DNA from: Rhodococcus tibetensis
GTDB taxonomy: Bacteria > Actinomycetota > Actinomycetes > Mycobacteriales > Mycobacteriaceae
DNA length: 64,000 bases
Reading direction: 5' to 3'
NCBI RefSeq assembly: GCF_024438035.1
Contig: NZ_JANFQF010000005.1
Span: 186,001-250,000, forward strand
The notes beneath the pieces were generated by a model that saw nothing but the letters and a program-made list of their open reading frames with translations, did no database searches and was not told the DNA's origin. The position numbers and the translations under genes are program-made. Shown here in pieces: positions 1 to 64,000 of this stretch (the first letter of the stretch is position 1; each line of letters opens with the position of its first letter).

Positions 1-971
1 TGACGGCACTGCGCAGATGGGGCGCGGGAGCGACGGGGTCTCGTCTGGTCACGGGATCGACCACCGAACACGAACTGCTGGAGTCGGAACTCGCGGCCTT
101 CGTGGGCACTGAGGCCGGTCTGGTGTTCTCCTCCGGCTACACCGCCAACCTCGGGGCCGTGACGGCGCTGTCGGGTGCCGGGTCGTTGATCGTCAGCGAC
201 GCGGGAAGCCACGCCTCCCTCGTCGACGCCTGCCGACTCTCCCGCGCCCGCGTCGTCGTCGCGCCGCACTCGGACGTCGAGTTCCTCCGCAACGCGCTGG
301 CAACCCGAACCGAGGAACGCGCACTCGTCGTCACCGATTCGGTCTTCAGCGCCGACGGTGATCTGGCGCCGCTCGTCGCGATGCACCGGGTGTGCCGTGA
401 CACCGGCGCCTTCCTCGTGGTCGACGAGGCCCACGGTGTCGGTGTGCGCGGCGTGGGTGGGCGCGGACTGGTCCACGAGGTCGGACTCGCAGGTGAACCC
501 GACATCGTGGTCACCGCGACGCTGTCGAAGTCCCTAGCCAGTCAGGGCGGTGCAGTCCTGGCATCCGAGAAAGTGCGCGCTCATCTGATCGACGCCGCGC
601 GCACCTTCATCTTCGACACCGGCCTGGCCCCCGCCGCGGTGGGCGCTGCGAGGGCCGCGCTGTCGGTGCTCGTACGCGAACCGCAACGCGCGGACGCCGT
701 GCTCGACCGTGCGCGGGACCTCGCGCGTTTCACGGGCGCCGCGACTCCGGAATCCGCGGTGGTGTCCGTGATCCTCGGTGATCCCCAGCGTGCCGTCGAC
801 GCCGCGGCCGCGTGCCGCGAGCTGGGTGTGCATGTCGGGTGCTTCCGGCCGCCGTCGGTGCCGGAGGGCACATCGCGACTGCGGCTCACCGCGCGAGCGA
901 CCTTGAGCCCAGTGGAAATGGCGGAGATCGAGACCGTACTGGCGAGCGTTGTGGCGGGAGCCTCCGCGTGA
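1..971 (+). CDS. bioF: 8-amino-7-oxononanoate synthase (KAPA synthase), 5' partial
   Basis: PLP enzyme that condenses pimeloyl thioester with alanine in the first dedicated ring-forming step of biotin synthesis; cytosolic. The gene runs in from before the window and is read in frame from base 3. The first residues ([20 protein letters not shown]) are typical of the alpha-oxoamine synthase family, so the GTG at 102 is internal and not the start. The cofactor region is visible: VVDEAHGVG carries the Asp that contacts the pyridine nitrogen, and [11 protein letters not shown] carries the Schiff-base Lys (codon 528-530). The 3' end is complete. Its stop overlaps the bioD GTG by 4 bases, so the two are translationally coupled. 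The N-terminal quarter lies outside the window. Confidence 0.95.
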
Positions 972-1663
972 GCGTGCTCGTGGTGACGGGAACGTCGACC
1001 GATGTGGGGAAAACTGTCGTCACCGCCGCGCTCGCTGCGACAGCTCGTGCCGCGGGGCGAGCTGTCGCCGTGTGCAAACCGGCACAAACGGGCGTCGCCC
1101 CGGGGGAGCCGGGTGATCTCGCCGAGGTGACCAGGCTGTCCGGTGTCACAGCGGTGAGGGAACTCGCCCGCTATCCGGAGCCGCTCGCCCCCGACACCGC
1201 GGCCCGGCGCAGTGGTCTGCCGTTGATCCGCTGTGCCGATGTCGTGGAGGCGGTCCGTGCGCTCGATGCCGAGCACGATCTCGTCCTCGTCGAAGGTGCC
1301 GGCGGCGTGCTGGTCCGGTTGGGGGCCGCGGGGTTCACGCTCGTCGACGTGGCACGTGCGCTCGATGCGCCGGTCGTCGTGGTTGCGGCAGCCGGGCTGG
1401 GCACCCTCAATCACACCGAGTTGACGATCCGGGCTCTCACCGGCGCCGGGCTGTCCTGCGCCGGAACGATCCTCGGGTCGTGGCCCGACGAACCGGGCCT
1501 CGCCGAGCGCTGCAACCTCGCCGATCTGCCCGCAGTAACGGGAATCGGCGTGGTGGGCAGCGTGCCCGCAGGCAGCGGCAGCCTCGACGCGGAGACGTTC
1601 TCCGCTGCAGCGCCGGGCTGGTTCGACAGCGGTTGGCGAAAGTCGATACTGACGGGGGCCTGA
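968..1663 (+). CDS. bioD: ATP-dependent dethiobiotin synthetase
   Basis: Forms the ureido ring of dethiobiotin from DAPA, CO2 and ATP, the step before biotin synthase. The GTG at 968 overlaps the bioF stop in a GTGA arrangement, giving 231 residues, the normal family size. The P-loop GTSTDVGKT sits at residues 8-16. CKPAQTG and VEGAGGVLV are the substrate- and ATP-site motifs usual for BioD. A longer reading from 812 would overlap most of the bioF end and is rejected. The neighbours make it the last gene of a bio(A)FD operon, while bioB lies about 8 kb downstream, as in mycobacteria. Confidence 0.95.
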
Positions 1664-1705
1664 ACGGGCAGCGATGACGGCGAAGCGTGGCACCGTGGTG
1701 GTGGG

Positions 1706-2113
1706 TCAGGACTCGGACAGCACCGAAAGTATGTTGCCGGCGGGGTCGGTGAACCAGGCGATGTCGGGGCCGTTCCCGCGCATGATTCCCTTGTCGTCCT
1801 GCTCGAAACCGTCGTAGCGCACGAAGCGCACCCCCCGTTCGGCGAGGGCATCGACGGTCTTCTCGACGTCGTTTACGGCGAAGTTCGCGATGGTGTACGT
1901 CACGGGCGTGTGGTCGGGTTTCGGGTAGATGAGCACCACCGGTCCGTTCGGCAGGTGCAGCCCCAGCAACCCCATCTCCTCCTCGGTCACCTCGAGGCCC
2001 AGGGTGTCGGTGTAGAAGGATTTTGCCGCGGCGATGTCGTCGACGGCGAAACCGCTGAATCCTCGTGACTGTGCCAACATGTCGGTCTTCTCGCTTTCCT
2101 GCCGTGTGGTCAT
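1706..2113 (-). CDS. VOC (glyoxalase/bleomycin-resistance fold) family protein
   Basis: 135 residues with one vicinal-oxygen-chelate module: a beta-alpha-beta-beta-beta unit starts near residue 18 ([22 protein letters not shown]) and the C-terminal strand ends in [13 protein letters not shown]. These folds bind a metal and catalyse isomerase, dioxygenase or resistance reactions; the substrate cannot be told from sequence. The ATG at 2113 forms an ATGA overlap with the stop of the upstream VOC gene, supporting this start and a two-gene operon. The Met at residue 12 is a possible alternative start. The two proteins may form a hetero-pair, which is inference. Confidence 0.85.
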
Positions 2114-2496
2114 GACATCTCGGCCCGCGCCTGCGCGCTGAGTTGGATGATTTGGACGTAGTTCCCATCGGGGTCGATGGCGGTGCCGAACCAGCTGCCG
2201 TCACGGTCTTCGAGCGGCGACAACCATGTGGCACCCAGGTCGTCGAGACGCCCGGCGGCGGCGCGCGCGTCGGTGACCTCCACGTTGAGCAGGATGCGAC
2301 CGGGTTCGGGGTTCGTGTCGCCGACATCGTCACGGCGGTCGATCATGATGTAAAAACCGTCGAAGTCGAGGACGTCGTACCCCGGATCGCCGGGTGTGCG
2401 ATCGACCTTCGGCGAGAAGGCGGCGGTGTACCAGTCCCGCAGACGGTCCGGATGTGTGCTGGCGAGCAAGATGCTGCCGATGGCTGCGTCGGCCAT
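2110..2496 (-). CDS. VOC (glyoxalase fold) family protein
   Basis: 128 residues and first gene of the two-gene VOC operon. [17 protein letters not shown] is the opening strand and helix, and [17 protein letters not shown] the usual closing strand of the fold. A good ribosome site (GGAGGAAAATC) precedes the ATG on the minus strand. It is divergent from the sdh operon, with 172 bases between the starts. The function is not determinable; it is too generic for a named enzyme. Its paralogue downstream is only distantly similar, so this is not a fresh duplication. Confidence 0.85.
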
Positions 2497-2622
2497 GATT
2501 TTCCTCCAGGGTGATCGAGAGTTCTTCTGCCTTCCGAAGGTATGGACTTCCGCGATCGGTGAAACTCATCGCCGGGGGCCGGCCGGGCCGAAAAGCCGCC
2601 GCATCCGGCGGGATGTCGGTAG

Positions 2623-2638
2623 TGTGATACGCGTCACG
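2623..2638 (+). promoter_or_regulatory. CRP/GlxR-like operator upstream of the sdh operon
   Basis: TGTGA-TACGCG-TCACG closely matches the TGTGA-N6-TCACA consensus of CRP-family regulators (GlxR in corynebacteria, Crp in mycobacteria); only the last base departs. It lies 31 bases before the first ATG of the sdh operon and 127 bases from the divergent VOC start. Control of succinate dehydrogenase by GlxR is known in Corynebacterium. The role here is inferred from the match and the position. Confidence 0.6.
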
Positions 2639-2668
2639 GGTTCATCCGTCTGGGTTGGGAGGGGTCCA

Positions 2669-2953
2669 ATGTCGACCTCCGAAATGCTCGAATTGAATCG
2701 CACGATCAACCACCTCCGGCGGTGCGTCGGATCGTTGCGTTCGATGTATGGCGACGCCGCACAGGTGCGGCGGCTCAGCAACGATCTCGAGCGGCTCGAG
2801 ATCGACGCCCAGGAACTCGACACCTCGCCGCCCCGTGTTGCGCAACGCGAACCCGTCGAGCGGATCAAGATCCCCGACGCCCCCTACGACGCCTCGATGT
2901 GGGCGGGTGTCGACGACGAAGGTCTCGGCGGCTGCCACTACGAGCGCGGATGA
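2669..2953 (+). CDS. conserved small protein of the Sdh1 operon (Rv0250c-like)
   Basis: 94 residues, hydrophilic, with a helical stretch at 10-50 (TINHLRRCVGSLRSMYG, then VRRLSNDLERLEIDAQEL) and an acidic C-terminus. No catalytic motif is recognised. The start is set by a strong purine-rich site (GGGAGGGG) before the ATG at 2669. The stop overlaps the next ATG by 4 bases, so it is the first gene of the sdh operon. In M. tuberculosis a small conserved gene (Rv0250c) precedes the Sdh1 anchor in the same order, so it is probably an accessory or regulatory partner of that complex. That role is inference. Confidence 0.8.
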   Translation: MSTSEMLELNRTINHLRRCVGSLRSMYGDAAQVRRLSNDLERLEIDAQELDTSPPRVAQREPVERIKIPDAPYDASMWAGVDDEGLGGCHYERG

Positions 2954-3774
2954 GCGCGCCACCGACGAAGTCCGAAAACAGGGGCGTCGCGTCCCCGAGG
3001 CGTGCCCGGATTGCCGAACGCACACTACGCACCGACCGGTGGTGGCAGGCCCCGCTGCTGACCGTGCTGGGTCTCGCGGCGTTCGTGATCTACGCGTCGA
3101 TTCGTTCGTGGGTGAGGACCGCCTACTTCGCCGAGGAATACCACTACCTGACGCCGTTCTACTCACCCTGCCTGAGTGATTCGTGCGTGCCCGGGTCGAG
3201 TGACTTCGGAACTCCCCTCGGGGAATTGCCGATGATCATTCCGCTCGGGTTCCTCGTATTGCCCTTCCTGCTCGGGTTCCGGCTCACGTGCTACTACTAC
3301 CGCAAGGCGTACTACCGCTCGATCTGGCTCTCGCCCCCGGCGTGTGCGGTGGCCGAACCGCACCGCACCTACTCCGGTGAGACGCGCCTTCCCTTGATCG
3401 TCCAGAACGTCCACCGATACTTCTTCTACGTCGCGGTGGTCGTCTCGCTGATCAACACCTACGACGCCATCCGCGCGTTCCACGGCGCGGACGGGGGTTT
3501 CGGAATCGGGCTGGGCACACTCATCCTCGTCGGCAACGTCATCCTGCTCTGGGCGTACACGGTGTCGTGTCATTCGTGCCGGCACGTCGTCGGCGGCCGG
3601 CTCACCCACTTCTCGAAGCACCCCGTCCGGTACTGGTTGTGGACGCAGGTGAGCAAGCTCAACGCGCGCCACATGCAGCTGGCCTGGACCACTCTCGCCA
3701 CGCTGATGATCACCGATTTCTACGTGATGCTCGTGTCCAGTGGAACGCTGTCCGACCTACGGCTCGTCAACTGA
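2950..3774 (+). CDS. sdhC: Sdh1-type succinate dehydrogenase membrane anchor
   Basis: 274 residues with about five hydrophobic membrane spans (near 34-52, 93-112, 156-172, 186-206 and 246-264), in the Rv0249c position directly before the flavoprotein. It anchors the SdhAB head and passes electrons to quinone. The Cys and His content is unusual: PCLSDSC (C74, C79), C114, C132, H138, H155, the SCHSCRH cluster (C207, C210, H212) and H241. A membrane-embedded Rieske-type [2Fe-2S] cluster has been reported for M. smegmatis Sdh1; these residues are candidate ligands, but I cannot assign them. The ATG at 2950 overlaps the previous stop; a longer reading from 2722 would run through the upstream gene and is rejected. 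Confidence 0.85.
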   Translation: MSAPPTKSENRGVASPRRARIAERTLRTDRWWQAPLLTVLGLAAFVIYASIRSWVRTAYFAEEYHYLTPFYSPCLSDSCVPGSSDFGTPLGELPMIIPLGFLVLPFLLGFRLTCYYYRKAYYRSIWLSPPACAVAEPHRTYSGETRLPLIVQNVHRYFFYVAVVVSLINTYDAIRAFHGADGGFGIGLGTLILVGNVILLWAYTVSCHSCRHVVGGRLTHFSKHPVRYWLWTQVSKLNARHMQLAWTTLATLMITDFYVMLVSSGTLSDLRLVN

Positions 3775-3810
3775 CCGCACATCGAAGCCGGCAAACACGA
3801 GGGGAGCGGA

Positions 3811-5742
3811 ATGACGGAAGTCGAACGGCACAGGTACGACGTCGTGGTGATCGGTGCGGGTGGCGCCGGACTGCGAGCGGTCATCGAGGCGCGCGAGCAA
3901 GGCCTGTCCGTCGCCGTCGTCTGTAAATCGCTGTTCGGCAAGGCACACACGGTGATGGCGGAGGGGGGCTGCGCCGCCGCGATGGGGAACGCCAACGACA
4001 AAGACACGTGGCAGACCCACTTTCAGGACACGATGCGTGGGGGCAAGTTCCTCAACAACTGGCGGATGGCCGAACTGCATGCGCGCGAGGCGCCGGATCG
4101 GGTCTGGGAACTCGAAACCTACGGCGCACTGTTCGACCGGACCCCCGACGGGAGGATCAGCCAGCGGAACTTCGGTGGGCACACATATCCGCGGCTCGCG
4201 CACGTCGGCGACCGCACCGGTCTCGAACTGATCCGGACCATGCAGCAGAAGATCGTGTCGCTGCAGCAGGAAGATTTCGCCGCCACCGGCGACTACGAGG
4301 CGCGGGTGAAGATCTTCGCCGAATGCACCATCTCGGAACTGGTCAAGGAGGGCGACCGTATCTCGGGGGCGTTCGGGTATTGGCGTGAGAGTGGCCGATT
4401 CATCCTCTTCGAGGCTCCCGCCGTGGTGATGGCGACAGGCGGGATCGGTAAATCGTTCAAGGTCACCTCCAACTCGTGGGAGTACACGGGCGACGGACAC
4501 GCTCTCGCTCTGCGCGCGGGGGCCAACCTCATCAACATGGAATTCGTCCAATTCCACCCGACCGGCATGGTGTGGCCGCCGAGTGTCAAAGGCATCCTCG
4601 TCACCGAGGGTGTGCGCGGCGACGGCGGAGTCCTCAAGAACTCCGAGGGCGAACGGTTCATGTTCAGCTACATTCCCCCCGTCTTCAAGGGCCAATACGC
4701 GGAGACGGAGGAGGAGGCCGACGGCTGGTACAAGGACTCCGACAACAATCGCCGCACCCCCGATCTGCTGCCCCGCGACGAGGTCGCGCGAGCCATCAAC
4801 TCCGAAGTCAAAGCCGGGCGTCAGACACCGCACGGCGGCGTGTACCTCGACATCGCCTCCCGCATGCCCGCCGACGAGATCGTCCGCCGGCTGCCGTCGA
4901 TGTACCACCAATTCAAGGAACTCGCGGACGTCGACATCACCAAGGAACAGATGGAAGTCGGCCCCACCTGCCATTACGTGATGGGTGGCATCGAAGTCGA
5001 CCCCGACAGCGGCGCGGCCAGTGTTCCGGGGCTCTTCGCGGCAGGGGAGTGCTCGGGCGGGATGCACGGGTCGAATCGGCTCGGCGGCAACTCGCTCTCC
5101 GACCTCCTCGTCTTCGGGCGTCGCGCCGGGCTCGGTGCCGCGACGTACGTGTCTTCGCTGACGGACCGGCCGTCCGTATCGGCCGAGGCCGTCGATGCGG
5201 CCGCACGAATGCTGCTGTCGCCGTTCGACTCCGGGCAGGACGGGCACGCGGTCGAGAACCCGTACACCCTGCACACCGAGCTGCAACAGAACATGAACGA
5301 CCTCGTGGGCATCATTCGCAAGGCCGACGAGATCGAACGCGCGCTCGACAAGCTCGCAGACATCAAGGGCAGGATCGGTGCCGTCGCAGTGGAAGGGCAC
5401 CGTCAGTTCAATCCTGGATGGCACCTCGCAGTCGACCTGCGCAACATGGTGCTCGTCAGCGAGTGCGTGGCCCGGGCGGCGTTGACCCGCACCGAAAGCC
5501 GCGGTGGGCACACCCGAGACGATCATCCCAGCATGGATGCGGAATGGCGCAATACCCTGCTCGTGTGCAGCGTGGACGGCGATATGGCGTCCCATCCCGA
5601 CGCCGTGATCCCCGACGTCGTAGTAACCCGGGAGCAACAGGAGCCGATGCGAGCAGACCTGCTGGAGCTGTTCGAAGCCGACGAACTCGCCAAGTACTAC
5701 ACCGACGCGGAGCTCGCCGGGCATCCCGGGAGAAAGGCCTGA
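3811..5742 (+). CDS. sdhA: succinate dehydrogenase flavoprotein subunit (Sdh1 type)
   Basis: 643 residues; oxidises succinate to fumarate on the cytosolic face and passes electrons to SdhB. The FAD-binding GAGGAG motif is at 15-20. AHTVMAEGG carries H46, the residue expected to hold FAD covalently (compare SHTVSAQGG in E. coli SdhA). MHGSNRLGGNSLSD and TESRGGHTRDDHP are the substrate-site and C-terminal flavoprotein signatures. A GGGGAGCGG ribosome site precedes the ATG. The 36-base gap after the anchor and the 1-base gap before SdhB place it in one operon. The length and long insertions fit the SdhA/FrdA branch of mycobacterial Sdh1 rather than the shorter classical SdhA. Confidence 0.95.
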   Translation: MTEVERHRYDVVVIGAGGAGLRAVIEAREQGLSVAVVCKSLFGKAHTVMAEGGCAAAMGNANDKDTWQTHFQDTMRGGKFLNNWRMAELHAREAPDRVWELETYGALFDRTPDGRISQRNFGGHTYPRLAHVGDRTGLELIRTMQQKIVSLQQEDFAATGDYEARVKIFAECTISELVKEGDRISGAFGYWRESGRFILFEAPAVVMATGGIGKSFKVTSNSWEYTGDGHALALRAGANLINMEFVQFHPTGMVWPPSVKGILVTEGVRGDGGVLKNSEGERFMFSYIPPVFKGQYAETEEEADGWYKDSDNNRRTPDLLPRDEVARAINSEVKAGRQTPHGGVYLDIASRMPADEIVRRLPSMYHQFKELADVDITKEQMEVGPTCHYVMGGIEVDPDSGAASVPGLFAAGECSGGMHGSNRLGGNSLSDLLVFGRRAGLGAATYVSSLTDRPSVSAEAVDAAARMLLSPFDSGQDGHAVENPYTLHTELQQNMNDLVGIIRKADEIERALDKLADIKGRIGAVAVEGHRQFNPGWHLAVDLRNMVLVSECVARAALTRTESRGGHTRDDHPSMDAEWRNTLLVCSVDGDMASHPDAVIPDVVVTREQQEPMRADLLELFEADELAKYYTDAELAGHPGRKA

Positions 5743-5743
5743 C

Positions 5744-6493
5744 ATGGGGTACGACGCACAGTTCCGAGTCTGGCGCGGTGGCGTCGACGGGGGTGCTCTG
5801 CAGGACTATTCGATACCCGTCAACGAAGGCGAAGTGGTCCTCGACATCATCCACCGCCTCCAGGCCACGCAGGCACCCGACCTGGCTGTCCGGTGGAACT
5901 GCAAGGCAGGTAAATGCGGGTCGTGCTCGGCCGAAATCAACGGTCGTCCCCGGCTGTTGTGCATGACACGGATGTCCACCTTCACCGAGGACGAGGTGGT
6001 GACGGTGACGCCACTGCGGGCGTTCCCGGTAATACGCGACCTCGTCACCGACGTGTCGTACAACTACCTGAAGGCGCGCGAAATCCCGTCGTTCACGCCT
6101 CCCCCCGACCTGGCACCGGGTGACTACCGGATGAAGCAGATCGACGTGGAACGCTCTCAGGAATTTCGCAAGTGCATCGAGTGCTTTCTGTGCCAGAACA
6201 CTTGCCACGTCGTGCGCGATCACGAGGACAACAAGGCCGCGTTTTCGGGCCCGCGATATTTCATTCGTGTCGCGGAACTCGAAATGCACCCTCTCGACAC
6301 TGCTGACCGCCGGAATGCGTCGCAGGACGAATTCGGACTCGGCCTGTGCAACATCACCAAGTGTTGTACGGAGGTGTGTCCCGAGGGGATCAAGATCACG
6401 GACAACGCGATCATCCCGATGAAGGAGCGGGTGGTAGATCACCGGTACGATCCGCTGGTGTGGTTGGGCAACAAGCTCTTTCGTCGCGGTTAG
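5744..6493 (+). CDS. sdhB: succinate dehydrogenase iron-sulfur subunit (Sdh1 type)
   Basis: 249 residues; carries electrons from FAD to the membrane subunit. Three cluster sites are seen: the [2Fe-2S] ligands C53, C58, C61 and C73 (CKAGKCGSC), and ferredoxin-like motifs CIECFLCQNTC (144-154) and CNITKCCTEVC (202-212) for the [4Fe-4S] and [3Fe-4S] centres. CC in the second motif (C207, C208) gives one spare Cys. The ATG follows the SdhA stop by one base. It is the last gene of the operon, with a convergent hydroxylase gene 22 bases beyond the stop. Confidence 0.95.
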   Translation: MGYDAQFRVWRGGVDGGALQDYSIPVNEGEVVLDIIHRLQATQAPDLAVRWNCKAGKCGSCSAEINGRPRLLCMTRMSTFTEDEVVTVTPLRAFPVIRDLVTDVSYNYLKAREIPSFTPPPDLAPGDYRMKQIDVERSQEFRKCIECFLCQNTCHVVRDHEDNKAAFSGPRYFIRVAELEMHPLDTADRRNASQDEFGLGLCNITKCCTEVCPEGIKITDNAIIPMKERVVDHRYDPLVWLGNKLFRRG

Positions 6494-6515
6494 AGCAGCC
6501 GGCACCCGTAACGCG

Positions 6516-7187
6516 CTAGCGCACGGCGTGGAGGTTGCGGGCTGTCGGCGACTTCTCGACCGACTCGGGGTCCGGCGCGGTGCCCAGCAGGCGGTCCGCC
6601 GTTCCCGTGGTCGTGACGGTGAACCAGTAGTGCTCGTTCTTGTAGTGATGATGGCGGTGATTTCGCCAGATTGCACGGTAGAGGCGGGATTTCGGCTTGT
6701 AGTCGCTGTGGATGAGGTAGTGCGTCCACTCGTACAGAACGCCCAGAGCGCTCAGCGCGACGAGGAAGGTCAGGCCCAGGCCCACACGGGGGAAAGCCAG
6801 CACGGACAGTGCGGCAAGTGCGGGAACGAGCCACATCAGGGTTTGCCAGGGGATGAAGACCAAGGGCACGTCCCGAGGATCGACGTGGTGCTCGCGGTGC
6901 TTGCGGGCGAGCAGCGAGTCGACGGTCAGGCCCAGGATTGTGCGGGGCTTCCAGTGCAGGATGCAGACGTGGATGACCCATTCGGCGAAGGGGAACAACG
7001 CCAGCATCATCATCGGCAGGACCACATCGGTCACCTGCCAGTCGCCCACTACCAGTCGCGCGGCGACCGCGACGACCAGCATGCCGCCGACCATCCACGG
7101 GGACGGGTGGCGTCGGAACTGATCGGCAGCATCGCGCAGGGTGACCGACCGACGTCGGCGGCGGTCTTCGGGAGATTTCGTAGTCAC
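6516..7187 (-). CDS. membrane fatty-acid hydroxylase / sterol desaturase family protein
   Basis: 223 residues with four hydrophobic spans and the His clusters of the di-iron hydroxylase superfamily: KHREHH near 99, THYLIHS near 161, and HRHHHYKNEHYWF near 185. Members hydroxylate or desaturate membrane lipids, sterols or carotenoids using O2; the substrate is unknown. The arginine-rich N-terminus (RRRRR) is cytosolic. It starts 5 bases after the GntR-type regulator stop, so the two form an operon and the regulator probably senses a lipid or acyl-CoA related to this reaction. That link is inference. Confidence 0.85.
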   Translation of the reverse strand: MTTKSPEDRRRRRSVTLRDAADQFRRHPSPWMVGGMLVVAVAARLVVGDWQVTDVVLPMMMLALFPFAEWVIHVCILHWKPRTILGLTVDSLLARKHREHHVDPRDVPLVFIPWQTLMWLVPALAALSVLAFPRVGLGLTFLVALSALGVLYEWTHYLIHSDYKPKSRLYRAIWRNHRHHHYKNEHYWFTVTTTGTADRLLGTAPDPESVEKSPTARNLHAVR

Positions 7188-7192
7188 GAGTG

Positions 7193-7915
7193 CTACTCCT
7201 GTTGTTGCAGTTGGTCGATGATGGTGGTTACCGCCGCGGTCCCGAGGTCGAGAAGGGCGGCGGCGACACCGCTGGCCGCGTCCTCGTCGTGCGCTGCGAT
7301 TGCCTCGGCCAGTGCGTGATACAGATCGGATCTCCCGACCTCGGCGACCATGACGCCGGCCATGGCCGTCATGGTCGGTTCGTACGCGTTGCGCAGGCTG
7401 TTGAAGATGAGCCGGAAGGCGATCGAATCGGCCGCATCGACCACCCGCTCCCAGAACGTCAGGGCGTGAACCTGCTGTTCGACGGGATCGGTCGCGGCCG
7501 CCAGGGCCTCGGCCGCATCCTGTACGGCTGTCGCCGCGTCGGTGTTCGCCCTGCCTGCGGCGAGTCGGGCAACTTGGGTGCCGATCATCCGGCGCGCCTC
7601 GAGCACGCTCCGCACCACCGACCAGTCGGGTTGTCCGTCACGGAGCAGCAGCTGGGACAGCAATTCCGGCCCGCCGTGCCGACGGAAGTCGCGGACCGAT
7701 GTCGCATCGCCCTGCCGCACCTCGACGAGGCCGGCCTGCGCCAGTTTCTGGATCGCTTCCCGCACGGCGGGCCGGGACACACCGAACGCCTCTGCCAGTC
7801 GTCGTTCGCTGGGCAGCGACTCTCCCGCGGCGAGATCCCCTCCGAGCACTCGTGCAGTGATCTGGTCGAAAACCTCGGTGGATGCGGACTTCCGCGCGAT
7901 CGGCTCGAACATCAT
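7193..7915 (-). CDS. GntR-family transcriptional regulator (FadR subfamily)
   Basis: 240 residues: an N-terminal winged helix at about 12-75 (GESLPSERRLAEAFGVSRPA is the recognition region) and an all-helical FCD-type ligand domain at about 95-230. FadR-type members bind acyl-CoAs or organic acids. It is first gene of an operon with the membrane hydroxylase. A TGGT-AAG-ACCA palindrome 38 bases before its start resembles FadR/PdhR-type operators and suggests autoregulation. The start could be either of the first two Met codons. Confidence 0.9.
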   Translation of the reverse strand: MMFEPIARKSASTEVFDQITARVLGGDLAAGESLPSERRLAEAFGVSRPAVREAIQKLAQAGLVEVRQGDATSVRDFRRHGGPELLSQLLLRDGQPDWSVVRSVLEARRMIGTQVARLAAGRANTDAATAVQDAAEALAAATDPVEQQVHALTFWERVVDAADSIAFRLIFNSLRNAYEPTMTAMAGVMVAEVGRSDLYHALAEAIAAHDEDAASGVAAALLDLGTAAVTTIIDQLQQQE

Positions 7916-7950
7916 GCCGTGACTGTAGAGCGGTTATAGGTAAGAGGTCA

Positions 7951-7965
7951 AGTGGTAAGACCAGT
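7951..7965 (-). promoter_or_regulatory. candidate FadR-type operator
   Basis: TGGT-AAG-ACCA is a perfect 4+4 palindrome with a 3-base spacer (7953-7963), nearly extended by AGT/AGT flanks. The shape is that of FadR-subfamily sites (TGGTnnnACCA). It lies 36-50 bases upstream of the GntR-type start and just past the lipase stop, so it probably serves the regulator/hydroxylase operon. Confidence 0.5.
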
Positions 7966-7974
7966 GGTCGTGTT

Positions 7975-9102
7975 TCACCCGAAGGCTTGCCGGACGAACG
8001 GGGTGGTGTCGGGCAGGGAAGCCGGCATGGTCTGCAGATGCCCGGTCGGGTAGGTGCGGTAGAGAAAGTTCTGGCCGTTGGCGGCCAGGTCGGCGGTGAA
8101 CTTCCAGCTGAACGCTGCGGGGACGATGTCGTCGAGCAGTCCCTGGCCGATGAAGAGCGGCCGATCGTAACCGCGGACGGGTACGCCGAGCGCGCCTCGG
8201 ATTGCGTCGAGGATGGCCGGGTCGTCGAGATTCCGGGACATCAGTTGTCCGATGGTGACGCCTTGGAGTTGCGGGGCTGCGTCTTGGTAACAGAGCGCCT
8301 CGAGTCGGTCGAGCGCGGAGATGCCGAGGGGAGTGAGGTAACTGTTGACGTCGAGGTCGGGCCGGGATGCCCGTAGCCCGGCGAGGGCGTACGCGACGAA
8401 CACGGTGCTTCCGGTGAGGGGGAGCGGCGGGAAGTTCGGACCGACGAGGGGTGCCAGCTGTTCGAGATTCGACGGTGCCCCGGTCGCGACGGTGCCGCGG
8501 AAGTCGAGTTCGGGCGCGTACCTGGTGGCCATCGACGCGGCGACCAGTGCGGCGTGCCCGCCCTGAGACTGTCCGAGCGCAAGCCAGCGGTTCGACAACG
8601 AGGGTGTGACGCTGCGGGCTGCGCGCACCATGTCGATCATGCTGTGCGCTTCCGTCGGACCGTCCAGATACGGATGGACGCCGGGTGTGCCGAGACCTAC
8701 GTAATCGGTTGCGACAACGGCATATCCCTCGCCGAGCCAGTGTGCGACATACTGCCCGCCGAAGTTCCCGGTGGCGGTGGGAGCGCAGGCGTCGGCGAGC
8801 CCGACCGTTCCGTGCGCCCAGGACACCACGGGCCACCCTCCAGGGGGTGGGGCCCCGGGCGGCAGAAATATCGCCCCGGTGCTGAGCGCCGCCTGGTCCA
8901 ACGGCCCGGTGGTCCAGTAGGTGAGCAACGAGCCCGTTGCGGCACTCGTCGGCCACTTCTCCGGCGGGATCGGCGACGACGCCACCACGTCACCCGGGGC
9001 GCGGGCAGGTTGCGACGGGGCCGGAGCGGGGCCGGCGAGAAGGGAGAGGGCTAGTGCCGTCGCGACGACGATTCCCGCGCGGCGGCCGAGTGTTGACCTC
9101 AT
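7975..9102 (-). CDS. secreted lipase (LIP family alpha/beta hydrolase)
   Basis: 375 residues. The start at 9102 is chosen because AGGGG lies at the right distance and the N-terminus becomes a signal peptide (MRSTLGRRAG, then a hydrophobic core to about residue 25 and a Pro/Ala stretch). The alpha/beta hydrolase core has the oxyanion-hole motif SWAHGTVG near 94 and the nucleophile elbow GQSQGG (S179). The Asp and His of the triad lie in the C-terminal third (TYPTGHLQTM holds a likely His). It belongs to the secretory lipase group common in actinobacteria and fungi. It probably cleaves acyl esters outside the cell. Confidence 0.88.
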   Translation of the reverse strand: MRSTLGRRAGIVVATALALSLLAGPAPAPSQPARAPGDVVASSPIPPEKWPTSAATGSLLTYWTTGPLDQAALSTGAIFLPPGAPPPGGWPVVSWAHGTVGLADACAPTATGNFGGQYVAHWLGEGYAVVATDYVGLGTPGVHPYLDGPTEAHSMIDMVRAARSVTPSLSNRWLALGQSQGGHAALVAASMATRYAPELDFRGTVATGAPSNLEQLAPLVGPNFPPLPLTGSTVFVAYALAGLRASRPDLDVNSYLTPLGISALDRLEALCYQDAAPQLQGVTIGQLMSRNLDDPAILDAIRGALGVPVRGYDRPLFIGQGLLDDIVPAAFSWKFTADLAANGQNFLYRTYPTGHLQTMPASLPDTTPFVRQAFG

Positions 9103-9175
9103 CGTCACGCCCCTGGACTGTCCGGGTAGCCACCCGGTCTCCGGTGGCGAGTGGTATTCCACTCATTGTGCGCGT

Positions 9176-9805
9176 TCAGGGGAGGTGCGCGGGGTCTTTC
9201 AGTTTTGCGCGGATGCCGTCGACGAACAACGAGAGGCCGAAGTCGAACCGAACCGCGGGATCACCGTCGAGGAGGTCGTCGTCGTAGGCGGCGATCTCCG
9301 ATGCGGGGGCGTCGGGAGAGAGGGCCGCGCGGGTGAGGGCGCCGACGGATTCCATCTGCGCGCGGGATTGCTCATCGACCGTGTGTCCGAGCACGTAGTA
9401 CAGGAGGGAGTACGACGCGAGTTCGGCGTGCTCGCGGGAGAGTCCGGATCGCAGCCCGACGGCGACGAACGTTTCCCGGACACGTGAGTTGGTCATCCGG
9501 GAGGCGTATGTCGCGGACACGAGCTCGGCGCCGTCGCGGTGCGACAACAGGGCGCTGCGCAGGCGGTGGGCCAGCTCGGTGAACTCTTCGTCCCAGTCGG
9601 CTGCCGTGATCGGCGCGTCGACGTCTTCGAGGATCTTGTCCGCGAGGGCGCCGAGAAGGGTCTGCTTGTTGGGAAAGTGCCAGTACAGGGCGCCCGGTTG
9701 GACGCCGAGAGCCGTCGCGAGCCGCCGCATCGTGAGGTCGGCGAGACCGAACTCGTCGAGGATGGCCATTGCGCCGTCGAGTACGTCGCCGCGTCGCAAT
9801 TGCAC
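9176..9805 (-). CDS. bioQ: TetR-family repressor, probable biotin regulator BioQ
   Basis: 209 residues: the TetR helix-turn-helix lies at about 20-50 (MRRLATALGVQPGALYWHFP) and is followed by a helical ligand domain. It is divergent from bioB, as bioQ is in Mycobacterium smegmatis. The shared intergenic region carries TGAAC-GCC-GTTCA, which fits the BioQ box TGAAC-N3-GTTAC described for corynebacteria and mycobacteria. BioQ represses biotin synthesis genes. The assignment rests on position plus operator; family membership alone would support only a TetR regulator. Confidence 0.75.
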   Translation of the reverse strand: MQLRRGDVLDGAMAILDEFGLADLTMRRLATALGVQPGALYWHFPNKQTLLGALADKILEDVDAPITAADWDEEFTELAHRLRSALLSHRDGAELVSATYASRMTNSRVRETFVAVGLRSGLSREHAELASYSLLYYVLGHTVDEQSRAQMESVGALTRAALSPDAPASEIAAYDDDLLDGDPAVRFDFGLSLFVDGIRAKLKDPAHLP

Positions 9806-9836
9806 TGCTGATCTCCTCAGGGTTTCGGGCCTTGCT

Positions 9837-9865
9837 TTGACAGTATTCCATCACGGATCTAACGT
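9837..9865 (+). promoter_or_regulatory. probable bioB promoter
   Basis: A perfect -35 TTGACA (9837-9842) is followed after 17 bases by TAACGT (9860-9865) as a -10 candidate. The first BioQ box begins at the last base of that -10, so bound repressor would block initiation. The -10 is a weak match and the start point is not known. Confidence 0.45.
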
Positions 9866-9893
9866 GAACGCCGTTCAACTTGTACGGTGTTCA
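9865..9893 (+). promoter_or_regulatory. tandem BioQ boxes between bioQ and bioB
   Basis: Box 1 (9865-9877) is TGAACG-C-CGTTCA, a perfect 6+1+6 palindrome that also reads as TGAAC-N3-GTTCA. Box 2 (9881-9893), read on the minus strand, is TGAAC-ACC-GTACA. Centres are 16 bases apart, about one and a half helical turns. Both lie between the promoter and the bioB GTG at 9950. Confidence 0.7.
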
Positions 9894-9949
9894 ATTCTTG
9901 CTCATGTCGATCCACTGCACGTGATCGGCCCGCTCTCCAGGAGATACGT

Positions 9950-10963
9950 GTGACGTCGGCCCCGGTACAGACAGATATTCTCGCCCTTGCGCGTGACCAG
10001 GTTCTCGAGCGCGGGGAAGCGCTCGACCAGAGCCAGGTGCTCGAAGTCCTGCAACTGCCCGACGCGCGACTCGAGGAGCTGCTCGCGCTGGCTCACGACG
10101 TGCGCATGAAGTGGTGCGGTCCCGAGGTCGAGGTCGAGGGCATCATCAGCCTCAAGACCGGTGGATGCCCAGAGGACTGCCACTTCTGCTCGCAGTCCGG
10201 ACTGTTCCAGTCGCCGGTGCGAGCCGCCTGGCTCGACATTCCGTCGCTCGTGGAGGCCGCCAAGCAGACTGCAAAGTCCGGCGCTACCGAGTTCTGCATC
10301 GTCGCTGCGGTTCGCGGACCCGACGAGCGCCTTCTCGCTCAGGTCGCGGCCGGTATCGAGGCCATCCGCAACGAGGTCGACATCCAGATTGCGTGCTCGC
10401 TCGGCATGCTCACCCAGGAGCAGGTGGACCAGCTGGCCGCCATGGGTGTGCACCGGTACAACCACAATCTGGAGACGGCGAAGTCGCACTTCCCGAATGT
10501 CGTGACCACCCACTCCTGGGAGGAGCGGTGGAACACGCTGCGGATGGTTCGCGAGGCGGGCATGGAGGTGTGCTGTGGCGGCATCCTCGGTATGGGCGAG
10601 AGTCTCGAACAGCGCGCGGAATTCGCTGCGAATCTGGCCGAACTCGAACCCGACGAGGTTCCGCTCAACTTCCTCAACCCCCGTCCCGGCACACCGTTCG
10701 GCGACCTCGAAGTGCTGCCGGCGAGCGAGGCGCTCAAGTCGGTGGCGGCCTTCCGCCTCGCGCTGCCGCGCACCATCCTCCGCTTCGCCGGCGGACGGGA
10801 GATCACCCTCGGCGACCTCGGCGCGAAGCAGGGCATTCTCGGCGGTATCAACGCCGTGATCGTCGGCAACTACCTGACCACGCTGGGACGGCCTGCCGAA
10901 CAGGACCTCGACCTGCTCGTCGACCTGCAGATGCCGATCAAGGCACTGAACGACACCTTGTGA
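9950..10963 (+). CDS. bioB: biotin synthase (radical SAM)
   Basis: 337 residues; inserts sulfur into dethiobiotin. The radical-SAM cluster motif is C73-x3-C77-x2-C80 (CPEDCHFC), and later Cys and Arg residues of the auxiliary [2Fe-2S] site occur in the barrel (for example CSLGMLT and [10 protein letters not shown]). The GTG at 9950 is preceded by CAGGAG at good spacing; the reading from 9887 would add residues that cross the operator and is rejected. It overlaps the next small gene by one base (TGATG), which fits coupled translation. Confidence 0.96.
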
Positions 10964-11220
10964 TGACCGGCACCGACAGTCCACCGGGCGGCGTCGCACA
11001 AGAGCAAACTGCCTTGGAGCGATACAACCCGTACACGGGCCGCCGAGTGGTGGCCGGAGTCGAGGACAATGTCCCGACTGCGGCTCAGCTCGGGCTCGAA
11101 CCCCCGCGCTTCTGCGAGTCGTGCGGTCGGCGCATGGTGGTACAGATCAGCCCCGACGGCTGGTGGGCAAAATGTTCCCGCCACGGTGTGTTCGACTCGA
11201 TCGGGCTCGCCCGACGGTAG
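10963..11220 (+). CDS. bsaP: biotin synthase auxiliary protein BsaP
   Basis: 85 residues with a zinc- or iron-binding-like CESC (C51, C54) and CSRHG (C71, H74) pair in a short beta-rich body ([14 protein letters not shown]). It starts in the bioB stop (TGATG). The position and motif match Rv1590 of mycobacteria. That family was reported as an auxiliary protein that mycobacterial-type biotin synthases need to turn over dethiobiotin. The role is taken from that family; nothing in the window tests it. Confidence 0.85.
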
Positions 11221-11230
11221 CGTCGTCGGT

Positions 11231-11812
11231 GTGACCACTCTCCCGCGCATCAGGCTTCGATCTGCCGCCGGAATCGTCTGTGGAACGCTAGTGGCAAGTG
11301 CGCTCGTGGGGGCGATGTGGGGAGTGCTCGCGCCGGCGGAGCACCTGCTGGTGGTTGCCCCGGACCGGGGAGTGTCGCTGACGGGGGAGAGCGTGCACCG
11401 GTTCGATGCGATCGGGATGTTCGCGTGTGCGGGACTTGTGGTCGGCATCGTCGCCGCGGTTGCGGCGTGGGCGGCGCGGCGAAGTCGCGGCCCGGTGGCT
11501 CTCGCGGCCGTCGTGGCCGGCAACGCCGTCGGGGCAGGCGTCATGGCGCTCGGTGGTCTCGGCGTCGCCGCATTGCGGTTTCCGGACGCCGATGTGTCGA
11601 CCCCCGGCACGATCGTTGCGGTGGGACCGGGGATCGGGACGCTGCTCGTACTGCTCTTCCAGCCGCTGGCTGCCTGCGTCGTCACGCTCGTCCTCGCCGC
11701 GCTCAACCCGTACGACGACCTCGGTGTCAGTGATCCCCCGGTCGAGCTCGACGAGGATCCCCCGGTCGAGCTCGACGAGCCGGAAGAGCGCGACGCGACC
11801 CTTACTTCGTGA
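11231..11812 (+). CDS. DUF2567 membrane protein (Rv1591-like)
   Basis: 193 residues with four hydrophobic spans (about 9-28, 57-78, 85-108 and 132-158) and an acidic cytosolic tail. The tail holds a short tandem duplication (DPPVELDE twice). The GTG at 11231 is 10 bases after the bsaP stop; a longer reading would overlap bsaP. Its place after bioB and bsaP matches Rv1591 in M. tuberculosis. The function is unknown. The stop overlaps the convergent SDR gene stop by 11 bases. Confidence 0.82.
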   Translation: MTTLPRIRLRSAAGIVCGTLVASALVGAMWGVLAPAEHLLVVAPDRGVSLTGESVHRFDAIGMFACAGLVVGIVAAVAAWAARRSRGPVALAAVVAGNAVGAGVMALGGLGVAALRFPDADVSTPGTIVAVGPGIGTLLVLLFQPLAACVVTLVLAALNPYDDLGVSDPPVELDEDPPVELDEPEERDATLTS

Positions 11813-12614
11813 GCGAGGTCCGCATCCGCACGTCTCCGAGGAGGCGCCCGCTGGCGAGAGCGCCGATGCGGCGAGTTGCGAACCGGGTGCTGACCGACGA
11901 CACCCAGTTCATCAGCCCGGACACGACGCTCGGCGGGGTGCTGCGCCGGTCCAGGGCGCGCAGCGCTGTGGTCACCACCTGATCCGCGGTCTGCATTCGG
12001 CCGACGGCGGCGTCCTCGGAACCGACGACGTCGAAGAATTCGGTCCGGGTGGGGCCCGGGCACACGGCGAGCACGGTGAGACCGGTGCCTCGCGCCTCGG
12101 CCCACAACGCCTCGGTGAAATTGAGGACGAACGCCTTCGTCGCCCCGTAGACGGCCATGCCGGGAGTGGGCTGGAACGCGGCGGTGCTCGCCACGTTCAC
12201 GAGTGCGCCGCGTCCCCGGATCAGGTCGGGCAGGAACGTGTGCGACAGCTCGACGAGGGTGGTGACGTTGAGCTGGATCTCGGAGGTGAGGCGCTCCAGA
12301 TCCGCGGACGCGAAATCCCCGTGCGTCCCGAATCCCGCGTTGTTGATCAGCGAGCCGACGCGGATGTCGCGGGCGGTGAGTTCGCCGCGCAGTCGCTCCC
12401 CGACACCGGGCGTCGCGAGGTCGAACGGGAGCACGGTGACCGACACGTGGTGCGCGGCGCGGAGTTCGGCCGCGAGTTGTTCGAGCCGGTCGGCGCGGCG
12501 GGCGACGAGAACGAGATCTGCACCCCGCCCGGCGAATCGGCGCGCGAATTCGGCACCGAGGCCGGCGCTCGCGCCGGTGATGAGGACGGTGGTTCCCGAT
12601 ACGTCGAAAGGCAT
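11802..12614 (-). CDS. short-chain dehydrogenase/reductase
   Basis: 270 residues. The nucleotide-binding GASAGLG motif is near residue 12, NNAGFG marks the conserved NNAG, and the catalytic Tyr-x3-Lys is YGATK. The extension after the core is typical of classical SDRs related to DltE/YqjQ. The start at 12614 has AGGAGAAG ahead of it; a reading from 12659 would cross the operator and is rejected. It is divergent from a TetR regulator and separated by a palindrome, so probably repressed by it. The substrate is unknown. Confidence 0.88.
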   Translation of the reverse strand: MPFDVSGTTVLITGASAGLGAEFARRFAGRGADLVLVARRADRLEQLAAELRAAHHVSVTVLPFDLATPGVGERLRGELTARDIRVGSLINNAGFGTHGDFASADLERLTSEIQLNVTTLVELSHTFLPDLIRGRGALVNVASTAAFQPTPGMAVYGATKAFVLNFTEALWAEARGTGLTVLAVCPGPTRTEFFDVVGSEDAAVGRMQTADQVVTTALRALDRRSTPPSVVSGLMNWVSSVSTRFATRRIGALASGRLLGDVRMRTSLTK

Positions 12615-12643
12615 GTCTTCTCCTAGCGATGGGGTGGTCTTGA

Positions 12644-12680
12644 ATGTAGTCAGTGTCATCTATGTAGTCAATGACAACAT
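12644..12680 (+). promoter_or_regulatory. TetR operator between the SDR and TetR genes
   Basis: ATGTAGTCAATGACAACAT (12662-12680) is a 19-base palindrome with a single mismatched pair. The half-site ATGTAGTCA also occurs once more at 12644-12652, 18 bases upstream in the same orientation. Position between two divergent starts suggests control of both by the TetR at 12698. Confidence 0.65.
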
Positions 12681-12697
12681 CTTGCTAGGGTTGTGCC

Positions 12698-13297
12698 ATG
12701 CCCGTCGCCGAACAGCCCTACCATCACGGGAGTCTTCGCCAGGTGCTGCTCGCGCGCGCCGAGAGCGCTCTCGAGAGGGACGGCGTCGACGGACTTTCCC
12801 TACGGCAACTCGCCCGCGAGGCCGGGGTCAGCCACGCCGCACCCAGCAAGCACTTCCGGGACCGTCAGGCGCTGCTCGACGCACTCGCGGAGTCCGGCTT
12901 CCAGCGCCTCACCGCCGCCCTCGAGCGCGCCGTCGAGGTGGCCGAGCCCCACGCCCGGGCTCGCTTCGCCGCGCTCGCAGACGCCTACGTGAGCTTCGCC
13001 CTCGCACATCGGGAGTTGCTGGTCCTGATGTACGGCAACAAGCACGCACCCGGAGCCACCTCTCAGGTCGTGGAGGCGGGCCACGCCTCGATGGACCTGA
13101 CGGTCCGGATCGTCACCGAAGCGCAGGCCACGGGTGGCATCGGCCCGGGGGACCCGTCGCGCATCGCCCTCGTCGCGTTCGCGACGTTCCACGGGATCGC
13201 GACCCTCGCCGCCGGCGGGATGCTCGACGGCGTGCCGGTGGACGAAGTCGTCACCGCCGCATCGGACACGTTCTGGCGGGGTCTCGCCCAACCGTGA
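12698..13297 (+). CDS. TetR-family transcriptional regulator
   Basis: 199 residues: helix-turn-helix at about 32-55 (LRQLAREAGVSHAAPSKHF) and a C-terminal helical domain of the WHG type (ATFHGIATLAAGGML). It is divergent from the SDR gene and faces a near-perfect palindrome in an 83-base intergenic region, so it probably represses the SDR and itself. The ligand is unknown. It is convergent with the nrtR-like gene across 47 bases. Confidence 0.9.
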   Translation: MPVAEQPYHHGSLRQVLLARAESALERDGVDGLSLRQLAREAGVSHAAPSKHFRDRQALLDALAESGFQRLTAALERAVEVAEPHARARFAALADAYVSFALAHRELLVLMYGNKHAPGATSQVVEAGHASMDLTVRIVTEAQATGGIGPGDPSRIALVAFATFHGIATLAAGGMLDGVPVDEVVTAASDTFWRGLAQP

Positions 13298-13344
13298 GGG
13301 CGGCTCCGCCACCCGGATGTGTAGAGGCGGCCTGACGTGCGGGG

Positions 13345-14079
13345 TCAGCTCGGCGGTCGGAGAGCGGCGAATTCGTCGGTGACCCGGAGTGTGGAGTCGG
13401 TGAAACGGTAGAGCGCGGCGGGGCGTCCGCCGGTGCGCCCCGACGGCGCCGTGTTCCCGGTGGGAGTCAGCACCCCGCGCCGTCCGAGGACACGCTGCAG
13501 ATTGGTGGCGTCCACCTGGTAACCGAGTGCTGCGCAGTAGATTTCGCGCAACGTCGACATGGAGAATTCGGCCGGCGCCAGGCCGAATGCGAGGTTGGTA
13601 TACGACAGCTTGGCGGCCAGGCGGGTACGCGCGTGCTGCACGACCGTGCCGTGGTCGAATGCCATGTCGGGCAATTCCGAGACCGGATGCCACGCGGTGT
13701 CCGGCGGGAGCTTCGGATCGGCGGGGAGTGGAACGAGCCCGAGGAAGGTCGAGGCGATGGTGCGCGGCCCCGGGATGCGATATGGGTCGCTGAAGACGGA
13801 CAGCTGCTCGAGGTGTGACACCTCCCGCACGTCCACCTTCTCGGCGAGTTGCCGCCGGGCGGAGGTGGTGAGGTCTTCGTCTTCGCCGAGCAGGCCGCCG
13901 GGAAGTGACCACGCGCCCGCCTGCGGGTCGAGCGCGCGTTGCCACAACAGCACGGCGAGTTCCCCGGTGCCGGTCGCGTGACGCACATCACCGGCCCGAC
14001 CTGGGTAAACGCGATCGGCGAAATGGCGAACCTGGAACACCGCGGTGAGCACTTCGTGCCTGGTGCTACTATGGAGCAT
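13345..14079 (-). CDS. nrtR: NrtR-type Nudix-related regulator of NAD synthesis
   Basis: 244 residues: an N-terminal Nudix fold (about 10-150) and a C-terminal winged helix (about 155-235). The Nudix box is degenerate: [13 protein letters not shown] is present, but the catalytic REUxEE stretch reads RQLAEK. Loss of hydrolase residues with a retained ligand site is the hallmark of NrtR regulators, which sense ADP-ribose or NAD. It is divergent from nadABC, matching the NrtR/NdnR neighbourhood in actinobacteria. The start at 14079 is preferred because a longer reading would run through the operator. Confidence 0.85.
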
Positions 14080-14080
14080 G

Positions 14081-14113
14081 TTTTCGATCCTAAGTCGAAA
14101 ACCTCGATTTAGG
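14081..14113 (+). promoter_or_regulatory. candidate NrtR operator of the nad operon
   Basis: Two overlapping inverted repeats lie between the divergent starts. CCTAAGTCGA-N5-TCGATTTAGG (14089-14113) has 9 of 10 paired positions. TTTTCGA-N7-TCGAAAA (14081-14101) is perfect. They begin one base beyond the nrtR start codon and lie 43 bases before the nadA ATG. Which repeat is the real site is not known. Confidence 0.65.
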
Positions 14114-14155
14114 AATTCGGGCCAGCCCGCCCGAGTCCACGGTGAAGGAGCAGCC

Positions 14156-15193
14156 ATGACGACCAGCACGTTGTGGGCGGGAACGCACCCGCAGATTCAG
14201 GACGGTCCCGGCGGATACGGGGGTGTCGAGGCGAGCGAAGAGTGGGCTGCCGAAATCAAACGGCTGGCGCGCGAGCGGGGGGCAACCCTGCTGGCGCACA
14301 ACTACCAGTTGCCCGCCATCCAAGATGTCGCCGACCACGTCGGTGACTCCCTCGCGCTCTCGCGTATCGCGGCCGAAGCACCCGAGGACACCATCGTGTT
14401 CTGCGGCGTGCACTTCATGGCCGAGACCGCGAAGATCCTCAGCCCCGCCAAGACCGTGCTGATCCCGGACGAGCGCGCGGGCTGCTCGCTGGCCGACTCG
14501 ATCAACGCCGATCAGCTGCGGGAATGGAAGGCGGAGTTCCCCGACGCCGTCGTCGTGTCGTACGTCAACACCACCGCCGAGGTGAAGGGTCTGACGGACA
14601 TCTGCTGCACGTCGTCCAACGCCGTCGACGTGGTCGCGTCGATCGACCCGGACCGCGAGGTACTCTTCCTGCCCGACCAGTTCCTCGGTGCCCACGTCAA
14701 GCGCGTCACCGGACGCAAGAACATGCAGATCTGGGCGGGCGAGTGCCACGTCCACGCCGGCATCAACGGTGACGAACTGACCGCGCAGGCCAAGGCGCAT
14801 CCCGACGCCGAACTGTTCGTCCACCCCGAGTGCGGCTGCGCCACCTCGGCTCTGTACCTGGCCGGGGAAGGGTTCGTGCCGGCGGACAAGGTGAAGATCC
14901 TGTCGACGGGAGGCATGCTCGACGCCGCGCGCGCCACCGGTGCCAAGCAGGTTCTCGTCGCCACCGAGGTCGGGATGCTGCACCAGCTGCGCAAGGCGGC
15001 GCCGGAGGTCGACTTCCAGGCTGTCAACGACCGCGCATCCTGCCCGTACATGAAGATGATCACCCCCGCCGCGCTCCTCCGATGCCTGCTCGAGGGCAAA
15101 GACGAGGTGCACGTCGATCTCGAGACCGCCGAGCGGGCCCGTAAGTCGGTGCAGCGCATGATCGAGATCGGAAACCCTGGCGGCGGCGAGTGA
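14156..15193 (+). CDS. nadA: quinolinate synthase
   Basis: 345 residues; condenses iminoaspartate with DHAP to quinolinate using a [4Fe-4S] cluster. Motifs seen: [34 protein letters not shown] (first cluster Cys), [22 protein letters not shown] (second) and [11 protein letters not shown] (third). The ATG at 14156 has GAAGGAG ahead of it and the extra N-terminus from 14045 would overlap the operator, so it is rejected. First gene of nadABC; the stop overlaps the nadB GTG by 4 bases. Confidence 0.96.
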
Positions 15194-16758
15194 GCAGCCC
15201 CGCCCGGGGAATTTCCTGGGAAGAGCAGGCCGACCTCGTCGTGGTGGGCGGTGGGGTAGCCGGACTGACGGCCGCCCGTACCGCCTCCCTGCGGGGGCTG
15301 AGGGTCCTCACCGTCAGCAAGGGCGGTCCGACCGACACCGCGACGCAGTATGCGCAGGGCGGGATCGCGGTGGTCGGCGATGCACTCACCGATTCGGTGG
15401 ACTCGCACGTAGCCGACACCTGCGAAGCCGGAGTCGGCCTCTGCGACGAAGACGCGGTGCGATCGATCGTGGCCGGAGGCCGCGATGCGGTCGCCGCCCT
15501 CACCGACCTGGGCGCGGTGTTCGACCGTGGTCGTGACGGCGCCGTCTCCCGTACCCGTGAGGGCGGGCACAGCACCCGCCGGATAATCCACGCCGGCGGG
15601 GACGCCACGGGCGCCGAGGTGCAGCGCGCCCTGGGTGCCGCCGGGCTTCCCGTCCTGTTCGACAGTTGCGCCGTACGCGTACTCACCGATGCGCGTGGCG
15701 TCACCGGCGTGCTCGTGGATTCGCCGCGCGGACTCGGCGTCGTCCACACACCGGCCGTCCTCCTGGCCACCGGCGGACTCGGGCAGCTGTACGCCTGCAG
15801 TACCAACCCGCCGGGCGCGACCGCGGACGGCATCGCGCTTGCCCTGGATGCAGGTGCCGCCGTCGCCGATCTCGAGTTCGTGCAGTTCCACCCGACCGTC
15901 CTGTTCACCCCCGGCGGTCTCGGACGGCGTCCGCTGATCAGCGAGGCCGTCCGCGGCGAGGGTGCGATCCTCGTCGACGCCAACGGCGAATCGGTGACCG
16001 CGGGTGTGCATCCGCGCGGCGACCTCGCCCCCCGCGACGTCGTGTCGCGGGCGATCGCCTCCCGACTGCGGGCACTGGGCCACGACCACGTCTACCTCGA
16101 CGCGCGTCACCTGTCCGGCTTCGTGCAGCGGTTCCCGACCGTGACGGCCTCGTGCCTGGAAGCCGGGATCGATCCGCGTGAAGAGCTGATCCCGGTCGCG
16201 CCCGCCGCGCACTACTCGTGCGGGGGAGTGGTCACCGACGTCGACGGACGCACCGCCGTCCCCGGCCTCTACACCGCGGGAGAGGTGGCTCGCACCGGGT
16301 TGCACGGAGCGAACCGGCTGGCCTCCAACAGTCTCCTCGAAGGCCTGGTGGTCGGCGAGCGGGTCGGCGTCGCGGCCGTCGAACGCGCCGGCCTCCGCGT
16401 CGAGGCAACCGACCCCGAGCAGCGTGCCCTGCCGTCCGCACCGCGGGAACTGGTGCAGCAGTTGATGACCGCCAGCGCCTCCGTCGTCCGGGACGGTGCC
16501 GGCCTCGATGCGGTGGCCGCCGCCCTGGCCGGTTCACCGCGCACGGTGCCCGAGGGTGAGACCGCGCTCGAAGACGCCGCGCTGACCCTGACGGCGTCCG
16601 CACTGGTACTCGCCGCCGCCGCGCGGACCGAAAGTCGTGGATGCCACACCCGCAGCGACTACCCGCAGACGTCCGACGAGTGGCGCCGCAGCACGCACGT
16701 GCGCCTGCGCGACGGCGAACTCGAGCTTCTCGAACCCCAACTGGCAGGAGTGCTGTGA
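15190..16758 (+). CDS. nadB: L-aspartate oxidase
   Basis: 522 residues; oxidises aspartate to iminoaspartate, the NadA substrate. The FAD-binding [10 protein letters not shown] motif is near residue 19, [11 protein letters not shown] is the family substrate-site segment, [16 protein letters not shown] and [13 protein letters not shown] are succinate-dehydrogenase-family signatures shared with SdhA. The GTG start overlaps nadA by 4 bases and the stop overlaps nadC by one base. The family is homologous to SdhA; gene context separates the two. Confidence 0.95.
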
Positions 16759-17627
16759 TGTCCGACCATGTCCTACCCGACGGTCTGGACGCGGACGAGG
16801 TGCGTGCGCTCGTGCGTCTCGCGCTGGACGAGGACCTGCGGTACGGACCGGACGTGACGTCGTCGTCCACGGTCCCGGCCGACGCGGTGGCCAAGGCGTC
16901 CGTGGTCTCCCGCGCGTACGGCACCGTCGCCGGCCTCGACGTGGGACTTCTGGTGCTCGACGAGGTGATCGGGGCGGGCCGCTACCAGGTTCTCGACCGG
17001 GTCGCAGACGGCACCCGGGTCGTGCCCGGCCAGGCCGTGCTGACGGTCGCCGCGCCCACACAGGGGCTGCTCACCGCGGAGCGGACCATGCTCAACCTGG
17101 TGTGCCACCTGTCCGGCATCGCCACGGCGACGTCCGCCTGGGTGGACGCGGTCGAGGGCACCGGCGCGAAGATCCGGGACAGTCGCAAGACGCTTCCCGG
17201 CTTGCGTTCGCTGCAGAAATACGCGGTCCGCATCGGTGGTGGCGTCAATCACCGGATGGGACTCGGGGATGCGGCTTTGATCAAGGACAATCACGTCGCC
17301 GCAGCAGGATCGGTGGTGGCGGCATTGCGCGCCGTGCGCGGGGCGGCTCCGGACATCGAGTGCGAGGTCGAGGTCGACAGCCTCGAGCAGCTCGACGAGG
17401 TGCTTGCCGAGAATGTCGAACTCGTTCTTCTCGACAACTTCCCGCTGTGGCAGACACAGATCGCCGTGCAGCGCCGCGACGCGAATGCACCCGGCACCAA
17501 GCTGGAGTCGTCCGGCGGTCTCACACTCGGCGTGGCGGCGGAGTATGCCGCTACAGGCGTCGACTATCTCGCTGTCGGTGCGCTCACTCACTCCGTGACC
17601 GTGCTGGATCTCGGCCTCGACATGTGA
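16758..17627 (+). CDS. nadC: nicotinate-nucleotide pyrophosphorylase (quinolinate phosphoribosyltransferase)
   Basis: 289 residues; converts quinolinate and PRPP to nicotinate mononucleotide. Signatures: DVTSSSTVP near 30, RTMLNLVCHLSGIAT, DSRKTLPGLRSLQKYAVRIGGG (substrate Arg/Lys/His) and ESSGGLTLG at the phosphate site. The ATG at 16758 lies in the nadB stop (TGATG); a reading from 16641 is an overlap artefact. Last of the nad operon; the convergent LysE gene ends 10 bases beyond. Confidence 0.95.
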   Translation: MSDHVLPDGLDADEVRALVRLALDEDLRYGPDVTSSSTVPADAVAKASVVSRAYGTVAGLDVGLLVLDEVIGAGRYQVLDRVADGTRVVPGQAVLTVAAPTQGLLTAERTMLNLVCHLSGIATATSAWVDAVEGTGAKIRDSRKTLPGLRSLQKYAVRIGGGVNHRMGLGDAALIKDNHVAAAGSVVAALRAVRGAAPDIECEVEVDSLEQLDEVLAENVELVLLDNFPLWQTQIAVQRRDANAPGTKLESSGGLTLGVAAEYAATGVDYLAVGALTHSVTVLDLGLDM

Positions 17628-17636
17628 CGTCACGGT

Positions 17637-18266
17637 TCAGACGGCGCGGTGGACTGTGGCGAGGAATGTCGCGGCCACGAAGAACAGCCCCGCGAACGTC
17701 CGGTTGGTGGCGCGCTGCTGTCGCGGTGAGCGCATCAGCCGCAGGACCTTCGCGGCCAGGCCGGTGTATCCGGTCATGACGACGACATCGACCGCGACCA
17801 TGGTGGCGGCGATGATCAGGTACTGAGGGAGAAGCGGCTCCGACGGCGTGACGAACTGGGGTAGTACCGCCAGCATGAACACGACGGCCTTCGGGTTGCT
17901 CGCGTTCACGAGAAACCCGCGCAGCGTCATGGCAGGACCGCTCGCCGCGAGGGCGTCGCCGCCCACCTCGGAGAGGTCGGTCGCGCTCGCTCGCCACTGT
18001 CGCACACCCAGATACACCAGGTAGGCGACCCCGAACCATTTGACAGCGGTGAAGGCGAGCGTCGAATTGGCGAGCAGCGCGCCCAGACCTGCGGCGACCA
18101 CAGCGATCTGCAGCAGCAGGCCGATCTGCAAGCCGGCAATGTTCCAGTATCCGCGACGAAGTCCGTGCCGCATCCCGGTGGCCATCGACGCGATCGCGCC
18201 TGCACCGGGCGACACACTGATCACGCACGATGCGCCCAGCACTGCACACCACATCTGCCACGACAC
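17637..18266 (-). CDS. LysE/RhtB-family exporter
   Basis: 209 residues with about six membrane spans and the family opening SVSPGAGAIASMATGMRHG near 18 and NPKAVVFMLAVLPQFV near 124. Members export amino acids or small solutes. It is convergent with nadC, so not in that operon. The actual substrate is unknown; there is no adjacent LysG-type regulator. Confidence 0.88.
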   Translation of the reverse strand: MSWQMWCAVLGASCVISVSPGAGAIASMATGMRHGLRRGYWNIAGLQIGLLLQIAVVAAGLGALLANSTLAFTAVKWFGVAYLVYLGVRQWRASATDLSEVGGDALAASGPAMTLRGFLVNASNPKAVVFMLAVLPQFVTPSEPLLPQYLIIAATMVAVDVVVMTGYTGLAAKVLRLMRSPRQQRATNRTFAGLFFVAATFLATVHRAV

Positions 18267-18343
18267 GACGTCATGTTACGGCGCGGTGCGGCCGTTCTCT
18301 GTGCAAGGGTGGTCGGCCGCGAGAAGGGTGGGCGACGATTCCA

Positions 18344-19621
18344 CTACGGCGGGTCGATGCAACTGGTGGGCAGATCTACCAGCGAACAGAATCCCAGCTT
18401 CCGCGCTGGTACGTAGCTGTCCGGCAGCCCACTTCCGATGATGTCGCGGTACGTCACGACTGCATCCGTGGGGTGGCGGGTGAGAGTCGGATCGGTGAGC
18501 GCGTCGACGGTGTAGAGGCCGAAGCGGGGCCGGTACGTTCCCCACTCGTAATTGTCGGTGATCGACCAGTAGTTGTAACCGATGACCGGCGCGCCGTCCT
18601 GTCGCGCTCGTTCCATCCAGTAGACGTGGTCGCGGAGGTGGTCCGATCTGGTGTATCCGTCCGGACGCGGTTGTCCGTCGTCGGTGGGCATGCCGTTCTC
18701 CACGACGTACAGCGGCAGTCCCGGGAACTTGCGCGTGTAGCGCATGAGCGCGGAGTAGATGCCGTCCGGTTGCGGGTCTATGTCGTAGAAGTCGTCGGTG
18801 ATCGCGTTGACCGCGGTGACGTTGTCGAGAGCGAGTCCGTAGTAATAGTCGACTCCGAGAAAGTCGAGTCGCTCGCGCACCCGGTCCACGAACATCGCGT
18901 CCACGGCGTCGGTGGCGCCAGGGATGTAGGAGAGATTGCTGCTCACGCGAGCACCCGGGTCGTTCTCGTGAATCAGGTCGTAGGCGCGGCGGTGAACCTC
19001 GACGAGCCGGTCGAGCATGTACGGAGCCTGAGCGGCGGTGATGCCACCGAACGTCAGTTCCTTCTGCAGGTACACGGTCGGCTCGTTGATGGTGATCCAG
19101 AGAGCGCCCGAACCGGAGTAGCGGGGAACTACCCTGCGGGCGTTGGCGAGCCAGTCTTCGACCGTTCTCGAATTCGTCCACCCACCCTGGTCCGCGACCC
19201 AGCCCGGGTACACCCAGTGGTCGAGGGTGATCATCGGCGTCATCCCGTGGCGGGTGATCTCACGGACGATGTCGTCGTAGTAGCGGAGTTCGGTGTCGTC
19301 CCAGGTGCCCCGCGACGGCTGTACTCGCGCCCATTCGATACCGAATCGGAACACGTCGACACCGAGGTTTGCCGCGCGGGCGATGTCCTCGCGGTAGCGG
19401 TGGCGGAAGTCGACCGAGTCGCCGATCGCATCCTGCGTCCTGCCCGACGCCGAGTAACGCGCCCAGTTGCTGTCCGGCGGGGAACCCTCGGACTGGAACC
19501 CGGAAGTAGAGACACCCCACAGGAATTCGTCCGGTAGCGGCGCAGCGGCCGCCGTAGCCGAGGACGTCAGCAAGCTCGAAAGGATCGCGCCGGCGCCCAA
19601 GAGAATCGAGGGAGTCCGCAT
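18344..19621 (-). CDS. secreted glycoside hydrolase family 1 beta-glucosidase-like protein
   Basis: 425 residues: a signal peptide (about 1-27, ending in TAAAA) and a GH1 barrel. The acid/base Glu is E180 in TINEPT and the nucleophile is E309 in VVENGM, the two GH1 signatures. DEFLWGVSTSGFQSEG opens the catalytic domain. Most GH1 enzymes are cytosolic, so secretion is notable and suggests action on external oligosaccharides or glycosides. The start at 19621 is chosen because the upstream extension from 19792 is basic, non-homologous and crosses the divergent acyl-CoA dehydrogenase start. Confidence 0.9.
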   Translation of the reverse strand: MRTPSILLGAGAILSSLLTSSATAAAAPLPDEFLWGVSTSGFQSEGSPPDSNWARYSASGRTQDAIGDSVDFRHRYREDIARAANLGVDVFRFGIEWARVQPSRGTWDDTELRYYDDIVREITRHGMTPMITLDHWVYPGWVADQGGWTNSRTVEDWLANARRVVPRYSGSGALWITINEPTVYLQKELTFGGITAAQAPYMLDRLVEVHRRAYDLIHENDPGARVSSNLSYIPGATDAVDAMFVDRVRERLDFLGVDYYYGLALDNVTAVNAITDDFYDIDPQPDGIYSALMRYTRKFPGLPLYVVENGMPTDDGQPRPDGYTRSDHLRDHVYWMERARQDGAPVIGYNYWSITDNYEWGTYRPRFGLYTVDALTDPTLTRHPTDAVVTYRDIIGSGLPDSYVPARKLGFCSLVDLPTSCIDPP

Positions 19622-19709
19622 CGGCCGAAGAGTAGCCGAAATGCTGTGTCGAGACCGTCGATTTGGGGGATACTCGTCGGTAGGACTACCCGCCAGTAGG
19701 AGGCGCGTC

Positions 19710-21653
19710 ATGGTCGACACATCAGCTCCGAAGGTCACCGAGGCAGAAGCACGAGCGGTCGCGGAGGAGGCGAGGGAGTCCGGCTGGGACAAACCCTCAT
19801 TCGCGAAGGAACTGTTTCTGGGACGGTTCCGGCTGAATCTGGTTCACCCGTTTCCCCGGCCTGCAGTTGAGGGCGCTGCCAAAGCCGAGGAGTTCCTGAC
19901 GCGTCTCCGCGCCTACTGCGAGGAGATGGACGGCAGTGTCATCGAATCCCAGTCACGCATTCCCGACGAGTACGTGCGCGGACTCGCCGACCTGGGATGT
20001 TTCGGGCTCAAGATCGCGGAGGAGTACGGCGGGCTCGGGCTTTCCCAGGTCGCGTACAACCGGGCCCTGATGTTGGTCGCTTCGGTGCATCCGAGCCTCG
20101 GCGCACTCCTGTCGGCGCACCAGTCGATCGGAGTGCCGGAACCGCTCAAGCTTGCCGGCACTCCCGAGCAGAAAGCCGAATTCCTGCCGCGGTGCGCCCG
20201 CGGCGCCATCTCCGCCTTCCTCCTCACCGAACCGGACGTCGGTTCCGACCCCGCCCGGCTGGCGTCATCGGCTACTCCCATCGAAGGCGGTGCGGCCTAC
20301 GAGCTGGACGGCGTCAAGCTGTGGACGACCAACGGCGTCGTGGCGGAACTGCTCGTCGTCATGGCACGAGTGCCCAAGAGCGAGGGTCACCGCGGCGGAA
20401 TCTCGGCTTTCGTCGTCGAGGCGGACACCCCGGGCATCACCGTGGAACGGCGCAATGCCTTCATGGGACTGCGGGGAATCGAGAACGGGGTGACCCGCAT
20501 GTACAAGGTGCGCGTTCCCAAGGAGAACCTGATCGGGCGGGAAGGCGACGGACTCAAGATTGCGCTCACCACGCTCAATGCCGGTCGACTCGCGATACCG
20601 GCGATGTGTGCCGGGGCCGGCAAGTGGTCTCTGAAGATCGCCCGGGAATGGTCCGGTGTCCGGGTGCAGTGGGGCAAGCCGGTCGGCGAACACGCGGCGG
20701 TTGCCAACAAACTGTCATTCATGGCCGCCACCACCTACGCCCTCGAAGCCGTGGTGGACCTCTCAGCGCAGATGAACGACGAGGGTCGTAACGACATCCG
20801 GATCGAGGCGGCGCTCGCCAAGCTGTGGTCCTCCGAAATGGCCTGTGTCCTGTCCGACGAGCTCATTCAGGTGCGCGGCGGTCGCGGATACGAGACGGCG
20901 GCGTCGCTGGCGGCGCGCGGCGAGCGAGCGGTTCCCGCGGAGCAACTGGACCGCGACTTGCGCATCAACAGGATCTTCGAGGGTTCGAGCGAGATCATGC
21001 GGCTCCTCGTCGCCCGGGAGGCCGTCGACGCCCATCTCACGGCTGCAGGTGATCTCGCGGACCCCCACGCCGACACCGGCGCGAAGGCCCGGGCGGCTGC
21101 CAAGGCGAGCGGTTTCTACGCCAAGTGGCTGCCGCAGCTCGTGGCCGGCAAGGGGCAGATGCCGATGTCGTACGGTGAATTCGGGGTCCTGGCCAAGCAC
21201 CTGCGTTTCGTCGAACGGCACTCCCGCAAATTGGCCCGCTCCACGTTCTACGGCATGGCCCGCTGGCAGGCGGCGCTCGAGAAGCAGCAGGGGTTCCTCG
21301 GGCGGGTCGTGGACATCGGCGCAGAACTGTTCGCGATGTCCGCCAGCTGCGTGAAGGCGGAGATGCAGCGCGAGGAGAACGAGGCCGAAGGTGCCGCGGC
21401 GTACGAACTCGCCGACGTCTTCTGCAGGCAGGCGGCACTGAGGGTCGAGAAACTGTTCGACGGGCTGTGGCACAACACCGACGACGCCGACCGCCAGATC
21501 GCGCAATCGGTACTCGAAGGACGTTATGCGTGGCTCGAACGGGGAGTGGTCGACCCCAGCGAGGGCACCGGTCCGTGGATCACCGAATGGTCGCCCGGCG
21601 CATCCACCGAAGAGAATCTGGCCAGGAGGTTCGTCGAATCCACCCGTCTCTGA
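19710..21653 (+). CDS. acyl-CoA dehydrogenase, long form
   Basis: 647 residues, against about 380-400 for classical acyl-CoA dehydrogenases: an N-terminal helical domain, a beta domain with the LTEPDVGSDP flavin motif and WTTNG, a C-terminal helical domain with IFEGSSEIMR (last Glu near the active site), then about 190 extra residues of helix. The length resembles very-long-chain ACADs and mycobacterial FadE5-type enzymes; it catalyses the first step of fatty acid beta-oxidation. GTAGGAGG precedes the ATG at 19710; a longer reading from 19467 overlaps the GH1 start and is rejected. It appears to be transcribed alone. Confidence 0.9.
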   Translation: MVDTSAPKVTEAEARAVAEEARESGWDKPSFAKELFLGRFRLNLVHPFPRPAVEGAAKAEEFLTRLRAYCEEMDGSVIESQSRIPDEYVRGLADLGCFGLKIAEEYGGLGLSQVAYNRALMLVASVHPSLGALLSAHQSIGVPEPLKLAGTPEQKAEFLPRCARGAISAFLLTEPDVGSDPARLASSATPIEGGAAYELDGVKLWTTNGVVAELLVVMARVPKSEGHRGGISAFVVEADTPGITVERRNAFMGLRGIENGVTRMYKVRVPKENLIGREGDGLKIALTTLNAGRLAIPAMCAGAGKWSLKIAREWSGVRVQWGKPVGEHAAVANKLSFMAATTYALEAVVDLSAQMNDEGRNDIRIEAALAKLWSSEMACVLSDELIQVRGGRGYETAASLAARGERAVPAEQLDRDLRINRIFEGSSEIMRLLVAREAVDAHLTAAGDLADPHADTGAKARAAAKASGFYAKWLPQLVAGKGQMPMSYGEFGVLAKHLRFVERHSRKLARSTFYGMARWQAALEKQQGFLGRVVDIGAELFAMSASCVKAEMQREENEAEGAAAYELADVFCRQAALRVEKLFDGLWHNTDDADRQIAQSVLEGRYAWLERGVVDPSEGTGPWITEWSPGASTEENLARRFVESTRL

Positions 21654-21659
21654 CACGGA

Positions 21660-21772
21660 GGGTGCCACGTCTCCGGGCCCAGGGGGTGCCACGACGATCA
21701 GCCCAGTGAGTGTCACGACCTCGCGTCGCCGGTACAGTCCGAGGCGCACGCGAGTGCGTGGCACTCACCGGG
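21660..21772 (+). repeat. GTGCCACG repeat cluster and large stem-loop
   Basis: Two direct copies of GGTGCCACG (21661-21669 and 21686-21694) are followed by a long stem-loop (21702-21772). Its arms are TGAGTGTCACG (21707-21717) and CGTGGCACTCA (21757-21767), with inner stem TCGCG/CGCGA and outer CCC/GGG pairs. So the same core occurs four times, one inverted. It lies 7 bases after the acyl-CoA dehydrogenase stop, so it may end that transcript. It could also be a dispersed intergenic repeat. Confidence 0.6.
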
Positions 21773-21807
21773 AGTACGACGCCGGCGTATGAGCCGAGGG
21801 AATATCA

Positions 21808-22884
21808 GTGCGCAGCTTCATTTGTCGTAAGTGCGGGCAACGACTGTCGTTCGAAAACTCGTTGTGCCTCAAATGTAAGAGCGCTCTCGGCTTTCATTTG
21901 CCCAGTCGTTCCATCTTCGTCCTCGACAGTGACGAGCACGCGGAGATCGATGGCGAAGTCTGGGTCCGGTGCCCCAATCGCGCGATCGCACGGTGCAATT
22001 GGCTCGTCCGGCGCGATGACGACCGACTCGATGACGCCCAACAACTGTGCGCCTCGTGCCGGTTGACGCGGACGCGTCCCCGGGATTCGGACGAGGAAGG
22101 AATGGCAGCGTTCGCGGTTGCCGAAACCAACAAGCGGCGGGTGGTCCTCGAACTCGACGAGCTGGGCCTCCCCTTGGTGCCGAAATCCGAGGACCCGGAC
22201 GGTGGTCTGGCGTTCGATCTGCTCTCGAGCGCGAAGACGAATGTGATCACCGGACACGCAGCCGGGGTGATCACCCTCGATCTTGCGGAGGGCGACGACG
22301 TGCACCGCGAGCAGTTACGGGTCGCGATGGACGAGCCGTACCGCACACTCGTCGGTCATTTCCGGCACGAGGTGGGGCACTACTACCAGATGCTGTTGGT
22401 CGGGGAAGGTGAGGAGCGACGCCGATTCGAGGAACTGTTCGGCGACCCGGATCAGGACTACGGGGCGGCTCTGAAGCGTCACTACGACGAGGGCGCCCCG
22501 AAGGACTGGGGCCGGCTGTATGTGTCCTCGTACGCGACGATGCACCCGGCCGAGGACTGGGCCGAGACGTTCGCCCACTATCTGCACATCCGCGACGCCC
22601 TGGACACGGCGGCGGCATACGCGATGGCTCCCGCGGGAGCGACGACGAGCAGTGAACTCGCCGGGGACGTCGGCTTCGATCAAATCATCGACTGGTGGCT
22701 TCCGCTGTCGTGGGCGCTCAACCAGATGAACAGATCGATGGGTCACCACGACCTGTATCCGTTCGTCCTGCCCGCCGCGGTCCTGCGGAAAATGCGGTTC
22801 ATCCACTCCCTGATCCAGCCGGCCCCCGTGTGGGACGACCGGAATCTTCCGGCCCGGGAAACGACGGCAGTCACCGACCGGTGA
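21808..22884 (+). CDS. putative zinc metallopeptidase with zinc-ribbon N-terminus
   Basis: 358 residues. An N-terminal zinc ribbon (C6, C9, C20, C23) is followed by a peptidase region with HEVGH (187-191) and a downstream HPAEDWAETFAHY stretch that may supply the third zinc ligand and a catalytic acid. This matches the Peptidase_Mx/DUF2248 group, whose substrates are unknown. GAGGGAAT precedes the GTG at 21808. No signal peptide is seen, so it is probably cytosolic. It stands alone between the acyl-CoA dehydrogenase and the his operon. Confidence 0.82.
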   Translation: MRSFICRKCGQRLSFENSLCLKCKSALGFHLPSRSIFVLDSDEHAEIDGEVWVRCPNRAIARCNWLVRRDDDRLDDAQQLCASCRLTRTRPRDSDEEGMAAFAVAETNKRRVVLELDELGLPLVPKSEDPDGGLAFDLLSSAKTNVITGHAAGVITLDLAEGDDVHREQLRVAMDEPYRTLVGHFRHEVGHYYQMLLVGEGEERRRFEELFGDPDQDYGAALKRHYDEGAPKDWGRLYVSSYATMHPAEDWAETFAHYLHIRDALDTAAAYAMAPAGATTSSELAGDVGFDQIIDWWLPLSWALNQMNRSMGHHDLYPFVLPAAVLRKMRFIHSLIQPAPVWDDRNLPARETTAVTDR

Positions 22885-22947
22885 AAACGGGGTGCGCCTA
22901 TCCTGGATAATCGGTGTAGAGCCCTGTTCTCCGTAGGACAGCGCGCT

Positions 22948-22991
22948 CGTCAGTGACTTGCCAGCTCGTCCGTGACCTGCACGTCAGTGAC
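22948..22991 (+). repeat. triple direct repeat upstream of hisD
   Basis: CGTCAGTGAC at 22948-22957, CGTCCGTGAC at 22967-22976 and CGTCAGTGAC at 22982-22991 lie in the 140-base gap before hisD. The centre spacings are 19 and 15 bases. They end 33 bases before the hisD ATG. Regularly repeated decamers suggest a DNA-binding site, though no histidine regulator is known to me for this motif. Confidence 0.5.
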
Positions 22992-23024
22992 ACCGTGTCC
23001 CGCCAGTCGCAGAGAGGACCTCTC

Positions 23025-26097
<3,073 letters not shown>

Positions 26098-26110
26098 TCG
26101 GGTCGCCTTC

Positions 26111-26263
26111 GTGAGCGTCGTCCTCGTCTACGCACTGTTCATTGCCGCCGGAATCGCGGCGGGGGGCGCATATTCGATGTGGAAGTTCAACAAGCTGGCC
26201 TCGGGTGTGCTGCTGGCATTGGCGGTGCTGGCAGCGGTGGCGGGCGTCGTCAGGCTGCTGTAG
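26111..26263 (+). CDS. 50-residue membrane protein in the his operon
   Basis: Fifty residues, almost wholly two hydrophobic spans (about 3-20 and 31-48) joined by a short polar turn (SMWKFNKLASG). The GTG at 26111 follows hisB by 13 bases, and its TAG stop shares its last G with the MFS GTG start. It is probably a small inner-membrane protein. There is no known homologue I can name. The tight spacing supports a real gene, but no other evidence does. Confidence 0.55.
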   Translation: MSVVLVYALFIAAGIAAGGAYSMWKFNKLASGVLLALAVLAAVAGVVRLL

Positions 26264-27456
26264 TGCCTGTCGCCGCCGAGACGGGACCCCGCTTGCTGCG
26301 TACTCCCGGTCTGCTCGCCGCGATGGTGATGGGGGCGGCGGCGTTCGGTGGTTGGGCGGTACTGCTGCCTGTGGTCCCGTTGATCGTGTCTCTCTCGGGA
26401 GGGTCGGACACCCTCGCGGGCAGTGTGACTGCTGTCTTCATGGCCGCCACGGTGCTGACCCAGCTCGGCGTTCCCCGGCTCCTGCGCAGTTGGGGGCACC
26501 GGTGGGTCCTCGCGGCCGGATGCCTGCTCCTGGGGCCGCCGTCGTTGCTTTTCCTGGTATCCACCGAGGCGATCCCGGTTCTCGCGGTATCCGCGGTCCG
26601 GGGTACGGGCTTCGGGATGCTCACCGTGGCGGGCAGCGCCCTCGTCGCCGAACTGGTTCCGCGCGAGATGCTCGGCCGGGCCACGGGCGCGCAGGGGATC
26701 GCGGTGGCAGCCGCGCAGATGGTGGGCCTGCCCGCAGGGCTCGCGATCATGCAGCACTGGTCCGCCACCCCGGTCTTCGTGCTCGGTGCGCTGATTCCCG
26801 TGCTGGCGGTGGGTGCAGTCATGCGGCTGCCATCCCTGTATCCACGCCCGGCCGGTGCCCTGCGGGGACGTATACCGCTGTCGGTCCTTCTCGTGCCCTG
26901 GCTGGCTATTGCCATGGCGGCCGCAGCATTCGGTGGTGTGTCGAGTCTCCTGCCGATCGCCATCGCCGAGCGGGCGTCTCTCGCCGGCGGAGTCCTCGCG
27001 GTGGTCAGCGGCGCGGCAGTGTGTGGGCGGTACGTGGCCGGTTCGTTCTCCGACCGGGTCGGAGTCGGCCGGGCGTTGATGCCCGCGCTCGCGTTCACCT
27101 GCGGCGGTCTGGCGTTGTTCGCGGTCGCGGCGGCCCAGGACGGGACCGTGATCATCCTGCTCTGCGCCGCTGTGATCTTCGGATTCGGGTTCGGCGCAGT
27201 CCAGAACGAATCGCTGGTCATGATCTTCACCGCCGCCGGACCTTCCCGGTTCGGTGCCGCGAGCGCCGGATGGAACATCGGATTCGACGCCGGAACGGGA
27301 TTTGGGTCTCTCACTCTCGGGGCCGTCGCTTCGGTGGCGGGGTATTCGTGGGTCTTCGCGGTGGCGGCGGCAGCGGTGGCCGTCGTCCCCGCGACGGGAG
27401 GGCTGGTCGGCCGCGCCCTGGGGGGCTGGAGACGGCCGGATAGAATCGAGTCATGA
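26263..27456 (+). CDS. MFS transporter inside the his operon
   Basis: 397 residues with about twelve hydrophobic spans and the inter-domain layout of major facilitator transporters ([14 protein letters not shown] resembles the loop after TM8). It could export histidine-pathway metabolites, but the substrate is unknown. The GTG at 26263 shares one base with the previous stop; the reading from 26179 would overlap the small protein. The stop overlaps the hisH ATG by 4 bases, so it is co-transcribed with his genes. Confidence 0.82.
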
Positions 27457-28088
27457 CCGTCCCCACCATTGCAGTCCTCGATTACGGCTCCGGCAACCTG
27501 CATTCGGCTACCCGCGCGCTGGCCCGAACGGGTGCGCAGGTCGAGGTGACGGCAGACCACAAGGTGGCCCTCGCGGCCGATGGCCTGGTGGTTCCCGGGG
27601 TCGGCGCTTTCGCCGCCTGCATGGAAGGGCTCCGGGCGGTGCGCGGCGAGCGGCTCATCGGTCAGCGCCTCGCCGGTGGCAGACCGGTCCTCGGCATCTG
27701 CGTAGGTATGCAGATCATGTTCGAACGCGGCGTCGAGTTCGGTGTCGAGGCGGAGGGCTGCGGCGAATGGCCCGGCACCGTCGAACGGCTCCAGGCCGCT
27801 GTCCTGCCGCACATGGGCTGGAACACCGTCGAGGCCCCCGACGAGAGCACCCTCTTCAAGGGAATCGATCCCGACACCCGGTTCTATTTCGTGCACTCCT
27901 ATGCGGTGCAGAAGTGGGAGATGCCGACGCCGGAGCGCCTGGCACCACCTGCGCTGACGTGGGCGGATCACGGCGGGAAGTTCCTCGCAGCCGTGGAGAA
28001 CGGTGCACTGTCGGCCACCCAGTTCCACCCGGAGAAATCCGGTGACGCAGGAGCGGAACTTCTCCGGAACTGGGTGCGCAGCTTGTGA
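27453..28088 (+). CDS. hisH: imidazole glycerol phosphate synthase, glutamine amidotransferase subunit
   Basis: 211 residues; supplies ammonia to HisF. The class I amidotransferase nucleophile is in LGICVGMQ, and the His/Glu pair is in [18 protein letters not shown] opens the domain. It starts inside the MFS stop (ATGA) and its stop overlaps the following small GTG. Partner HisF lies about 1.8 kb downstream. Confidence 0.95.
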
Positions 28089-28345
28089 CGGAGCCACCCG
28101 GTGAGGGACGCCGTGACCTGTCGATCGGCCTGCTCGCCGTGTCCGCATTGGGTGCGGCCACGGTGGTATTGGTCATCGCGACCACCGTCATCCTCGTCGT
28201 GAAGCCGGGGCCAGTCCTGGGCCTGGTGGTCGGCCTGCTGGGAGTCGCGGGAGCGATCGCATCCATGGGGTACGTGTCGAAGCGCATGACCCGCAACGCC
28301 TACGGTGACGATCCGCCGGACCCCGAGCCGGGTTCCGACCGCTGA
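28085..28345 (+). CDS. 86-residue two-span membrane protein in the his operon
   Basis: Two hydrophobic spans (about 15-40 and 43-62) between a charged N-terminus and a short, Asp/Pro-rich tail. The GTG overlaps the hisH stop (GTGA). No family is recognised. Many actinobacterial his operons carry similar small membrane genes, but a role is not known. The overlap with hisH and the tight spacing to hisA support it as real. Confidence 0.7.
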
Positions 28346-28364
28346 GCGACTAGGGTTGTCGCAC

Positions 28365-29099
28365 GTGAGCCTGGTCCTTTTGCCTGCTGTAGATGTCGTC
28401 AACGGTGAAGCTGTTCGCCTCGTCCAGGGGGAGGCGGGGAGCGAGACCGGGTACGGCTCGCCCCGCGATGCCGCCCTCGCGTGGCAGAACGACGGTGCCG
28501 AGTGGGTGCACATCGTCGACCTCGACGCCGCGTTCGGTCGCGGTTCGAATCGGGAACTCCTCTCCGACGTGGTGGGTGAACTCGACATTCAGGTCGAACT
28601 GTCCGGGGGAATCCGCGACGACGAGTCTCTGGAGGCCGCTCTGGCCACCGGGTGTGGCCGCGTGAACCTCGGTACCGCCGCCATCGAGAACCCCGACTGG
28701 TGTGCCCGCGCGATCGCGAAGTACGGCGACAAGATCGCCGTCGGCCTCGATGTGCGGCTGGTCGAAGGTGAATATCAACTCCGGGGCCGCGGCTGGGTCA
28801 CCGAAGGCGGAAACCTGTGGGAGACCTTGACGCGGCTCGACCGGGACGGCTGCTCGCGCTACGTCGTCACCGACGTCAGCAAGGACGGCACCCTGACCGG
28901 TCCCAATCTCGAACTCCTCGCGCAGGTGTGCGCGTCCACCGACGCGCCGGTCGTGGCCTCGGGTGGTGTGTCGACCATCGACGACCTGACGGCGATCGCC
29001 GGGCTCGTCGATCAGGGCGTCGAGGGGGCCATCATCGGCAAGGCGCTCTACGCGGGACGTTTCACACTCCCTGAGGCGCTCGCCGCGGTGTCGGGCTGA
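28365..29099 (+). CDS. priA: phosphoribosyl isomerase, HisA/PriA type
   Basis: 244 residues, a TIM barrel that isomerises ProFAR in histidine synthesis. The catalytic Asp pair is D10 (PAVDVVNG) and D170 (TDVSKDGTL), the second matching D175 in M. tuberculosis PriA. Actinobacterial HisA also does the TrpF reaction. No trpF is in the trp cluster here, which agrees with bifunctionality. The GTG at 28365 gives a normal length; 28305 would extend into the previous gene. Confidence 0.93.
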
Positions 29100-29107
29100 T
29101 TCCGGTC

Positions 29108-29938
29108 ATGAGCCCGGACCGCGATCCGCAGGAACTGCTTTCCGTTGCCGGGGAGCTGCTCGACGGCGTCCACGACCGCTTCGTTGCCGGGGTGGGGTCG
29201 CCGAGTGCCGTGCACAAGGGTCCCGACGACTTCGCGACTGCTCTCGACCTCGAGCTCGAGAAGCGGTTGACGGGAGAACTCCAGGATCGGACCGGCATCG
29301 CGGTTCACGGCGAAGAGTTCGGCGGCCCCGATCTGGACGCGGGACTGGTGTGGGTCCTCGATCCCATCGACGGCACCTTCAACTACTCGGCGGGATTGCC
29401 CACGGCGGGCACACTGCTCGCGCTCCTCGACGACGGTGTCCCGGTTCTCGGTCTCACGTGGCTGCCGCTGGTCGGACGTCGGTACGCGGCTGTGGCGGAC
29501 GGGCCGCTCCTCGAGGGCGGTCAGCCGTTGCCGCGTCTCGCCGAGACCTCGCTGGCGTCGTCGATCGTGGGGATGGGCGCACTGAACATCGACAGCCGCG
29601 GACGCATCCCCGGGCCTTATCGATTGCAGGTCCTCGCTCAGCTGAGCCGGGTGTCGTCGCGGATTCGGATCCACGGCTCGACGGGCGTCGACCTCGCCTT
29701 CACCGCGGCGGGAATACTCGGCGGCACGGTGGTGTTCGGCCACAATGCGTGGGACAACGCCGCCGGCGTGGCACTGGTGCGGGCTGCGGGTGGGGTGGTC
29801 ACGGATCTCGCCGGTGAGCCGTGGACGATCGCCTCGGGTTCTGTGTTGGCCGGTGCCCCCGGAGTGCACGGTGAGATTCTCGGCATTCTCGGATCGCTGG
29901 GTGACCCCCGCGCCGAGCTATCGGAAGGGCGTACGTAA
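29108..29938 (+). CDS. impA: inositol monophosphatase family protein (ImpA)
   Basis: 276 residues. Lithium-sensitive phosphatase signatures: GEEFGG (Mg-binding Glu), [10 protein letters not shown] (two metal Asp), and [15 protein letters not shown] at the C-terminus. In mycobacteria impA lies at the same site between hisA and hisF and is related to inositol phosphate or histidinol-phosphate phosphatase activity. A HisN role here is possible, since no other histidinol phosphatase is in the window, but this is inference. The stop overlaps hisF by one base. Confidence 0.9.
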
Positions 29939-30711
29939 TGACTCTGGCAGTGCGGGTAATCCCTTGCCTCGACGTCGATGCCGGACGCGTCGTCAAGGGC
30001 GTCAACTTCGAGAACCTGCGTGATGCGGGTGACCCGGTGGAGTTGGCGGCCGCGTACGACGCGCAGGGGGCCGACGAGCTCACCTTCCTCGACGTCACCG
30101 CGTCGACCGCGGCCCGTGGCACCATGCTCGATGTCGTGAGCCGGACGGCGGAACAGGTGTTCATTCCGCTCACCGTCGGTGGCGGTGTCCGTACCGTCGA
30201 GGACGTCGACCGGTTGCTGCGCGCGGGTGCCGACAAGGTGAGCGTCAACACCGCGGCCATCGCCCGCCCGGAACTGCTTCGTGAATTGAGTGAGCGTTTC
30301 GGATCCCAGTGCATCGTGCTGTCGGTGGATGCGCGCACGGTCCCGCAGGGTCAGCCGGACACCGCGTCCGGATGGGAAGTCACGACCCACGGCGGCAAGC
30401 GCGGAACCGGGATCGATGCGGTCGAGTGGGCGGCGCGCGGCGCCGAACTGGGTGTGGGGGAGATCCTGCTCAATTCGATGGACGCCGACGGGACGAAAGT
30501 TGGCTTCGATCTCCCGATGATCCGAGCCGTACGAGCGGCCGTGCATGTGCCGGTGATCGCGAGCGGGGGAGCGGGTGCTGTCGAGCATTTCGCACCCGCC
30601 GTCGACGCGGGCGCCGATGCCGTGCTGGCCGCAAGTGTCTTCCACTTCGGTGACATGACGATCGCCGAAGTGAAGAAGTCCATGCGTGAAGAAGGGATCA
30701 CCGTCCGATGA
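29938..30711 (+). CDS. hisF: imidazole glycerol phosphate synthase cyclase subunit
   Basis: 257 residues, TIM barrel that forms IGP and AICAR. The catalytic Asp residues are in [11 protein letters not shown] and [10 protein letters not shown]. Barrel strands such as [12 protein letters not shown] and PVIASGGAG bind the substrate phosphates. The ATG shares a base with the impA TAA and the stop overlaps hisI. Pairs with HisH. Confidence 0.96.
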
Positions 30712-31052
30712 GTCTCGACCCCGCTATCGCGTCGCGACTCAAGCGCAACGACGCAGGCCTGTTCAGCGCTGTCGCGCAGGAACGTTCTACGGGTGACGTG
30801 CTGATGGTGGCATGGATGGACGACGAAGCGCTCGCGCGTACTCTCGACACCCGTAAAGGCACCTACTACTCGCGCTCCCGCCAGCAGTATTGGGTGAAGG
30901 GCGAGACGTCCGGGCACACTCAGTACGTCCACGAGGTGCGGCTCGATTGCGACGGTGACACGGTCCTCCTGATCGTCGATCAGGAGGGCGCCGCATGCCA
31001 CACGGGCACGCACACGTGCTTCGACACCGACGTTCTGCTTGCCGCGCAGTAG
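30708..31052 (+). CDS. hisI: phosphoribosyl-AMP cyclohydrolase
   Basis: 114 residues, monofunctional (no HisE domain). Metal ligands lie in [14 protein letters not shown] and CHTGTHTCF; the opening VAWMDDEAL and [19 protein letters not shown] are family signatures. The ATG overlaps the hisF stop. HisE and HisG are not in the window, as in mycobacteria where they lie elsewhere. Confidence 0.96.
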
Positions 31053-31083
31053 CGAAATCCGGCGCTCGGGCAGAATGTGCCGC

Positions 31084-31263
31084 ATGCCGTTGATCCAGAT
31101 CAGTCAGACAACCGGGCTCACCACCGAGCAGAAGCGCGCCACCATCGAGGCGGTCACCAAGGCGTACGCCGAGGCGACGGGCAAGGATCCGGCGAAGGTC
31201 TGGGTGACGATCACCGACGTGCCGGCCGAGAACTGGGGTGTCGGCGGGTCGCCGCTCGGTTGA
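31084..31263 (+). CDS. 4-oxalocrotonate tautomerase family small protein
   Basis: 59 residues. The sequence begins MPLIQ, so after Met removal Pro1 is the catalytic base of the 4-OT family. Members isomerise enols in aromatic degradation, but the physiological substrate here is unknown. It follows hisI by 31 bases and may share its transcript. The upstream reading from 31039 would remove the Pro1 feature, so ATG 31084 is used. Confidence 0.85.
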   Translation: MPLIQISQTTGLTTEQKRATIEAVTKAYAEATGKDPAKVWVTITDVPAENWGVGGSPLG

Positions 31264-31314
31264 GAGAGTTGCCGGGTCGCCGCTGGGGTGATTGTTGCTT
31301 TGGTGTGACGGGCG

Positions 31315-31824
31315 TCAGGCTCTTCCGGTGCCGGCGGCGATTCCCTTGTCGAGTTGGGTGAGCATGGCGGTGCCGAGTTCGTCGAGCTGCCGTACCTGTT
31401 CGGTGGAGAGGCCGTCGAAGACGAGTGCGCGTACGGATTCGACGTGCGGCGGTGCTGCCTCGACCACTTTGGCCATCCCTGCCTCGGTCAGGACGGCGTC
31501 GGAGCCGCGGCTTCCTTTGATGCTCTCGCGTCGTACCCATCCGGCTTTTTCCATCTTGGTGACGACGTGGGACAGCCTGGACAGTGACGCGTTCGCCCGC
31601 TGCGCGAGCAGGGAGAGTTGGAGTCGTCGGTTGTCCTCGCCGGACAGCGAGGCGAGGACGAAGTACTCGAAGTGGGTGAGAGCCGAGTCGCGTTGCAGCT
31701 GGGTGTCGAGGGCCGCCGGGAGCCGGGTGACGAGTGCGATGAGGGTGAGCCACGCCTCCTGCTGATCGGCATCGAGCCAGCGGGTCTCGGTCTGCGTCGA
31801 ACTGTCCTCGTCGTACCCACCCAT
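31315..31824 (-). CDS. MarR-family regulator
   Basis: 169 residues with the winged helix at about 50-120 (SLLAQRANASLSRLSHVVTKMEKAGWV, then RGSDAVLTEAG as the wing). Divergent from the ring-cleavage dioxygenase. A TTGAA-GG-TTCAA palindrome lies 124 bases from its start and 38 bases before the dioxygenase start, so it probably represses that gene. The ligand is unknown, perhaps a phenolic. Confidence 0.9.
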   Translation of the reverse strand: MGGYDEDSSTQTETRWLDADQQEAWLTLIALVTRLPAALDTQLQRDSALTHFEYFVLASLSGEDNRRLQLSLLAQRANASLSRLSHVVTKMEKAGWVRRESIKGSRGSDAVLTEAGMAKVVEAAPPHVESVRALVFDGLSTEQVRQLDELGTAMLTQLDKGIAAGTGRA

Positions 31825-31947
31825 GAGTGGTGTCCTCCATTTCGTGCGCCGTACCGCTGTGCAACCTGTTCACCATATGCAGCACGCCGCCTGTGGACGG
31901 TACCCGGGGAATAGTTGGCGCGTTCGCGTGTTGACTCCTATAGTCAC

Positions 31948-31959
31948 TTGAAGGTTCAA
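31948..31959 (+). promoter_or_regulatory. MarR-type operator
   Basis: TTGAA-GG-TTCAA, a perfect 5+5 palindrome with a 2-base spacer, lies in the 172-base gap between the MarR regulator and the dioxygenase. It follows a TTGACT hexamer at 31931, a possible -35. The nearby AGAGAACC is not part of the palindrome. Confidence 0.55.
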
Positions 31960-31996
31960 CTTAGAGAACCTTCCGAGTGGGACCCGAGGAGTCACG

Positions 31997-32776
31997 ATGA
32001 CGAACGTCATGCCCGCCTTGTTTCTGAGCCACGGAGCGCCGCCGTTGGTGGACAGTGACCTGTGGGTGTCGCAGCTGGCGACGTGGGCCGGCGACCTGCC
32101 TCGGCCGAAAGCCATTCTCGTGGTCTCGGCGCACTGGGAATCCGCTCCGCTCACCATCGGATCGACGACCACCGGGACGCCCCTCGTCTACGACTTCGGC
32201 GGTTTTCCCGAGCGCTTCTACCGGACCACGTACGCCTCACCGGGTGCGCCGGAGCTGGCCGCGCTGGTTGCGGCGCTCATGCCCGACAACGAGACGGTGG
32301 CGCAACAACCCGCTCGCGGGCTCGATCACGGCGCCTACGTGCCGCTGACGGTGATGTATCCGGACGCCGATATCCCCGTGCTGCAAATCTCGTTGCCGAC
32401 ACTCGACCCCGAGCGGCTGCTTCACCTCGGTGCGCGGCTGCGTCCGCTGCGCGAGCAGGGCGTGCTGATCGTGGGGTCGGGCTTCACCACCCACGGGCTG
32501 CCGTTCCTGCGCGACCCGTCGCCCGAGGCGACGGCCCCGGGCTGGTCGGCGGAATTCGACGCGTGGGCGAACGAGCGCCTGGCCGCAGGCGATGTGGACT
32601 CGCTCATCGACTTCCGCTCGCTCGCGCCGGGCATGCCGTACGCCCACCCGACGATCGAGCACTTCGCGCCGCTGTTCGTCACGCTGGGCGCCGCGAGCGA
32701 TCCCGAGCAGATTCCCCGGCAGGTGATCGACGGTTTCTGGATGGGGCTGGCCAAACGGTCGATTCAGGTGGACTGA
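31997..32776 (+). CDS. DODA-type extradiol ring-cleavage dioxygenase (LigB family)
   Basis: 259 residues. The opening PALFLSHGAPP carries the first metal His and LVVSAHWES the second. DHGAYVPLTVMYPDA and SGFTTHGL hold further metal and acid/base residues. This family opens catechol-type rings using Fe(II). The substrate cannot be assigned. It is divergent from a MarR regulator, typical for aromatic inducible genes. The stop overlaps the convergent bcp stop by 13 bases. Confidence 0.9.
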   Translation: MTNVMPALFLSHGAPPLVDSDLWVSQLATWAGDLPRPKAILVVSAHWESAPLTIGSTTTGTPLVYDFGGFPERFYRTTYASPGAPELAALVAALMPDNETVAQQPARGLDHGAYVPLTVMYPDADIPVLQISLPTLDPERLLHLGARLRPLREQGVLIVGSGFTTHGLPFLRDPSPEATAPGWSAEFDAWANERLAAGDVDSLIDFRSLAPGMPYAHPTIEHFAPLFVTLGAASDPEQIPRQVIDGFWMGLAKRSIQVD

Positions 32777-33228
32777 CGCGTCCGGAGGAAGGCGAGAGCC
32801 TGATCGCCGTGCGTGTTGGCGCGGAACTCGCTCGAGATGACCTCGAGCACGGTGCGGTCGGTGTCGATGACGAAGGTGGACCGCTTGACGGGGGCGAGTT
32901 TGCCGAGCAGTCCGCGCCGGACACCGAATTTCTCGGCGACTGCGCCGTCCCGGTCCGACAGAAGCGGGTAGTCGAACGACTGTGCCTGCGCGAACGACGC
33001 CTGCTTCTCCACCGCGTCGGTGCTGATCCCCGCGCAGGATGCGCCGACCGCCGCGAACTCGTCCGCGAGGTCGCGGAAATGGCACGCCTCCGCGGTGCAG
33101 ACCGGCGTGGACGCCGCTGGATAGAAGAACAGCACCAGGGGACCGTCCTCGAGAAGGCTCGACAGCGAACGGGCGGTGCCGTCCTGGTCGGGCAGGGTGA
33201 ATTCCGGTGCGAGCTGACCTGGCTTCAT
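32764..33228 (-). CDS. bcp: peroxiredoxin of the Bcp/thiol peroxidase type
   Basis: 154 residues. The peroxidatic Cys lies in FFYPAASTPVCTAEACHFRD, with the resolving Cys four residues on as in Bcp/PrxQ. Removes hydroperoxides with thioredoxin as the usual donor; cytosolic. The start at 33228 is the Met of MKPGQLAPEFTLP; a reading from 33327 would extend through the trpE start. It occupies the same position as BcpB (Rv1608c) beside trpE in M. tuberculosis. Confidence 0.92.
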   Translation of the reverse strand: MKPGQLAPEFTLPDQDGTARSLSSLLEDGPLVLFFYPAASTPVCTAEACHFRDLADEFAAVGASCAGISTDAVEKQASFAQAQSFDYPLLSDRDGAVAEKFGVRRGLLGKLAPVKRSTFVIDTDRTVLEVISSEFRANTHGDQALAFLRTRQST

Positions 33229-33287
33229 GACAGCCGAGGCTACCCGCGCACGCAGACGTGTCTTGCGCGCCTGGGATGATGGTCGAC

Positions 33288-34874
33288 ATGCACGGTGAGC
33301 CCACCACGATGTCCGCGCCCACGTCATCCGCCGCCCGGTCCGGCGGCGGATCCGACTCGACCACGACGCGCGAGCAGTTCCACGCTCTCGCTGCCGAGCA
33401 CCGGGTCGTCCCGGTGATCCGTAAGGTGTTGGCGGACGCGGAAACTCCGCTGTCGGCGTACAAGAAGCTGGCGGGAAACAGGCCCGGTACCTTCCTGCTG
33501 GAATCGGCAGAGAACGGCCGGTCGTGGTCGCGCTGGTCGTTCATCGGCGCCGGAAGTCCCGCGGCGCTGACCGTCATCGACGGTGAGGCAGCCTGGTACG
33601 GCAACGTTCCGGCGGGCGCGCCGTCCGGCGGGGATCCCATCGCGGCGCTCGGTCAGACTCTCGAACTCCTCAGGAGTGAACGGCTGCCCGAGCTTCCGCC
33701 GCTGACCGGGGGAATGGTCGGATTTCTCGGCTACGACGCCGTGCGGCGCATCGAACGCATCGGTGAGCACGCTGTGGACGACTTGCAGATCCCCGAAATG
33801 GTCATGCTGCTCGCCACGGATCTGGCGGCCGTCGATCACCACGAGGGAGCCATCACCCTCATCGCCAATGCCGTCAATTGGGATGGTACGGACGAGCGGG
33901 TAGACGAGGCGTACGACGATGCCGTCGAACGCCTCGACCGGATGACGTCCTCCCTGTCGGCGCCCGCGCCGTCCACCGTGTCCACGTTCGCCAAACCGAC
34001 CCCGGACTACCGCCGGCAGCGCACCACCGAAGGCTTCGGCGCAGACGTGCAGCGCCTGGTGGGAGAGATCGAGGCGGGCGAGGCGTTTCAGGTGGTGCTG
34101 TCGCAGCGTTTCGAAATCGATTGCGCTGCAGCACCTATCGATGTCTATCGCATGCTGCGTGCGTCCAATCCCAGTCCGTACATGTACCTCCTCAACGTCC
34201 CCGGTGGTGACGGCGAGACCGCCTTCTCGATCGTCGGTTCCAGTCCGGAGGCGCTGGTGACGGTCAAGGAGGGTGTCGCCACTACCCACCCGATTGCAGG
34301 TACCCGGTGGCGCGGTGCGACGGAGGAGGACGACATCCTCCTGGAGAAGGATCTCCTCGCCGACGAGAAGGAGAACGCCGAGCACCTCATGCTCGTCGAT
34401 CTCGGCCGTAACGATCTCGGCCGCGTGTGCGAACCCGGCACGGTGAAGGTGCACGACTACCGGCACATCGAGCGGTACAGCCATGTGATGCACCTCGTCT
34501 CCACGGTGACGGGCCACCTTGCTGCCGGCAAGCAGGCACTCGATGCCGTCACAGCCTGCTTCCCGGCCGGCACGTTGTCGGGTGCGCCGAAGGTACGGGC
34601 CATGCAGCTGATCGAGGAACTCGAACCGACGAGGCGCGGCATCTACGGAGGCATCGTCGGGTACCTCGACTTCGCCGGCGACGCGGACACCGCGATCTCC
34701 ATCCGTACGGCGTTGATCAAGGACGGCATCGGGTACGTCCAGGCCGGCGCCGGTGTGGTCGCCGATTCGAATCCCGAATACGAGGACACCGAGGCGCGCA
34801 ACAAGGCCATGGCGGTGCTCAGCGCTATCGCCGCGGCGCACACGTTGAAGACTCTGGGAGGCGGCACGCAGTGA
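33288..34874 (+). CDS. trpE: anthranilate synthase component I
   Basis: About 528 residues; converts chorismate and ammonia to anthranilate. [19 protein letters not shown] holds the feedback-inhibition LLES motif, and [27 protein letters not shown] [15 protein letters not shown] and [15 protein letters not shown] are chorismate-enzyme signatures. The N-terminal Ser/Ala/Thr-rich stretch (to about residue 30) lacks homology and the start is uncertain: ATGs at 33276, 33279, 33288 and 33309 are possible. No trpG is adjacent. No leader peptide with tandem Trp codons is seen before it. Confidence 0.94.
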
Positions 34875-35581
34875 CCGAAGCGACCGGACCGGGACCCGAT
34901 ACTGCCGGACGCCGCCGGTCGATCCTCGCCGTGCTCCTTCTCGCCGTCGCGGCAGTGTGCCTGTGGGGAGCGTCCCGGATGACGTGGGTGGAGGTCATCT
35001 CCTCGGACGGACTCGGTGAGCAGCGCACCGCGGCGCTCGACGGGGCCACCTGGGCGGCGGCGCTCACGCCGCTGGCGTTGACCCTCGTTGCCGCCATCGC
35101 AGCGTCCTTCGCCGTCAAGGGCTGGGCACTCAGGATTCTCGGCGTACTCGTGGCAGTCGTTGCCGTTGCGGCCGCCGTTCCGGCGGCGAGTGTGCTCCTC
35201 TCCGGCGCGTCGGACGAGCAGGCGGGACGACTGGCGGAATTGCCGGGACGTGCGGTGGTCGAAGCCGTGTCGGTGCACCGAGGGCCCGCAGTGCTGGCGC
35301 TCGTCGGCGTTTTCGCGGCTCTCGCCGCAGCGGTCGAGCTGGCGCGCCGGCCACGGGTAGGAGCCGGGCTCTCCTCGAAGTACGACAGCCCCGCCGCGCG
35401 GCGAGCGGCGGCCAAGGAGACCAGCGTCGATTCTGCCGACGAGCCCCTCACTCAACGGATGCTGTGGGACGCGCTCGACGCGGGCGAAGATCCCACGGTC
35501 GACGGCGCCCGCGCAGACAAGAATGCCGATGATGTCGACCGCCTTGACGGCGACAGCAAAGACCCGGGTACCCGATCGTAA
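34871..35581 (+). CDS. trpM: tryptophan-operon membrane protein (TrpM-like)
   Basis: 236 residues with four spans (about 17-36, 57-78, 82-105, 132-153) and a charged cytosolic tail from about 160. The GTG overlaps the trpE stop. A membrane protein of this kind lies between trpE and trpC in mycobacteria, corynebacteria and streptomycetes (Trp-associated membrane protein family). A role in tryptophan or indole transport has been guessed, but the function is not established. Confidence 0.8.
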
Positions 35582-35667
35582 ACAGAATCAGAGTGCCATC
35601 TAGGCTGGCTTCACCCCTGATGATGTTCCTCACATCGGGTTCCTGCCCAGAAAGGACTCGGGCCACG

Positions 35668-36477
35668 ATGACCGTTCTCGACTCGATTCTCGACGGAGTG
35701 CGCGCCGATGTCGCCGCCCGCGAAGCCGTCCTTGACTTCGCCGCTGTCAAGGCTGCGGCCGCTGCCGCACCGCCTGCGCTCGACGCTGCAGCTGCCCTGC
35801 TCGAGCCGGGCATCGGAGTCATCGCCGAGGTCAAGCGCGCAAGCCCGTCGAAGGGCCCGCTCGCCGAGATCACCGATCCCGCAGAACTCGCCAAGGCGTA
35901 TCAGGCCGGTGGCGCCCGGGTCATCAGTGTGCTCACCGAGGAACGACGTTTTCAGGGGTCCCTCGCCGACCTCGACGCCGTCCGGCGTGCGGTCAGCATC
36001 CCGGTCCTGCGTAAAGACTTCATCGTCGGGCCGTACCAGATCCACGAGGCCCGCGCCCACGGCGCCGATGTCGTCCTGCTCATCGTCGCCGCGCTCGAGC
36101 AGCATGCGCTGGCGTCGTTGATCGACCGCACCGAGTCGCTGGGAATGACCGCGCTGGTCGAGGTCCACACCGAAGAGGAAGCCAACCGGGCACTCGAGGC
36201 AGGCGCCCGGGTGATCGGCGTCAACGCCCGCAACCTCAAGACACTCGAAGTCGACAAGAACACCTTCGGCGAGATCGCTCCGGGACTGCCCACCGAGACC
36301 ATCAAGATCGCCGAATCCGGTGTCCGCGGTACCGCCGACCTTCTCGCCTACGCCGGCGCCGGCGCGGATGCCGTACTCGTCGGTGAAGGCCTCGTCACCA
36401 GCGGAGATCCGCGCAAGGCCGTGGCCGATCTGGTCAACGCCGGGGCGCATCCCTCCTGCCCCAAGCCGTCGCGCTGA
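35668..36477 (+). CDS. trpC: indole-3-glycerol phosphate synthase
   Basis: 269 residues, TIM barrel. Catalytic signatures: [12 protein letters not shown] (Glu/Lys), [13 protein letters not shown] (Lys), [14 protein letters not shown] [10 protein letters not shown], and IAESGV at the phosphate site. GAAAGGA precedes the ATG at 35668. The 86-base gap after trpM is the largest within the trp cluster, so an internal promoter is possible. Confidence 0.95.
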
Positions 36478-36539
36478 ACCGACTGCGGCCGAACTGACCC
36501 GGACGGCGGCAGCGCCCGGCGTTGGGGCAGACTGGACCT

Positions 36540-37862
36540 GTGACTTCACGTAATCAGGACACCGTCTTCAAGGGCGGCGATCTGCCGACTGCCAGCGCCG
36601 GAATCGCCGAACGCACGTCGCACGACCCCGACTCCGGAGGACACTTCGGCGTATACGGAGGACGCCACGTGCCCGAGGCGCTGATGGCGGTGATCGAGGA
36701 GGTCACGGCCGCGTACGACAAGGCCCGGTCGGACGACACCTTCCTGGCCGAGCTCGATCGCCTGCAGCGCGACTACACGGGTCGCCCGTCGCCGATCTTC
36801 GAGGCCACCCGGATGAGCGAGTTCGCCGGTGGTGCCCGGCTGATCCTCAAGCGTGAAGATCTCAATCACACCGGCTCGCACAAGATCAACAACGTGCTGG
36901 GGCAGGTGCTGCTCGCGAAGCAGATGGGAAAGACCCGCATCATCGCGGAAACCGGCGCCGGTCAGCACGGGGTGGCCACGGCGACGGCGTGCGCACTGTT
37001 CGGTCTCGAGTGCGTCATCTACATGGGGGCGGTCGACACCGAGCGGCAGGCGCTGAACGTGGCCCGCATGCGGTTGCTCGGTTCGTCGGTGGTCGCGGTG
37101 GAGTCCGGCTCCCGGACGCTCAAGGACGCCATCAACGAGGCGCTGCGCGACTGGGTGACCAACGCCCACAACACGTACTACTGCTTCGGCACGGCGGCGG
37201 GCCCGCACCCTTTTCCGACCATCGTCCGCGACTTCCAGCGCGTCGTCGGTCTCGAGGCGCGGGCGCAGGTACAGGCGCTGACCGGCAGGCTGCCCGACGC
37301 AGTCACCGCGTGCGTCGGCGGTGGGTCCAATGCCATCGGAATCTTCCATGCCTTCCTCGACGACCCCGCGGTCCGGTTGGTCGGTTACGAGGCTGCCGGT
37401 GACGGAGTGGAGACGGGCCGCCACGCGGCCACCTTCGCGGCCGGCACCCCGGGCGCCTTCCAGGGTGCGTACTCCTATCTGCTGCAGGACGAAGACGGGC
37501 AGACCATCGAATCGCACTCCATCTCGGCGGGCCTCGACTATCCCGGCGTCGGACCGGAGCACGCCCTCCTCAAAGACATCGGACGCGCCACCTACGAGCC
37601 CGTCACGGACACGGAAGCCATGGATGCGCTGCGTCTGCTGTCCGAGCGTGAGGGAATCATTCCGGCCATCGAGTCCGCGCACGCCGTAGCCGGATCGTTG
37701 CGACTCGGCCGCGAGCTGGGGGAGGGCGCGATCATTGTCGTCAGCCTCTCCGGGCGCGGTGACAAGGACATGGATACGGCGGCCAAGTGGTTCGGACTCT
37801 TCGACCCCGACGCCGCCACCGAAACCCCCACGACCACCGACAAGGAAGGTTCCGCCAAGTGA
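36540..37862 (+). CDS. trpB: tryptophan synthase beta chain
   Basis: 440 residues; PLP enzyme joining indole and serine. The Schiff-base Lys is K115 in [24 protein letters not shown] and [10 protein letters not shown] are the PLP phosphate and substrate-site signatures. The GTG at 36540 is preferred over the TTG at 36522. The N-terminal extension of about 30 residues before [13 protein letters not shown] is common in actinobacteria. The stop overlaps trpA by 4 bases. Confidence 0.95.
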
Positions 37863-38662
37863 GCGAACGACTCTCGCGCCTCGCCCCGACGTTCGCGCAG
37901 TGCCGTGCGGAGAAGCGTGCCGCTCTGATCGGATACCTCCCGGCGGGGTACCCGACCGTCCCGGAATCCATCGACGTGTTCAAGGCGATGGTCGACTCCG
38001 GCTGCGACATCGTCGAGGTCGGCATCGCGTACTCGGACCCGGTGATGGACGGTCCCACCATTCAGGCGGCCGCCGAGAAGGCACTGAGCAACGGCGTCAA
38101 GGTGCGTGACGTGTTCACGGTCATCGAGCAGATCGCGTCGGTGGGAGGCAAGGCCGTGGTGATGACGTACTGGAACCCGGTCCTGCAGTACGGCGTCGAC
38201 CGGTTCGCGCGTGACCTCGCGAACGCCGGCGGCCTCGGACTCATCACGCCGAACCTCATTCCCGAGGAGGCCGGGGAGTGGATCGCGGCGTCCAAGGATC
38301 ACGACCTCGACCGGATCTTCCTCGTGGCCCCGTCGTCGACCGAGGAACGGCTGTCGATGACGCTGGAGGCGAGCAGCGGGTTCGTGTACGCGTCCTCGAC
38401 GATGGGTGTGACCGGCGCGCGTGATGCGGTGTCGTCGATGGCACCCGAGCTGACCGCCCGCATCCGCGCCCATTCCGACATTCCGGTGGGTGTCGGGCTC
38501 GGTGTCCGTTCGGGGGCCCAGGCCGCTGAGATCGCCGCCTACGCTGATGCGGTCATCGTCGGATCAGCCCTGGTCACCGCGGTGGAAGCCGGACTCGACG
38601 CGGTGCGCTCGCTGACGAGGGAACTCGCCGAGGGCGTCCGCTCCGCTACCGTGGCGTCGTGA
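37859..38662 (+). CDS. trpA: tryptophan synthase alpha chain
   Basis: 267 residues, TIM barrel. The catalytic Glu is in [18 protein letters not shown] (Glu, then Asp). [24 protein letters not shown] and [13 protein letters not shown] are the loop and phosphate-site signatures. The GTG overlaps the trpB stop (GTGA). The stop overlaps lgt by 4 bases. Confidence 0.96.
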
Positions 38663-39726
38663 CTTCCACTGTGGATGTGTTGGCGTACATTCCGAGTCCG
38701 CCTCAGGGCGTCTGGTACGTCGGCCCACTGGCCCTGCGCGCGTACGCGCTGTTCATCATCGTCGGCATCGTCGTCGCCATCTTCTGGGGCGACCGCCGCT
38801 GGGTGGCTCGGGGCGGCGAAAAGGGCACCGTGCTCGACATCGCCATCTGGGCGGTGCCGTTCGGGCTGATCGGCGGCCGGCTGTACCACGTCCTGACCGA
38901 CTGGCCCACATACTTCGGGGAGGGAGGCGACCCGGTCGACGCCCTGAAGATCTGGCAGGGCGGGCTCGGTATCTGGGGCGCGGTGGCGCTCGGTGGCGTC
39001 GGTGCGTGGATCGGGTGTCGGCGTCGCGGGATTCCGCTGCCGGCGCTCGGCGACGCGGTAGCGCCCCCTATCCTGCTGGCCCAGGCGATCGGCCGAATCG
39101 GCAACTACTTCAACCAGGAGCTCTACGGCCGGGAAACCGACGTGCCGTGGGGTCTCGAGATCTTCGAGCGCCGTAACGACGCCGGGCAGGTGCACCCCGA
39201 GTTGATCGACGGTGTCTCCACGGGGCAGGTCGCCTTCGTCGTGCACCCGACCTTCCTGTACGAAGCGCTGTGGAACGTGCTGATCGTGCTCCTGCTGGTG
39301 TGGGTGGACCGCCGTTTCCGCATCGGGCACGGCCGCCTCTTCGCCCTGTACGTTGCCGGGTACTGTGCCGGCCGATTCTGGATCGAGCTGATGCGTAGCG
39401 ATCACGCCAGCCTCATCGCGGGTGTCCGCGTCAACTCGTTCACCTCGGCGATCGTGTTCGTCGCGGCGGTGGTGTACGTCTTCGCCGCCACCAAGGGGCG
39501 GGAGGATCCGGCGGAGCTGCAACCGCATCACGATGTACAGGCGGAACAGCGAACATCCGAGCATGAAACGCCCGAGCAGGACGACGGGGCGAAGGACGAG
39601 CCTGCGTCCGCGTCCGAACCGGACACCAAGGCTGCGTGCGAAGACAAGGCTTCGAGTACTGCGAGTGCCGGCACCGACGTGGGCACGAAGACCACCGACA
39701 GCAAGAAGGATGACGCGAATGACTGA
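38659..39726 (+). CDS. lgt: prolipoprotein diacylglyceryl transferase
   Basis: 355 residues; adds diacylglycerol to the lipobox Cys of lipoproteins (LivK in this window would be one substrate). Seven spans in the first 285 residues, the Lgt signature [10 protein letters not shown] at 145-154, and family residues such as the HPTFLYE motif. From about residue 290 a long Asp/Glu/Ala/Ser-rich tail is added; M. tuberculosis Lgt also has a C-terminal extension. The GTG overlaps the trpA stop. The 3' end overlaps the TM2 gene by 8 bases. Confidence 0.94.
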
Positions 39727-40615
39727 TCCGGGGAAAGCATCCGACGATTCCGACAAGGCCGGAACCTCCGGCGACGACACCCACCGGGTGGATCTGGGCA
39801 AGAAGGGCGAGAGCGGCCAGTCGAGCCTTCCGCCCGAGTTCGGTTCGCCGTTCGACTACGACGCCACCGCAGAGGCATCACTGTCGCAGCCGCCCGCCAC
39901 CTCGGACGCGACGCCCTCTCCGGCGTCGTCGGGTACCGGACCCGGATGGGACACCTACTCGGGAGTCGGCAACGGTCCCGGCTGGGGTTCGACACCCACG
40001 TACCCGTCGCCGAGCGGGACCGAACCCACTACGGCATTCCCGAATGTGGGCGAGAACCCGCCGCCGACCGCGCCGTACACCGGGTACGACAGGCCGCAGC
40101 AGCCTGCGGACGGCCCGACGTACGGCGCGCCCGATCCTCACTACAACGCGCAGTACGGGACTTCGCCGCAGTCCGATCAGGACTATCAGCAGCCCGGCTA
40201 CCCGCAGGCCGGTTACGGTCAGCAGGGTGCCGGTCCGCAGAATTACGGTCAACAGGACTACGGTCAGCAGAATTTCGGTCAGCAGGGGTATGGCCAGCAG
40301 GGATACCCGCAGCCCGGATACGCCCCGGCCGGGTACAACGCCTATGCCGATCCGTCGGCACCGTTCGGTCGGCACCCGGTCAGTGGGGAGCCGTACTCCG
40401 ACAAGTCGAAGCTCACCGCGGGGCTCCTGCAAATTTTCCTGGGTGGGTTCGGTGTCGGACGGTTCTACCTGAACCAGCCCGGCATCGCGGTCGCGCAGAT
40501 CGCCGTCACGTGGCTCACGTGCGGTCTCGGCGGACTCTGGCCACTCATCGACGGCATCATGATGCTGACGGGGAGCGTGAAGGACAAGTACGGTCGACCC
40601 CTCCGGGAGCAGTGA
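39719..40615 (+). CDS. TM2-domain membrane protein with a Gln/Gly/Tyr-rich N-terminus
   Basis: 298 residues. A hydrophilic, Ser/Pro/Thr/Gly-rich half (1-150) is followed by a YGQQ-type repeat (about 160-206, units such as [20 protein letters not shown]) and two spans of the TM2 type (about 232-285: [16 protein letters not shown], then [13 protein letters not shown]). The C-terminus ends with a basic loop. It overlaps lgt by 8 bases, so the two are coupled. The function is unknown; Rv1615/1616-like proteins stand at this site in mycobacteria. Confidence 0.85.
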
Positions 40616-40644
40616 CGACGTAGCTCTCGCCGCGCAGTTCCTCC

Positions 40645-40687
40645 CTGTGGCCCCTGTTGCTTCTGCGATGGGGGCCACAGTGCTTTC
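40645..40687. terminator. bidirectional-looking hairpin before gltB
   Basis: CTGTGGCCCC (40645-40654) pairs perfectly with GGGGCCACAG (40671-40680) over a 16-base loop, followed by TGCTTTCCC. The 10-base GC-rich stem fits a Rho-independent terminator for the lgt/TM2 transcript. The T-run is short, so attenuation of gltB is an alternative. Confidence 0.6.
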
Positions 40688-40900
40688 CCGTGCCGAAATC
40701 GGCATATCCGAGCAGTATCGGTGCTGATAAGCTGAGCGCGCCGGATGTATGTCCGGTAACAACCTTCACGGGCCGAGGCTGTCCCGGTAGACCCCCGAAA
40801 AGCAGTTAGCGCCCGTCGTGGCGACCCCGCTAGCGGAGGCCGCCGACAGCGACGCGCAAGCGCCACTGGTGCTCTCCCCGGCCGATGTGGAGGTATATCG
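40688..40900 (+). promoter_or_regulatory. gltB leader region
   Basis: Non-coding stretch between the hairpin and gltB. A TGCCGA/TCGGCA hairpin lies near 40691-40704. The 11-mer TATCGGTGCTG occurs at 40716-40726 and again across the gltB start (40896-40906). No riboswitch class is recognised. A GGAGG site precedes the GTG at 40901. Confidence 0.4.
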
Positions 40901-43900
40901 GTGCTGTTCTCTCAGTCGCCCGGTCCGCAAGGTCTCTACGACCCGGCTCGTGAAGTCGATTCGTGCGGCGTCGCCATGGTGGTGGACGTGCATGGCCGCC
41001 GTTCGCATTCCATCGTCACGGACGGTCTTATCGCTCTCGACAACCTCGAGCATCGCGGTGCTGCCGGGGCAGAGAGGAACAGCGGGGACGGCGCCGGAAT
41101 CCTCGTGCAGTTGCCCACGGAGCTGTTCGAGGAGGTCGTCGAGTTCGACCTTCCTTCTCCCGCCCCGGACGGCAGCAGTACCTACGCCGCAGGTTTCTGC
41201 TTCCTCCCTCGCGACCCGGAGGCACGATCAGTCGCCCAGCAGAGGGTCCAGGACCTGGCCGACGAGGAGGGACTCGAGGTCCTCGGGTGGCGGGATGTGC
41301 CGATCGATCACGAGTGCGCCGACATCGGGGCGACGGCACGGGGGTGCGAGCCCTACATGAGCCAGCTTTTCGTCGCTGCGCCGCCAGCGGGCGGTCGGCG
41401 GCCCGGTGGTCTCGACCTCGATCGCCTCGTCTATCCGCTGCGCAAGCGTGCCGAGCAGATCACCCCGGCGGTCGAGTCGAGCGGGTCGGGCGTGTACTTT
41501 CCGTCGCTGTCGAGCCGCACCATCGTCTACAAGGGAATGCTGACCGTTCCCCAGCTGCCGCTCTACTACGTGGACTTGCGAGACCCGCGCATGATGAGTG
41601 CGCTGGCGGTGGTGCACAGCCGGTTCTCGACCAACACGTTCCCCTCCTGGCCGCTTGCGCACCCCTTCCGCTTCGTGGCGCACAACGGGGAGATCAACAC
41701 CGTCCGAGGCAACCGGAACCGAATGCGGGCGCGGGAGGCCATGCTGTCGAGTGCGGCCATCCCCGGTGACCTCCGACGGTTGTATCCCATCTGCACGCCC
41801 GACGCCTCGGATTCCGCCTCGTTCGACGAGGTGCTCGAGCTCCTGCATCTCGCGGGGCGCAGTGTGCCCCATGCGGTGATGATGATGGTGCCCGAGGCGT
41901 GGGAGAACGACACGACGATGTGCCCCGATCGGCGGGCCTTCTACAAGTTCCACGCTTCGCTGATGGAGGCGTGGGACGGGCCGGCGTGTGTGACGTTCAC
42001 CGACGGAACCGTCGTGGGAGCGGTGCTGGACCGTAACGGACTGCGGCCCGGCCGCTGGTGGCAGACCGTCGACGGCCGGGTGATCCTGGCGAGTGAGAGC
42101 GGTGTCCTCGACGTACCACAGGACGAGGTCGTGGCGAAGGGCCGCCTCGAGCCGGGGCGGATGTTTCTGGTCGACACGTCGGAGGGTCGAATCGTCCCCG
42201 ACGACGAGCTCAAGTCGCGGCTGGCAGCCGAGAAACCGTACGCCGAGTGGCTCTATGCAGGGTTGCTCGACCTGAAGACCCTGCCCGAGCGACCCCACGC
42301 CCAGAACAACCACGAGTCGGTGGTCCGGCGCCAGGTGGCGTTCGGCTACACCGAGGAGGACTTGCGGATCCTGCTGTCGCCGATGGCGGCGTCCGCCATC
42401 GAGCCGCTGGGCTCGATGGGAACCGACACCCCGATCGCTGTTCTGTCCGCCCGGTCACGGTTGCTTTACGACTATTTCGTCGAACTGTTCGCGCAGGTGA
42501 CCAATCCGCCCCTCGACGCGATCCGCGAAGAGATCGTGACGTCGCTGTCCCGGGTCATGGGTCCGGAACAAAATTTGCTCGAGCCCGGTGCGGCGTCGTG
42601 CCGTCAGATCGTCCTGCCGTGGCCCGTCCTGGACAACGACGACCTGAACAAGATCATCAACGTCGACGCAGACGGCAACCACCCAGGTCTGGCGGCAACC
42701 GTTCTGCGAGGTCTCTACGAGGTGGAACGCGGCGGTGCGGGCATGGCCGATGCGCTGGAAGAGTTGCGCGGACAGGCGAGCGCTGCGATCGCCCAGGGAT
42801 ATCGGACACTGGTGATCTCGGACCGCGACTCCGACCACGTGCGCGCACCCATCCCGTCGTTGCTGGCTGTGGGCGCAGTGCATCACCACCTGATCCGCAC
42901 CAAGGAACGCACCAAGGTCGCGCTGGTCGTCGAGTCCGGTGACGCGCGGGAAGTGCATCATCTGGCGCTGCTCATCGGCTACGGAGCAGCCGCGGTCAAC
43001 CCGTACCTCGCGATGGAGTCGATCGAAGACCTGGTGTCGGAGGGTGAGCTGACGGGAGTCGATCACACGATCGCGGTGCGCAACTATCTGACGGCACTCG
43101 GCAAGGGTGTGCTGAAGGTGATGTCGAAGATGGGCATCTCGACTGTCGGTTCGTACACCGCGGCCCAGGCTTTCGAGGCGGTCGGTCTCGACCGCGGCCT
43201 CGTCGACGAATATTTCAGGGGCACCACCAGCAAACTCGGCGGCATCGGACTCGACGAGATCGCGCGGGAAGTGCTGCTCCGGCACCGGCAGGCCTACCCC
43301 GACAATCCCACCGAGTATGCGCACCGCCGGCTCGCCCACGGCGGCGAGTATCAGTTCCGCCGCGACGGCGAACTCCACCTGTTCACACCTGAAACCGTCT
43401 TCCTCCTCCAGCACGCCACCCGCACCGGCAGGCACGAGGTGTTCACCCAGTACAGCGACGAGGTGAACAGGCTCGCCGCCGAGGGCGGTGCACTGCGCGG
43501 CCTTTTCACCTTCCGGGAAGGACTCCGGCCTCCGGTGCCGCTCGACGAGGTGGAGTCCGCGGAGCGGATCGTCACCCGATTCAACACGGGCGCGATGAGC
43601 TACGGTTCCATCTCCGCCGAGGCACACGAGACCATGGCTGTGGCCATGAACAATCTCGGAGGGCGGTCCAACTCCGGAGAGGGCGGGGAGAACGTCGACC
43701 GCCTCTACGACCTGTCCCGTCGCAGCGCTGTGAAGCAGGTGGCGAGCGGAAGATTCGGGGTGACCAGTGACTACCTCGTCAACGCGACCGATATCCAAAT
43801 CAAGATGGCGCAGGGAGCCAAACCCGGAGAGGGCGGGCAGTTGCCCGCGTACAAGGTGTATCCGTGGGTGGCGGAGACCCGGCACTCGACTCCGGGTGTC

Positions 43901-45484
43901 GGGTTGATCTCACCGCCGCCACACCACGACATCTACTCGATCGAGGATCTCGCGCAGCTGATCCACGACCTCAAGAACGCTAACGACCAGGCCCGGGTGC
44001 ACGTGAAGTTGGTCAGTTCGGTGGGTGTGGGGACGGTGGCAGCCGGGGTCAGCAAGGCGCACGCGGACGTGGTCCTCATCTCGGGGAACGACGGCGGCAC
44101 CGGTGCGACGCCCCTCACGTCGATGAAGCACGCGGGCACGCCATGGGAGATCGGACTGGCCGATGCACAGCAGACGCTCGTGCTCAACGGACTCCGCGAT
44201 CGGATCACCGTCCAGTGCGACGGCGGCATGCGCACCGCCAAGGATGTCGTGGTCGCTGCGCTGCTCGGAGCGGAGGAGTTCGGCTTCTCGACAGCACCGT
44301 TGATCGTGGCCGGGTGCATCATGATGCGCGTGTGCCACCTCGACACCTGCCCGGTGGGTGTGGCCACTCAGAATCCTGAACTGCGGAGGCGGTACACCGG
44401 TAAGCCGGAATTCGTCGAGGAGTTCTTCCGCTTCATCGCCGAAGACGTTCGGCAGTATCTGGCGCGTCTCGGCTTCCGGAGCATCGATGAAGCTGTCGGG
44501 CACGCGGACATGCTCGAGACAGCTGAGGGCGTGGCGCACTGGAAGAGCCGCGGACTCGACCTCTCGCCGATCTTCGCGGTACCGAAAGGCTCAGACGGGA
44601 CGCCGCTGAGCCAGCGACGCAAGGTCAGCGACCAATATCATGCCCTGGACCGGGCGCTCGACCGCACGCTCATCCAGCTGGCCGAGGGCGCCCTCGAAGA
44701 TGCGCATTTCGTCGAGATCGAGATGCCCGTGCGCAATGTGAACAGGACGGTGGGCACGCTGCTCGGCGCCGAGGTCACCCGCCGTTACGGCGCGGGTGGA
44801 CTTCCCGACGACACGATCCGGCTCACCTTCACCGGCTCGGCGGGTCAATCACTCGGAGCGTTCCTGCCGCCGGGTGTCACCATCGATCTCACCGGTGATG
44901 CCAACGACTACGTCGGGAAAGGGTTGTCGGGTGGGCGAATTGTGATTCGGCCGGCCGCCGACGTCCTGTTCGTCCCGGAAACTCAGGTGATCGCCGGGAA
45001 CACCCTGCTCTACGGTGCGACGTCCGGCGAGCTGTTCCTCCGTGGGCGGGTCGGTGAACGTTTCTCGGTGCGGAACTCCGGAGCGACGGCCGTGGTCGAG
45101 GGAGTGGGTGATCACGGGTGCGAGTACATGACGGGCGGACGTGTCGTCATCCTCGGGCCAACCGGACGGAACCTGGCGGCCGGAATGTCCGGTGGTATCG
45201 CTTACGTGCTCGATCTCGATCCCGCCGACGTCAATCCGGCCATGGTGACACTCCTTTCGCCGGACCCCGAGGATCTCGACTGGCTGTGCCGAGCCGTGAG
45301 CGACCATCTGCACTGGACCGGTTCCACGGTGGCGGCGTCGATGCTCGCCGATTGGCCTCGGCGGTCCGCGCTGTTCACCAAGGTGATGCCGGTGGACTAT
45401 CAACGGGTTCTCGAAGCCACCCGGCTGGCCCGCGCCGAGGGGCTCGACGTGGACACTGCAATCATGGAGGCGGCTCGTGGCTGA
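40901..45484 (+). CDS. gltB: glutamate synthase (NADPH) large subunit
   Basis: 1527 residues; forms two glutamates from glutamine and 2-oxoglutarate. The amidotransferase domain (1 to about 420) has its nucleophile at C22 (DSCGVAMVV) after a short propeptide. The central and synthase domains follow, with FMN-site motifs ([16 protein letters not shown] and [11 protein letters not shown]) and [3Fe-4S] ligands in [16 protein letters not shown] beta-helix domain ends the protein. GTG with GGAGG ahead. The stop overlaps gltD by 8 bases. Confidence 0.96.
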
Positions 45485-46979
45485 TCCGCACGGTTTCCTG
45501 CACATCCCCAAGAAGGAAGCACCCAAGCGCCCCATCGCGGAGAGGGTGCACGACTGGCACGAGGTCACCCTGCCGCTCACTCCCGACGAGCGGAACGCCG
45601 AGGTGGCCGAGCAAGCCACCCGCTGCATGGACTGCGGTATCCCGTTCTGCCACTCGGGAAGTGCGGGCTGCCCGCTGGGTAATCTGATCCCGGAGTGGAA
45701 CGATCTCGTGCGCCGCGGCCGCTGGTCCGCGGCGAGCGAACGTCTGCATGCGACCAACAACTTCCCGGAGTTCACGGGCAGGTTGTGCCCGGCGCCGTGT
45801 GAATCGGCGTGTGTGCTCTCGCTCGCCGATACCCACACGACGGGCAGTGTCACCATCAAGCGGATAGAGCAGACGATCGCCGACGTCGCCTGGGAGTCGG
45901 GAACGGTGGAGCCTAAACCCCCGATGATTGTCACGGGCCGGAAGGTTGCGGTGGTCGGATCCGGGCCGGCCGGTCTCGCGGCGGCCCAACAGCTCACCCG
46001 GGCCGGGCACGACGTCACCGTCTACGAGCGAGACGACCGGCTCGGCGGGCTACTTCGTTACGGCATCCCCGAGTTCAAGATGGAGAAGTCGGTTCTCGAT
46101 CAGCGGCTGATGCAGATGCGTGCGGAGGGAACACATTTCGTGACCGACTGCGAGGTGGGTGTCGATCTCACCGTGGAGCAGCTGCGGGAGAATGTCGATG
46201 CGGTGGTACTCGCCATCGGCGCCTTGCGAGCCCGCGACAACACGTCCGTTGAGGGCCGGGAGTTGACTGGCATTCATCTCGCGATGGAACATCTGGTCAC
46301 GTCCAACAGGGAGTGCGAGGGTGACGGTCCCGCGTCGATCACCGCAAAAGGCAAGCACGTCGTCATCATCGGTGGTGGCGACACTGGCGCGGATTGCCTC
46401 GGAACGGCGCACCGGCAGGGGGCGTTGTCGGTGACTCAATTGGACTACCACCCGGAGTTGCCGAGCGAACGGGACGAATCGGTGACTCCGTGGCCGGCGT
46501 CGCCGATGGTGCTGCGCACCTCGCCCGCTCATGCGGAAGGCGGCGTCCGCCGATATCAGGTTGCGGTGCAGCGGTTCCTCGGTGACGAAAACGGAAACGT
46601 CAGGGCCATGGTACTTGCGGAGGTCCGGGTGTCGAGGGAGGACGGCAAACGCACCATCACCCCCGTGGGAGAAGAAATCGAACTGCCTTGCGAGTTGGCA
46701 CTTTTCGCGATCGGCTTCGAGGGAGTCGACCTCGGCCCGCTGCTCGACGACTACGGATTGAGCCCCACCCGGCGTGGCGCACTCTCCTGTGGTCCCGACT
46801 GGCAGACCACCGCGCCGGGAGTGTTCGTGTGCGGTGACGCGCATCGCGGTGCGTCGCTCCTCGTGTGGGCGATCGCCGAGGGCAGGTCCGCCGCGCACGC
46901 CGTCGACGTGTACCTGACAGGGGCTTCCGCCCTCCCGTCGCCGGTGCACCCGACGGCGCTGCCGCTGGCAGTCGTCTAA
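45477..46979 (+). CDS. gltD: glutamate synthase small subunit
   Basis: 500 residues; passes electrons from NAD(P)H to GltB through FAD and [4Fe-4S] clusters. N-terminal cluster motifs: [15 protein letters not shown] and [12 protein letters not shown] site: [18 protein letters not shown](P) site: [15 protein letters not shown]. The GTG lies 8 bases inside the gltB stop. Its 3' end is 37 bases before pyk with no clear hairpin. Confidence 0.95.
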
Positions 46980-47016
46980 ATGGAGATGGGCGGGCGGGAC
47001 GACTAGGCTCGAGGCC

Positions 47017-48435
47017 GTGAACCGACGCACGAAGATCGTATGCACTCTTGGACCTGCTACTGCCACCGGTGACCGTATTCGCGAACTCGTCGAAAGCGGT
47101 ATGGATGTGGCCCGGCTGAACTTCAGCCACGGGGAACATTCCGACCACGAGGAAAACTACAACCGCGTGCGAGCCGCATCGGACGCTACGGGTAAGGCGG
47201 TTGGTGTGCTCGCCGACCTCCAGGGACCCAAGATCCGGCTCGGCCGGTTCGCCGACGACCGCACCACCTGGGCCAACGGCGAAGTCGTCCGTATCACCGT
47301 GGACGACGTCGTCGGCACTCACGACCGGGTGTCGACCACCTACAAGCAGCTTGCGGAGGACGCCAAGGCGGGTGACAGGCTTCTCGTCGACGACGGCAAG
47401 GTCGGTCTCGTCGTCACCGGCGTCGAGGGCAACGACGTGGTCTGCCGCGTCACCGAGGGTGGCCCGGTCAGCAACAACAAGGGTGTGTCCCTGCCGGGGA
47501 TGAATGTGTCGGTGCCCGCCCTGTCGGAGAAGGACATCGCCGACCTCGAGTTCGCGCTCAACCTCGGTGTCGATTTCATCGCCCTCTCGTTCGTGCGTTC
47601 GCCCGCCGACGTCGAGCTGGTGCACGCGGTCATGGACCGGGTCGGACGCCGCATCCCCGTCATCGCGAAGCTCGAGAAGCCCGAGGCCATCGACAACCTC
47701 GAGGCCGTAGTCCTCGCCTTCGACGCGGTCATGGTCGCTCGCGGTGACCTGGGCGTCGAGCTTCCGCTCGAGCAGGTGCCGCTGGTGCAGAAGCGGGCAA
47801 TTCAGATCGCCCGCGAGAACGCCAAGCCGGTCATCGTCGCCACGCAGATGCTCGAATCAATGATCGAGAACTCGCGCCCCACCCGCGCCGAGGCGTCCGA
47901 CGTTGCCAACGCAGTCCTCGACGGTGCCGACGCGGTCATGCTCTCCGGGGAAACCTCGGTGGGCAAGTACGTGATGGAGACCGTGCGCACCATGGCCCGC
48001 ATCGTCGAGGCCGTGGAGGGTGAATCGACCCGGGTGCCCCCGCTGACGCACGTTCCGCGCACCAAGCGGGGCGTCATCTCCTACGCCGCCCGCGACATCG
48101 GCGAGCGACTCGACGCCAAGGCGCTCGTAGCCTTCACCCAATCCGGTGACACGGTGCGGCGACTCGCTCGCCTGCACACTCCGTTGCCGTTGCTCGCGTT
48201 CACCCCGCTTCCCGAGGTGCGGAGCCAGCTCTCCCTGACTTGGGGAACCGAGACGTTCCTCGTCGACCCTGTCGACAGCACCGACGCGATGGTCCGTCAG
48301 GTCGACCACGCCCTGCTGGGGCTCGGCCGCTACCAGAAGGGTGAACTGGTCATCATCGTGGCCGGTTCGCCGCCTGGCACCGTAGGATCGACCAACTTGA
48401 TCCACGTCCACAGAATCGGTGAAGAGGACCACTAG
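47017..48435 (+). CDS. pyk: pyruvate kinase
   Basis: 472 residues; makes pyruvate and ATP from PEP and ADP. TKIVCTLGPAT opens the barrel. Substrate and metal residues are in LADLQGPKIRLG, VIAKLEKPEAI, ARGDLGVELP, and ATQMLESMIENSRPTRAE; the C-terminal domain ends at an INTER-like allosteric site. The GTG at 47017 yields the family length. The stop abuts the tesB GTG with no gap. Confidence 0.96.
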   Translation: MNRRTKIVCTLGPATATGDRIRELVESGMDVARLNFSHGEHSDHEENYNRVRAASDATGKAVGVLADLQGPKIRLGRFADDRTTWANGEVVRITVDDVVGTHDRVSTTYKQLAEDAKAGDRLLVDDGKVGLVVTGVEGNDVVCRVTEGGPVSNNKGVSLPGMNVSVPALSEKDIADLEFALNLGVDFIALSFVRSPADVELVHAVMDRVGRRIPVIAKLEKPEAIDNLEAVVLAFDAVMVARGDLGVELPLEQVPLVQKRAIQIARENAKPVIVATQMLESMIENSRPTRAEASDVANAVLDGADAVMLSGETSVGKYVMETVRTMARIVEAVEGESTRVPPLTHVPRTKRGVISYAARDIGERLDAKALVAFTQSGDTVRRLARLHTPLPLLAFTPLPEVRSQLSLTWGTETFLVDPVDSTDAMVRQVDHALLGLGRYQKGELVIIVAGSPPGTVGSTNLIHVHRIGEEDH

Positions 48436-49314
48436 GTGAGCGAAGTCGCGGCGAAGTCCGATCTCGAGACACTTCTCCATCTTCTCGATTTGGAGAAGAC
48501 CGGGGAGGACACCTATCGAGGTCGGCATCCCGCGCAGGTGGGCAGCCGGACGTTCGGCGGCCAGTTGATCTCCCAGGCTCTGGTCGCCGCCGGCCGCACC
48601 GTCTCCGGTGAACGGGCGGTGCACGCGGTCAATGCTCACTTCATCCGCGGCGGAGACGTGAAGGAACCGATCGAGTATCGCGTCGACCGTCACCGCGACG
48701 GCCGGGCCTTCGCCAACCGACAGGTCACCGCCCTGCAGAACGGCCAGGAACTGTTCGTCATGCTCGCGGCGTTCCAGGATTGGGGCAAGGGACTCGAGCA
48801 CGCGGTCGCCGTTCCGGATGTCCCTTTCCCGGAGACACTTCCGCCCTTGGGTGATCATTTCGTCGGTTACGAGGATCGGCTGAAGATGTTCGTCGACGCT
48901 CTGAAGCCGATCGACATGCGTTACGCGAACGACCCGTCGTGGATCATGAAGGGTACGGGGGAGAAGCTCACCCACAACCGGGTGTGGATGAAGGCAGACG
49001 GCGACCTTCCGGACGATCCGCTGATCCACGTTGCTGTCATGGGTTACTCGTCGGACACCACGGTTCTGGATTCCATCATCACCACGCACGGGTTGTCGTG
49101 GGGGTTGGACCGGATCGTGGCGGCCACGGTCAACCATTCCATGTGGTTTCACCGGCCGTTCCGGTTCGACGACTGGACGCTCTATGCCACCGAGTCGCCG
49201 GTGGCCGCCGGTTCGCGGGGGCTTGCGACAGGCCGCTTCTTTTCCCTCGAGGGTGAACTGCTCGCCACCGTCGTCCAAGAAGGATTGATTCGTCATTTCC
49301 CGCCCAGGAAGTGA
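48436..49314 (+). CDS. tesB: acyl-CoA thioesterase II
   Basis: 292 residues, two hot-dog modules. Signatures: GSRTFGGQLISQALVAA at 35-51 and the D/T/Q catalytic set (SDTTVLDS, then SMWFHRPFRFDDW). Hydrolyses medium and long acyl-CoAs. Starts directly at the pyk stop, the same arrangement as Rv1617-Rv1618. Confidence 0.93.
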   Translation: MSEVAAKSDLETLLHLLDLEKTGEDTYRGRHPAQVGSRTFGGQLISQALVAAGRTVSGERAVHAVNAHFIRGGDVKEPIEYRVDRHRDGRAFANRQVTALQNGQELFVMLAAFQDWGKGLEHAVAVPDVPFPETLPPLGDHFVGYEDRLKMFVDALKPIDMRYANDPSWIMKGTGEKLTHNRVWMKADGDLPDDPLIHVAVMGYSSDTTVLDSIITTHGLSWGLDRIVAATVNHSMWFHRPFRFDDWTLYATESPVAAGSRGLATGRFFSLEGELLATVVQEGLIRHFPPRK

Positions 49315-49366
49315 CGGTCCGGGGCGTATCGTCGGTTTCGGATCTCCGACGGAACGGACGTGCATC

Positions 49367-49651
49367 ATGAGCGCAGACGACACCGAGCAGAAGAACACCG
49401 GCGAGCAGACCGAGGGCGAAGTGCCCCGTCCCGACGACGAGGCGATCGAGAAGGCCAAGAAGAAGGCCGAAGAAATCGACGCCCGGTATGATCCGGGGGC
49501 CCGGGAAACGGTCGTGCTCCCCGGCTCCGGCGGCACGGTCTCCGGCACCGCATTCGACGACTACGTCGATGACGAGGGCAACCTCAAGGAAGAATATCGC
49601 GACCGGGAACCGAGTGCCGAAAACAAGCAGGACACAGCCGACGACCGGTAG
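49367..49651 (+). CDS. small acidic protein, unknown
   Basis: 94 residues, very hydrophilic (Asp/Glu/Lys-rich), likely disordered, with one short beta-prone central stretch (TVVLPGSGGTVSGTAF). It follows tesB by 52 bases, preceded by CATC at modest spacing; the 3' side has a strong terminator. No domain is recognised. Confidence 0.65.
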   Translation: MSADDTEQKNTGEQTEGEVPRPDDEAIEKAKKKAEEIDARYDPGARETVVLPGSGGTVSGTAFDDYVDDEGNLKEEYRDREPSAENKQDTADDR

Positions 49652-49660
49652 CTTTCCGGG

Positions 49661-49699
49661 CGATCGGAAACGTGGCGTCCACGTTTTTGTCGCCGATCA
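49661..49699 (+). terminator. Rho-independent terminator after tesB/small gene
   Basis: AAACGTGG (49668-49675) and CCACGTTT (49679-49686) form a perfect 8-base stem with a CGT loop and a T-run (TTTTTG). An outer GATCGG/CCGATC stem encloses it. It ends the pyk-tesB-small gene transcript. Confidence 0.8.
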
Positions 49700-49767
49700 C
49701 GCCGAACCAGGGTTAGACTTCGCCATCTTTTCTCCTGAGCTTCATCTCGTGATCGGGGACCTGGGTC

Positions 49768-51555
49768 GTGGACTGGAACAACGTGGTATGGGACAGCGCG
49801 GCGTGGCTGTTGAAGGCCTACGTGATGACTGCCGTCGTGTTTGTCGTCGTGATCGTGCTACTCGCTCGATTCACCAAGTGGGGTAGACAGTTCTGGCGTT
49901 TCGCGGCGCCGTATTTCGATCCGAGGCGTAGCCCCAAGCCGCTGGCGATTCTCGCGTTCCTGCTGTTGTTCACGGTGTTCGCGGTGCGGATGAACGTGCT
50001 GTTCTCCTACTGGTCCAACGATTTCTACGACTCGATCCAGAATCTCGACGAGACCGCGTTCTGGCACTTCCTGCGGGTGTTCGCGATTCTCGCCGCCGTC
50101 CATGTCGTACGTGCCCTGATCGACTTTCTTATCGGCCAAACCCTCGACATCGATTGGCGTGTCTGGCTCACCCACCACCTCACCGACGATTGGCTCGACA
50201 GTCGCGCCTACTACCGTGACCGGTTCCTCGACGACGCGATCGACAACCCCGATCAGCGGATTCAGGCCGACATCACCAACTTCGTGACCACGGCCCGCGT
50301 ACTGTCCATGGGGGCCGTCACCGCGGTGCTCTCGATCGTGTCGTTCACCGGGATCCTGTGGGACCTGTCCGGTCCGATGACGGTCTTCGGCACCGAGATC
50401 CCGCGGGCGATGATCTTCCTGGTCTTCGTCTACGTTCTGGTCACCACACTGGTGGCGTTCTGGATCGGTAAGCCGCTCATCAAGCTGAACTTCCTCAACG
50501 AGAAACTCGGGGCGAACTTCCGCTACGCACTGATCCGGGTCCGTGAGTACGGCGAGAGCATTGCGTTCTATCGAGGCGAGAACGTCGAGCGGCGAACTCT
50601 GGCAGGGAGGTTCGCCGCCGTCATCCGCAACATGTGGCACATCGTGTTCCGGACCCTCAAATTCAATGGCTGGAACCTCTCGGTGAACCAGACTGCGGTC
50701 ATCTTCCCCTTTCTGATTCAGGGGCCGCGGCTGTTCAGTGGTCAGGTGTCGCTCGGTGACGTCATGCAGACGTCGACGGCGTTCTCACAGGTGCACGACT
50801 CGCTGTCCTTCTTCCGCGAGTCGTACGACGACTTCGCGAGTTTCCGCGCCACCCTCATCCGACTCAACGGGCTGGCCAACGACAACATGCACGCCGCCGC
50901 ACTCCCGATCCTGAAAACGGGCAAGGCCGGGAATGACCTCGACGTCGAGAAGCTCGACGTGCGCACTCCGTCCGGATCGATCCTGATCGAGGCTCTCGAT
51001 CTCACCGTCGGTCCCGGTCAATCCCTCCTGGTCAAGGGCCCGTCCGGTTCCGGTAAGACAACCCTGCTCCGCACTCTCGCAGATCTGTGGCCCTACGCGG
51101 ACGGCACCGTGTCGCGGCCGTCCGGGGAAGCTATTTTCCTGTCCCAGCGGCCGTATCTGCCGCTCGGTTCGCTACGGACAGCGCTGGCGTACCCCAGCGA
51201 ACCGACGGCGGACGACGGGACGCTCCGCGAGGCGCTGTCGAAGGTGGCGCTGGGCAATCTCGCCGACCGACTCGATGAGACGGCCGACTGGACCCGGATC
51301 CTGTCACCGGGCGAGCAGCAGCGGCTGGCCTTCGCGCGAGTGTTGACCGCGCAGCCGGCGGTCGTCTTCCTCGACGAGGCCACCTCGGCGATCGACGAGG
51401 GGCTCGAGCACACGCTCTACACCCTCCTGCGGTCCGAACTGCCGGACAGCATCGTGGTCAGCGTCGGGCACCGCAGCACGCTGGACCAGTTCCACTCGCT
51501 CGGAGTGGAACTGGAAGGCGAGGGCCGGTGGGCGGAATCTTCATTGGTGGGTTGA
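49768..51555 (+). CDS. ABC transporter, BacA/SbmA-like permease fused to ATPase
   Basis: 595 residues. About six spans in the first 330 residues resemble the SbmA/BacA membrane domain (VRALIDFLIGQTLDIDWRVW and NVERRT), and a C-terminal ATPase follows: Walker A GPSGSGKTTLL, signature LSPGEQQRLAF and Walker B VVFLDEATSAID. In M. tuberculosis, Rv1819c of the same architecture imports cobalamin and hydrophilic peptides. The substrate here is inferred from that homologue. A GTG start; monocistronic between two hairpins. Confidence 0.87.
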   Translation: MDWNNVVWDSAAWLLKAYVMTAVVFVVVIVLLARFTKWGRQFWRFAAPYFDPRRSPKPLAILAFLLLFTVFAVRMNVLFSYWSNDFYDSIQNLDETAFWHFLRVFAILAAVHVVRALIDFLIGQTLDIDWRVWLTHHLTDDWLDSRAYYRDRFLDDAIDNPDQRIQADITNFVTTARVLSMGAVTAVLSIVSFTGILWDLSGPMTVFGTEIPRAMIFLVFVYVLVTTLVAFWIGKPLIKLNFLNEKLGANFRYALIRVREYGESIAFYRGENVERRTLAGRFAAVIRNMWHIVFRTLKFNGWNLSVNQTAVIFPFLIQGPRLFSGQVSLGDVMQTSTAFSQVHDSLSFFRESYDDFASFRATLIRLNGLANDNMHAAALPILKTGKAGNDLDVEKLDVRTPSGSILIEALDLTVGPGQSLLVKGPSGSGKTTLLRTLADLWPYADGTVSRPSGEAIFLSQRPYLPLGSLRTALAYPSEPTADDGTLREALSKVALGNLADRLDETADWTRILSPGEQQRLAFARVLTAQPAVVFLDEATSAIDEGLEHTLYTLLRSELPDSIVVSVGHRSTLDQFHSLGVELEGEGRWAESSLVG

Positions 51556-51564
51556 CGGTCTCCG

Positions 51565-51589
51565 CCGGGGTGCCTCGTCGGCACCCCGG
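51565..51589. terminator. convergent terminator
   Basis: CCGGGGTGCC (51565-51574) and GGCACCCCGG (51580-51589) form a perfect 10-base stem around a 5-base loop, in the 41-base gap between the ABC transporter and the convergent SRPBCC gene. It could stop transcripts from both sides; T-runs are weak. Confidence 0.65.
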
Positions 51590-51596
51590 TGGACTG

Positions 51597-52100
51597 TCAG
51601 TTGGCCTTGCGGTAGGAGGATGCGAGTTCGTCGGCGCGATCCCACGGTGACCAGTTCACTTCGCGGCCGTCGAGTTGCGCCTCCACCACCTCGAGACCGG
51701 CGTGCCATCCCGCCGCGTGCGCATAGGCGGAGTCTTCTTCTTCCACCGTGTGCGTCAGCGTCAACCAGCAACCACCGCTTCCGTCGGGACTCAGCTCCCA
51801 ATGCAGCGTCTCCGCGTCCCACAGGTACTCCAGAATGTGGGCGGGATGCACCGAGATGACCGTTCCAGTGGTCGTGTGGTCTTCGGGTAGGCCGAATCGG
51901 CGGACCTGCTCCGGTGTCACGCGGAACACCAGTTCCGCCCCGGGGGTGAGGTCGAAGTCGACGTCGGCGGGGAACCAGGCCTTCAGATACTGGGGGTCGG
52001 TCAGTACCCGCCACACCTTCTCCGGAGAATGCGACAACGCTTGCTGGAAGCGAAGAGCTACGCGCCCGTCGTACGTGAAGTTGACGGTGCCGAGATCCAT
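51597..52100 (-). CDS. SRPBCC (AHSA1-like) domain protein
   Basis: 167 residues: an alpha/beta barrel of the START-related kind, opening in DLGTVNFTYDGRVALRFQQ and LSHSPEKVWRVLTDPQYLKAWFP. Such proteins bind hydrophobic ligands. The start at 52100 has GGAGGT upstream; a longer reading to 52193 would add an unsupported N-terminus. The ligand is unknown. Confidence 0.88.
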   Translation of the reverse strand: MDLGTVNFTYDGRVALRFQQALSHSPEKVWRVLTDPQYLKAWFPADVDFDLTPGAELVFRVTPEQVRRFGLPEDHTTTGTVISVHPAHILEYLWDAETLHWELSPDGSGGCWLTLTHTVEEEDSAYAHAAGWHAGLEVVEAQLDGREVNWSPWDRADELASSYRKAN

Positions 52101-52246
52101 GGGTGACCTCCGTGCTCGAGGGCGGAACCGTGCCACCATGGTACTGGCAGGCGACCGCAGAGCCACAGGGTTCGAGCACAAAAAAGCCGCCACTACCTGG
52201 GGCTCAGTTCTCGATGGTCACGCGGGTCGACAAGGAGGTACAACGG

Positions 52247-52757
52247 ATGGCCGCGAGAATGACCGACCACTTGATGCACGCCGGACACGAGCCGTCATCG
52301 ACCCGCGGACGGGCTTCGGGTTTCACACCACCGCCGGCACGCCGATAACCGTCACTGCCGGTTCTGTCAGTGGTCACGCATTTCGGCCGTCGGATTTCGA
52401 ATCGATCACTCTCGACTTCGCCGAATCCAACCGGCCGCTGATGCTGTTCGAATTCGTGCTCCCAGCTCGCTACGACTTGCCGCGTGCCGACGTGATCGCG
52501 ACGCTCGAGCCGAGTGTGACCGCGACTGTGTGCGCCTACAAAGGTCACGCCTCGCACTGGTCGCTCCCGGGAGCGGGTGACAAGGGCGTCGACACCGCAT
52601 GGATTACGAACAACCCCCGATCGAACTTGCTCAGATCGCCGGAATGGTCTGCTTGTATCAGGAACGTGTCGATGTCGTCGACGACGAGGCACAGACCAGA
52701 CCTGTCACACCCTGGTCGAAGCGGTCCTCGGCGAGACGTGGCCGGCGGCGGTGGTGA
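52247..52757 (+). pseudogene. decayed DUF427-family gene
   Basis: An excellent ribosome site (AAGGAGGT) leads to an ATG at 52247. The first 13 or so codons resemble the DUF427 N-terminus (RMTDHLMHAG, frame 2) but stop at 52348. DUF427 similarity resumes in frame 1: GFHTTAGTPITV and HAFRPSDF, then ESNRPLMLFEFVLPARYDLP, CAYKGHASHW and DTAW near 52600. There a single missing G (TGGATT where TGGGATT is expected) shifts to frame 3, where YEQPPIELAQIAGMV, YQERVDVVVDD and RPVTPWS run to a stop at 52757. Blocks usual in full-length members are missing between ITLDF and AESNRP and near the start. So it has two or more deletions and a -1 shift. The protein would be nonfunctional. Confidence 0.78.
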
Positions 52758-52780
52758 AGTGGGCGCGAAAGGAGGCCTTG

Positions 52781-52826
52781 CGCGCGAATCGCAGGTCGGA
52801 AATATTCCTCACCTGCGATTCGCGCG
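52781..52826 (-). terminator. 16-base-pair hairpin downstream of the tRNA
   Basis: CGCGCGAATCGCAGGT (52781-52796) pairs perfectly with ACCTGCGATTCGCGCG (52811-52826). The loop itself holds GGAA-ATA-TTCC. It lies 14 bases beyond the tRNA 3' end on the minus strand, followed there by CCTCCTTTCG, so it is a probable terminator for the tRNA transcript. It is unusually long and may be bidirectional. Confidence 0.65.
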
Positions 52827-52839
52827 AATGTCTCGACAG

Positions 52840-52913
52840 TGCCCTCGGTGAGACTCGAACTCACACTGGACGGGTTTTGAATCCGTTTCCTCTGCCAATT
52901 GGGATACGAGGGC
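52840..52913 (-). tRNA. tRNA-Leu (anticodon CAA), short variable arm
   Basis: On the minus strand the acceptor stem GCCCTCG/CGAGGGC, discriminator A, T-arm GTGAG-TTCGAGT-CTCAC, D-stem TCC/GGA and anticodon stem ACGGA/CCCGT all fold. The anticodon loop is TTCAAAA, giving CAA (Leu, UUG codon). The variable region is only 5 bases (CCAGT), a class I shape, where bacterial tRNA-Leu normally has a long arm. One A-C mismatch closes the anticodon stem. No encoded CCA. I recall a tRNA-Leu near Rv1626 in M. tuberculosis, which would fit. Confidence 0.85.
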
Positions 52914-53022
52914 GTGTTGCGCTGTACCACTGTAGAAGATCGTCGTCGGGAGTCAACCACCGGTACCCTCTAACCGTTCGCTCCCCGCTCCGGGGTCGTC
53001 CGAGCAGAGGAGAATGGGGACC

Positions 53023-53640
53023 ATGAACGCTCCGCAGCCGCAAGGTGTGCCGACCCCGCCGCGACGGGTCGTGGTGGCCGAAGACGAGGCACTGATCAGG
53101 CTGGATCTGGTCGAGATGCTGCGTGAAGAGGGTTACGACGTGGTCGGTGAGGCCGGTGACGGGCAGACCGCCGTCGATTTGGCGGTCGAACTGAAGCCCG
53201 ACCTCGTGATCATGGATGTGAAGATGCCGCGGCGCGACGGCATCGATGCGGCGTCGGAGATCGCCGCGAAACGTATTGCCCCGGTTGTCATTCTCACCGC
53301 ATTCAGTCAGCGAGACTTGGTCGAGCGGGCGCGTGACGCCGGCGCCATGGCGTATCTGGTCAAGCCGTTCTCCGTTGCCGACTTGGTGCCCGCCGTGGAG
53401 TTGGCAGCCAGCCGGTTCAAGGAAGTAACCGCGTTGGAGCGCGAAATTTCCGACCTGTCCGAACGGCTGGAGACCCGAAAGGTCGTCGAGCGCGCCAAGG
53501 GTGTGCTGATGGACAAGCAGTCTTTGACGGAACCCGAAGCGTTCCGGTGGATTCAGCGGGCCGCGATGGACCGCCGTTCGACCATGAAAGCGGTGGCCCA
53601 GGTCGTCCTGGAGACCCTCGGCGGCGAGACGCCCCAGTAA
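53023..53640 (+). CDS. pdtaR: response regulator with ANTAR RNA-binding domain (PdtaR)
   Basis: 205 residues, the length of Rv1626. Receiver domain: acidic pocket E20-D21-E22, phospho-acceptor D65 (VIMDVKMP), conserved K114 (YLVKPFS). ANTAR domain at about 133-205 (RKVVERAKGVLMDKQSLTEPEAFRWIQ), an antiterminator that binds RNA hairpins. Partner kinase PdtaS is not in the window. The start is 53023 or the in-frame ATG at 53014; GAGGAG lies too near the latter. Confidence 0.94.
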   Translation: MNAPQPQGVPTPPRRVVVAEDEALIRLDLVEMLREEGYDVVGEAGDGQTAVDLAVELKPDLVIMDVKMPRRDGIDAASEIAAKRIAPVVILTAFSQRDLVERARDAGAMAYLVKPFSVADLVPAVELAASRFKEVTALEREISDLSERLETRKVVERAKGVLMDKQSLTEPEAFRWIQRAAMDRRSTMKAVAQVVLETLGGETPQ

Positions 53641-53711
53641 TTGGGCGGGGTGCCCGCGGCAGGCGTTGTGGCCTGTTGTTCCGCGACGTCACGCTACGGC
53701 CGCGTAAACAC

Positions 53712-53740
53712 TGACCGCATTCAGGTCACAGTAAGGTCAC
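53712..53740 (+). repeat. GGTCA repeat upstream of livK
   Basis: AGGTCAC occurs at 53723-53729 and 53734-53740, 11 bases apart (one helical turn), and an inverted TGACC lies at 53712-53716. Three half-sites in 29 bases suggest a regulator site. Position in the 208-base pdtaR-livK gap, about 110 bases before the livK ATG. Confidence 0.45.
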
Positions 53741-53848
53741 GAGCCTTTCGCCAGGGGTCGCGAACGCCGCCGGACAGCTAGCGTCTGATCCCACAGCGGA
53801 CGCCAACTCGGGTGGCGCCCGTACTCAGGTGATCTAAGGAGACATTGG

Positions 53849-55174
53849 ATGGCTAAACGGACCCTCGTGCGGGCGGCCGCGGTTCTCGGCGCGGCGAGCC
53901 TTGCACTCGCAGGTTGTAGTTCGGACAGTGGCGACGAGTCCGCGAGCGGAAGCGACGGTGCCGCCGCCTCGGCCACCACGGTGACCACCGACTGCACCCC
54001 CGAAGAGGCGACGGCCGGAACGACCCCGTCCACGGCACCACTGAAGATCGGCACCCTGCTGCCCGACACCGGCAGCCTCTCCTTCCTCGGCCCCCCGATG
54101 GTGGCGGGCACCCAGCTGGGTGTCAACGATGTCAATGCGGCCGGCGGAGTGCTCGGCCAGCCCGTGCAGTTGATTCCGGGCGACTCGGGCGACACGACCA
54201 CGGATACGGCCAACTCCACGGTCGACCGCGAATTGGCTGCGGGCACACAGGTAATCGTCGGTGCGGCGTCGTCCTCGGTGTCGCTCAAGGTCATCGACAA
54301 GGTAACCAGTGCGGGTGTCGTGATGTTCTCGCCGGCCAACACGTCCGACCAGTTCGTCTGCTACGCCGACAAGGGCCAGTATTTCCGCACGGCGCCCACA
54401 GACGTGCTGCAGGCTCAGGCTGTGTCGCAGCTCATCTCGGACGACGGCGGCCAGCGTGTGTCCGTCCTGGCGCTGAACGATCCCTACGGCACCGGGCTCG
54501 CCGACAACATCGCGCAGAACCTTGCGGATGCCGGCATTCCCGAAGACCAGATCCAGAAGATCATCTACGACCCCAACGCGCAGTCGTTCAACTCCGAGAT
54601 AGACCAGGTCAAGGACTTCGCCCCGGATGCTGTGGCGGTAGTGGGATTCGAGGAGTCGGCCAAGATCATCACTCGTATGCACGAGGTGGGCATCGGCCCG
54701 TCCGACGGCATGAAGGTTTACGGCGTGGACGGCAACATGGGTAACGCGCTCGGTGAGTCGGTGGCGCCGCCGCTGCTCGACGGGATGCAGGGCACCACGC
54801 CGCTCACCGACGTCGGCCCGGCCTTCCAGGATCGCCTCAAGGGCATCAACGGAGCGTTGATCGACTTCAACTACGCCGGTGAGTCTTACGACGCCGTCGT
54901 GGTCTCTGCGCTGGCCGCGGAGGCGGCGAAGTCGACGGCGGGCCGCGACATCGCCGCGAACATCAACAAGGTCACCGAGGGTGGCACGCCCTGCACGTCG
55001 TACCAGGAGTGCCTGCCGCTCGTGCAGGCCGGAACGGACGTCGACTACAACGGCGTCACCGGCAAGCTCGACTTCACCGATGCGGGCGAACCTTCCATCG
55101 GTTCGTACGGCAAGCTGAAGTTCGGCGCCGACAACAAGTTGACGACGAACGGATACATCGTCGTGGGGGAGTGA
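53849..55174 (+). CDS. livK: branched-chain amino acid type ABC transporter, substrate-binding lipoprotein
   Basis: 441 residues. Signal peptide with lipobox ending LAGC (C23), then an Asp/Ser/Gly-rich linker and a type I periplasmic binding domain. Predicted ligand is a branched-chain amino acid, amide or urea; the operon context supports only the class. AAGGAGAC precedes the ATG at 53849. It is convergent with livFGMH, an unusual split of one transporter onto two transcripts. Confidence 0.9.
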   Translation: MAKRTLVRAAAVLGAASLALAGCSSDSGDESASGSDGAAASATTVTTDCTPEEATAGTTPSTAPLKIGTLLPDTGSLSFLGPPMVAGTQLGVNDVNAAGGVLGQPVQLIPGDSGDTTTDTANSTVDRELAAGTQVIVGAASSSVSLKVIDKVTSAGVVMFSPANTSDQFVCYADKGQYFRTAPTDVLQAQAVSQLISDDGGQRVSVLALNDPYGTGLADNIAQNLADAGIPEDQIQKIIYDPNAQSFNSEIDQVKDFAPDAVAVVGFEESAKIITRMHEVGIGPSDGMKVYGVDGNMGNALGESVAPPLLDGMQGTTPLTDVGPAFQDRLKGINGALIDFNYAGESYDAVVVSALAAEAAKSTAGRDIAANINKVTEGGTPCTSYQECLPLVQAGTDVDYNGVTGKLDFTDAGEPSIGSYGKLKFGADNKLTTNGYIVVGE

Positions 55175-55192
55175 TCGTTCCGGAGTAGAACG

Positions 55193-55224
55193 GACTGTGG
55201 GCCAGGGAAACCTGGCCCACAGTC
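55193..55224. terminator. bidirectional terminator between livK and livF
   Basis: GACTGTGGGCCAGG (55193-55206) pairs perfectly with CCTGGCCCACAGTC (55211-55224) around a GAAA tetraloop, giving a 14-base stem. It separates two convergent transcripts 18 bases after the livK stop. Confidence 0.85.
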
Positions 55225-55236
55225 ATGTCCGGACTT

Positions 55237-56028
55237 CTATTTCTCCTGACTGCCCGCGAGGGTCCCGAGATACAACTCGATCACCTTGGGGTCGTGCATG
55301 AGGTTGGGTCCCGAGTCGGTGTAGGCATTGCGGCCCTGGTCCAGAACGTAACCGCGGTCGCAGATCTGGAGGCACCGACGGGCGTTCTGCTCCACCATGA
55401 TCACCGAGACGCCCGCTGCGTTGATCTTCTTGCAGCGGATGAACACCTCGTCCTGAAACATCGGGGAGAGACCGGCGGACGGTTCGTCGAGGAGCAGTAC
55501 GGACGGGTCCATCATCAGTGCCCGGCCCATCGCGACCATCTGCCGCTCACCGCCGGAGAGGGCACCGGCCTTCACTTTTCTGCGTTCGACGAGCAGTGGG
55601 AAGAGGTCGCCCACGAAGGCGAATCGCTCATCGAATGCTTTCGGCCGCAGATACATTCCCATCTCGAGGTTTTCCTCGATGGTGAGGGAGGGAAAGACGT
55701 TCTGTGTCTGCGGCACGTAACCCACGCCCTTCTGGACGAGGATGTGTGCAGGCTTCGACGTGATGTTCTCGCCGCGCAGGGTCACCGAGCCTTGCCGGAC
55801 CGGAATGAGCCCGAACAATGACTTGAGCAGAGTCGACTTACCGGCTCCGTTGGGGCCGATGATGCCGACGATCTCCCCTTCTCGAAGGAAGAAGTTACAT
55901 TCACGCAGGATGTTGACGCCCGGGATGTATCCCGCGACCACGCCGTCGGCCCGGACGAGAGCGCCTTCCGCGAGCCGTGCGTGCTCCTCGGGTGTCGCCG
56001 CAAATTCTGCTGGAGTCGATTCGGTCAT
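55237..56028 (-). CDS. livF: branched-chain amino acid ABC transporter ATPase LivF
   Basis: 263 residues. Walker A GPNGAGKSTLLKSL, signature LSGGERQM, Walker B VLLLDEPSAGL. Close to LivF; HisP-type sequence order. Last gene of livHMGF; its ATG overlaps the livG stop by 4 bases. Confidence 0.93.
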   Translation of the reverse strand: MTESTPAEFAATPEEHARLAEGALVRADGVVAGYIPGVNILRECNFFLREGEIVGIIGPNGAGKSTLLKSLFGLIPVRQGSVTLRGENITSKPAHILVQKGVGYVPQTQNVFPSLTIEENLEMGMYLRPKAFDERFAFVGDLFPLLVERRKVKAGALSGGERQMVAMGRALMMDPSVLLLDEPSAGLSPMFQDEVFIRCKKINAAGVSVIMVEQNARRCLQICDRGYVLDQGRNAYTDSGPNLMHDPKVIELYLGTLAGSQEK

Positions 56029-57044
56029 GGGTGCTCACGCCTCAGCTCGGTGATGTCGGATTCGGAGAGGTCGCCGCCGGTCTCGAGGGTCTGTGCCTCC
56101 GCTGTTTCGAGAGCCTCGGCGAGCGCCGCCGTCTCGCCGACAGGATTTCCCTCGTCGTCGAATTCGAGTGCCTGATCGTGGTGGCTGCCCAGATAGGCGT
56201 CGACCACGGCGTTGTTGGACGAGAGGTGACCCGGCGTGGATTCGGCGATGACACTGCCCTGTGCCATCACCACCACCCAATCGCTGATGTCGCGAATCAC
56301 GTCCATGTCGTGTTCGACGAAAACGACGGTCATGCCTTCGTCTCGCAGCGATTTGATGTGTCCGAGCAAACTCTGGGTGAGAGCCGGATTCACCCCCGCC
56401 ATGGGTTCGTCGAGCATCACCACGGTCGGTTCGGTCATCAGCGCGCGAGCCATTTCCAGCAGCTTGCGCTGGCCACCCGACAGTGAGCCGGCGAGGTCGT
56501 CGGCCTTGGTGTCGAGCTTGAATCGCGCGAGCAACTCGTTGGCACGCTCCGTGACGGCCTTCTCCTGCGCCTTCCACATCCACGGCAACAGGCTGGTGAG
56601 CATTCGCTCACCGCGCTGCCCGGTTGCGCCGAGGCGAACGTTGTCCAGCACCGTCAGCTTGGACAGCGCCTTGGTGAGCTGGAAGGTGCGGACGACGCCC
56701 TTGCGTGCCACCTGATGCGGATACATCCGGCCGAGGGACTGGCCGTCCATCGACCAGGTGCCGGTGTCGGGCCGGTCGAAACCGGTGAGGAGGTTGAACA
56801 GGGTGGTCTTGCCCGCACCGTTGGGGCCGATCAGCCCGGTGATGCATCCACGCTGGATTTCGAGGTGCGCCACATCGACGGCCTTGAGTCCACCGAAGGT
56901 GCGCGAGACATTGTCCACCACCAGAATCGGGTCGGGCTTGGACGCACCGGGGGCCTGGGGGACGTCGGTGAAGATCGCCGCCCGCTCCTCGGGGGTGAGC
57001 GTGGTAGCGGTCTGCTGATCGTCGGGCAGTCTGTGGTCAGGCAT
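56025..57044 (-). CDS. livG: branched-chain amino acid ABC transporter ATPase LivG, extended
   Basis: 339 residues, against about 255 in E. coli LivG. Walker A GPNGAGKTTLFNLL, signature LSGGQRKLLEM and Walker B VVMLDEPMAGVNP are intact. The first 40 residues and the last about 55 (acidic, with runs such as AEALETAEAQTLETG) are additional and lack motifs. Its ATG overlaps the livM stop by 8 bases. Confidence 0.92.
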   Translation of the reverse strand: MPDHRLPDDQQTATTLTPEERAAIFTDVPQAPGASKPDPILVVDNVSRTFGGLKAVDVAHLEIQRGCITGLIGPNGAGKTTLFNLLTGFDRPDTGTWSMDGQSLGRMYPHQVARKGVVRTFQLTKALSKLTVLDNVRLGATGQRGERMLTSLLPWMWKAQEKAVTERANELLARFKLDTKADDLAGSLSGGQRKLLEMARALMTEPTVVMLDEPMAGVNPALTQSLLGHIKSLRDEGMTVVFVEHDMDVIRDISDWVVVMAQGSVIAESTPGHLSSNNAVVDAYLGSHHDQALEFDDEGNPVGETAALAEALETAEAQTLETGGDLSESDITELRREHP

Positions 57045-58026
57045 TGAGCTGCACCTCCCGCTTGTTGCCCAGTATGCCCTGTGGGCGGAATACCATCAGT
57101 ACCGCAATCATGATGCCCAGCAGGACGAACCGCATGGCTCCGACCTGCTGTTCCGTCAGCGGTAACAGGGGATCGGGGCCGGAGATGGCCTGCCGCAACA
57201 GGGCGTCGGGGATGGCCAGCAGGAACCAGAAGAACATCGCGCCGATCACGGGCCCGAAGACGGTGGCTGCGCCACCGAGAATGAGGGCGCCGAAAGCGAA
57301 GAAGGTCTGGGCGGTGGAATAGAAGTCCGGGTTGATCGATTTCGTCTGCAATGCGTTGAACACACCGCCGAGTCCGCCGATCATGCCGCCGAGGACCAGC
57401 GCCTGCATCTTGTAGACGAAGACGTTCTTGCCGAGCGAACGGGCTGCGTCCTCGTCCTCGCGAACTGCCTTGAGTACTCGGCCCCACGGGCTGTGGGTGA
57501 GGAGGTACACGAACCCACACAGAACGAGCACGAGTGTCCAGCCGACCACCATGGACCATAGGTCGTCGCCGTAGAACTTGACGCCGAGGAAGTTGTACTG
57601 CTTCCCGGAGTCGAACGGGCTCAGTGAAGTGAACGGGTCGGCGAAGCCGAAAAGTCCGTTGGTCGAACCGGTGATGGAATCTGATGCGGTGGAACGGAAG
57701 ATCAAGCGCAGAATCTCGGAGGCCGCGATGGTGACGATGGCGAGATAGTCGGCCCGCAAGCGCAGTGTCGGGATACCGAGTACGAGAGCGAGGAGCCCGG
57801 CGGCGGCGAGACCGACCAGGATGCCGAGCCACAGCGGCTGCTCGTAGGTGACGGTCATGATGCCCACGCCGTACCCGCCGAGGAGGGCGAAACCGATCTG
57901 GCCGAAGTTCAGAAGGCCGGCATAGCCGAAGTGGAGGTTGAGACCGATTGCCAGCAACGCGTAGAAGATCGCCGAGGGGCCGATCAGCTGGGCGAGTGAG
58001 ACCTGGAGTGCTCCGGGAATGTCCAT
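57037..58026 (-). CDS. livM: branched-chain amino acid ABC transporter permease LivM
   Basis: 329 residues with about nine spans. The conserved region is HSPWGRVLKAVREDEDAARSLGKNVFVYKMQAL-like (EDEDAARSLG), which contacts LivG/LivF. The ATG is 4 bases after the livH stop. It ends in the ATG overlap with livG. Confidence 0.93.
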   Translation of the reverse strand: MDIPGALQVSLAQLIGPSAIFYALLAIGLNLHFGYAGLLNFGQIGFALLGGYGVGIMTVTYEQPLWLGILVGLAAAGLLALVLGIPTLRLRADYLAIVTIAASEILRLIFRSTASDSITGSTNGLFGFADPFTSLSPFDSGKQYNFLGVKFYGDDLWSMVVGWTLVLVLCGFVYLLTHSPWGRVLKAVREDEDAARSLGKNVFVYKMQALVLGGMIGGLGGVFNALQTKSINPDFYSTAQTFFAFGALILGGAATVFGPVIGAMFFWFLLAIPDALLRQAISGPDPLLPLTEQQVGAMRFVLLGIMIAVLMVFRPQGILGNKREVQLNA

Positions 58027-58030
58027 ACGA

Positions 58031-59386
58031 TCACCCGATCCTTTGGCGACTGCCGAGAATGCCCTGAGGCCGGACGACGAGGATGACGATCAAGACGAGC
58101 AGTCCTCCGATGTACTTGAGGTCGGGGTTGATCACCAGGGTCGACAGCTGCACCAGCATGCCGACGATCACGCAACCGAGCAGTGCGCCGTAGGCAGTGC
58201 CGAGTCCGCCGAGGGTGATACCTGCGAACATCAGCAACAGGAGTTTGAAACCCATCTCCCACTGCACGCGTCCACCGAGTTCCGAGATGCCGAACAGGAC
58301 GCCACCGAGCGCGGCAAGTCCGCCGCCGAGACCCCAGACGAATCGGATGACTCGTTCGACGTCGATGCCGGAGGACGCCGCCAGGTCGCGGTTGTCGGCG
58401 ACGGCCCGCATCGCCTTGCCGATGCGGGTCTTCTGGAGCAGGAGGGCAACGCCGACCAGGACGACGAGGCTGATCCCGATGGACACGAGATTGGCATCGG
58501 TGATGGCGATCGGACCCCAATGCCGCTCCACCTGGGCCTGATAGTCGACGAAGGGTTCCGCGCGGTCGGAGAAGAAGATGAGTATCAGGTATCGCAGCGA
58601 GATCGCGAGGCCGATCGACACCACGAGTTGGGGGATCAGACCTGTCTTGCGTTTGCGTAGAGGTCTCCAGATCCCGGCGTCGTTGGCAACGCCGATCAGG
58701 ACTCCGACGATGATGGCGAGGATCGTCGCCGGGATCAGTTGCACTCCGAACGACACGTTGATGACCCAGGCCGCGACAGCGCCGAGCGTGACAAGTTCGC
58801 CGTGCGCGAAGTTGGTCAGGCCGGTGGTTCCGTAGATCAAGCTCAGGCCGACCCCGGCGATGGCAATGACGAGACCGAACCTCAGACCGTCGATGAGCTG
58901 GCGGATCAGCTTCTCGTAGAACGGAACCGCGGAACCCGTCCGGGTTTCACCGAAGGAGAAGATGACCGTGTTCGCGCGACCGGCCACTACCTCACGGTCC
59001 ACGGTTCCCTGCACGCTCACCCCCTCGGGCAGCGACTCGGGGACGATCTCGAAGGTGTACTTGCCCGGTGCCACCCGGAGTTCCCAGCGTCCGGTTGCCG
59101 CGGACTCCGTCGAGGCGACCTCCGTTCCGCCGGCGTCCAGCGCCCGCACCGTCACGCCCCCGAGCCGATCTCCCGCGTTGTTGAGATTGCCGCTGACCGG
59201 GACGGCATTCTCCGGGGGCACCGGCCCGCTGGTGGCGGGCGGTGGCGCCGGTGTCGGGGTGGGTTCCTGTGCTGCCGCGGAACCGCCGAACGCGATCGCC
59301 GCGACGAAGCCGAGCAGGAGGAGGACGAACGCACGGCGCAGTTGCCGGGTGACCGGCCCCCCTCGCGTGCGTTCCCTCACGGACAT
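58031..59386 (-). CDS. livH: branched-chain amino acid ABC transporter permease LivH with N-terminal beta domain
   Basis: 451 residues, about 150 more than usual LivH. Order: signal peptide (about 1-41, ending SAAAQ), Pro/Thr/Ala linker (42-60), Ig-like carboxypeptidase-regulatory-type beta sandwich (about 62-155: VSGNLNNAGDRLGGVTVRAL, then GRWELRVAPGKYTFEIVPES), then the permease with about eight spans (YGTTGLTNFAHGELVTLGA and RAVADNRDLAASSGI are LivH motifs). The extra domain would face outside the cell. The start at 59386 is supported by signal-peptide form; an upstream reading to 59674 would cover the polA start. Confidence 0.88.
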   Translation of the reverse strand: MSVRERTRGGPVTRQLRRAFVLLLLGFVAAIAFGGSAAAQEPTPTPAPPPATSGPVPPENAVPVSGNLNNAGDRLGGVTVRALDAGGTEVASTESAATGRWELRVAPGKYTFEIVPESLPEGVSVQGTVDREVVAGRANTVIFSFGETRTGSAVPFYEKLIRQLIDGLRFGLVIAIAGVGLSLIYGTTGLTNFAHGELVTLGAVAAWVINVSFGVQLIPATILAIIVGVLIGVANDAGIWRPLRKRKTGLIPQLVVSIGLAISLRYLILIFFSDRAEPFVDYQAQVERHWGPIAITDANLVSIGISLVVLVGVALLLQKTRIGKAMRAVADNRDLAASSGIDVERVIRFVWGLGGGLAALGGVLFGISELGGRVQWEMGFKLLLLMFAGITLGGLGTAYGALLGCVIVGMLVQLSTLVINPDLKYIGGLLVLIVILVVRPQGILGSRQRIG

Positions 59387-59624
59387 CGGTCGCGCACTCA
59401 CTGGGAGTCGCTTCCTCACGGTTGGGGCCACGCAGGTCCTCCGAGGACGTGTAGTTCGGTCAGGTCGTGCAGCGTCGGGCCCGTCTTTCCGCCCGGGCTG
59501 CGATTTCCGGACTCTAACGGGTCCAGTCGCGCGAAATCGGGTTCTACGATTTCCGGCGCGTTTCGGTTGAGTTTCGAACCGTCCGGCTGATCGGTGTCGG
59601 ATCCGCTCCCTAGACTGGGCAACC
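59387..59624. promoter_or_regulatory. livH/polA divergent promoter region
   Basis: 238 bases between two divergent starts. A TAGACT hexamer about 13 bases before the polA GTG is a possible -10. No strong palindrome or repeat was seen. Confidence 0.35.
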
Positions 59625-62369
59625 GTGAGCCCCGCAACCACACCCCGGTCCACTACGTCCCTTGCGTCCGTCACGGCCGCGCCGGACGAGACTCGCCCTA
59701 CCCTGATGCTGCTCGACGGCCATTCGCTGGCCTTCCGTGCGTTCTACGCCCTGCCCGCCGAGAACTTCAAGACTCACAGCGGGCAGGTCACCAACGCGGT
59801 CTACGGGTTCACGTCGATGCTGATCAATCTGCTGCGGGACGAACAGCCCACCCATGTGGGCGCCGCCTTCGATGTGTCGCGGCAGACATTTCGGGCCGAG
59901 AAGTTCCCCGAATACAAAGCGAACCGCAGCAAGGCTCCCGACGAGTTCAAGGGGCAGGTCGAGATCACCAAGGACGTCCTGGGTGCTCTCGGTATCCCGG
60001 TGATGGCCGAAGAGGGGTTCGAGGCAGACGACATCATCGCCACGCTCACCACCCAGGCCGAGGCGCTCGGCTACCGGGTCCTTGTGGTGACGGGCGACCG
60101 CGACTCTCTCCAGTTGGTCAGCGACGGGGTCACCGTGCTCTACCCGAAGAAGGGCGTGTCGGATCTGACCCGGTTCACACCGGCCGCGGTGGAGGAGAAG
60201 TACGGGCTGACTCCGGCGCAGTACCCCGACTTCGCCGCCCTGCGCGGCGACCCGAGCGACAACCTGCCCGGCATCCCCGGGGTGGGCGAGAAGACGGCTA
60301 CCAAATGGATCCGCGAGTACGGGGATCTGGTGGGCCTGGTCGACAACGTCGACCAGGTGCGCGGCAAGGTCGGTGACGCGCTGCGTGCCAATCTTCCCAA
60401 CGTCCTGCTCAACCGCGAACTCACCGAGATGGTGCGGGACGTCCCCCTTCCGTACACCCCCGACCAGCTGATTCTGGCGCAGTGGGACCGCGAGAAGATC
60501 CACGCGCTGTTCGACGACCTCGAGTTCAAGGTTCTGCGGGATCGGCTGTTCGCCACGCTGGCGCCCGTGGAAGCCGAGGCAGATGAAGGCTTCGAGGTTC
60601 GCGGTGGGGCGCTGGAGCCAGGCGCGGTCGCAGACTGGCTGGCTGCTCACGCATCGAGCGGTGAACGGTCGGGTGTGTCCGTGGTCGGCACCCGCACCCC
60701 GTACGGGGGAGATGTGACTGCCATCGCGATCGCCGCCCCGGACGGGGAAGGCGCGTACATCACGACGGTCGCCGCAACCCCGGAGGACGAGAAGGCGCTC
60801 GGCACCTGGCTCGCCGACGCGGAGCAGCCGAAAGCCTTGCACGAGGCGAAATGGGCGATGCATGCCCTGCGCGGACGCGGCTGGGTGCTCGGCGGGCTCA
60901 CCAGCGACACCGCCTTGGCGGCCTACCTGGTCCGGCCCGGTCAGCGCACCTTCAACCTGGACGACCTGTCGCTGCGGTACCTGCGCCGTGAACTGCGCGT
61001 GGAAGAGACCGGACAGGAACAGCTTTCGTTGCTCGACGACGTCGACCAGGTAGATGCGGAGGCTGCTGAGGCGGAAATTCTCAGTGCCAGGGCCGTATTG
61101 GATCTGGCCGCAGCACTCGACACCGAACTCGAGGACATCGAATCGACGGCCCTGCTGTCCGAGATGGAACTACCACTGCTCGAAGTACTGGCCGACACCG
61201 AAGCCGCCGGCATCGCCGTCGACTGTGACCACCTCAACGACCTGCAGAGCCGTTTCGCAGCCGAGGTGTCGGAGGCGGCGGAGGCGGCGTACGGCGTCAT
61301 CGGCAAGCAGATCAATCTCGGATCGCCGAAGCAGCTGCAGGTGGTGCTGTTCGATGAGTTGGAGATGCCTAAAACGAAGAAGACCAAGACGGGATACACC
61401 ACCGACGCCGAGGCACTGCAGAATCTCTTCGAGAAGACGTCGCACCCCTTCCTCGAGCATCTGCTGGCTCATCGCGACGCTACGCGGCTGAAGGTCACGG
61501 TCGACGGGCTGCTCAAGACGGTGGCCGAGGACGGGCGCATTCACACCACGTTCAACCAGACCGTGGCGGCCACCGGCCGATTGTCGTCCACCGAGCCGAA
61601 CCTGCAGAACATCCCCGTCCGCAACGACGCCGGCCGGCAGATCCGCGACGGGTTCGTGGTCGGCGAGGGTTTCGACACGCTTCTCACGGCCGACTACAGC
61701 CAGATCGAAATGCGGATCATGGCCCACGTCTCGGGCGACGAAGGTCTGATCGAGGCTTTCAACACGGGCGAAGACCTGCACAGCTTCGTCGGCGCGCGAG
61801 CCTTCGGCGTGCCGATCGAGGAGGTCACCCCGGAATTGCGCCGGCGCGTCAAGGCGATGTCGTACGGCCTGGCGTACGGGCTGAGCGCTTTCGGTCTCGC
61901 CGCTCAGCTGAAGATTTCGACCGAAGAGGCGAAGTCGCAGATGGAGGCGTACTTCGCGCGATTCGGCGGGGTCCGCGACTACCTGCACGCAGTGGTCGAG
62001 CAGGCGCGCAAGGATGGGTTCACGTCGACGCTGTACGGCCGTCGGCGTTACTTGCCCGACCTCACCAGCGACAACCGTCAACGGCGTGAGGTGGCGGAAC
62101 GGGCCGCGCTCAACGCACCGATTCAGGGGACGGCAGCCGACATCATCAAGGTCGCGATGATCAACGTCCAGCGGTCATTGCGCGAGGCAGGGCTGAAGTC
62201 GCGGATGCTGCTGCAAGTCCACGACGAACTGGTACTCGAGGTGGTCGAGGCGGAGCGGGAGCGGGTGGAGCAGCTGGTCCGCGACAAGATGTCCTCGGCC
62301 ATCGCGCTGTCGGTGCCGCTCGACGTGTCGGTCGGCACCGGACGCAGCTGGGATGCCGCCGCCCACTGA
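59625..62369 (+). CDS. polA: DNA polymerase I
   Basis: 914 residues. The 5' nuclease domain (to about 310) opens LLDGHSLAFRAFYALP. The middle domain lacks the DEDD exonuclease residues, as in other actinobacterial Pol I. The polymerase domain holds LLTADYSQIEMRIMAHVSGD (motif A), RRVKAMSYGLAYGLSAFG (motif B) and LQVHDELVLEV (motif C). GTG start. Repairs and primer-gap filling. Convergent with the thioredoxin gene. Confidence 0.96.
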   Translation: MSPATTPRSTTSLASVTAAPDETRPTLMLLDGHSLAFRAFYALPAENFKTHSGQVTNAVYGFTSMLINLLRDEQPTHVGAAFDVSRQTFRAEKFPEYKANRSKAPDEFKGQVEITKDVLGALGIPVMAEEGFEADDIIATLTTQAEALGYRVLVVTGDRDSLQLVSDGVTVLYPKKGVSDLTRFTPAAVEEKYGLTPAQYPDFAALRGDPSDNLPGIPGVGEKTATKWIREYGDLVGLVDNVDQVRGKVGDALRANLPNVLLNRELTEMVRDVPLPYTPDQLILAQWDREKIHALFDDLEFKVLRDRLFATLAPVEAEADEGFEVRGGALEPGAVADWLAAHASSGERSGVSVVGTRTPYGGDVTAIAIAAPDGEGAYITTVAATPEDEKALGTWLADAEQPKALHEAKWAMHALRGRGWVLGGLTSDTALAAYLVRPGQRTFNLDDLSLRYLRRELRVEETGQEQLSLLDDVDQVDAEAAEAEILSARAVLDLAAALDTELEDIESTALLSEMELPLLEVLADTEAAGIAVDCDHLNDLQSRFAAEVSEAAEAAYGVIGKQINLGSPKQLQVVLFDELEMPKTKKTKTGYTTDAEALQNLFEKTSHPFLEHLLAHRDATRLKVTVDGLLKTVAEDGRIHTTFNQTVAATGRLSSTEPNLQNIPVRNDAGRQIRDGFVVGEGFDTLLTADYSQIEMRIMAHVSGDEGLIEAFNTGEDLHSFVGARAFGVPIEEVTPELRRRVKAMSYGLAYGLSAFGLAAQLKISTEEAKSQMEAYFARFGGVRDYLHAVVEQARKDGFTSTLYGRRRYLPDLTSDNRQRREVAERAALNAPIQGTAADIIKVAMINVQRSLREAGLKSRMLLQVHDELVLEVVEAERERVEQLVRDKMSSAIALSVPLDVSVGTGRSWDAAAH

Positions 62370-62404
62370 GCATCACCGGGCTCGCGGCGACGGCGTCCTT
62401 CGCG

Positions 62405-62773
62405 TTATTCGGCCGGCGTCTGCTCGGCGATCTGCTTACGCACCTCGTCCATGTCGAGGGCCTTGACCTGCGTAACCAGATCTTCGAGTGCCGCCGGCGG
62501 AAGAGCACCGGGCTGATTGAAGACGAGGACGCCCTCCCGGAACGCCATGATGGTCGGGATCGAGCGGATGTTCGCGGCCGCCGCGATTCCCTGTTCGGCC
62601 TCGGTGTCGACCTTCGCGTGCACCACGTCGGGGTGCTGCTCCGAGGACTTCTCGAACGTGGGCGCGAAGCTGCGGCACGGGCCGCACCAGGACGCCCAGA
62701 AGTCGACGAGCACCACATCGTTGCCGGTCACGGTCTCATCGAAATTTTGTTGTGTCAGGGTCGTGGTGGCCAC
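62405..62773 (-). CDS. thioredoxin
   Basis: 122 residues. WCGPCRS is the redox site, DFWASWCGPCRSFAPTFE the surrounding motif, and IRSIPTIMAFREG carries the cis-Pro. It is longer than E. coli Trx by about 15 residues at the C-terminus. A probable general thiol reductant, possibly partner of the Bcp peroxidase in this window (inference). Confidence 0.92.
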   Translation of the reverse strand: MATTTLTQQNFDETVTGNDVVLVDFWASWCGPCRSFAPTFEKSSEQHPDVVHAKVDTEAEQGIAAAANIRSIPTIMAFREGVLVFNQPGALPPAALEDLVTQVKALDMDEVRKQIAEQTPAE

Positions 62774-62842
62774 GAGGGTCCTTTCGTTCGGGAACTGTCG
62801 TGCCTCTACAACGCGGGAGCGGCACCGATTCTTCCCTGCGCC

Positions 62843-63841
62843 TCAACCGACGCGCTCGGTGTCCCGGAACGTGCGCCGGTAGGCCTGTGGGGTGGTGTGG
62901 CGCAGGCGGAGGAAGTGCTGGCGCAACACTGCACCGCCGCCGAAGCCGACGCGCTCGGCGATGACGTCGACCGACAGATCAGAATCTTCGAGTAGGTGTT
63001 GCGCTGCGAGCACGCGCTGATCGCTGAGCCACCGCGCCGGAGTGGTGCCGGTCTCGGCCTGAAATCGCCGCGCGAACGTGCGCGGCGACATGTTGGCCTT
63101 CGCTGCGACGGCCGTTACGGAGAGGTCGAGGGCGAGGTGTTCGGTCATCCAGTCCAGCACCGGCCCGAGGGTGTCGATCGACGTCGACGGCAACGGCATC
63201 GCGACGTACTGTGCCTGACCGCCGTCGCGGTGCGGCGGGACCACCATGCGCCGGGCGATACCGTTGGCCACACTGCTGCCCTGTTCCTTACGCACGATGT
63301 GCAGGCACAAATCGATGCCGGCCGCGGTTCCCGCGCTCGTCAGCACGGGGTCGTCGTCGACATAGAGGACATTCGGATCGACGGTGGCACCAGGATGCTG
63401 TTCGGCGAGGCGCTGGGCGTGGCGCCAGTGTGTGGTGCAGCGGCGGCCGTCGAGAAGGCCCGCGGCACCGAGAACGAAAGCGCCGTTGCACAAACTGGCG
63501 ACTTTCGCGCCGCGATCGACGGCGCGGCGAAGTTTGTGGAGCAGCGGGTCCATGCACGGGTCTGGCTCCTTCGCGCAGACGTACGATCCGTCCGATTCCG
63601 CGTAGGTTCCGCCGGCGGGAACGATGATGAGATCCGCGTCGTCGAGCCGATCGAGTTCGTACGGGACGTCGATGCCATAGCCGAATCGTGTGCGGATCGG
63701 CTGGGGAACGCCGGCCACGAGGGAGAAGTCGTAGGTGGGTAGTCCGTCGTCGGATCTGTCGAATCCGAACACCTCACAGGCGACGCCGAGTTCGAAGGCT
63801 TCGGTAAGCGGCATGAGCGGTACCACGACCTTTTTCAACAC
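62843..63841 (-). CDS. GlxA-family regulator (DJ-1/PfpI domain plus AraC helix-turn-helix)
   Basis: 332 residues. The N-terminal DJ-1/PfpI-like domain (to about 190, with SLCNGAFVLGAAGLLDGR holding the conserved Cys position) is followed by an AraC helix-turn-helix pair (about 225-325, RTFARRFQAETGTTPARWL and ERVGFGGGAVLRQHF). Family members control amino acid, sugar or amide catabolic genes. A GTG start at 63841 is used; the Met at residue 10 is an alternative. Divergent from the gene at 63923. Confidence 0.9.
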   Translation of the reverse strand: MLKKVVVPLMPLTEAFELGVACEVFGFDRSDDGLPTYDFSLVAGVPQPIRTRFGYGIDVPYELDRLDDADLIIVPAGGTYAESDGSYVCAKEPDPCMDPLLHKLRRAVDRGAKVASLCNGAFVLGAAGLLDGRRCTTHWRHAQRLAEQHPGATVDPNVLYVDDDPVLTSAGTAAGIDLCLHIVRKEQGSSVANGIARRMVVPPHRDGGQAQYVAMPLPSTSIDTLGPVLDWMTEHLALDLSVTAVAAKANMSPRTFARRFQAETGTTPARWLSDQRVLAAQHLLEDSDLSVDVIAERVGFGGGAVLRQHFLRLRHTTPQAYRRTFRDTERVG

Positions 63842-63851
63842 CGAACCAGTA

Positions 63852-63886
63852 TGGCAGAAATATGTCGAACTATGACGTTTCTGCCA
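63852..63886. promoter_or_regulatory. inverted repeat between the GlxA regulator and the last gene
   Basis: TGGCAGAAA (63852-63860) and TTTCTGCCA (63878-63886) form a perfect 9-base inverted repeat with a 17-base spacer. AraC-type proteins often bind spaced half-sites like this. It lies 11 bases past the regulator start and 36 before the last ATG. Confidence 0.65.
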
Positions 63887-63922
63887 CTATTCCTCGGAAC
63901 CTGCCGGCGCAAGGCTGGAGGT

Positions 63923-64000
63923 ATGACAATCCTGGTCGTGGTTCTCCTCGTGTTCCTGGCACTGACCGCCTTGGCGCTCGCCGACCGCACACCTGATACG
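63923..64000 (+). CDS. unknown gene, 3' truncated by the window
   Basis: ATG at 63923 after GCTGGAGG, at a short spacing. The 26 visible codons give MTILVVVLLVFLALTALALA followed by a polar stretch. This is a signal peptide or a membrane span. It runs open to the end of the window. It is divergent from the GlxA-type regulator and is its likely target. Nothing more can be said. Confidence 0.55.
   Translation, partial: MTILVVVLLVFLALTALALADRTPDT

What the first reader, a model, noticed from the sequence alone, without database searches (positions are those of the whole stretch)
52247..52757. DUF427 gene in decay: a clean one-base deletion plus block losses
An intact ribosome site and start lead into DUF427-like sequence spread over three frames. 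A single missing G near 52603 (TGGATT instead of TGGGATT) moves the reading from frame 1 to frame 3, and the family C-terminal ending (RPVTPWS) is preserved in the new frame. Internal segments typical of full-length members are absent, so this is not a lone sequencing error. It may be recent, since similarity on both sides of the break is still strong.
Basis: partly seen in the sequence, partly recalled or inferred. Interest (0 to 1): 0.7.

Follow-up and report, generated by a model that had tools for sequence, protein, structure and literature searches.

The report
Decaying DUF427 gene beside a tRNA
This is the wreck of an ordinary bacterial gene of unknown function, broken by two block deletions and a frame break, while the closest related species at hand still carries it whole at the same place; it is a common kind of gene loss.

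Summary
Window 52247-52757 is a pseudogene of a DUF427 (Pfam PF04248, NTP_transf_9) protein. The closest held genome of the genus (G013; sister with support 1.0 in a one-gene tree) has an intact 270-codon orthologue between the same neighbours. Against it the window copy lacks about 208 nt after the first ~15 codons (frame changed) and 123 nt in frame, has a one-nucleotide frame break in 52600-52605, and no stop where the orthologue stops. From its start codon only 33 codons can be read. About 332 of 810 coding nucleotides are gone, so sequencing error cannot be the whole story. An intact paralogue, 44% identical to the G013 protein in its best part, lies elsewhere in the genome. How recent the decay is stays open: dN/dS against G013 (0.175) is no higher than among intact homologues (0.188-0.348), yet at positions invariant in nine outgroups only the window copy departs, 7 to 0 (p=0.016). 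Ordinary; low interest.

The parts
52232..52249 (+). Shine-Dalgarno-like AAGGAGG and ATG start (ATG at 52247), conserved in G013
   Evidence: sequence; alignment with L034
52247..52291 (+). remnant of the N-terminal ~15 codons, first frame; this frame stops at 52348
52291..52294 (+). junction of the first block loss (about 208 nt; changes the frame)
   Evidence: comparison with intact orthologue L034; the exact breakpoint is ambiguous by about 12 nt
52294..52419 (+). middle segment, second frame
52419..52420 (+). junction of the second block loss (123 nt, in frame), which removes the start of the DUF427 domain
52420..52602 (+). DUF427 core segment, second frame
   Evidence: PF04248 E=1.3e-11; in a match 76% identical to the orthologue, E=3.6e-29
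52600..52605 (+). one-nucleotide frame break
52605..52757 (+). C-terminal segment (to RPVTPWS at 52718), third frame; native stop absent, the frame runs on to 52757

Best explanation
A DUF427-family gene of about 270 codons lay between an SRPBCC-like gene and tRNA-Leu in the common ancestor of the window's species and G013. It is intact in G013. In the window's lineage it was inactivated by two deletions, a one-nucleotide frame break and loss of the stop codon. Shown: the lesions, the intact orthologue, the shared flanks. Inferred: presence in the common ancestor (rather than two arrivals), that no functional protein is made, and that the cell tolerates the loss; the order of the lesions is unknown. 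By my reading of the printed junctions the deletions end at no more than about 3 nt of shared sequence, which would fit illegitimate recombination or replication slippage (inference).
For: Intact same-locus orthologue with the same gene order. G000 and G013 are sisters, support 1.0, in a tree of the ANTAR gene of 26 of the 28 genus genomes plus one outgroup. Lesion sizes 208, 123 and 1 nt. Three protein matches in two frames to one orthologue. The PF04248 match covers profile positions 11-79 at 46.1 bits, while the other 63 of the 64 listed matches in the genus score 78 or more. 7 versus 0 changes among 60 positions invariant in nine intact outgroups.
Against: dN/dS between the window segments and G013 (0.175, 141 codons) is not above that of 28 pairs of intact homologues (0.188-0.348). 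Polarised with Antrihabitans alone, 8 versus 3 changes is not significant (p=0.23; 21 of 32 differences unresolved). Both would fit late decay. Only one genome of the window's species was seen, so loss across the species is untested.
Confidence: 0.95

Rival explanations
1. Sequencing or assembly error in an intact gene.
For: Only one assembly (63 contigs) was available; a one-nucleotide break alone could be an error.
Against: Two block losses of about 208 and 123 nt and a changed stop position do not come from a base-call error; the frame break is not in a long single-base run.
Confidence: 0.03
2. A shortened but working protein: the middle frame (about 52294-52602) is translated from another start as a mini-DUF427 protein.
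For: That frame is open over a long stretch (51748-52851) and its DUF427 core still scores above the Pfam cut-off (44.6 against 22.1 bits).
Against: The open frame overlaps the opposite-strand SRPBCC-like gene upstream; I saw no Shine-Dalgarno-like site before an internal start (reading by eye, not scanned); the domain lacks its first 10 and last 21 profile positions in this frame; at seven positions conserved in nine outgroups only this copy is changed.
Confidence: 0.03
3. Programmed frameshifting joins the frames.
For: Strong similarity on both sides of the one-nucleotide break.
Against: G013 reads the same region in one frame; the larger losses and the absent stop remain; three frames would have to be joined.
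Confidence: 0.01

Closest known systems
G013 same-locus orthologue (L034:1435-2244), 270 aa, PF04248
   Same: Same flanking genes and strand; 124 of 156 residues compared in the retained segments are identical
   Different: Intact in one frame; contains both blocks that the window copy lacks
DUF427 / NTP_transf_9 (PF04248), solved example PDB 3DJM, beta-tent fold
   Same: Core of the domain (profile 11-79) still recognisable; the intact orthologue matches 3djm_A, E=6.3e-11; fold from PMC4287342, passages seen, the link of that fold to 3DJM being my inference
   Different: Domain incomplete and split over two frames
Own-genome paralogue G000:C12 (L001:1417-2199)
   Same: Same family, two DUF427 matches, open frame without stops
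   Different: Its best part is only 44% identical to the G013 orthologue; another place in the genome

Membership tests
DUF427 (PF04248) | Score above the curated cut-off | tested here: met
   46.1 bits against cut-off 22.1; 44.6 bits for 52420-52602
DUF427 (PF04248) | Complete domain in one reading frame | tested here: not met
   Profile 11-72 in one frame, the rest in another
Pseudogene | Inactivating lesions against an intact same-locus orthologue | tested here: met
Pseudogene | Relaxed selection | tested here: inconclusive
   7:0 at outgroup-invariant positions, but dN/dS not raised
Pseudogene | No functional product | not testable with these tools
   needs expression data
Pseudogene | Lesions present in other strains of the species | not testable with these tools
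   the whole-genome set holds one genome per species (tool description); no other strain was found or examined

The most novel reading that the evidence does not exclude
The gap between the SRPBCC-like gene and tRNA-Leu is a gene-turnover slot in this genus: it holds a DUF427 gene in G013, its wreck here, a sigma-factor-like gene with a carboxymuconolactone-decarboxylase-family gene in G005, a DUF2461 gene in G027 and about 350 nt in G012, so the decay is one step in repeated gain and loss beside a tRNA.
Probability: 0.35. Interest if true: 0.25.

Novelty: new member of a known kind. Interest (0 to 1): 0.12.

Why it matters
It matters little beyond annotation: the stretch should be marked as a pseudogene, not as a DUF427 protein or a mere frameshift error. 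The pair of related species, one intact and one decayed at the same locus, is a tidy example of gene loss.

Tried and rejected
Pairwise dN/dS as a sign of relaxed selection: computed, then compared with 28 intact homologue pairs; it does not discriminate. In one search the ANTAR-gene comparison used a wrong frame and was redone. In one search only five of nine outgroups entered (four were on the other strand); redone with nine. The idea that the homologues of other genus or family members sit at the same site: rejected for the 19 fetched stretches from outside G000 and G013 that were checked (L038-L040, L043-L050, L072-L079), in which neither the SRPBCC-like gene, the ANTAR gene nor the tRNA was found; the genome-search loci among them hold only about 1.5 kb on each side. 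The idea that the hairpin beside the tRNA is a repeated element: its full pattern occurs once in the genome, and a looser pattern is no commoner than its control (11 and 10 against 11 and 11). Literature: pseudogene + Rhodococcus + DUF427, 0 papers. The 21 papers found with DUF427 are words that begin so: two of the three that I looked into are about DUF4278.

Full report
Observation. The start (ATG 52247, AAGGAGG upstream) reads 33 codons to a stop ending at 52348. DUF427-like protein sequence continues in a second frame to about 52602 and in a third from about 52605 to RPVTPWS at 52718; the third frame then runs to 52757 because the stop of the orthologue is not present. The search of the own genome with PF04248 gives three matches: two in one open gene on contig C12 and the window match, profile positions 11-79 of 93, 46.1 bits, E=1.9e-11. 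On its own, segment 52420-52602 scores 44.6 bits, E=1.3e-11; segments 52294-52419 and 52605-52718 alone give no Pfam match at E<=0.01, and 52247-52345 none at E<=1. With the G013 protein as query the window gives three matches in two frames: residues 171-240 (76%, E=3.6e-29), 221-271 (72%, E=1.6e-15, with one stop inside because the match runs past the frame break) and 45-129 (41%, E=4.1e-14, running upstream of the retained part).

Intact orthologue. In a search of the window's genome and 60 related genomes with window 52180-52960, 48 of 61 match; only G013 matches the DUF427 part at the same locus. The best hits of the other genus members cover the tRNA-Leu and sequence next to it; seven of them also have a short, 68-70% match to the DUF427 core at another place. 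G013 holds a single open frame of 270 codons from the corresponding start, ending RPVTPWS, flanked as in the window by the ABC transporter gene (93% identical over the part compared), the SRPBCC-like gene (97%), tRNA-Leu (100%) and the ANTAR response regulator (99.5%) (families). In a tree of the ANTAR gene from 26 of the 28 genus genomes plus one outgroup, G000 and G013 are sisters with support 1.0.

Lesions. Against G013 the window copy lacks about 208 nt between the first ~15 codons and the middle (not a multiple of three, so the frame changes), 123 nt in frame at 52419/52420, and one nucleotide in 52600-52605; the stop position is changed. Two three-nucleotide differences are in frame and may be ordinary variation. 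About 332 of 810 coding nucleotides are missing. By eye the junctions share at most about 3 nt (stretches printed); I did not search for longer flanking repeats.

How recent. Pooled dN/dS of the three later segments against G013 is 0.175 (141 codons; dS 0.578, dN 0.101). Flanking genes give 0.127 (237 codons of the ABC gene), 0.033 and 0.007, with dS 0.282, 0.389 and 0.322, so the wreck is more diverged than its neighbours at synonymous sites too. But 28 pairs among eight intact homologues elsewhere in the genus give 0.188-0.348 (dS 0.13-0.53), so 0.175 is no sign of relaxation; those homologues sit at other places and may be under their own constraint. A second test compares the four segments and G013 with nine intact outgroups (Antrihabitans and eight genus homologues): of 156 residues compared, 60 are invariant in all nine; only the window copy departs at 7, only G013 at 0, both at 5, neither at 48 (two-sided binomial p=0.016). 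The eight genus homologues are close to each other, so the nine are not independent. With Antrihabitans alone as outgroup the counts are 8 and 3 of 32 differences, 21 unresolved, p=0.23. Together: decay after the split from G013, with some drift since; its age is not settled.

Context in the genus and family. With the G013 protein, 22 of 28 genus genomes have a match at E<=1e-10; only G013 has the same-locus gene intact; eight others have a near-full-length homologue of 50-53% identity, and none of those eight fetched stretches shows the window's neighbours. Of 401 genomes of the family (own included), 32 match at E<=1e-60, the best after G013 at 66%. PF04248 matches 22 of 28 genus genomes; G013 has one match, the window's genome three including the wreck. 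The intact paralogue of the window's genome might make the loss tolerable, but its best part is only 44% identical to the G013 protein, so this is speculation.

The slot. Between the SRPBCC-like gene and tRNA-Leu, G005 has a gene with sigma-70 regions and a carboxymuconolactone-decarboxylase-family gene, G027 a DUF2461 gene, and G012 about 350 nt with only ORFs of 60-148 aa that I did not analyse further. G020 and G019 have about 1.4 kb there, not examined. In the stretch of G024 the SRPBCC-like gene was not found. This suggests gene turnover at this place; it was not tested systematically.

Function of the intact gene. I found no established function: DUF427 is called a domain of unknown function with the beta-tent fold that systematically lacks the zinc site (PMC4287342, 2015, passages seen); a solved relative is 3djm. 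Of 21 papers holding a word that begins with DUF427, 15 were listed; I looked into passages of three, two of which are about the unrelated DUF4278. The others I did not open.

Organism.

Noticed in passing
52781-52829: A stem-loop of about 16 base pairs lies just beyond the 3' end of tRNA-Leu (minus strand). Similar hairpins follow the same tRNA in G013 and in eight other genus genomes (L006-L013), for which one search lists no DUF427 match at that locus; most of the other loci folded (L014 and on) show no such hairpin or a different one, and five had no exact tRNA match and were not folded. The full pattern occurs once in the genome. Possibly a terminator or processing element.
   Followed up: partly
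52110-52838: The interval between the SRPBCC-like gene and tRNA-Leu holds different genes in different genus members (G013 DUF427; G005 sigma-factor-like and carboxymuconolactone decarboxylase family; G027 DUF2461; G012 about 350 nt).
   Followed up: partly
L001:1417-2199: Intact 261-aa paralogue with two DUF427 matches elsewhere in the window's genome.
   Followed up: partly
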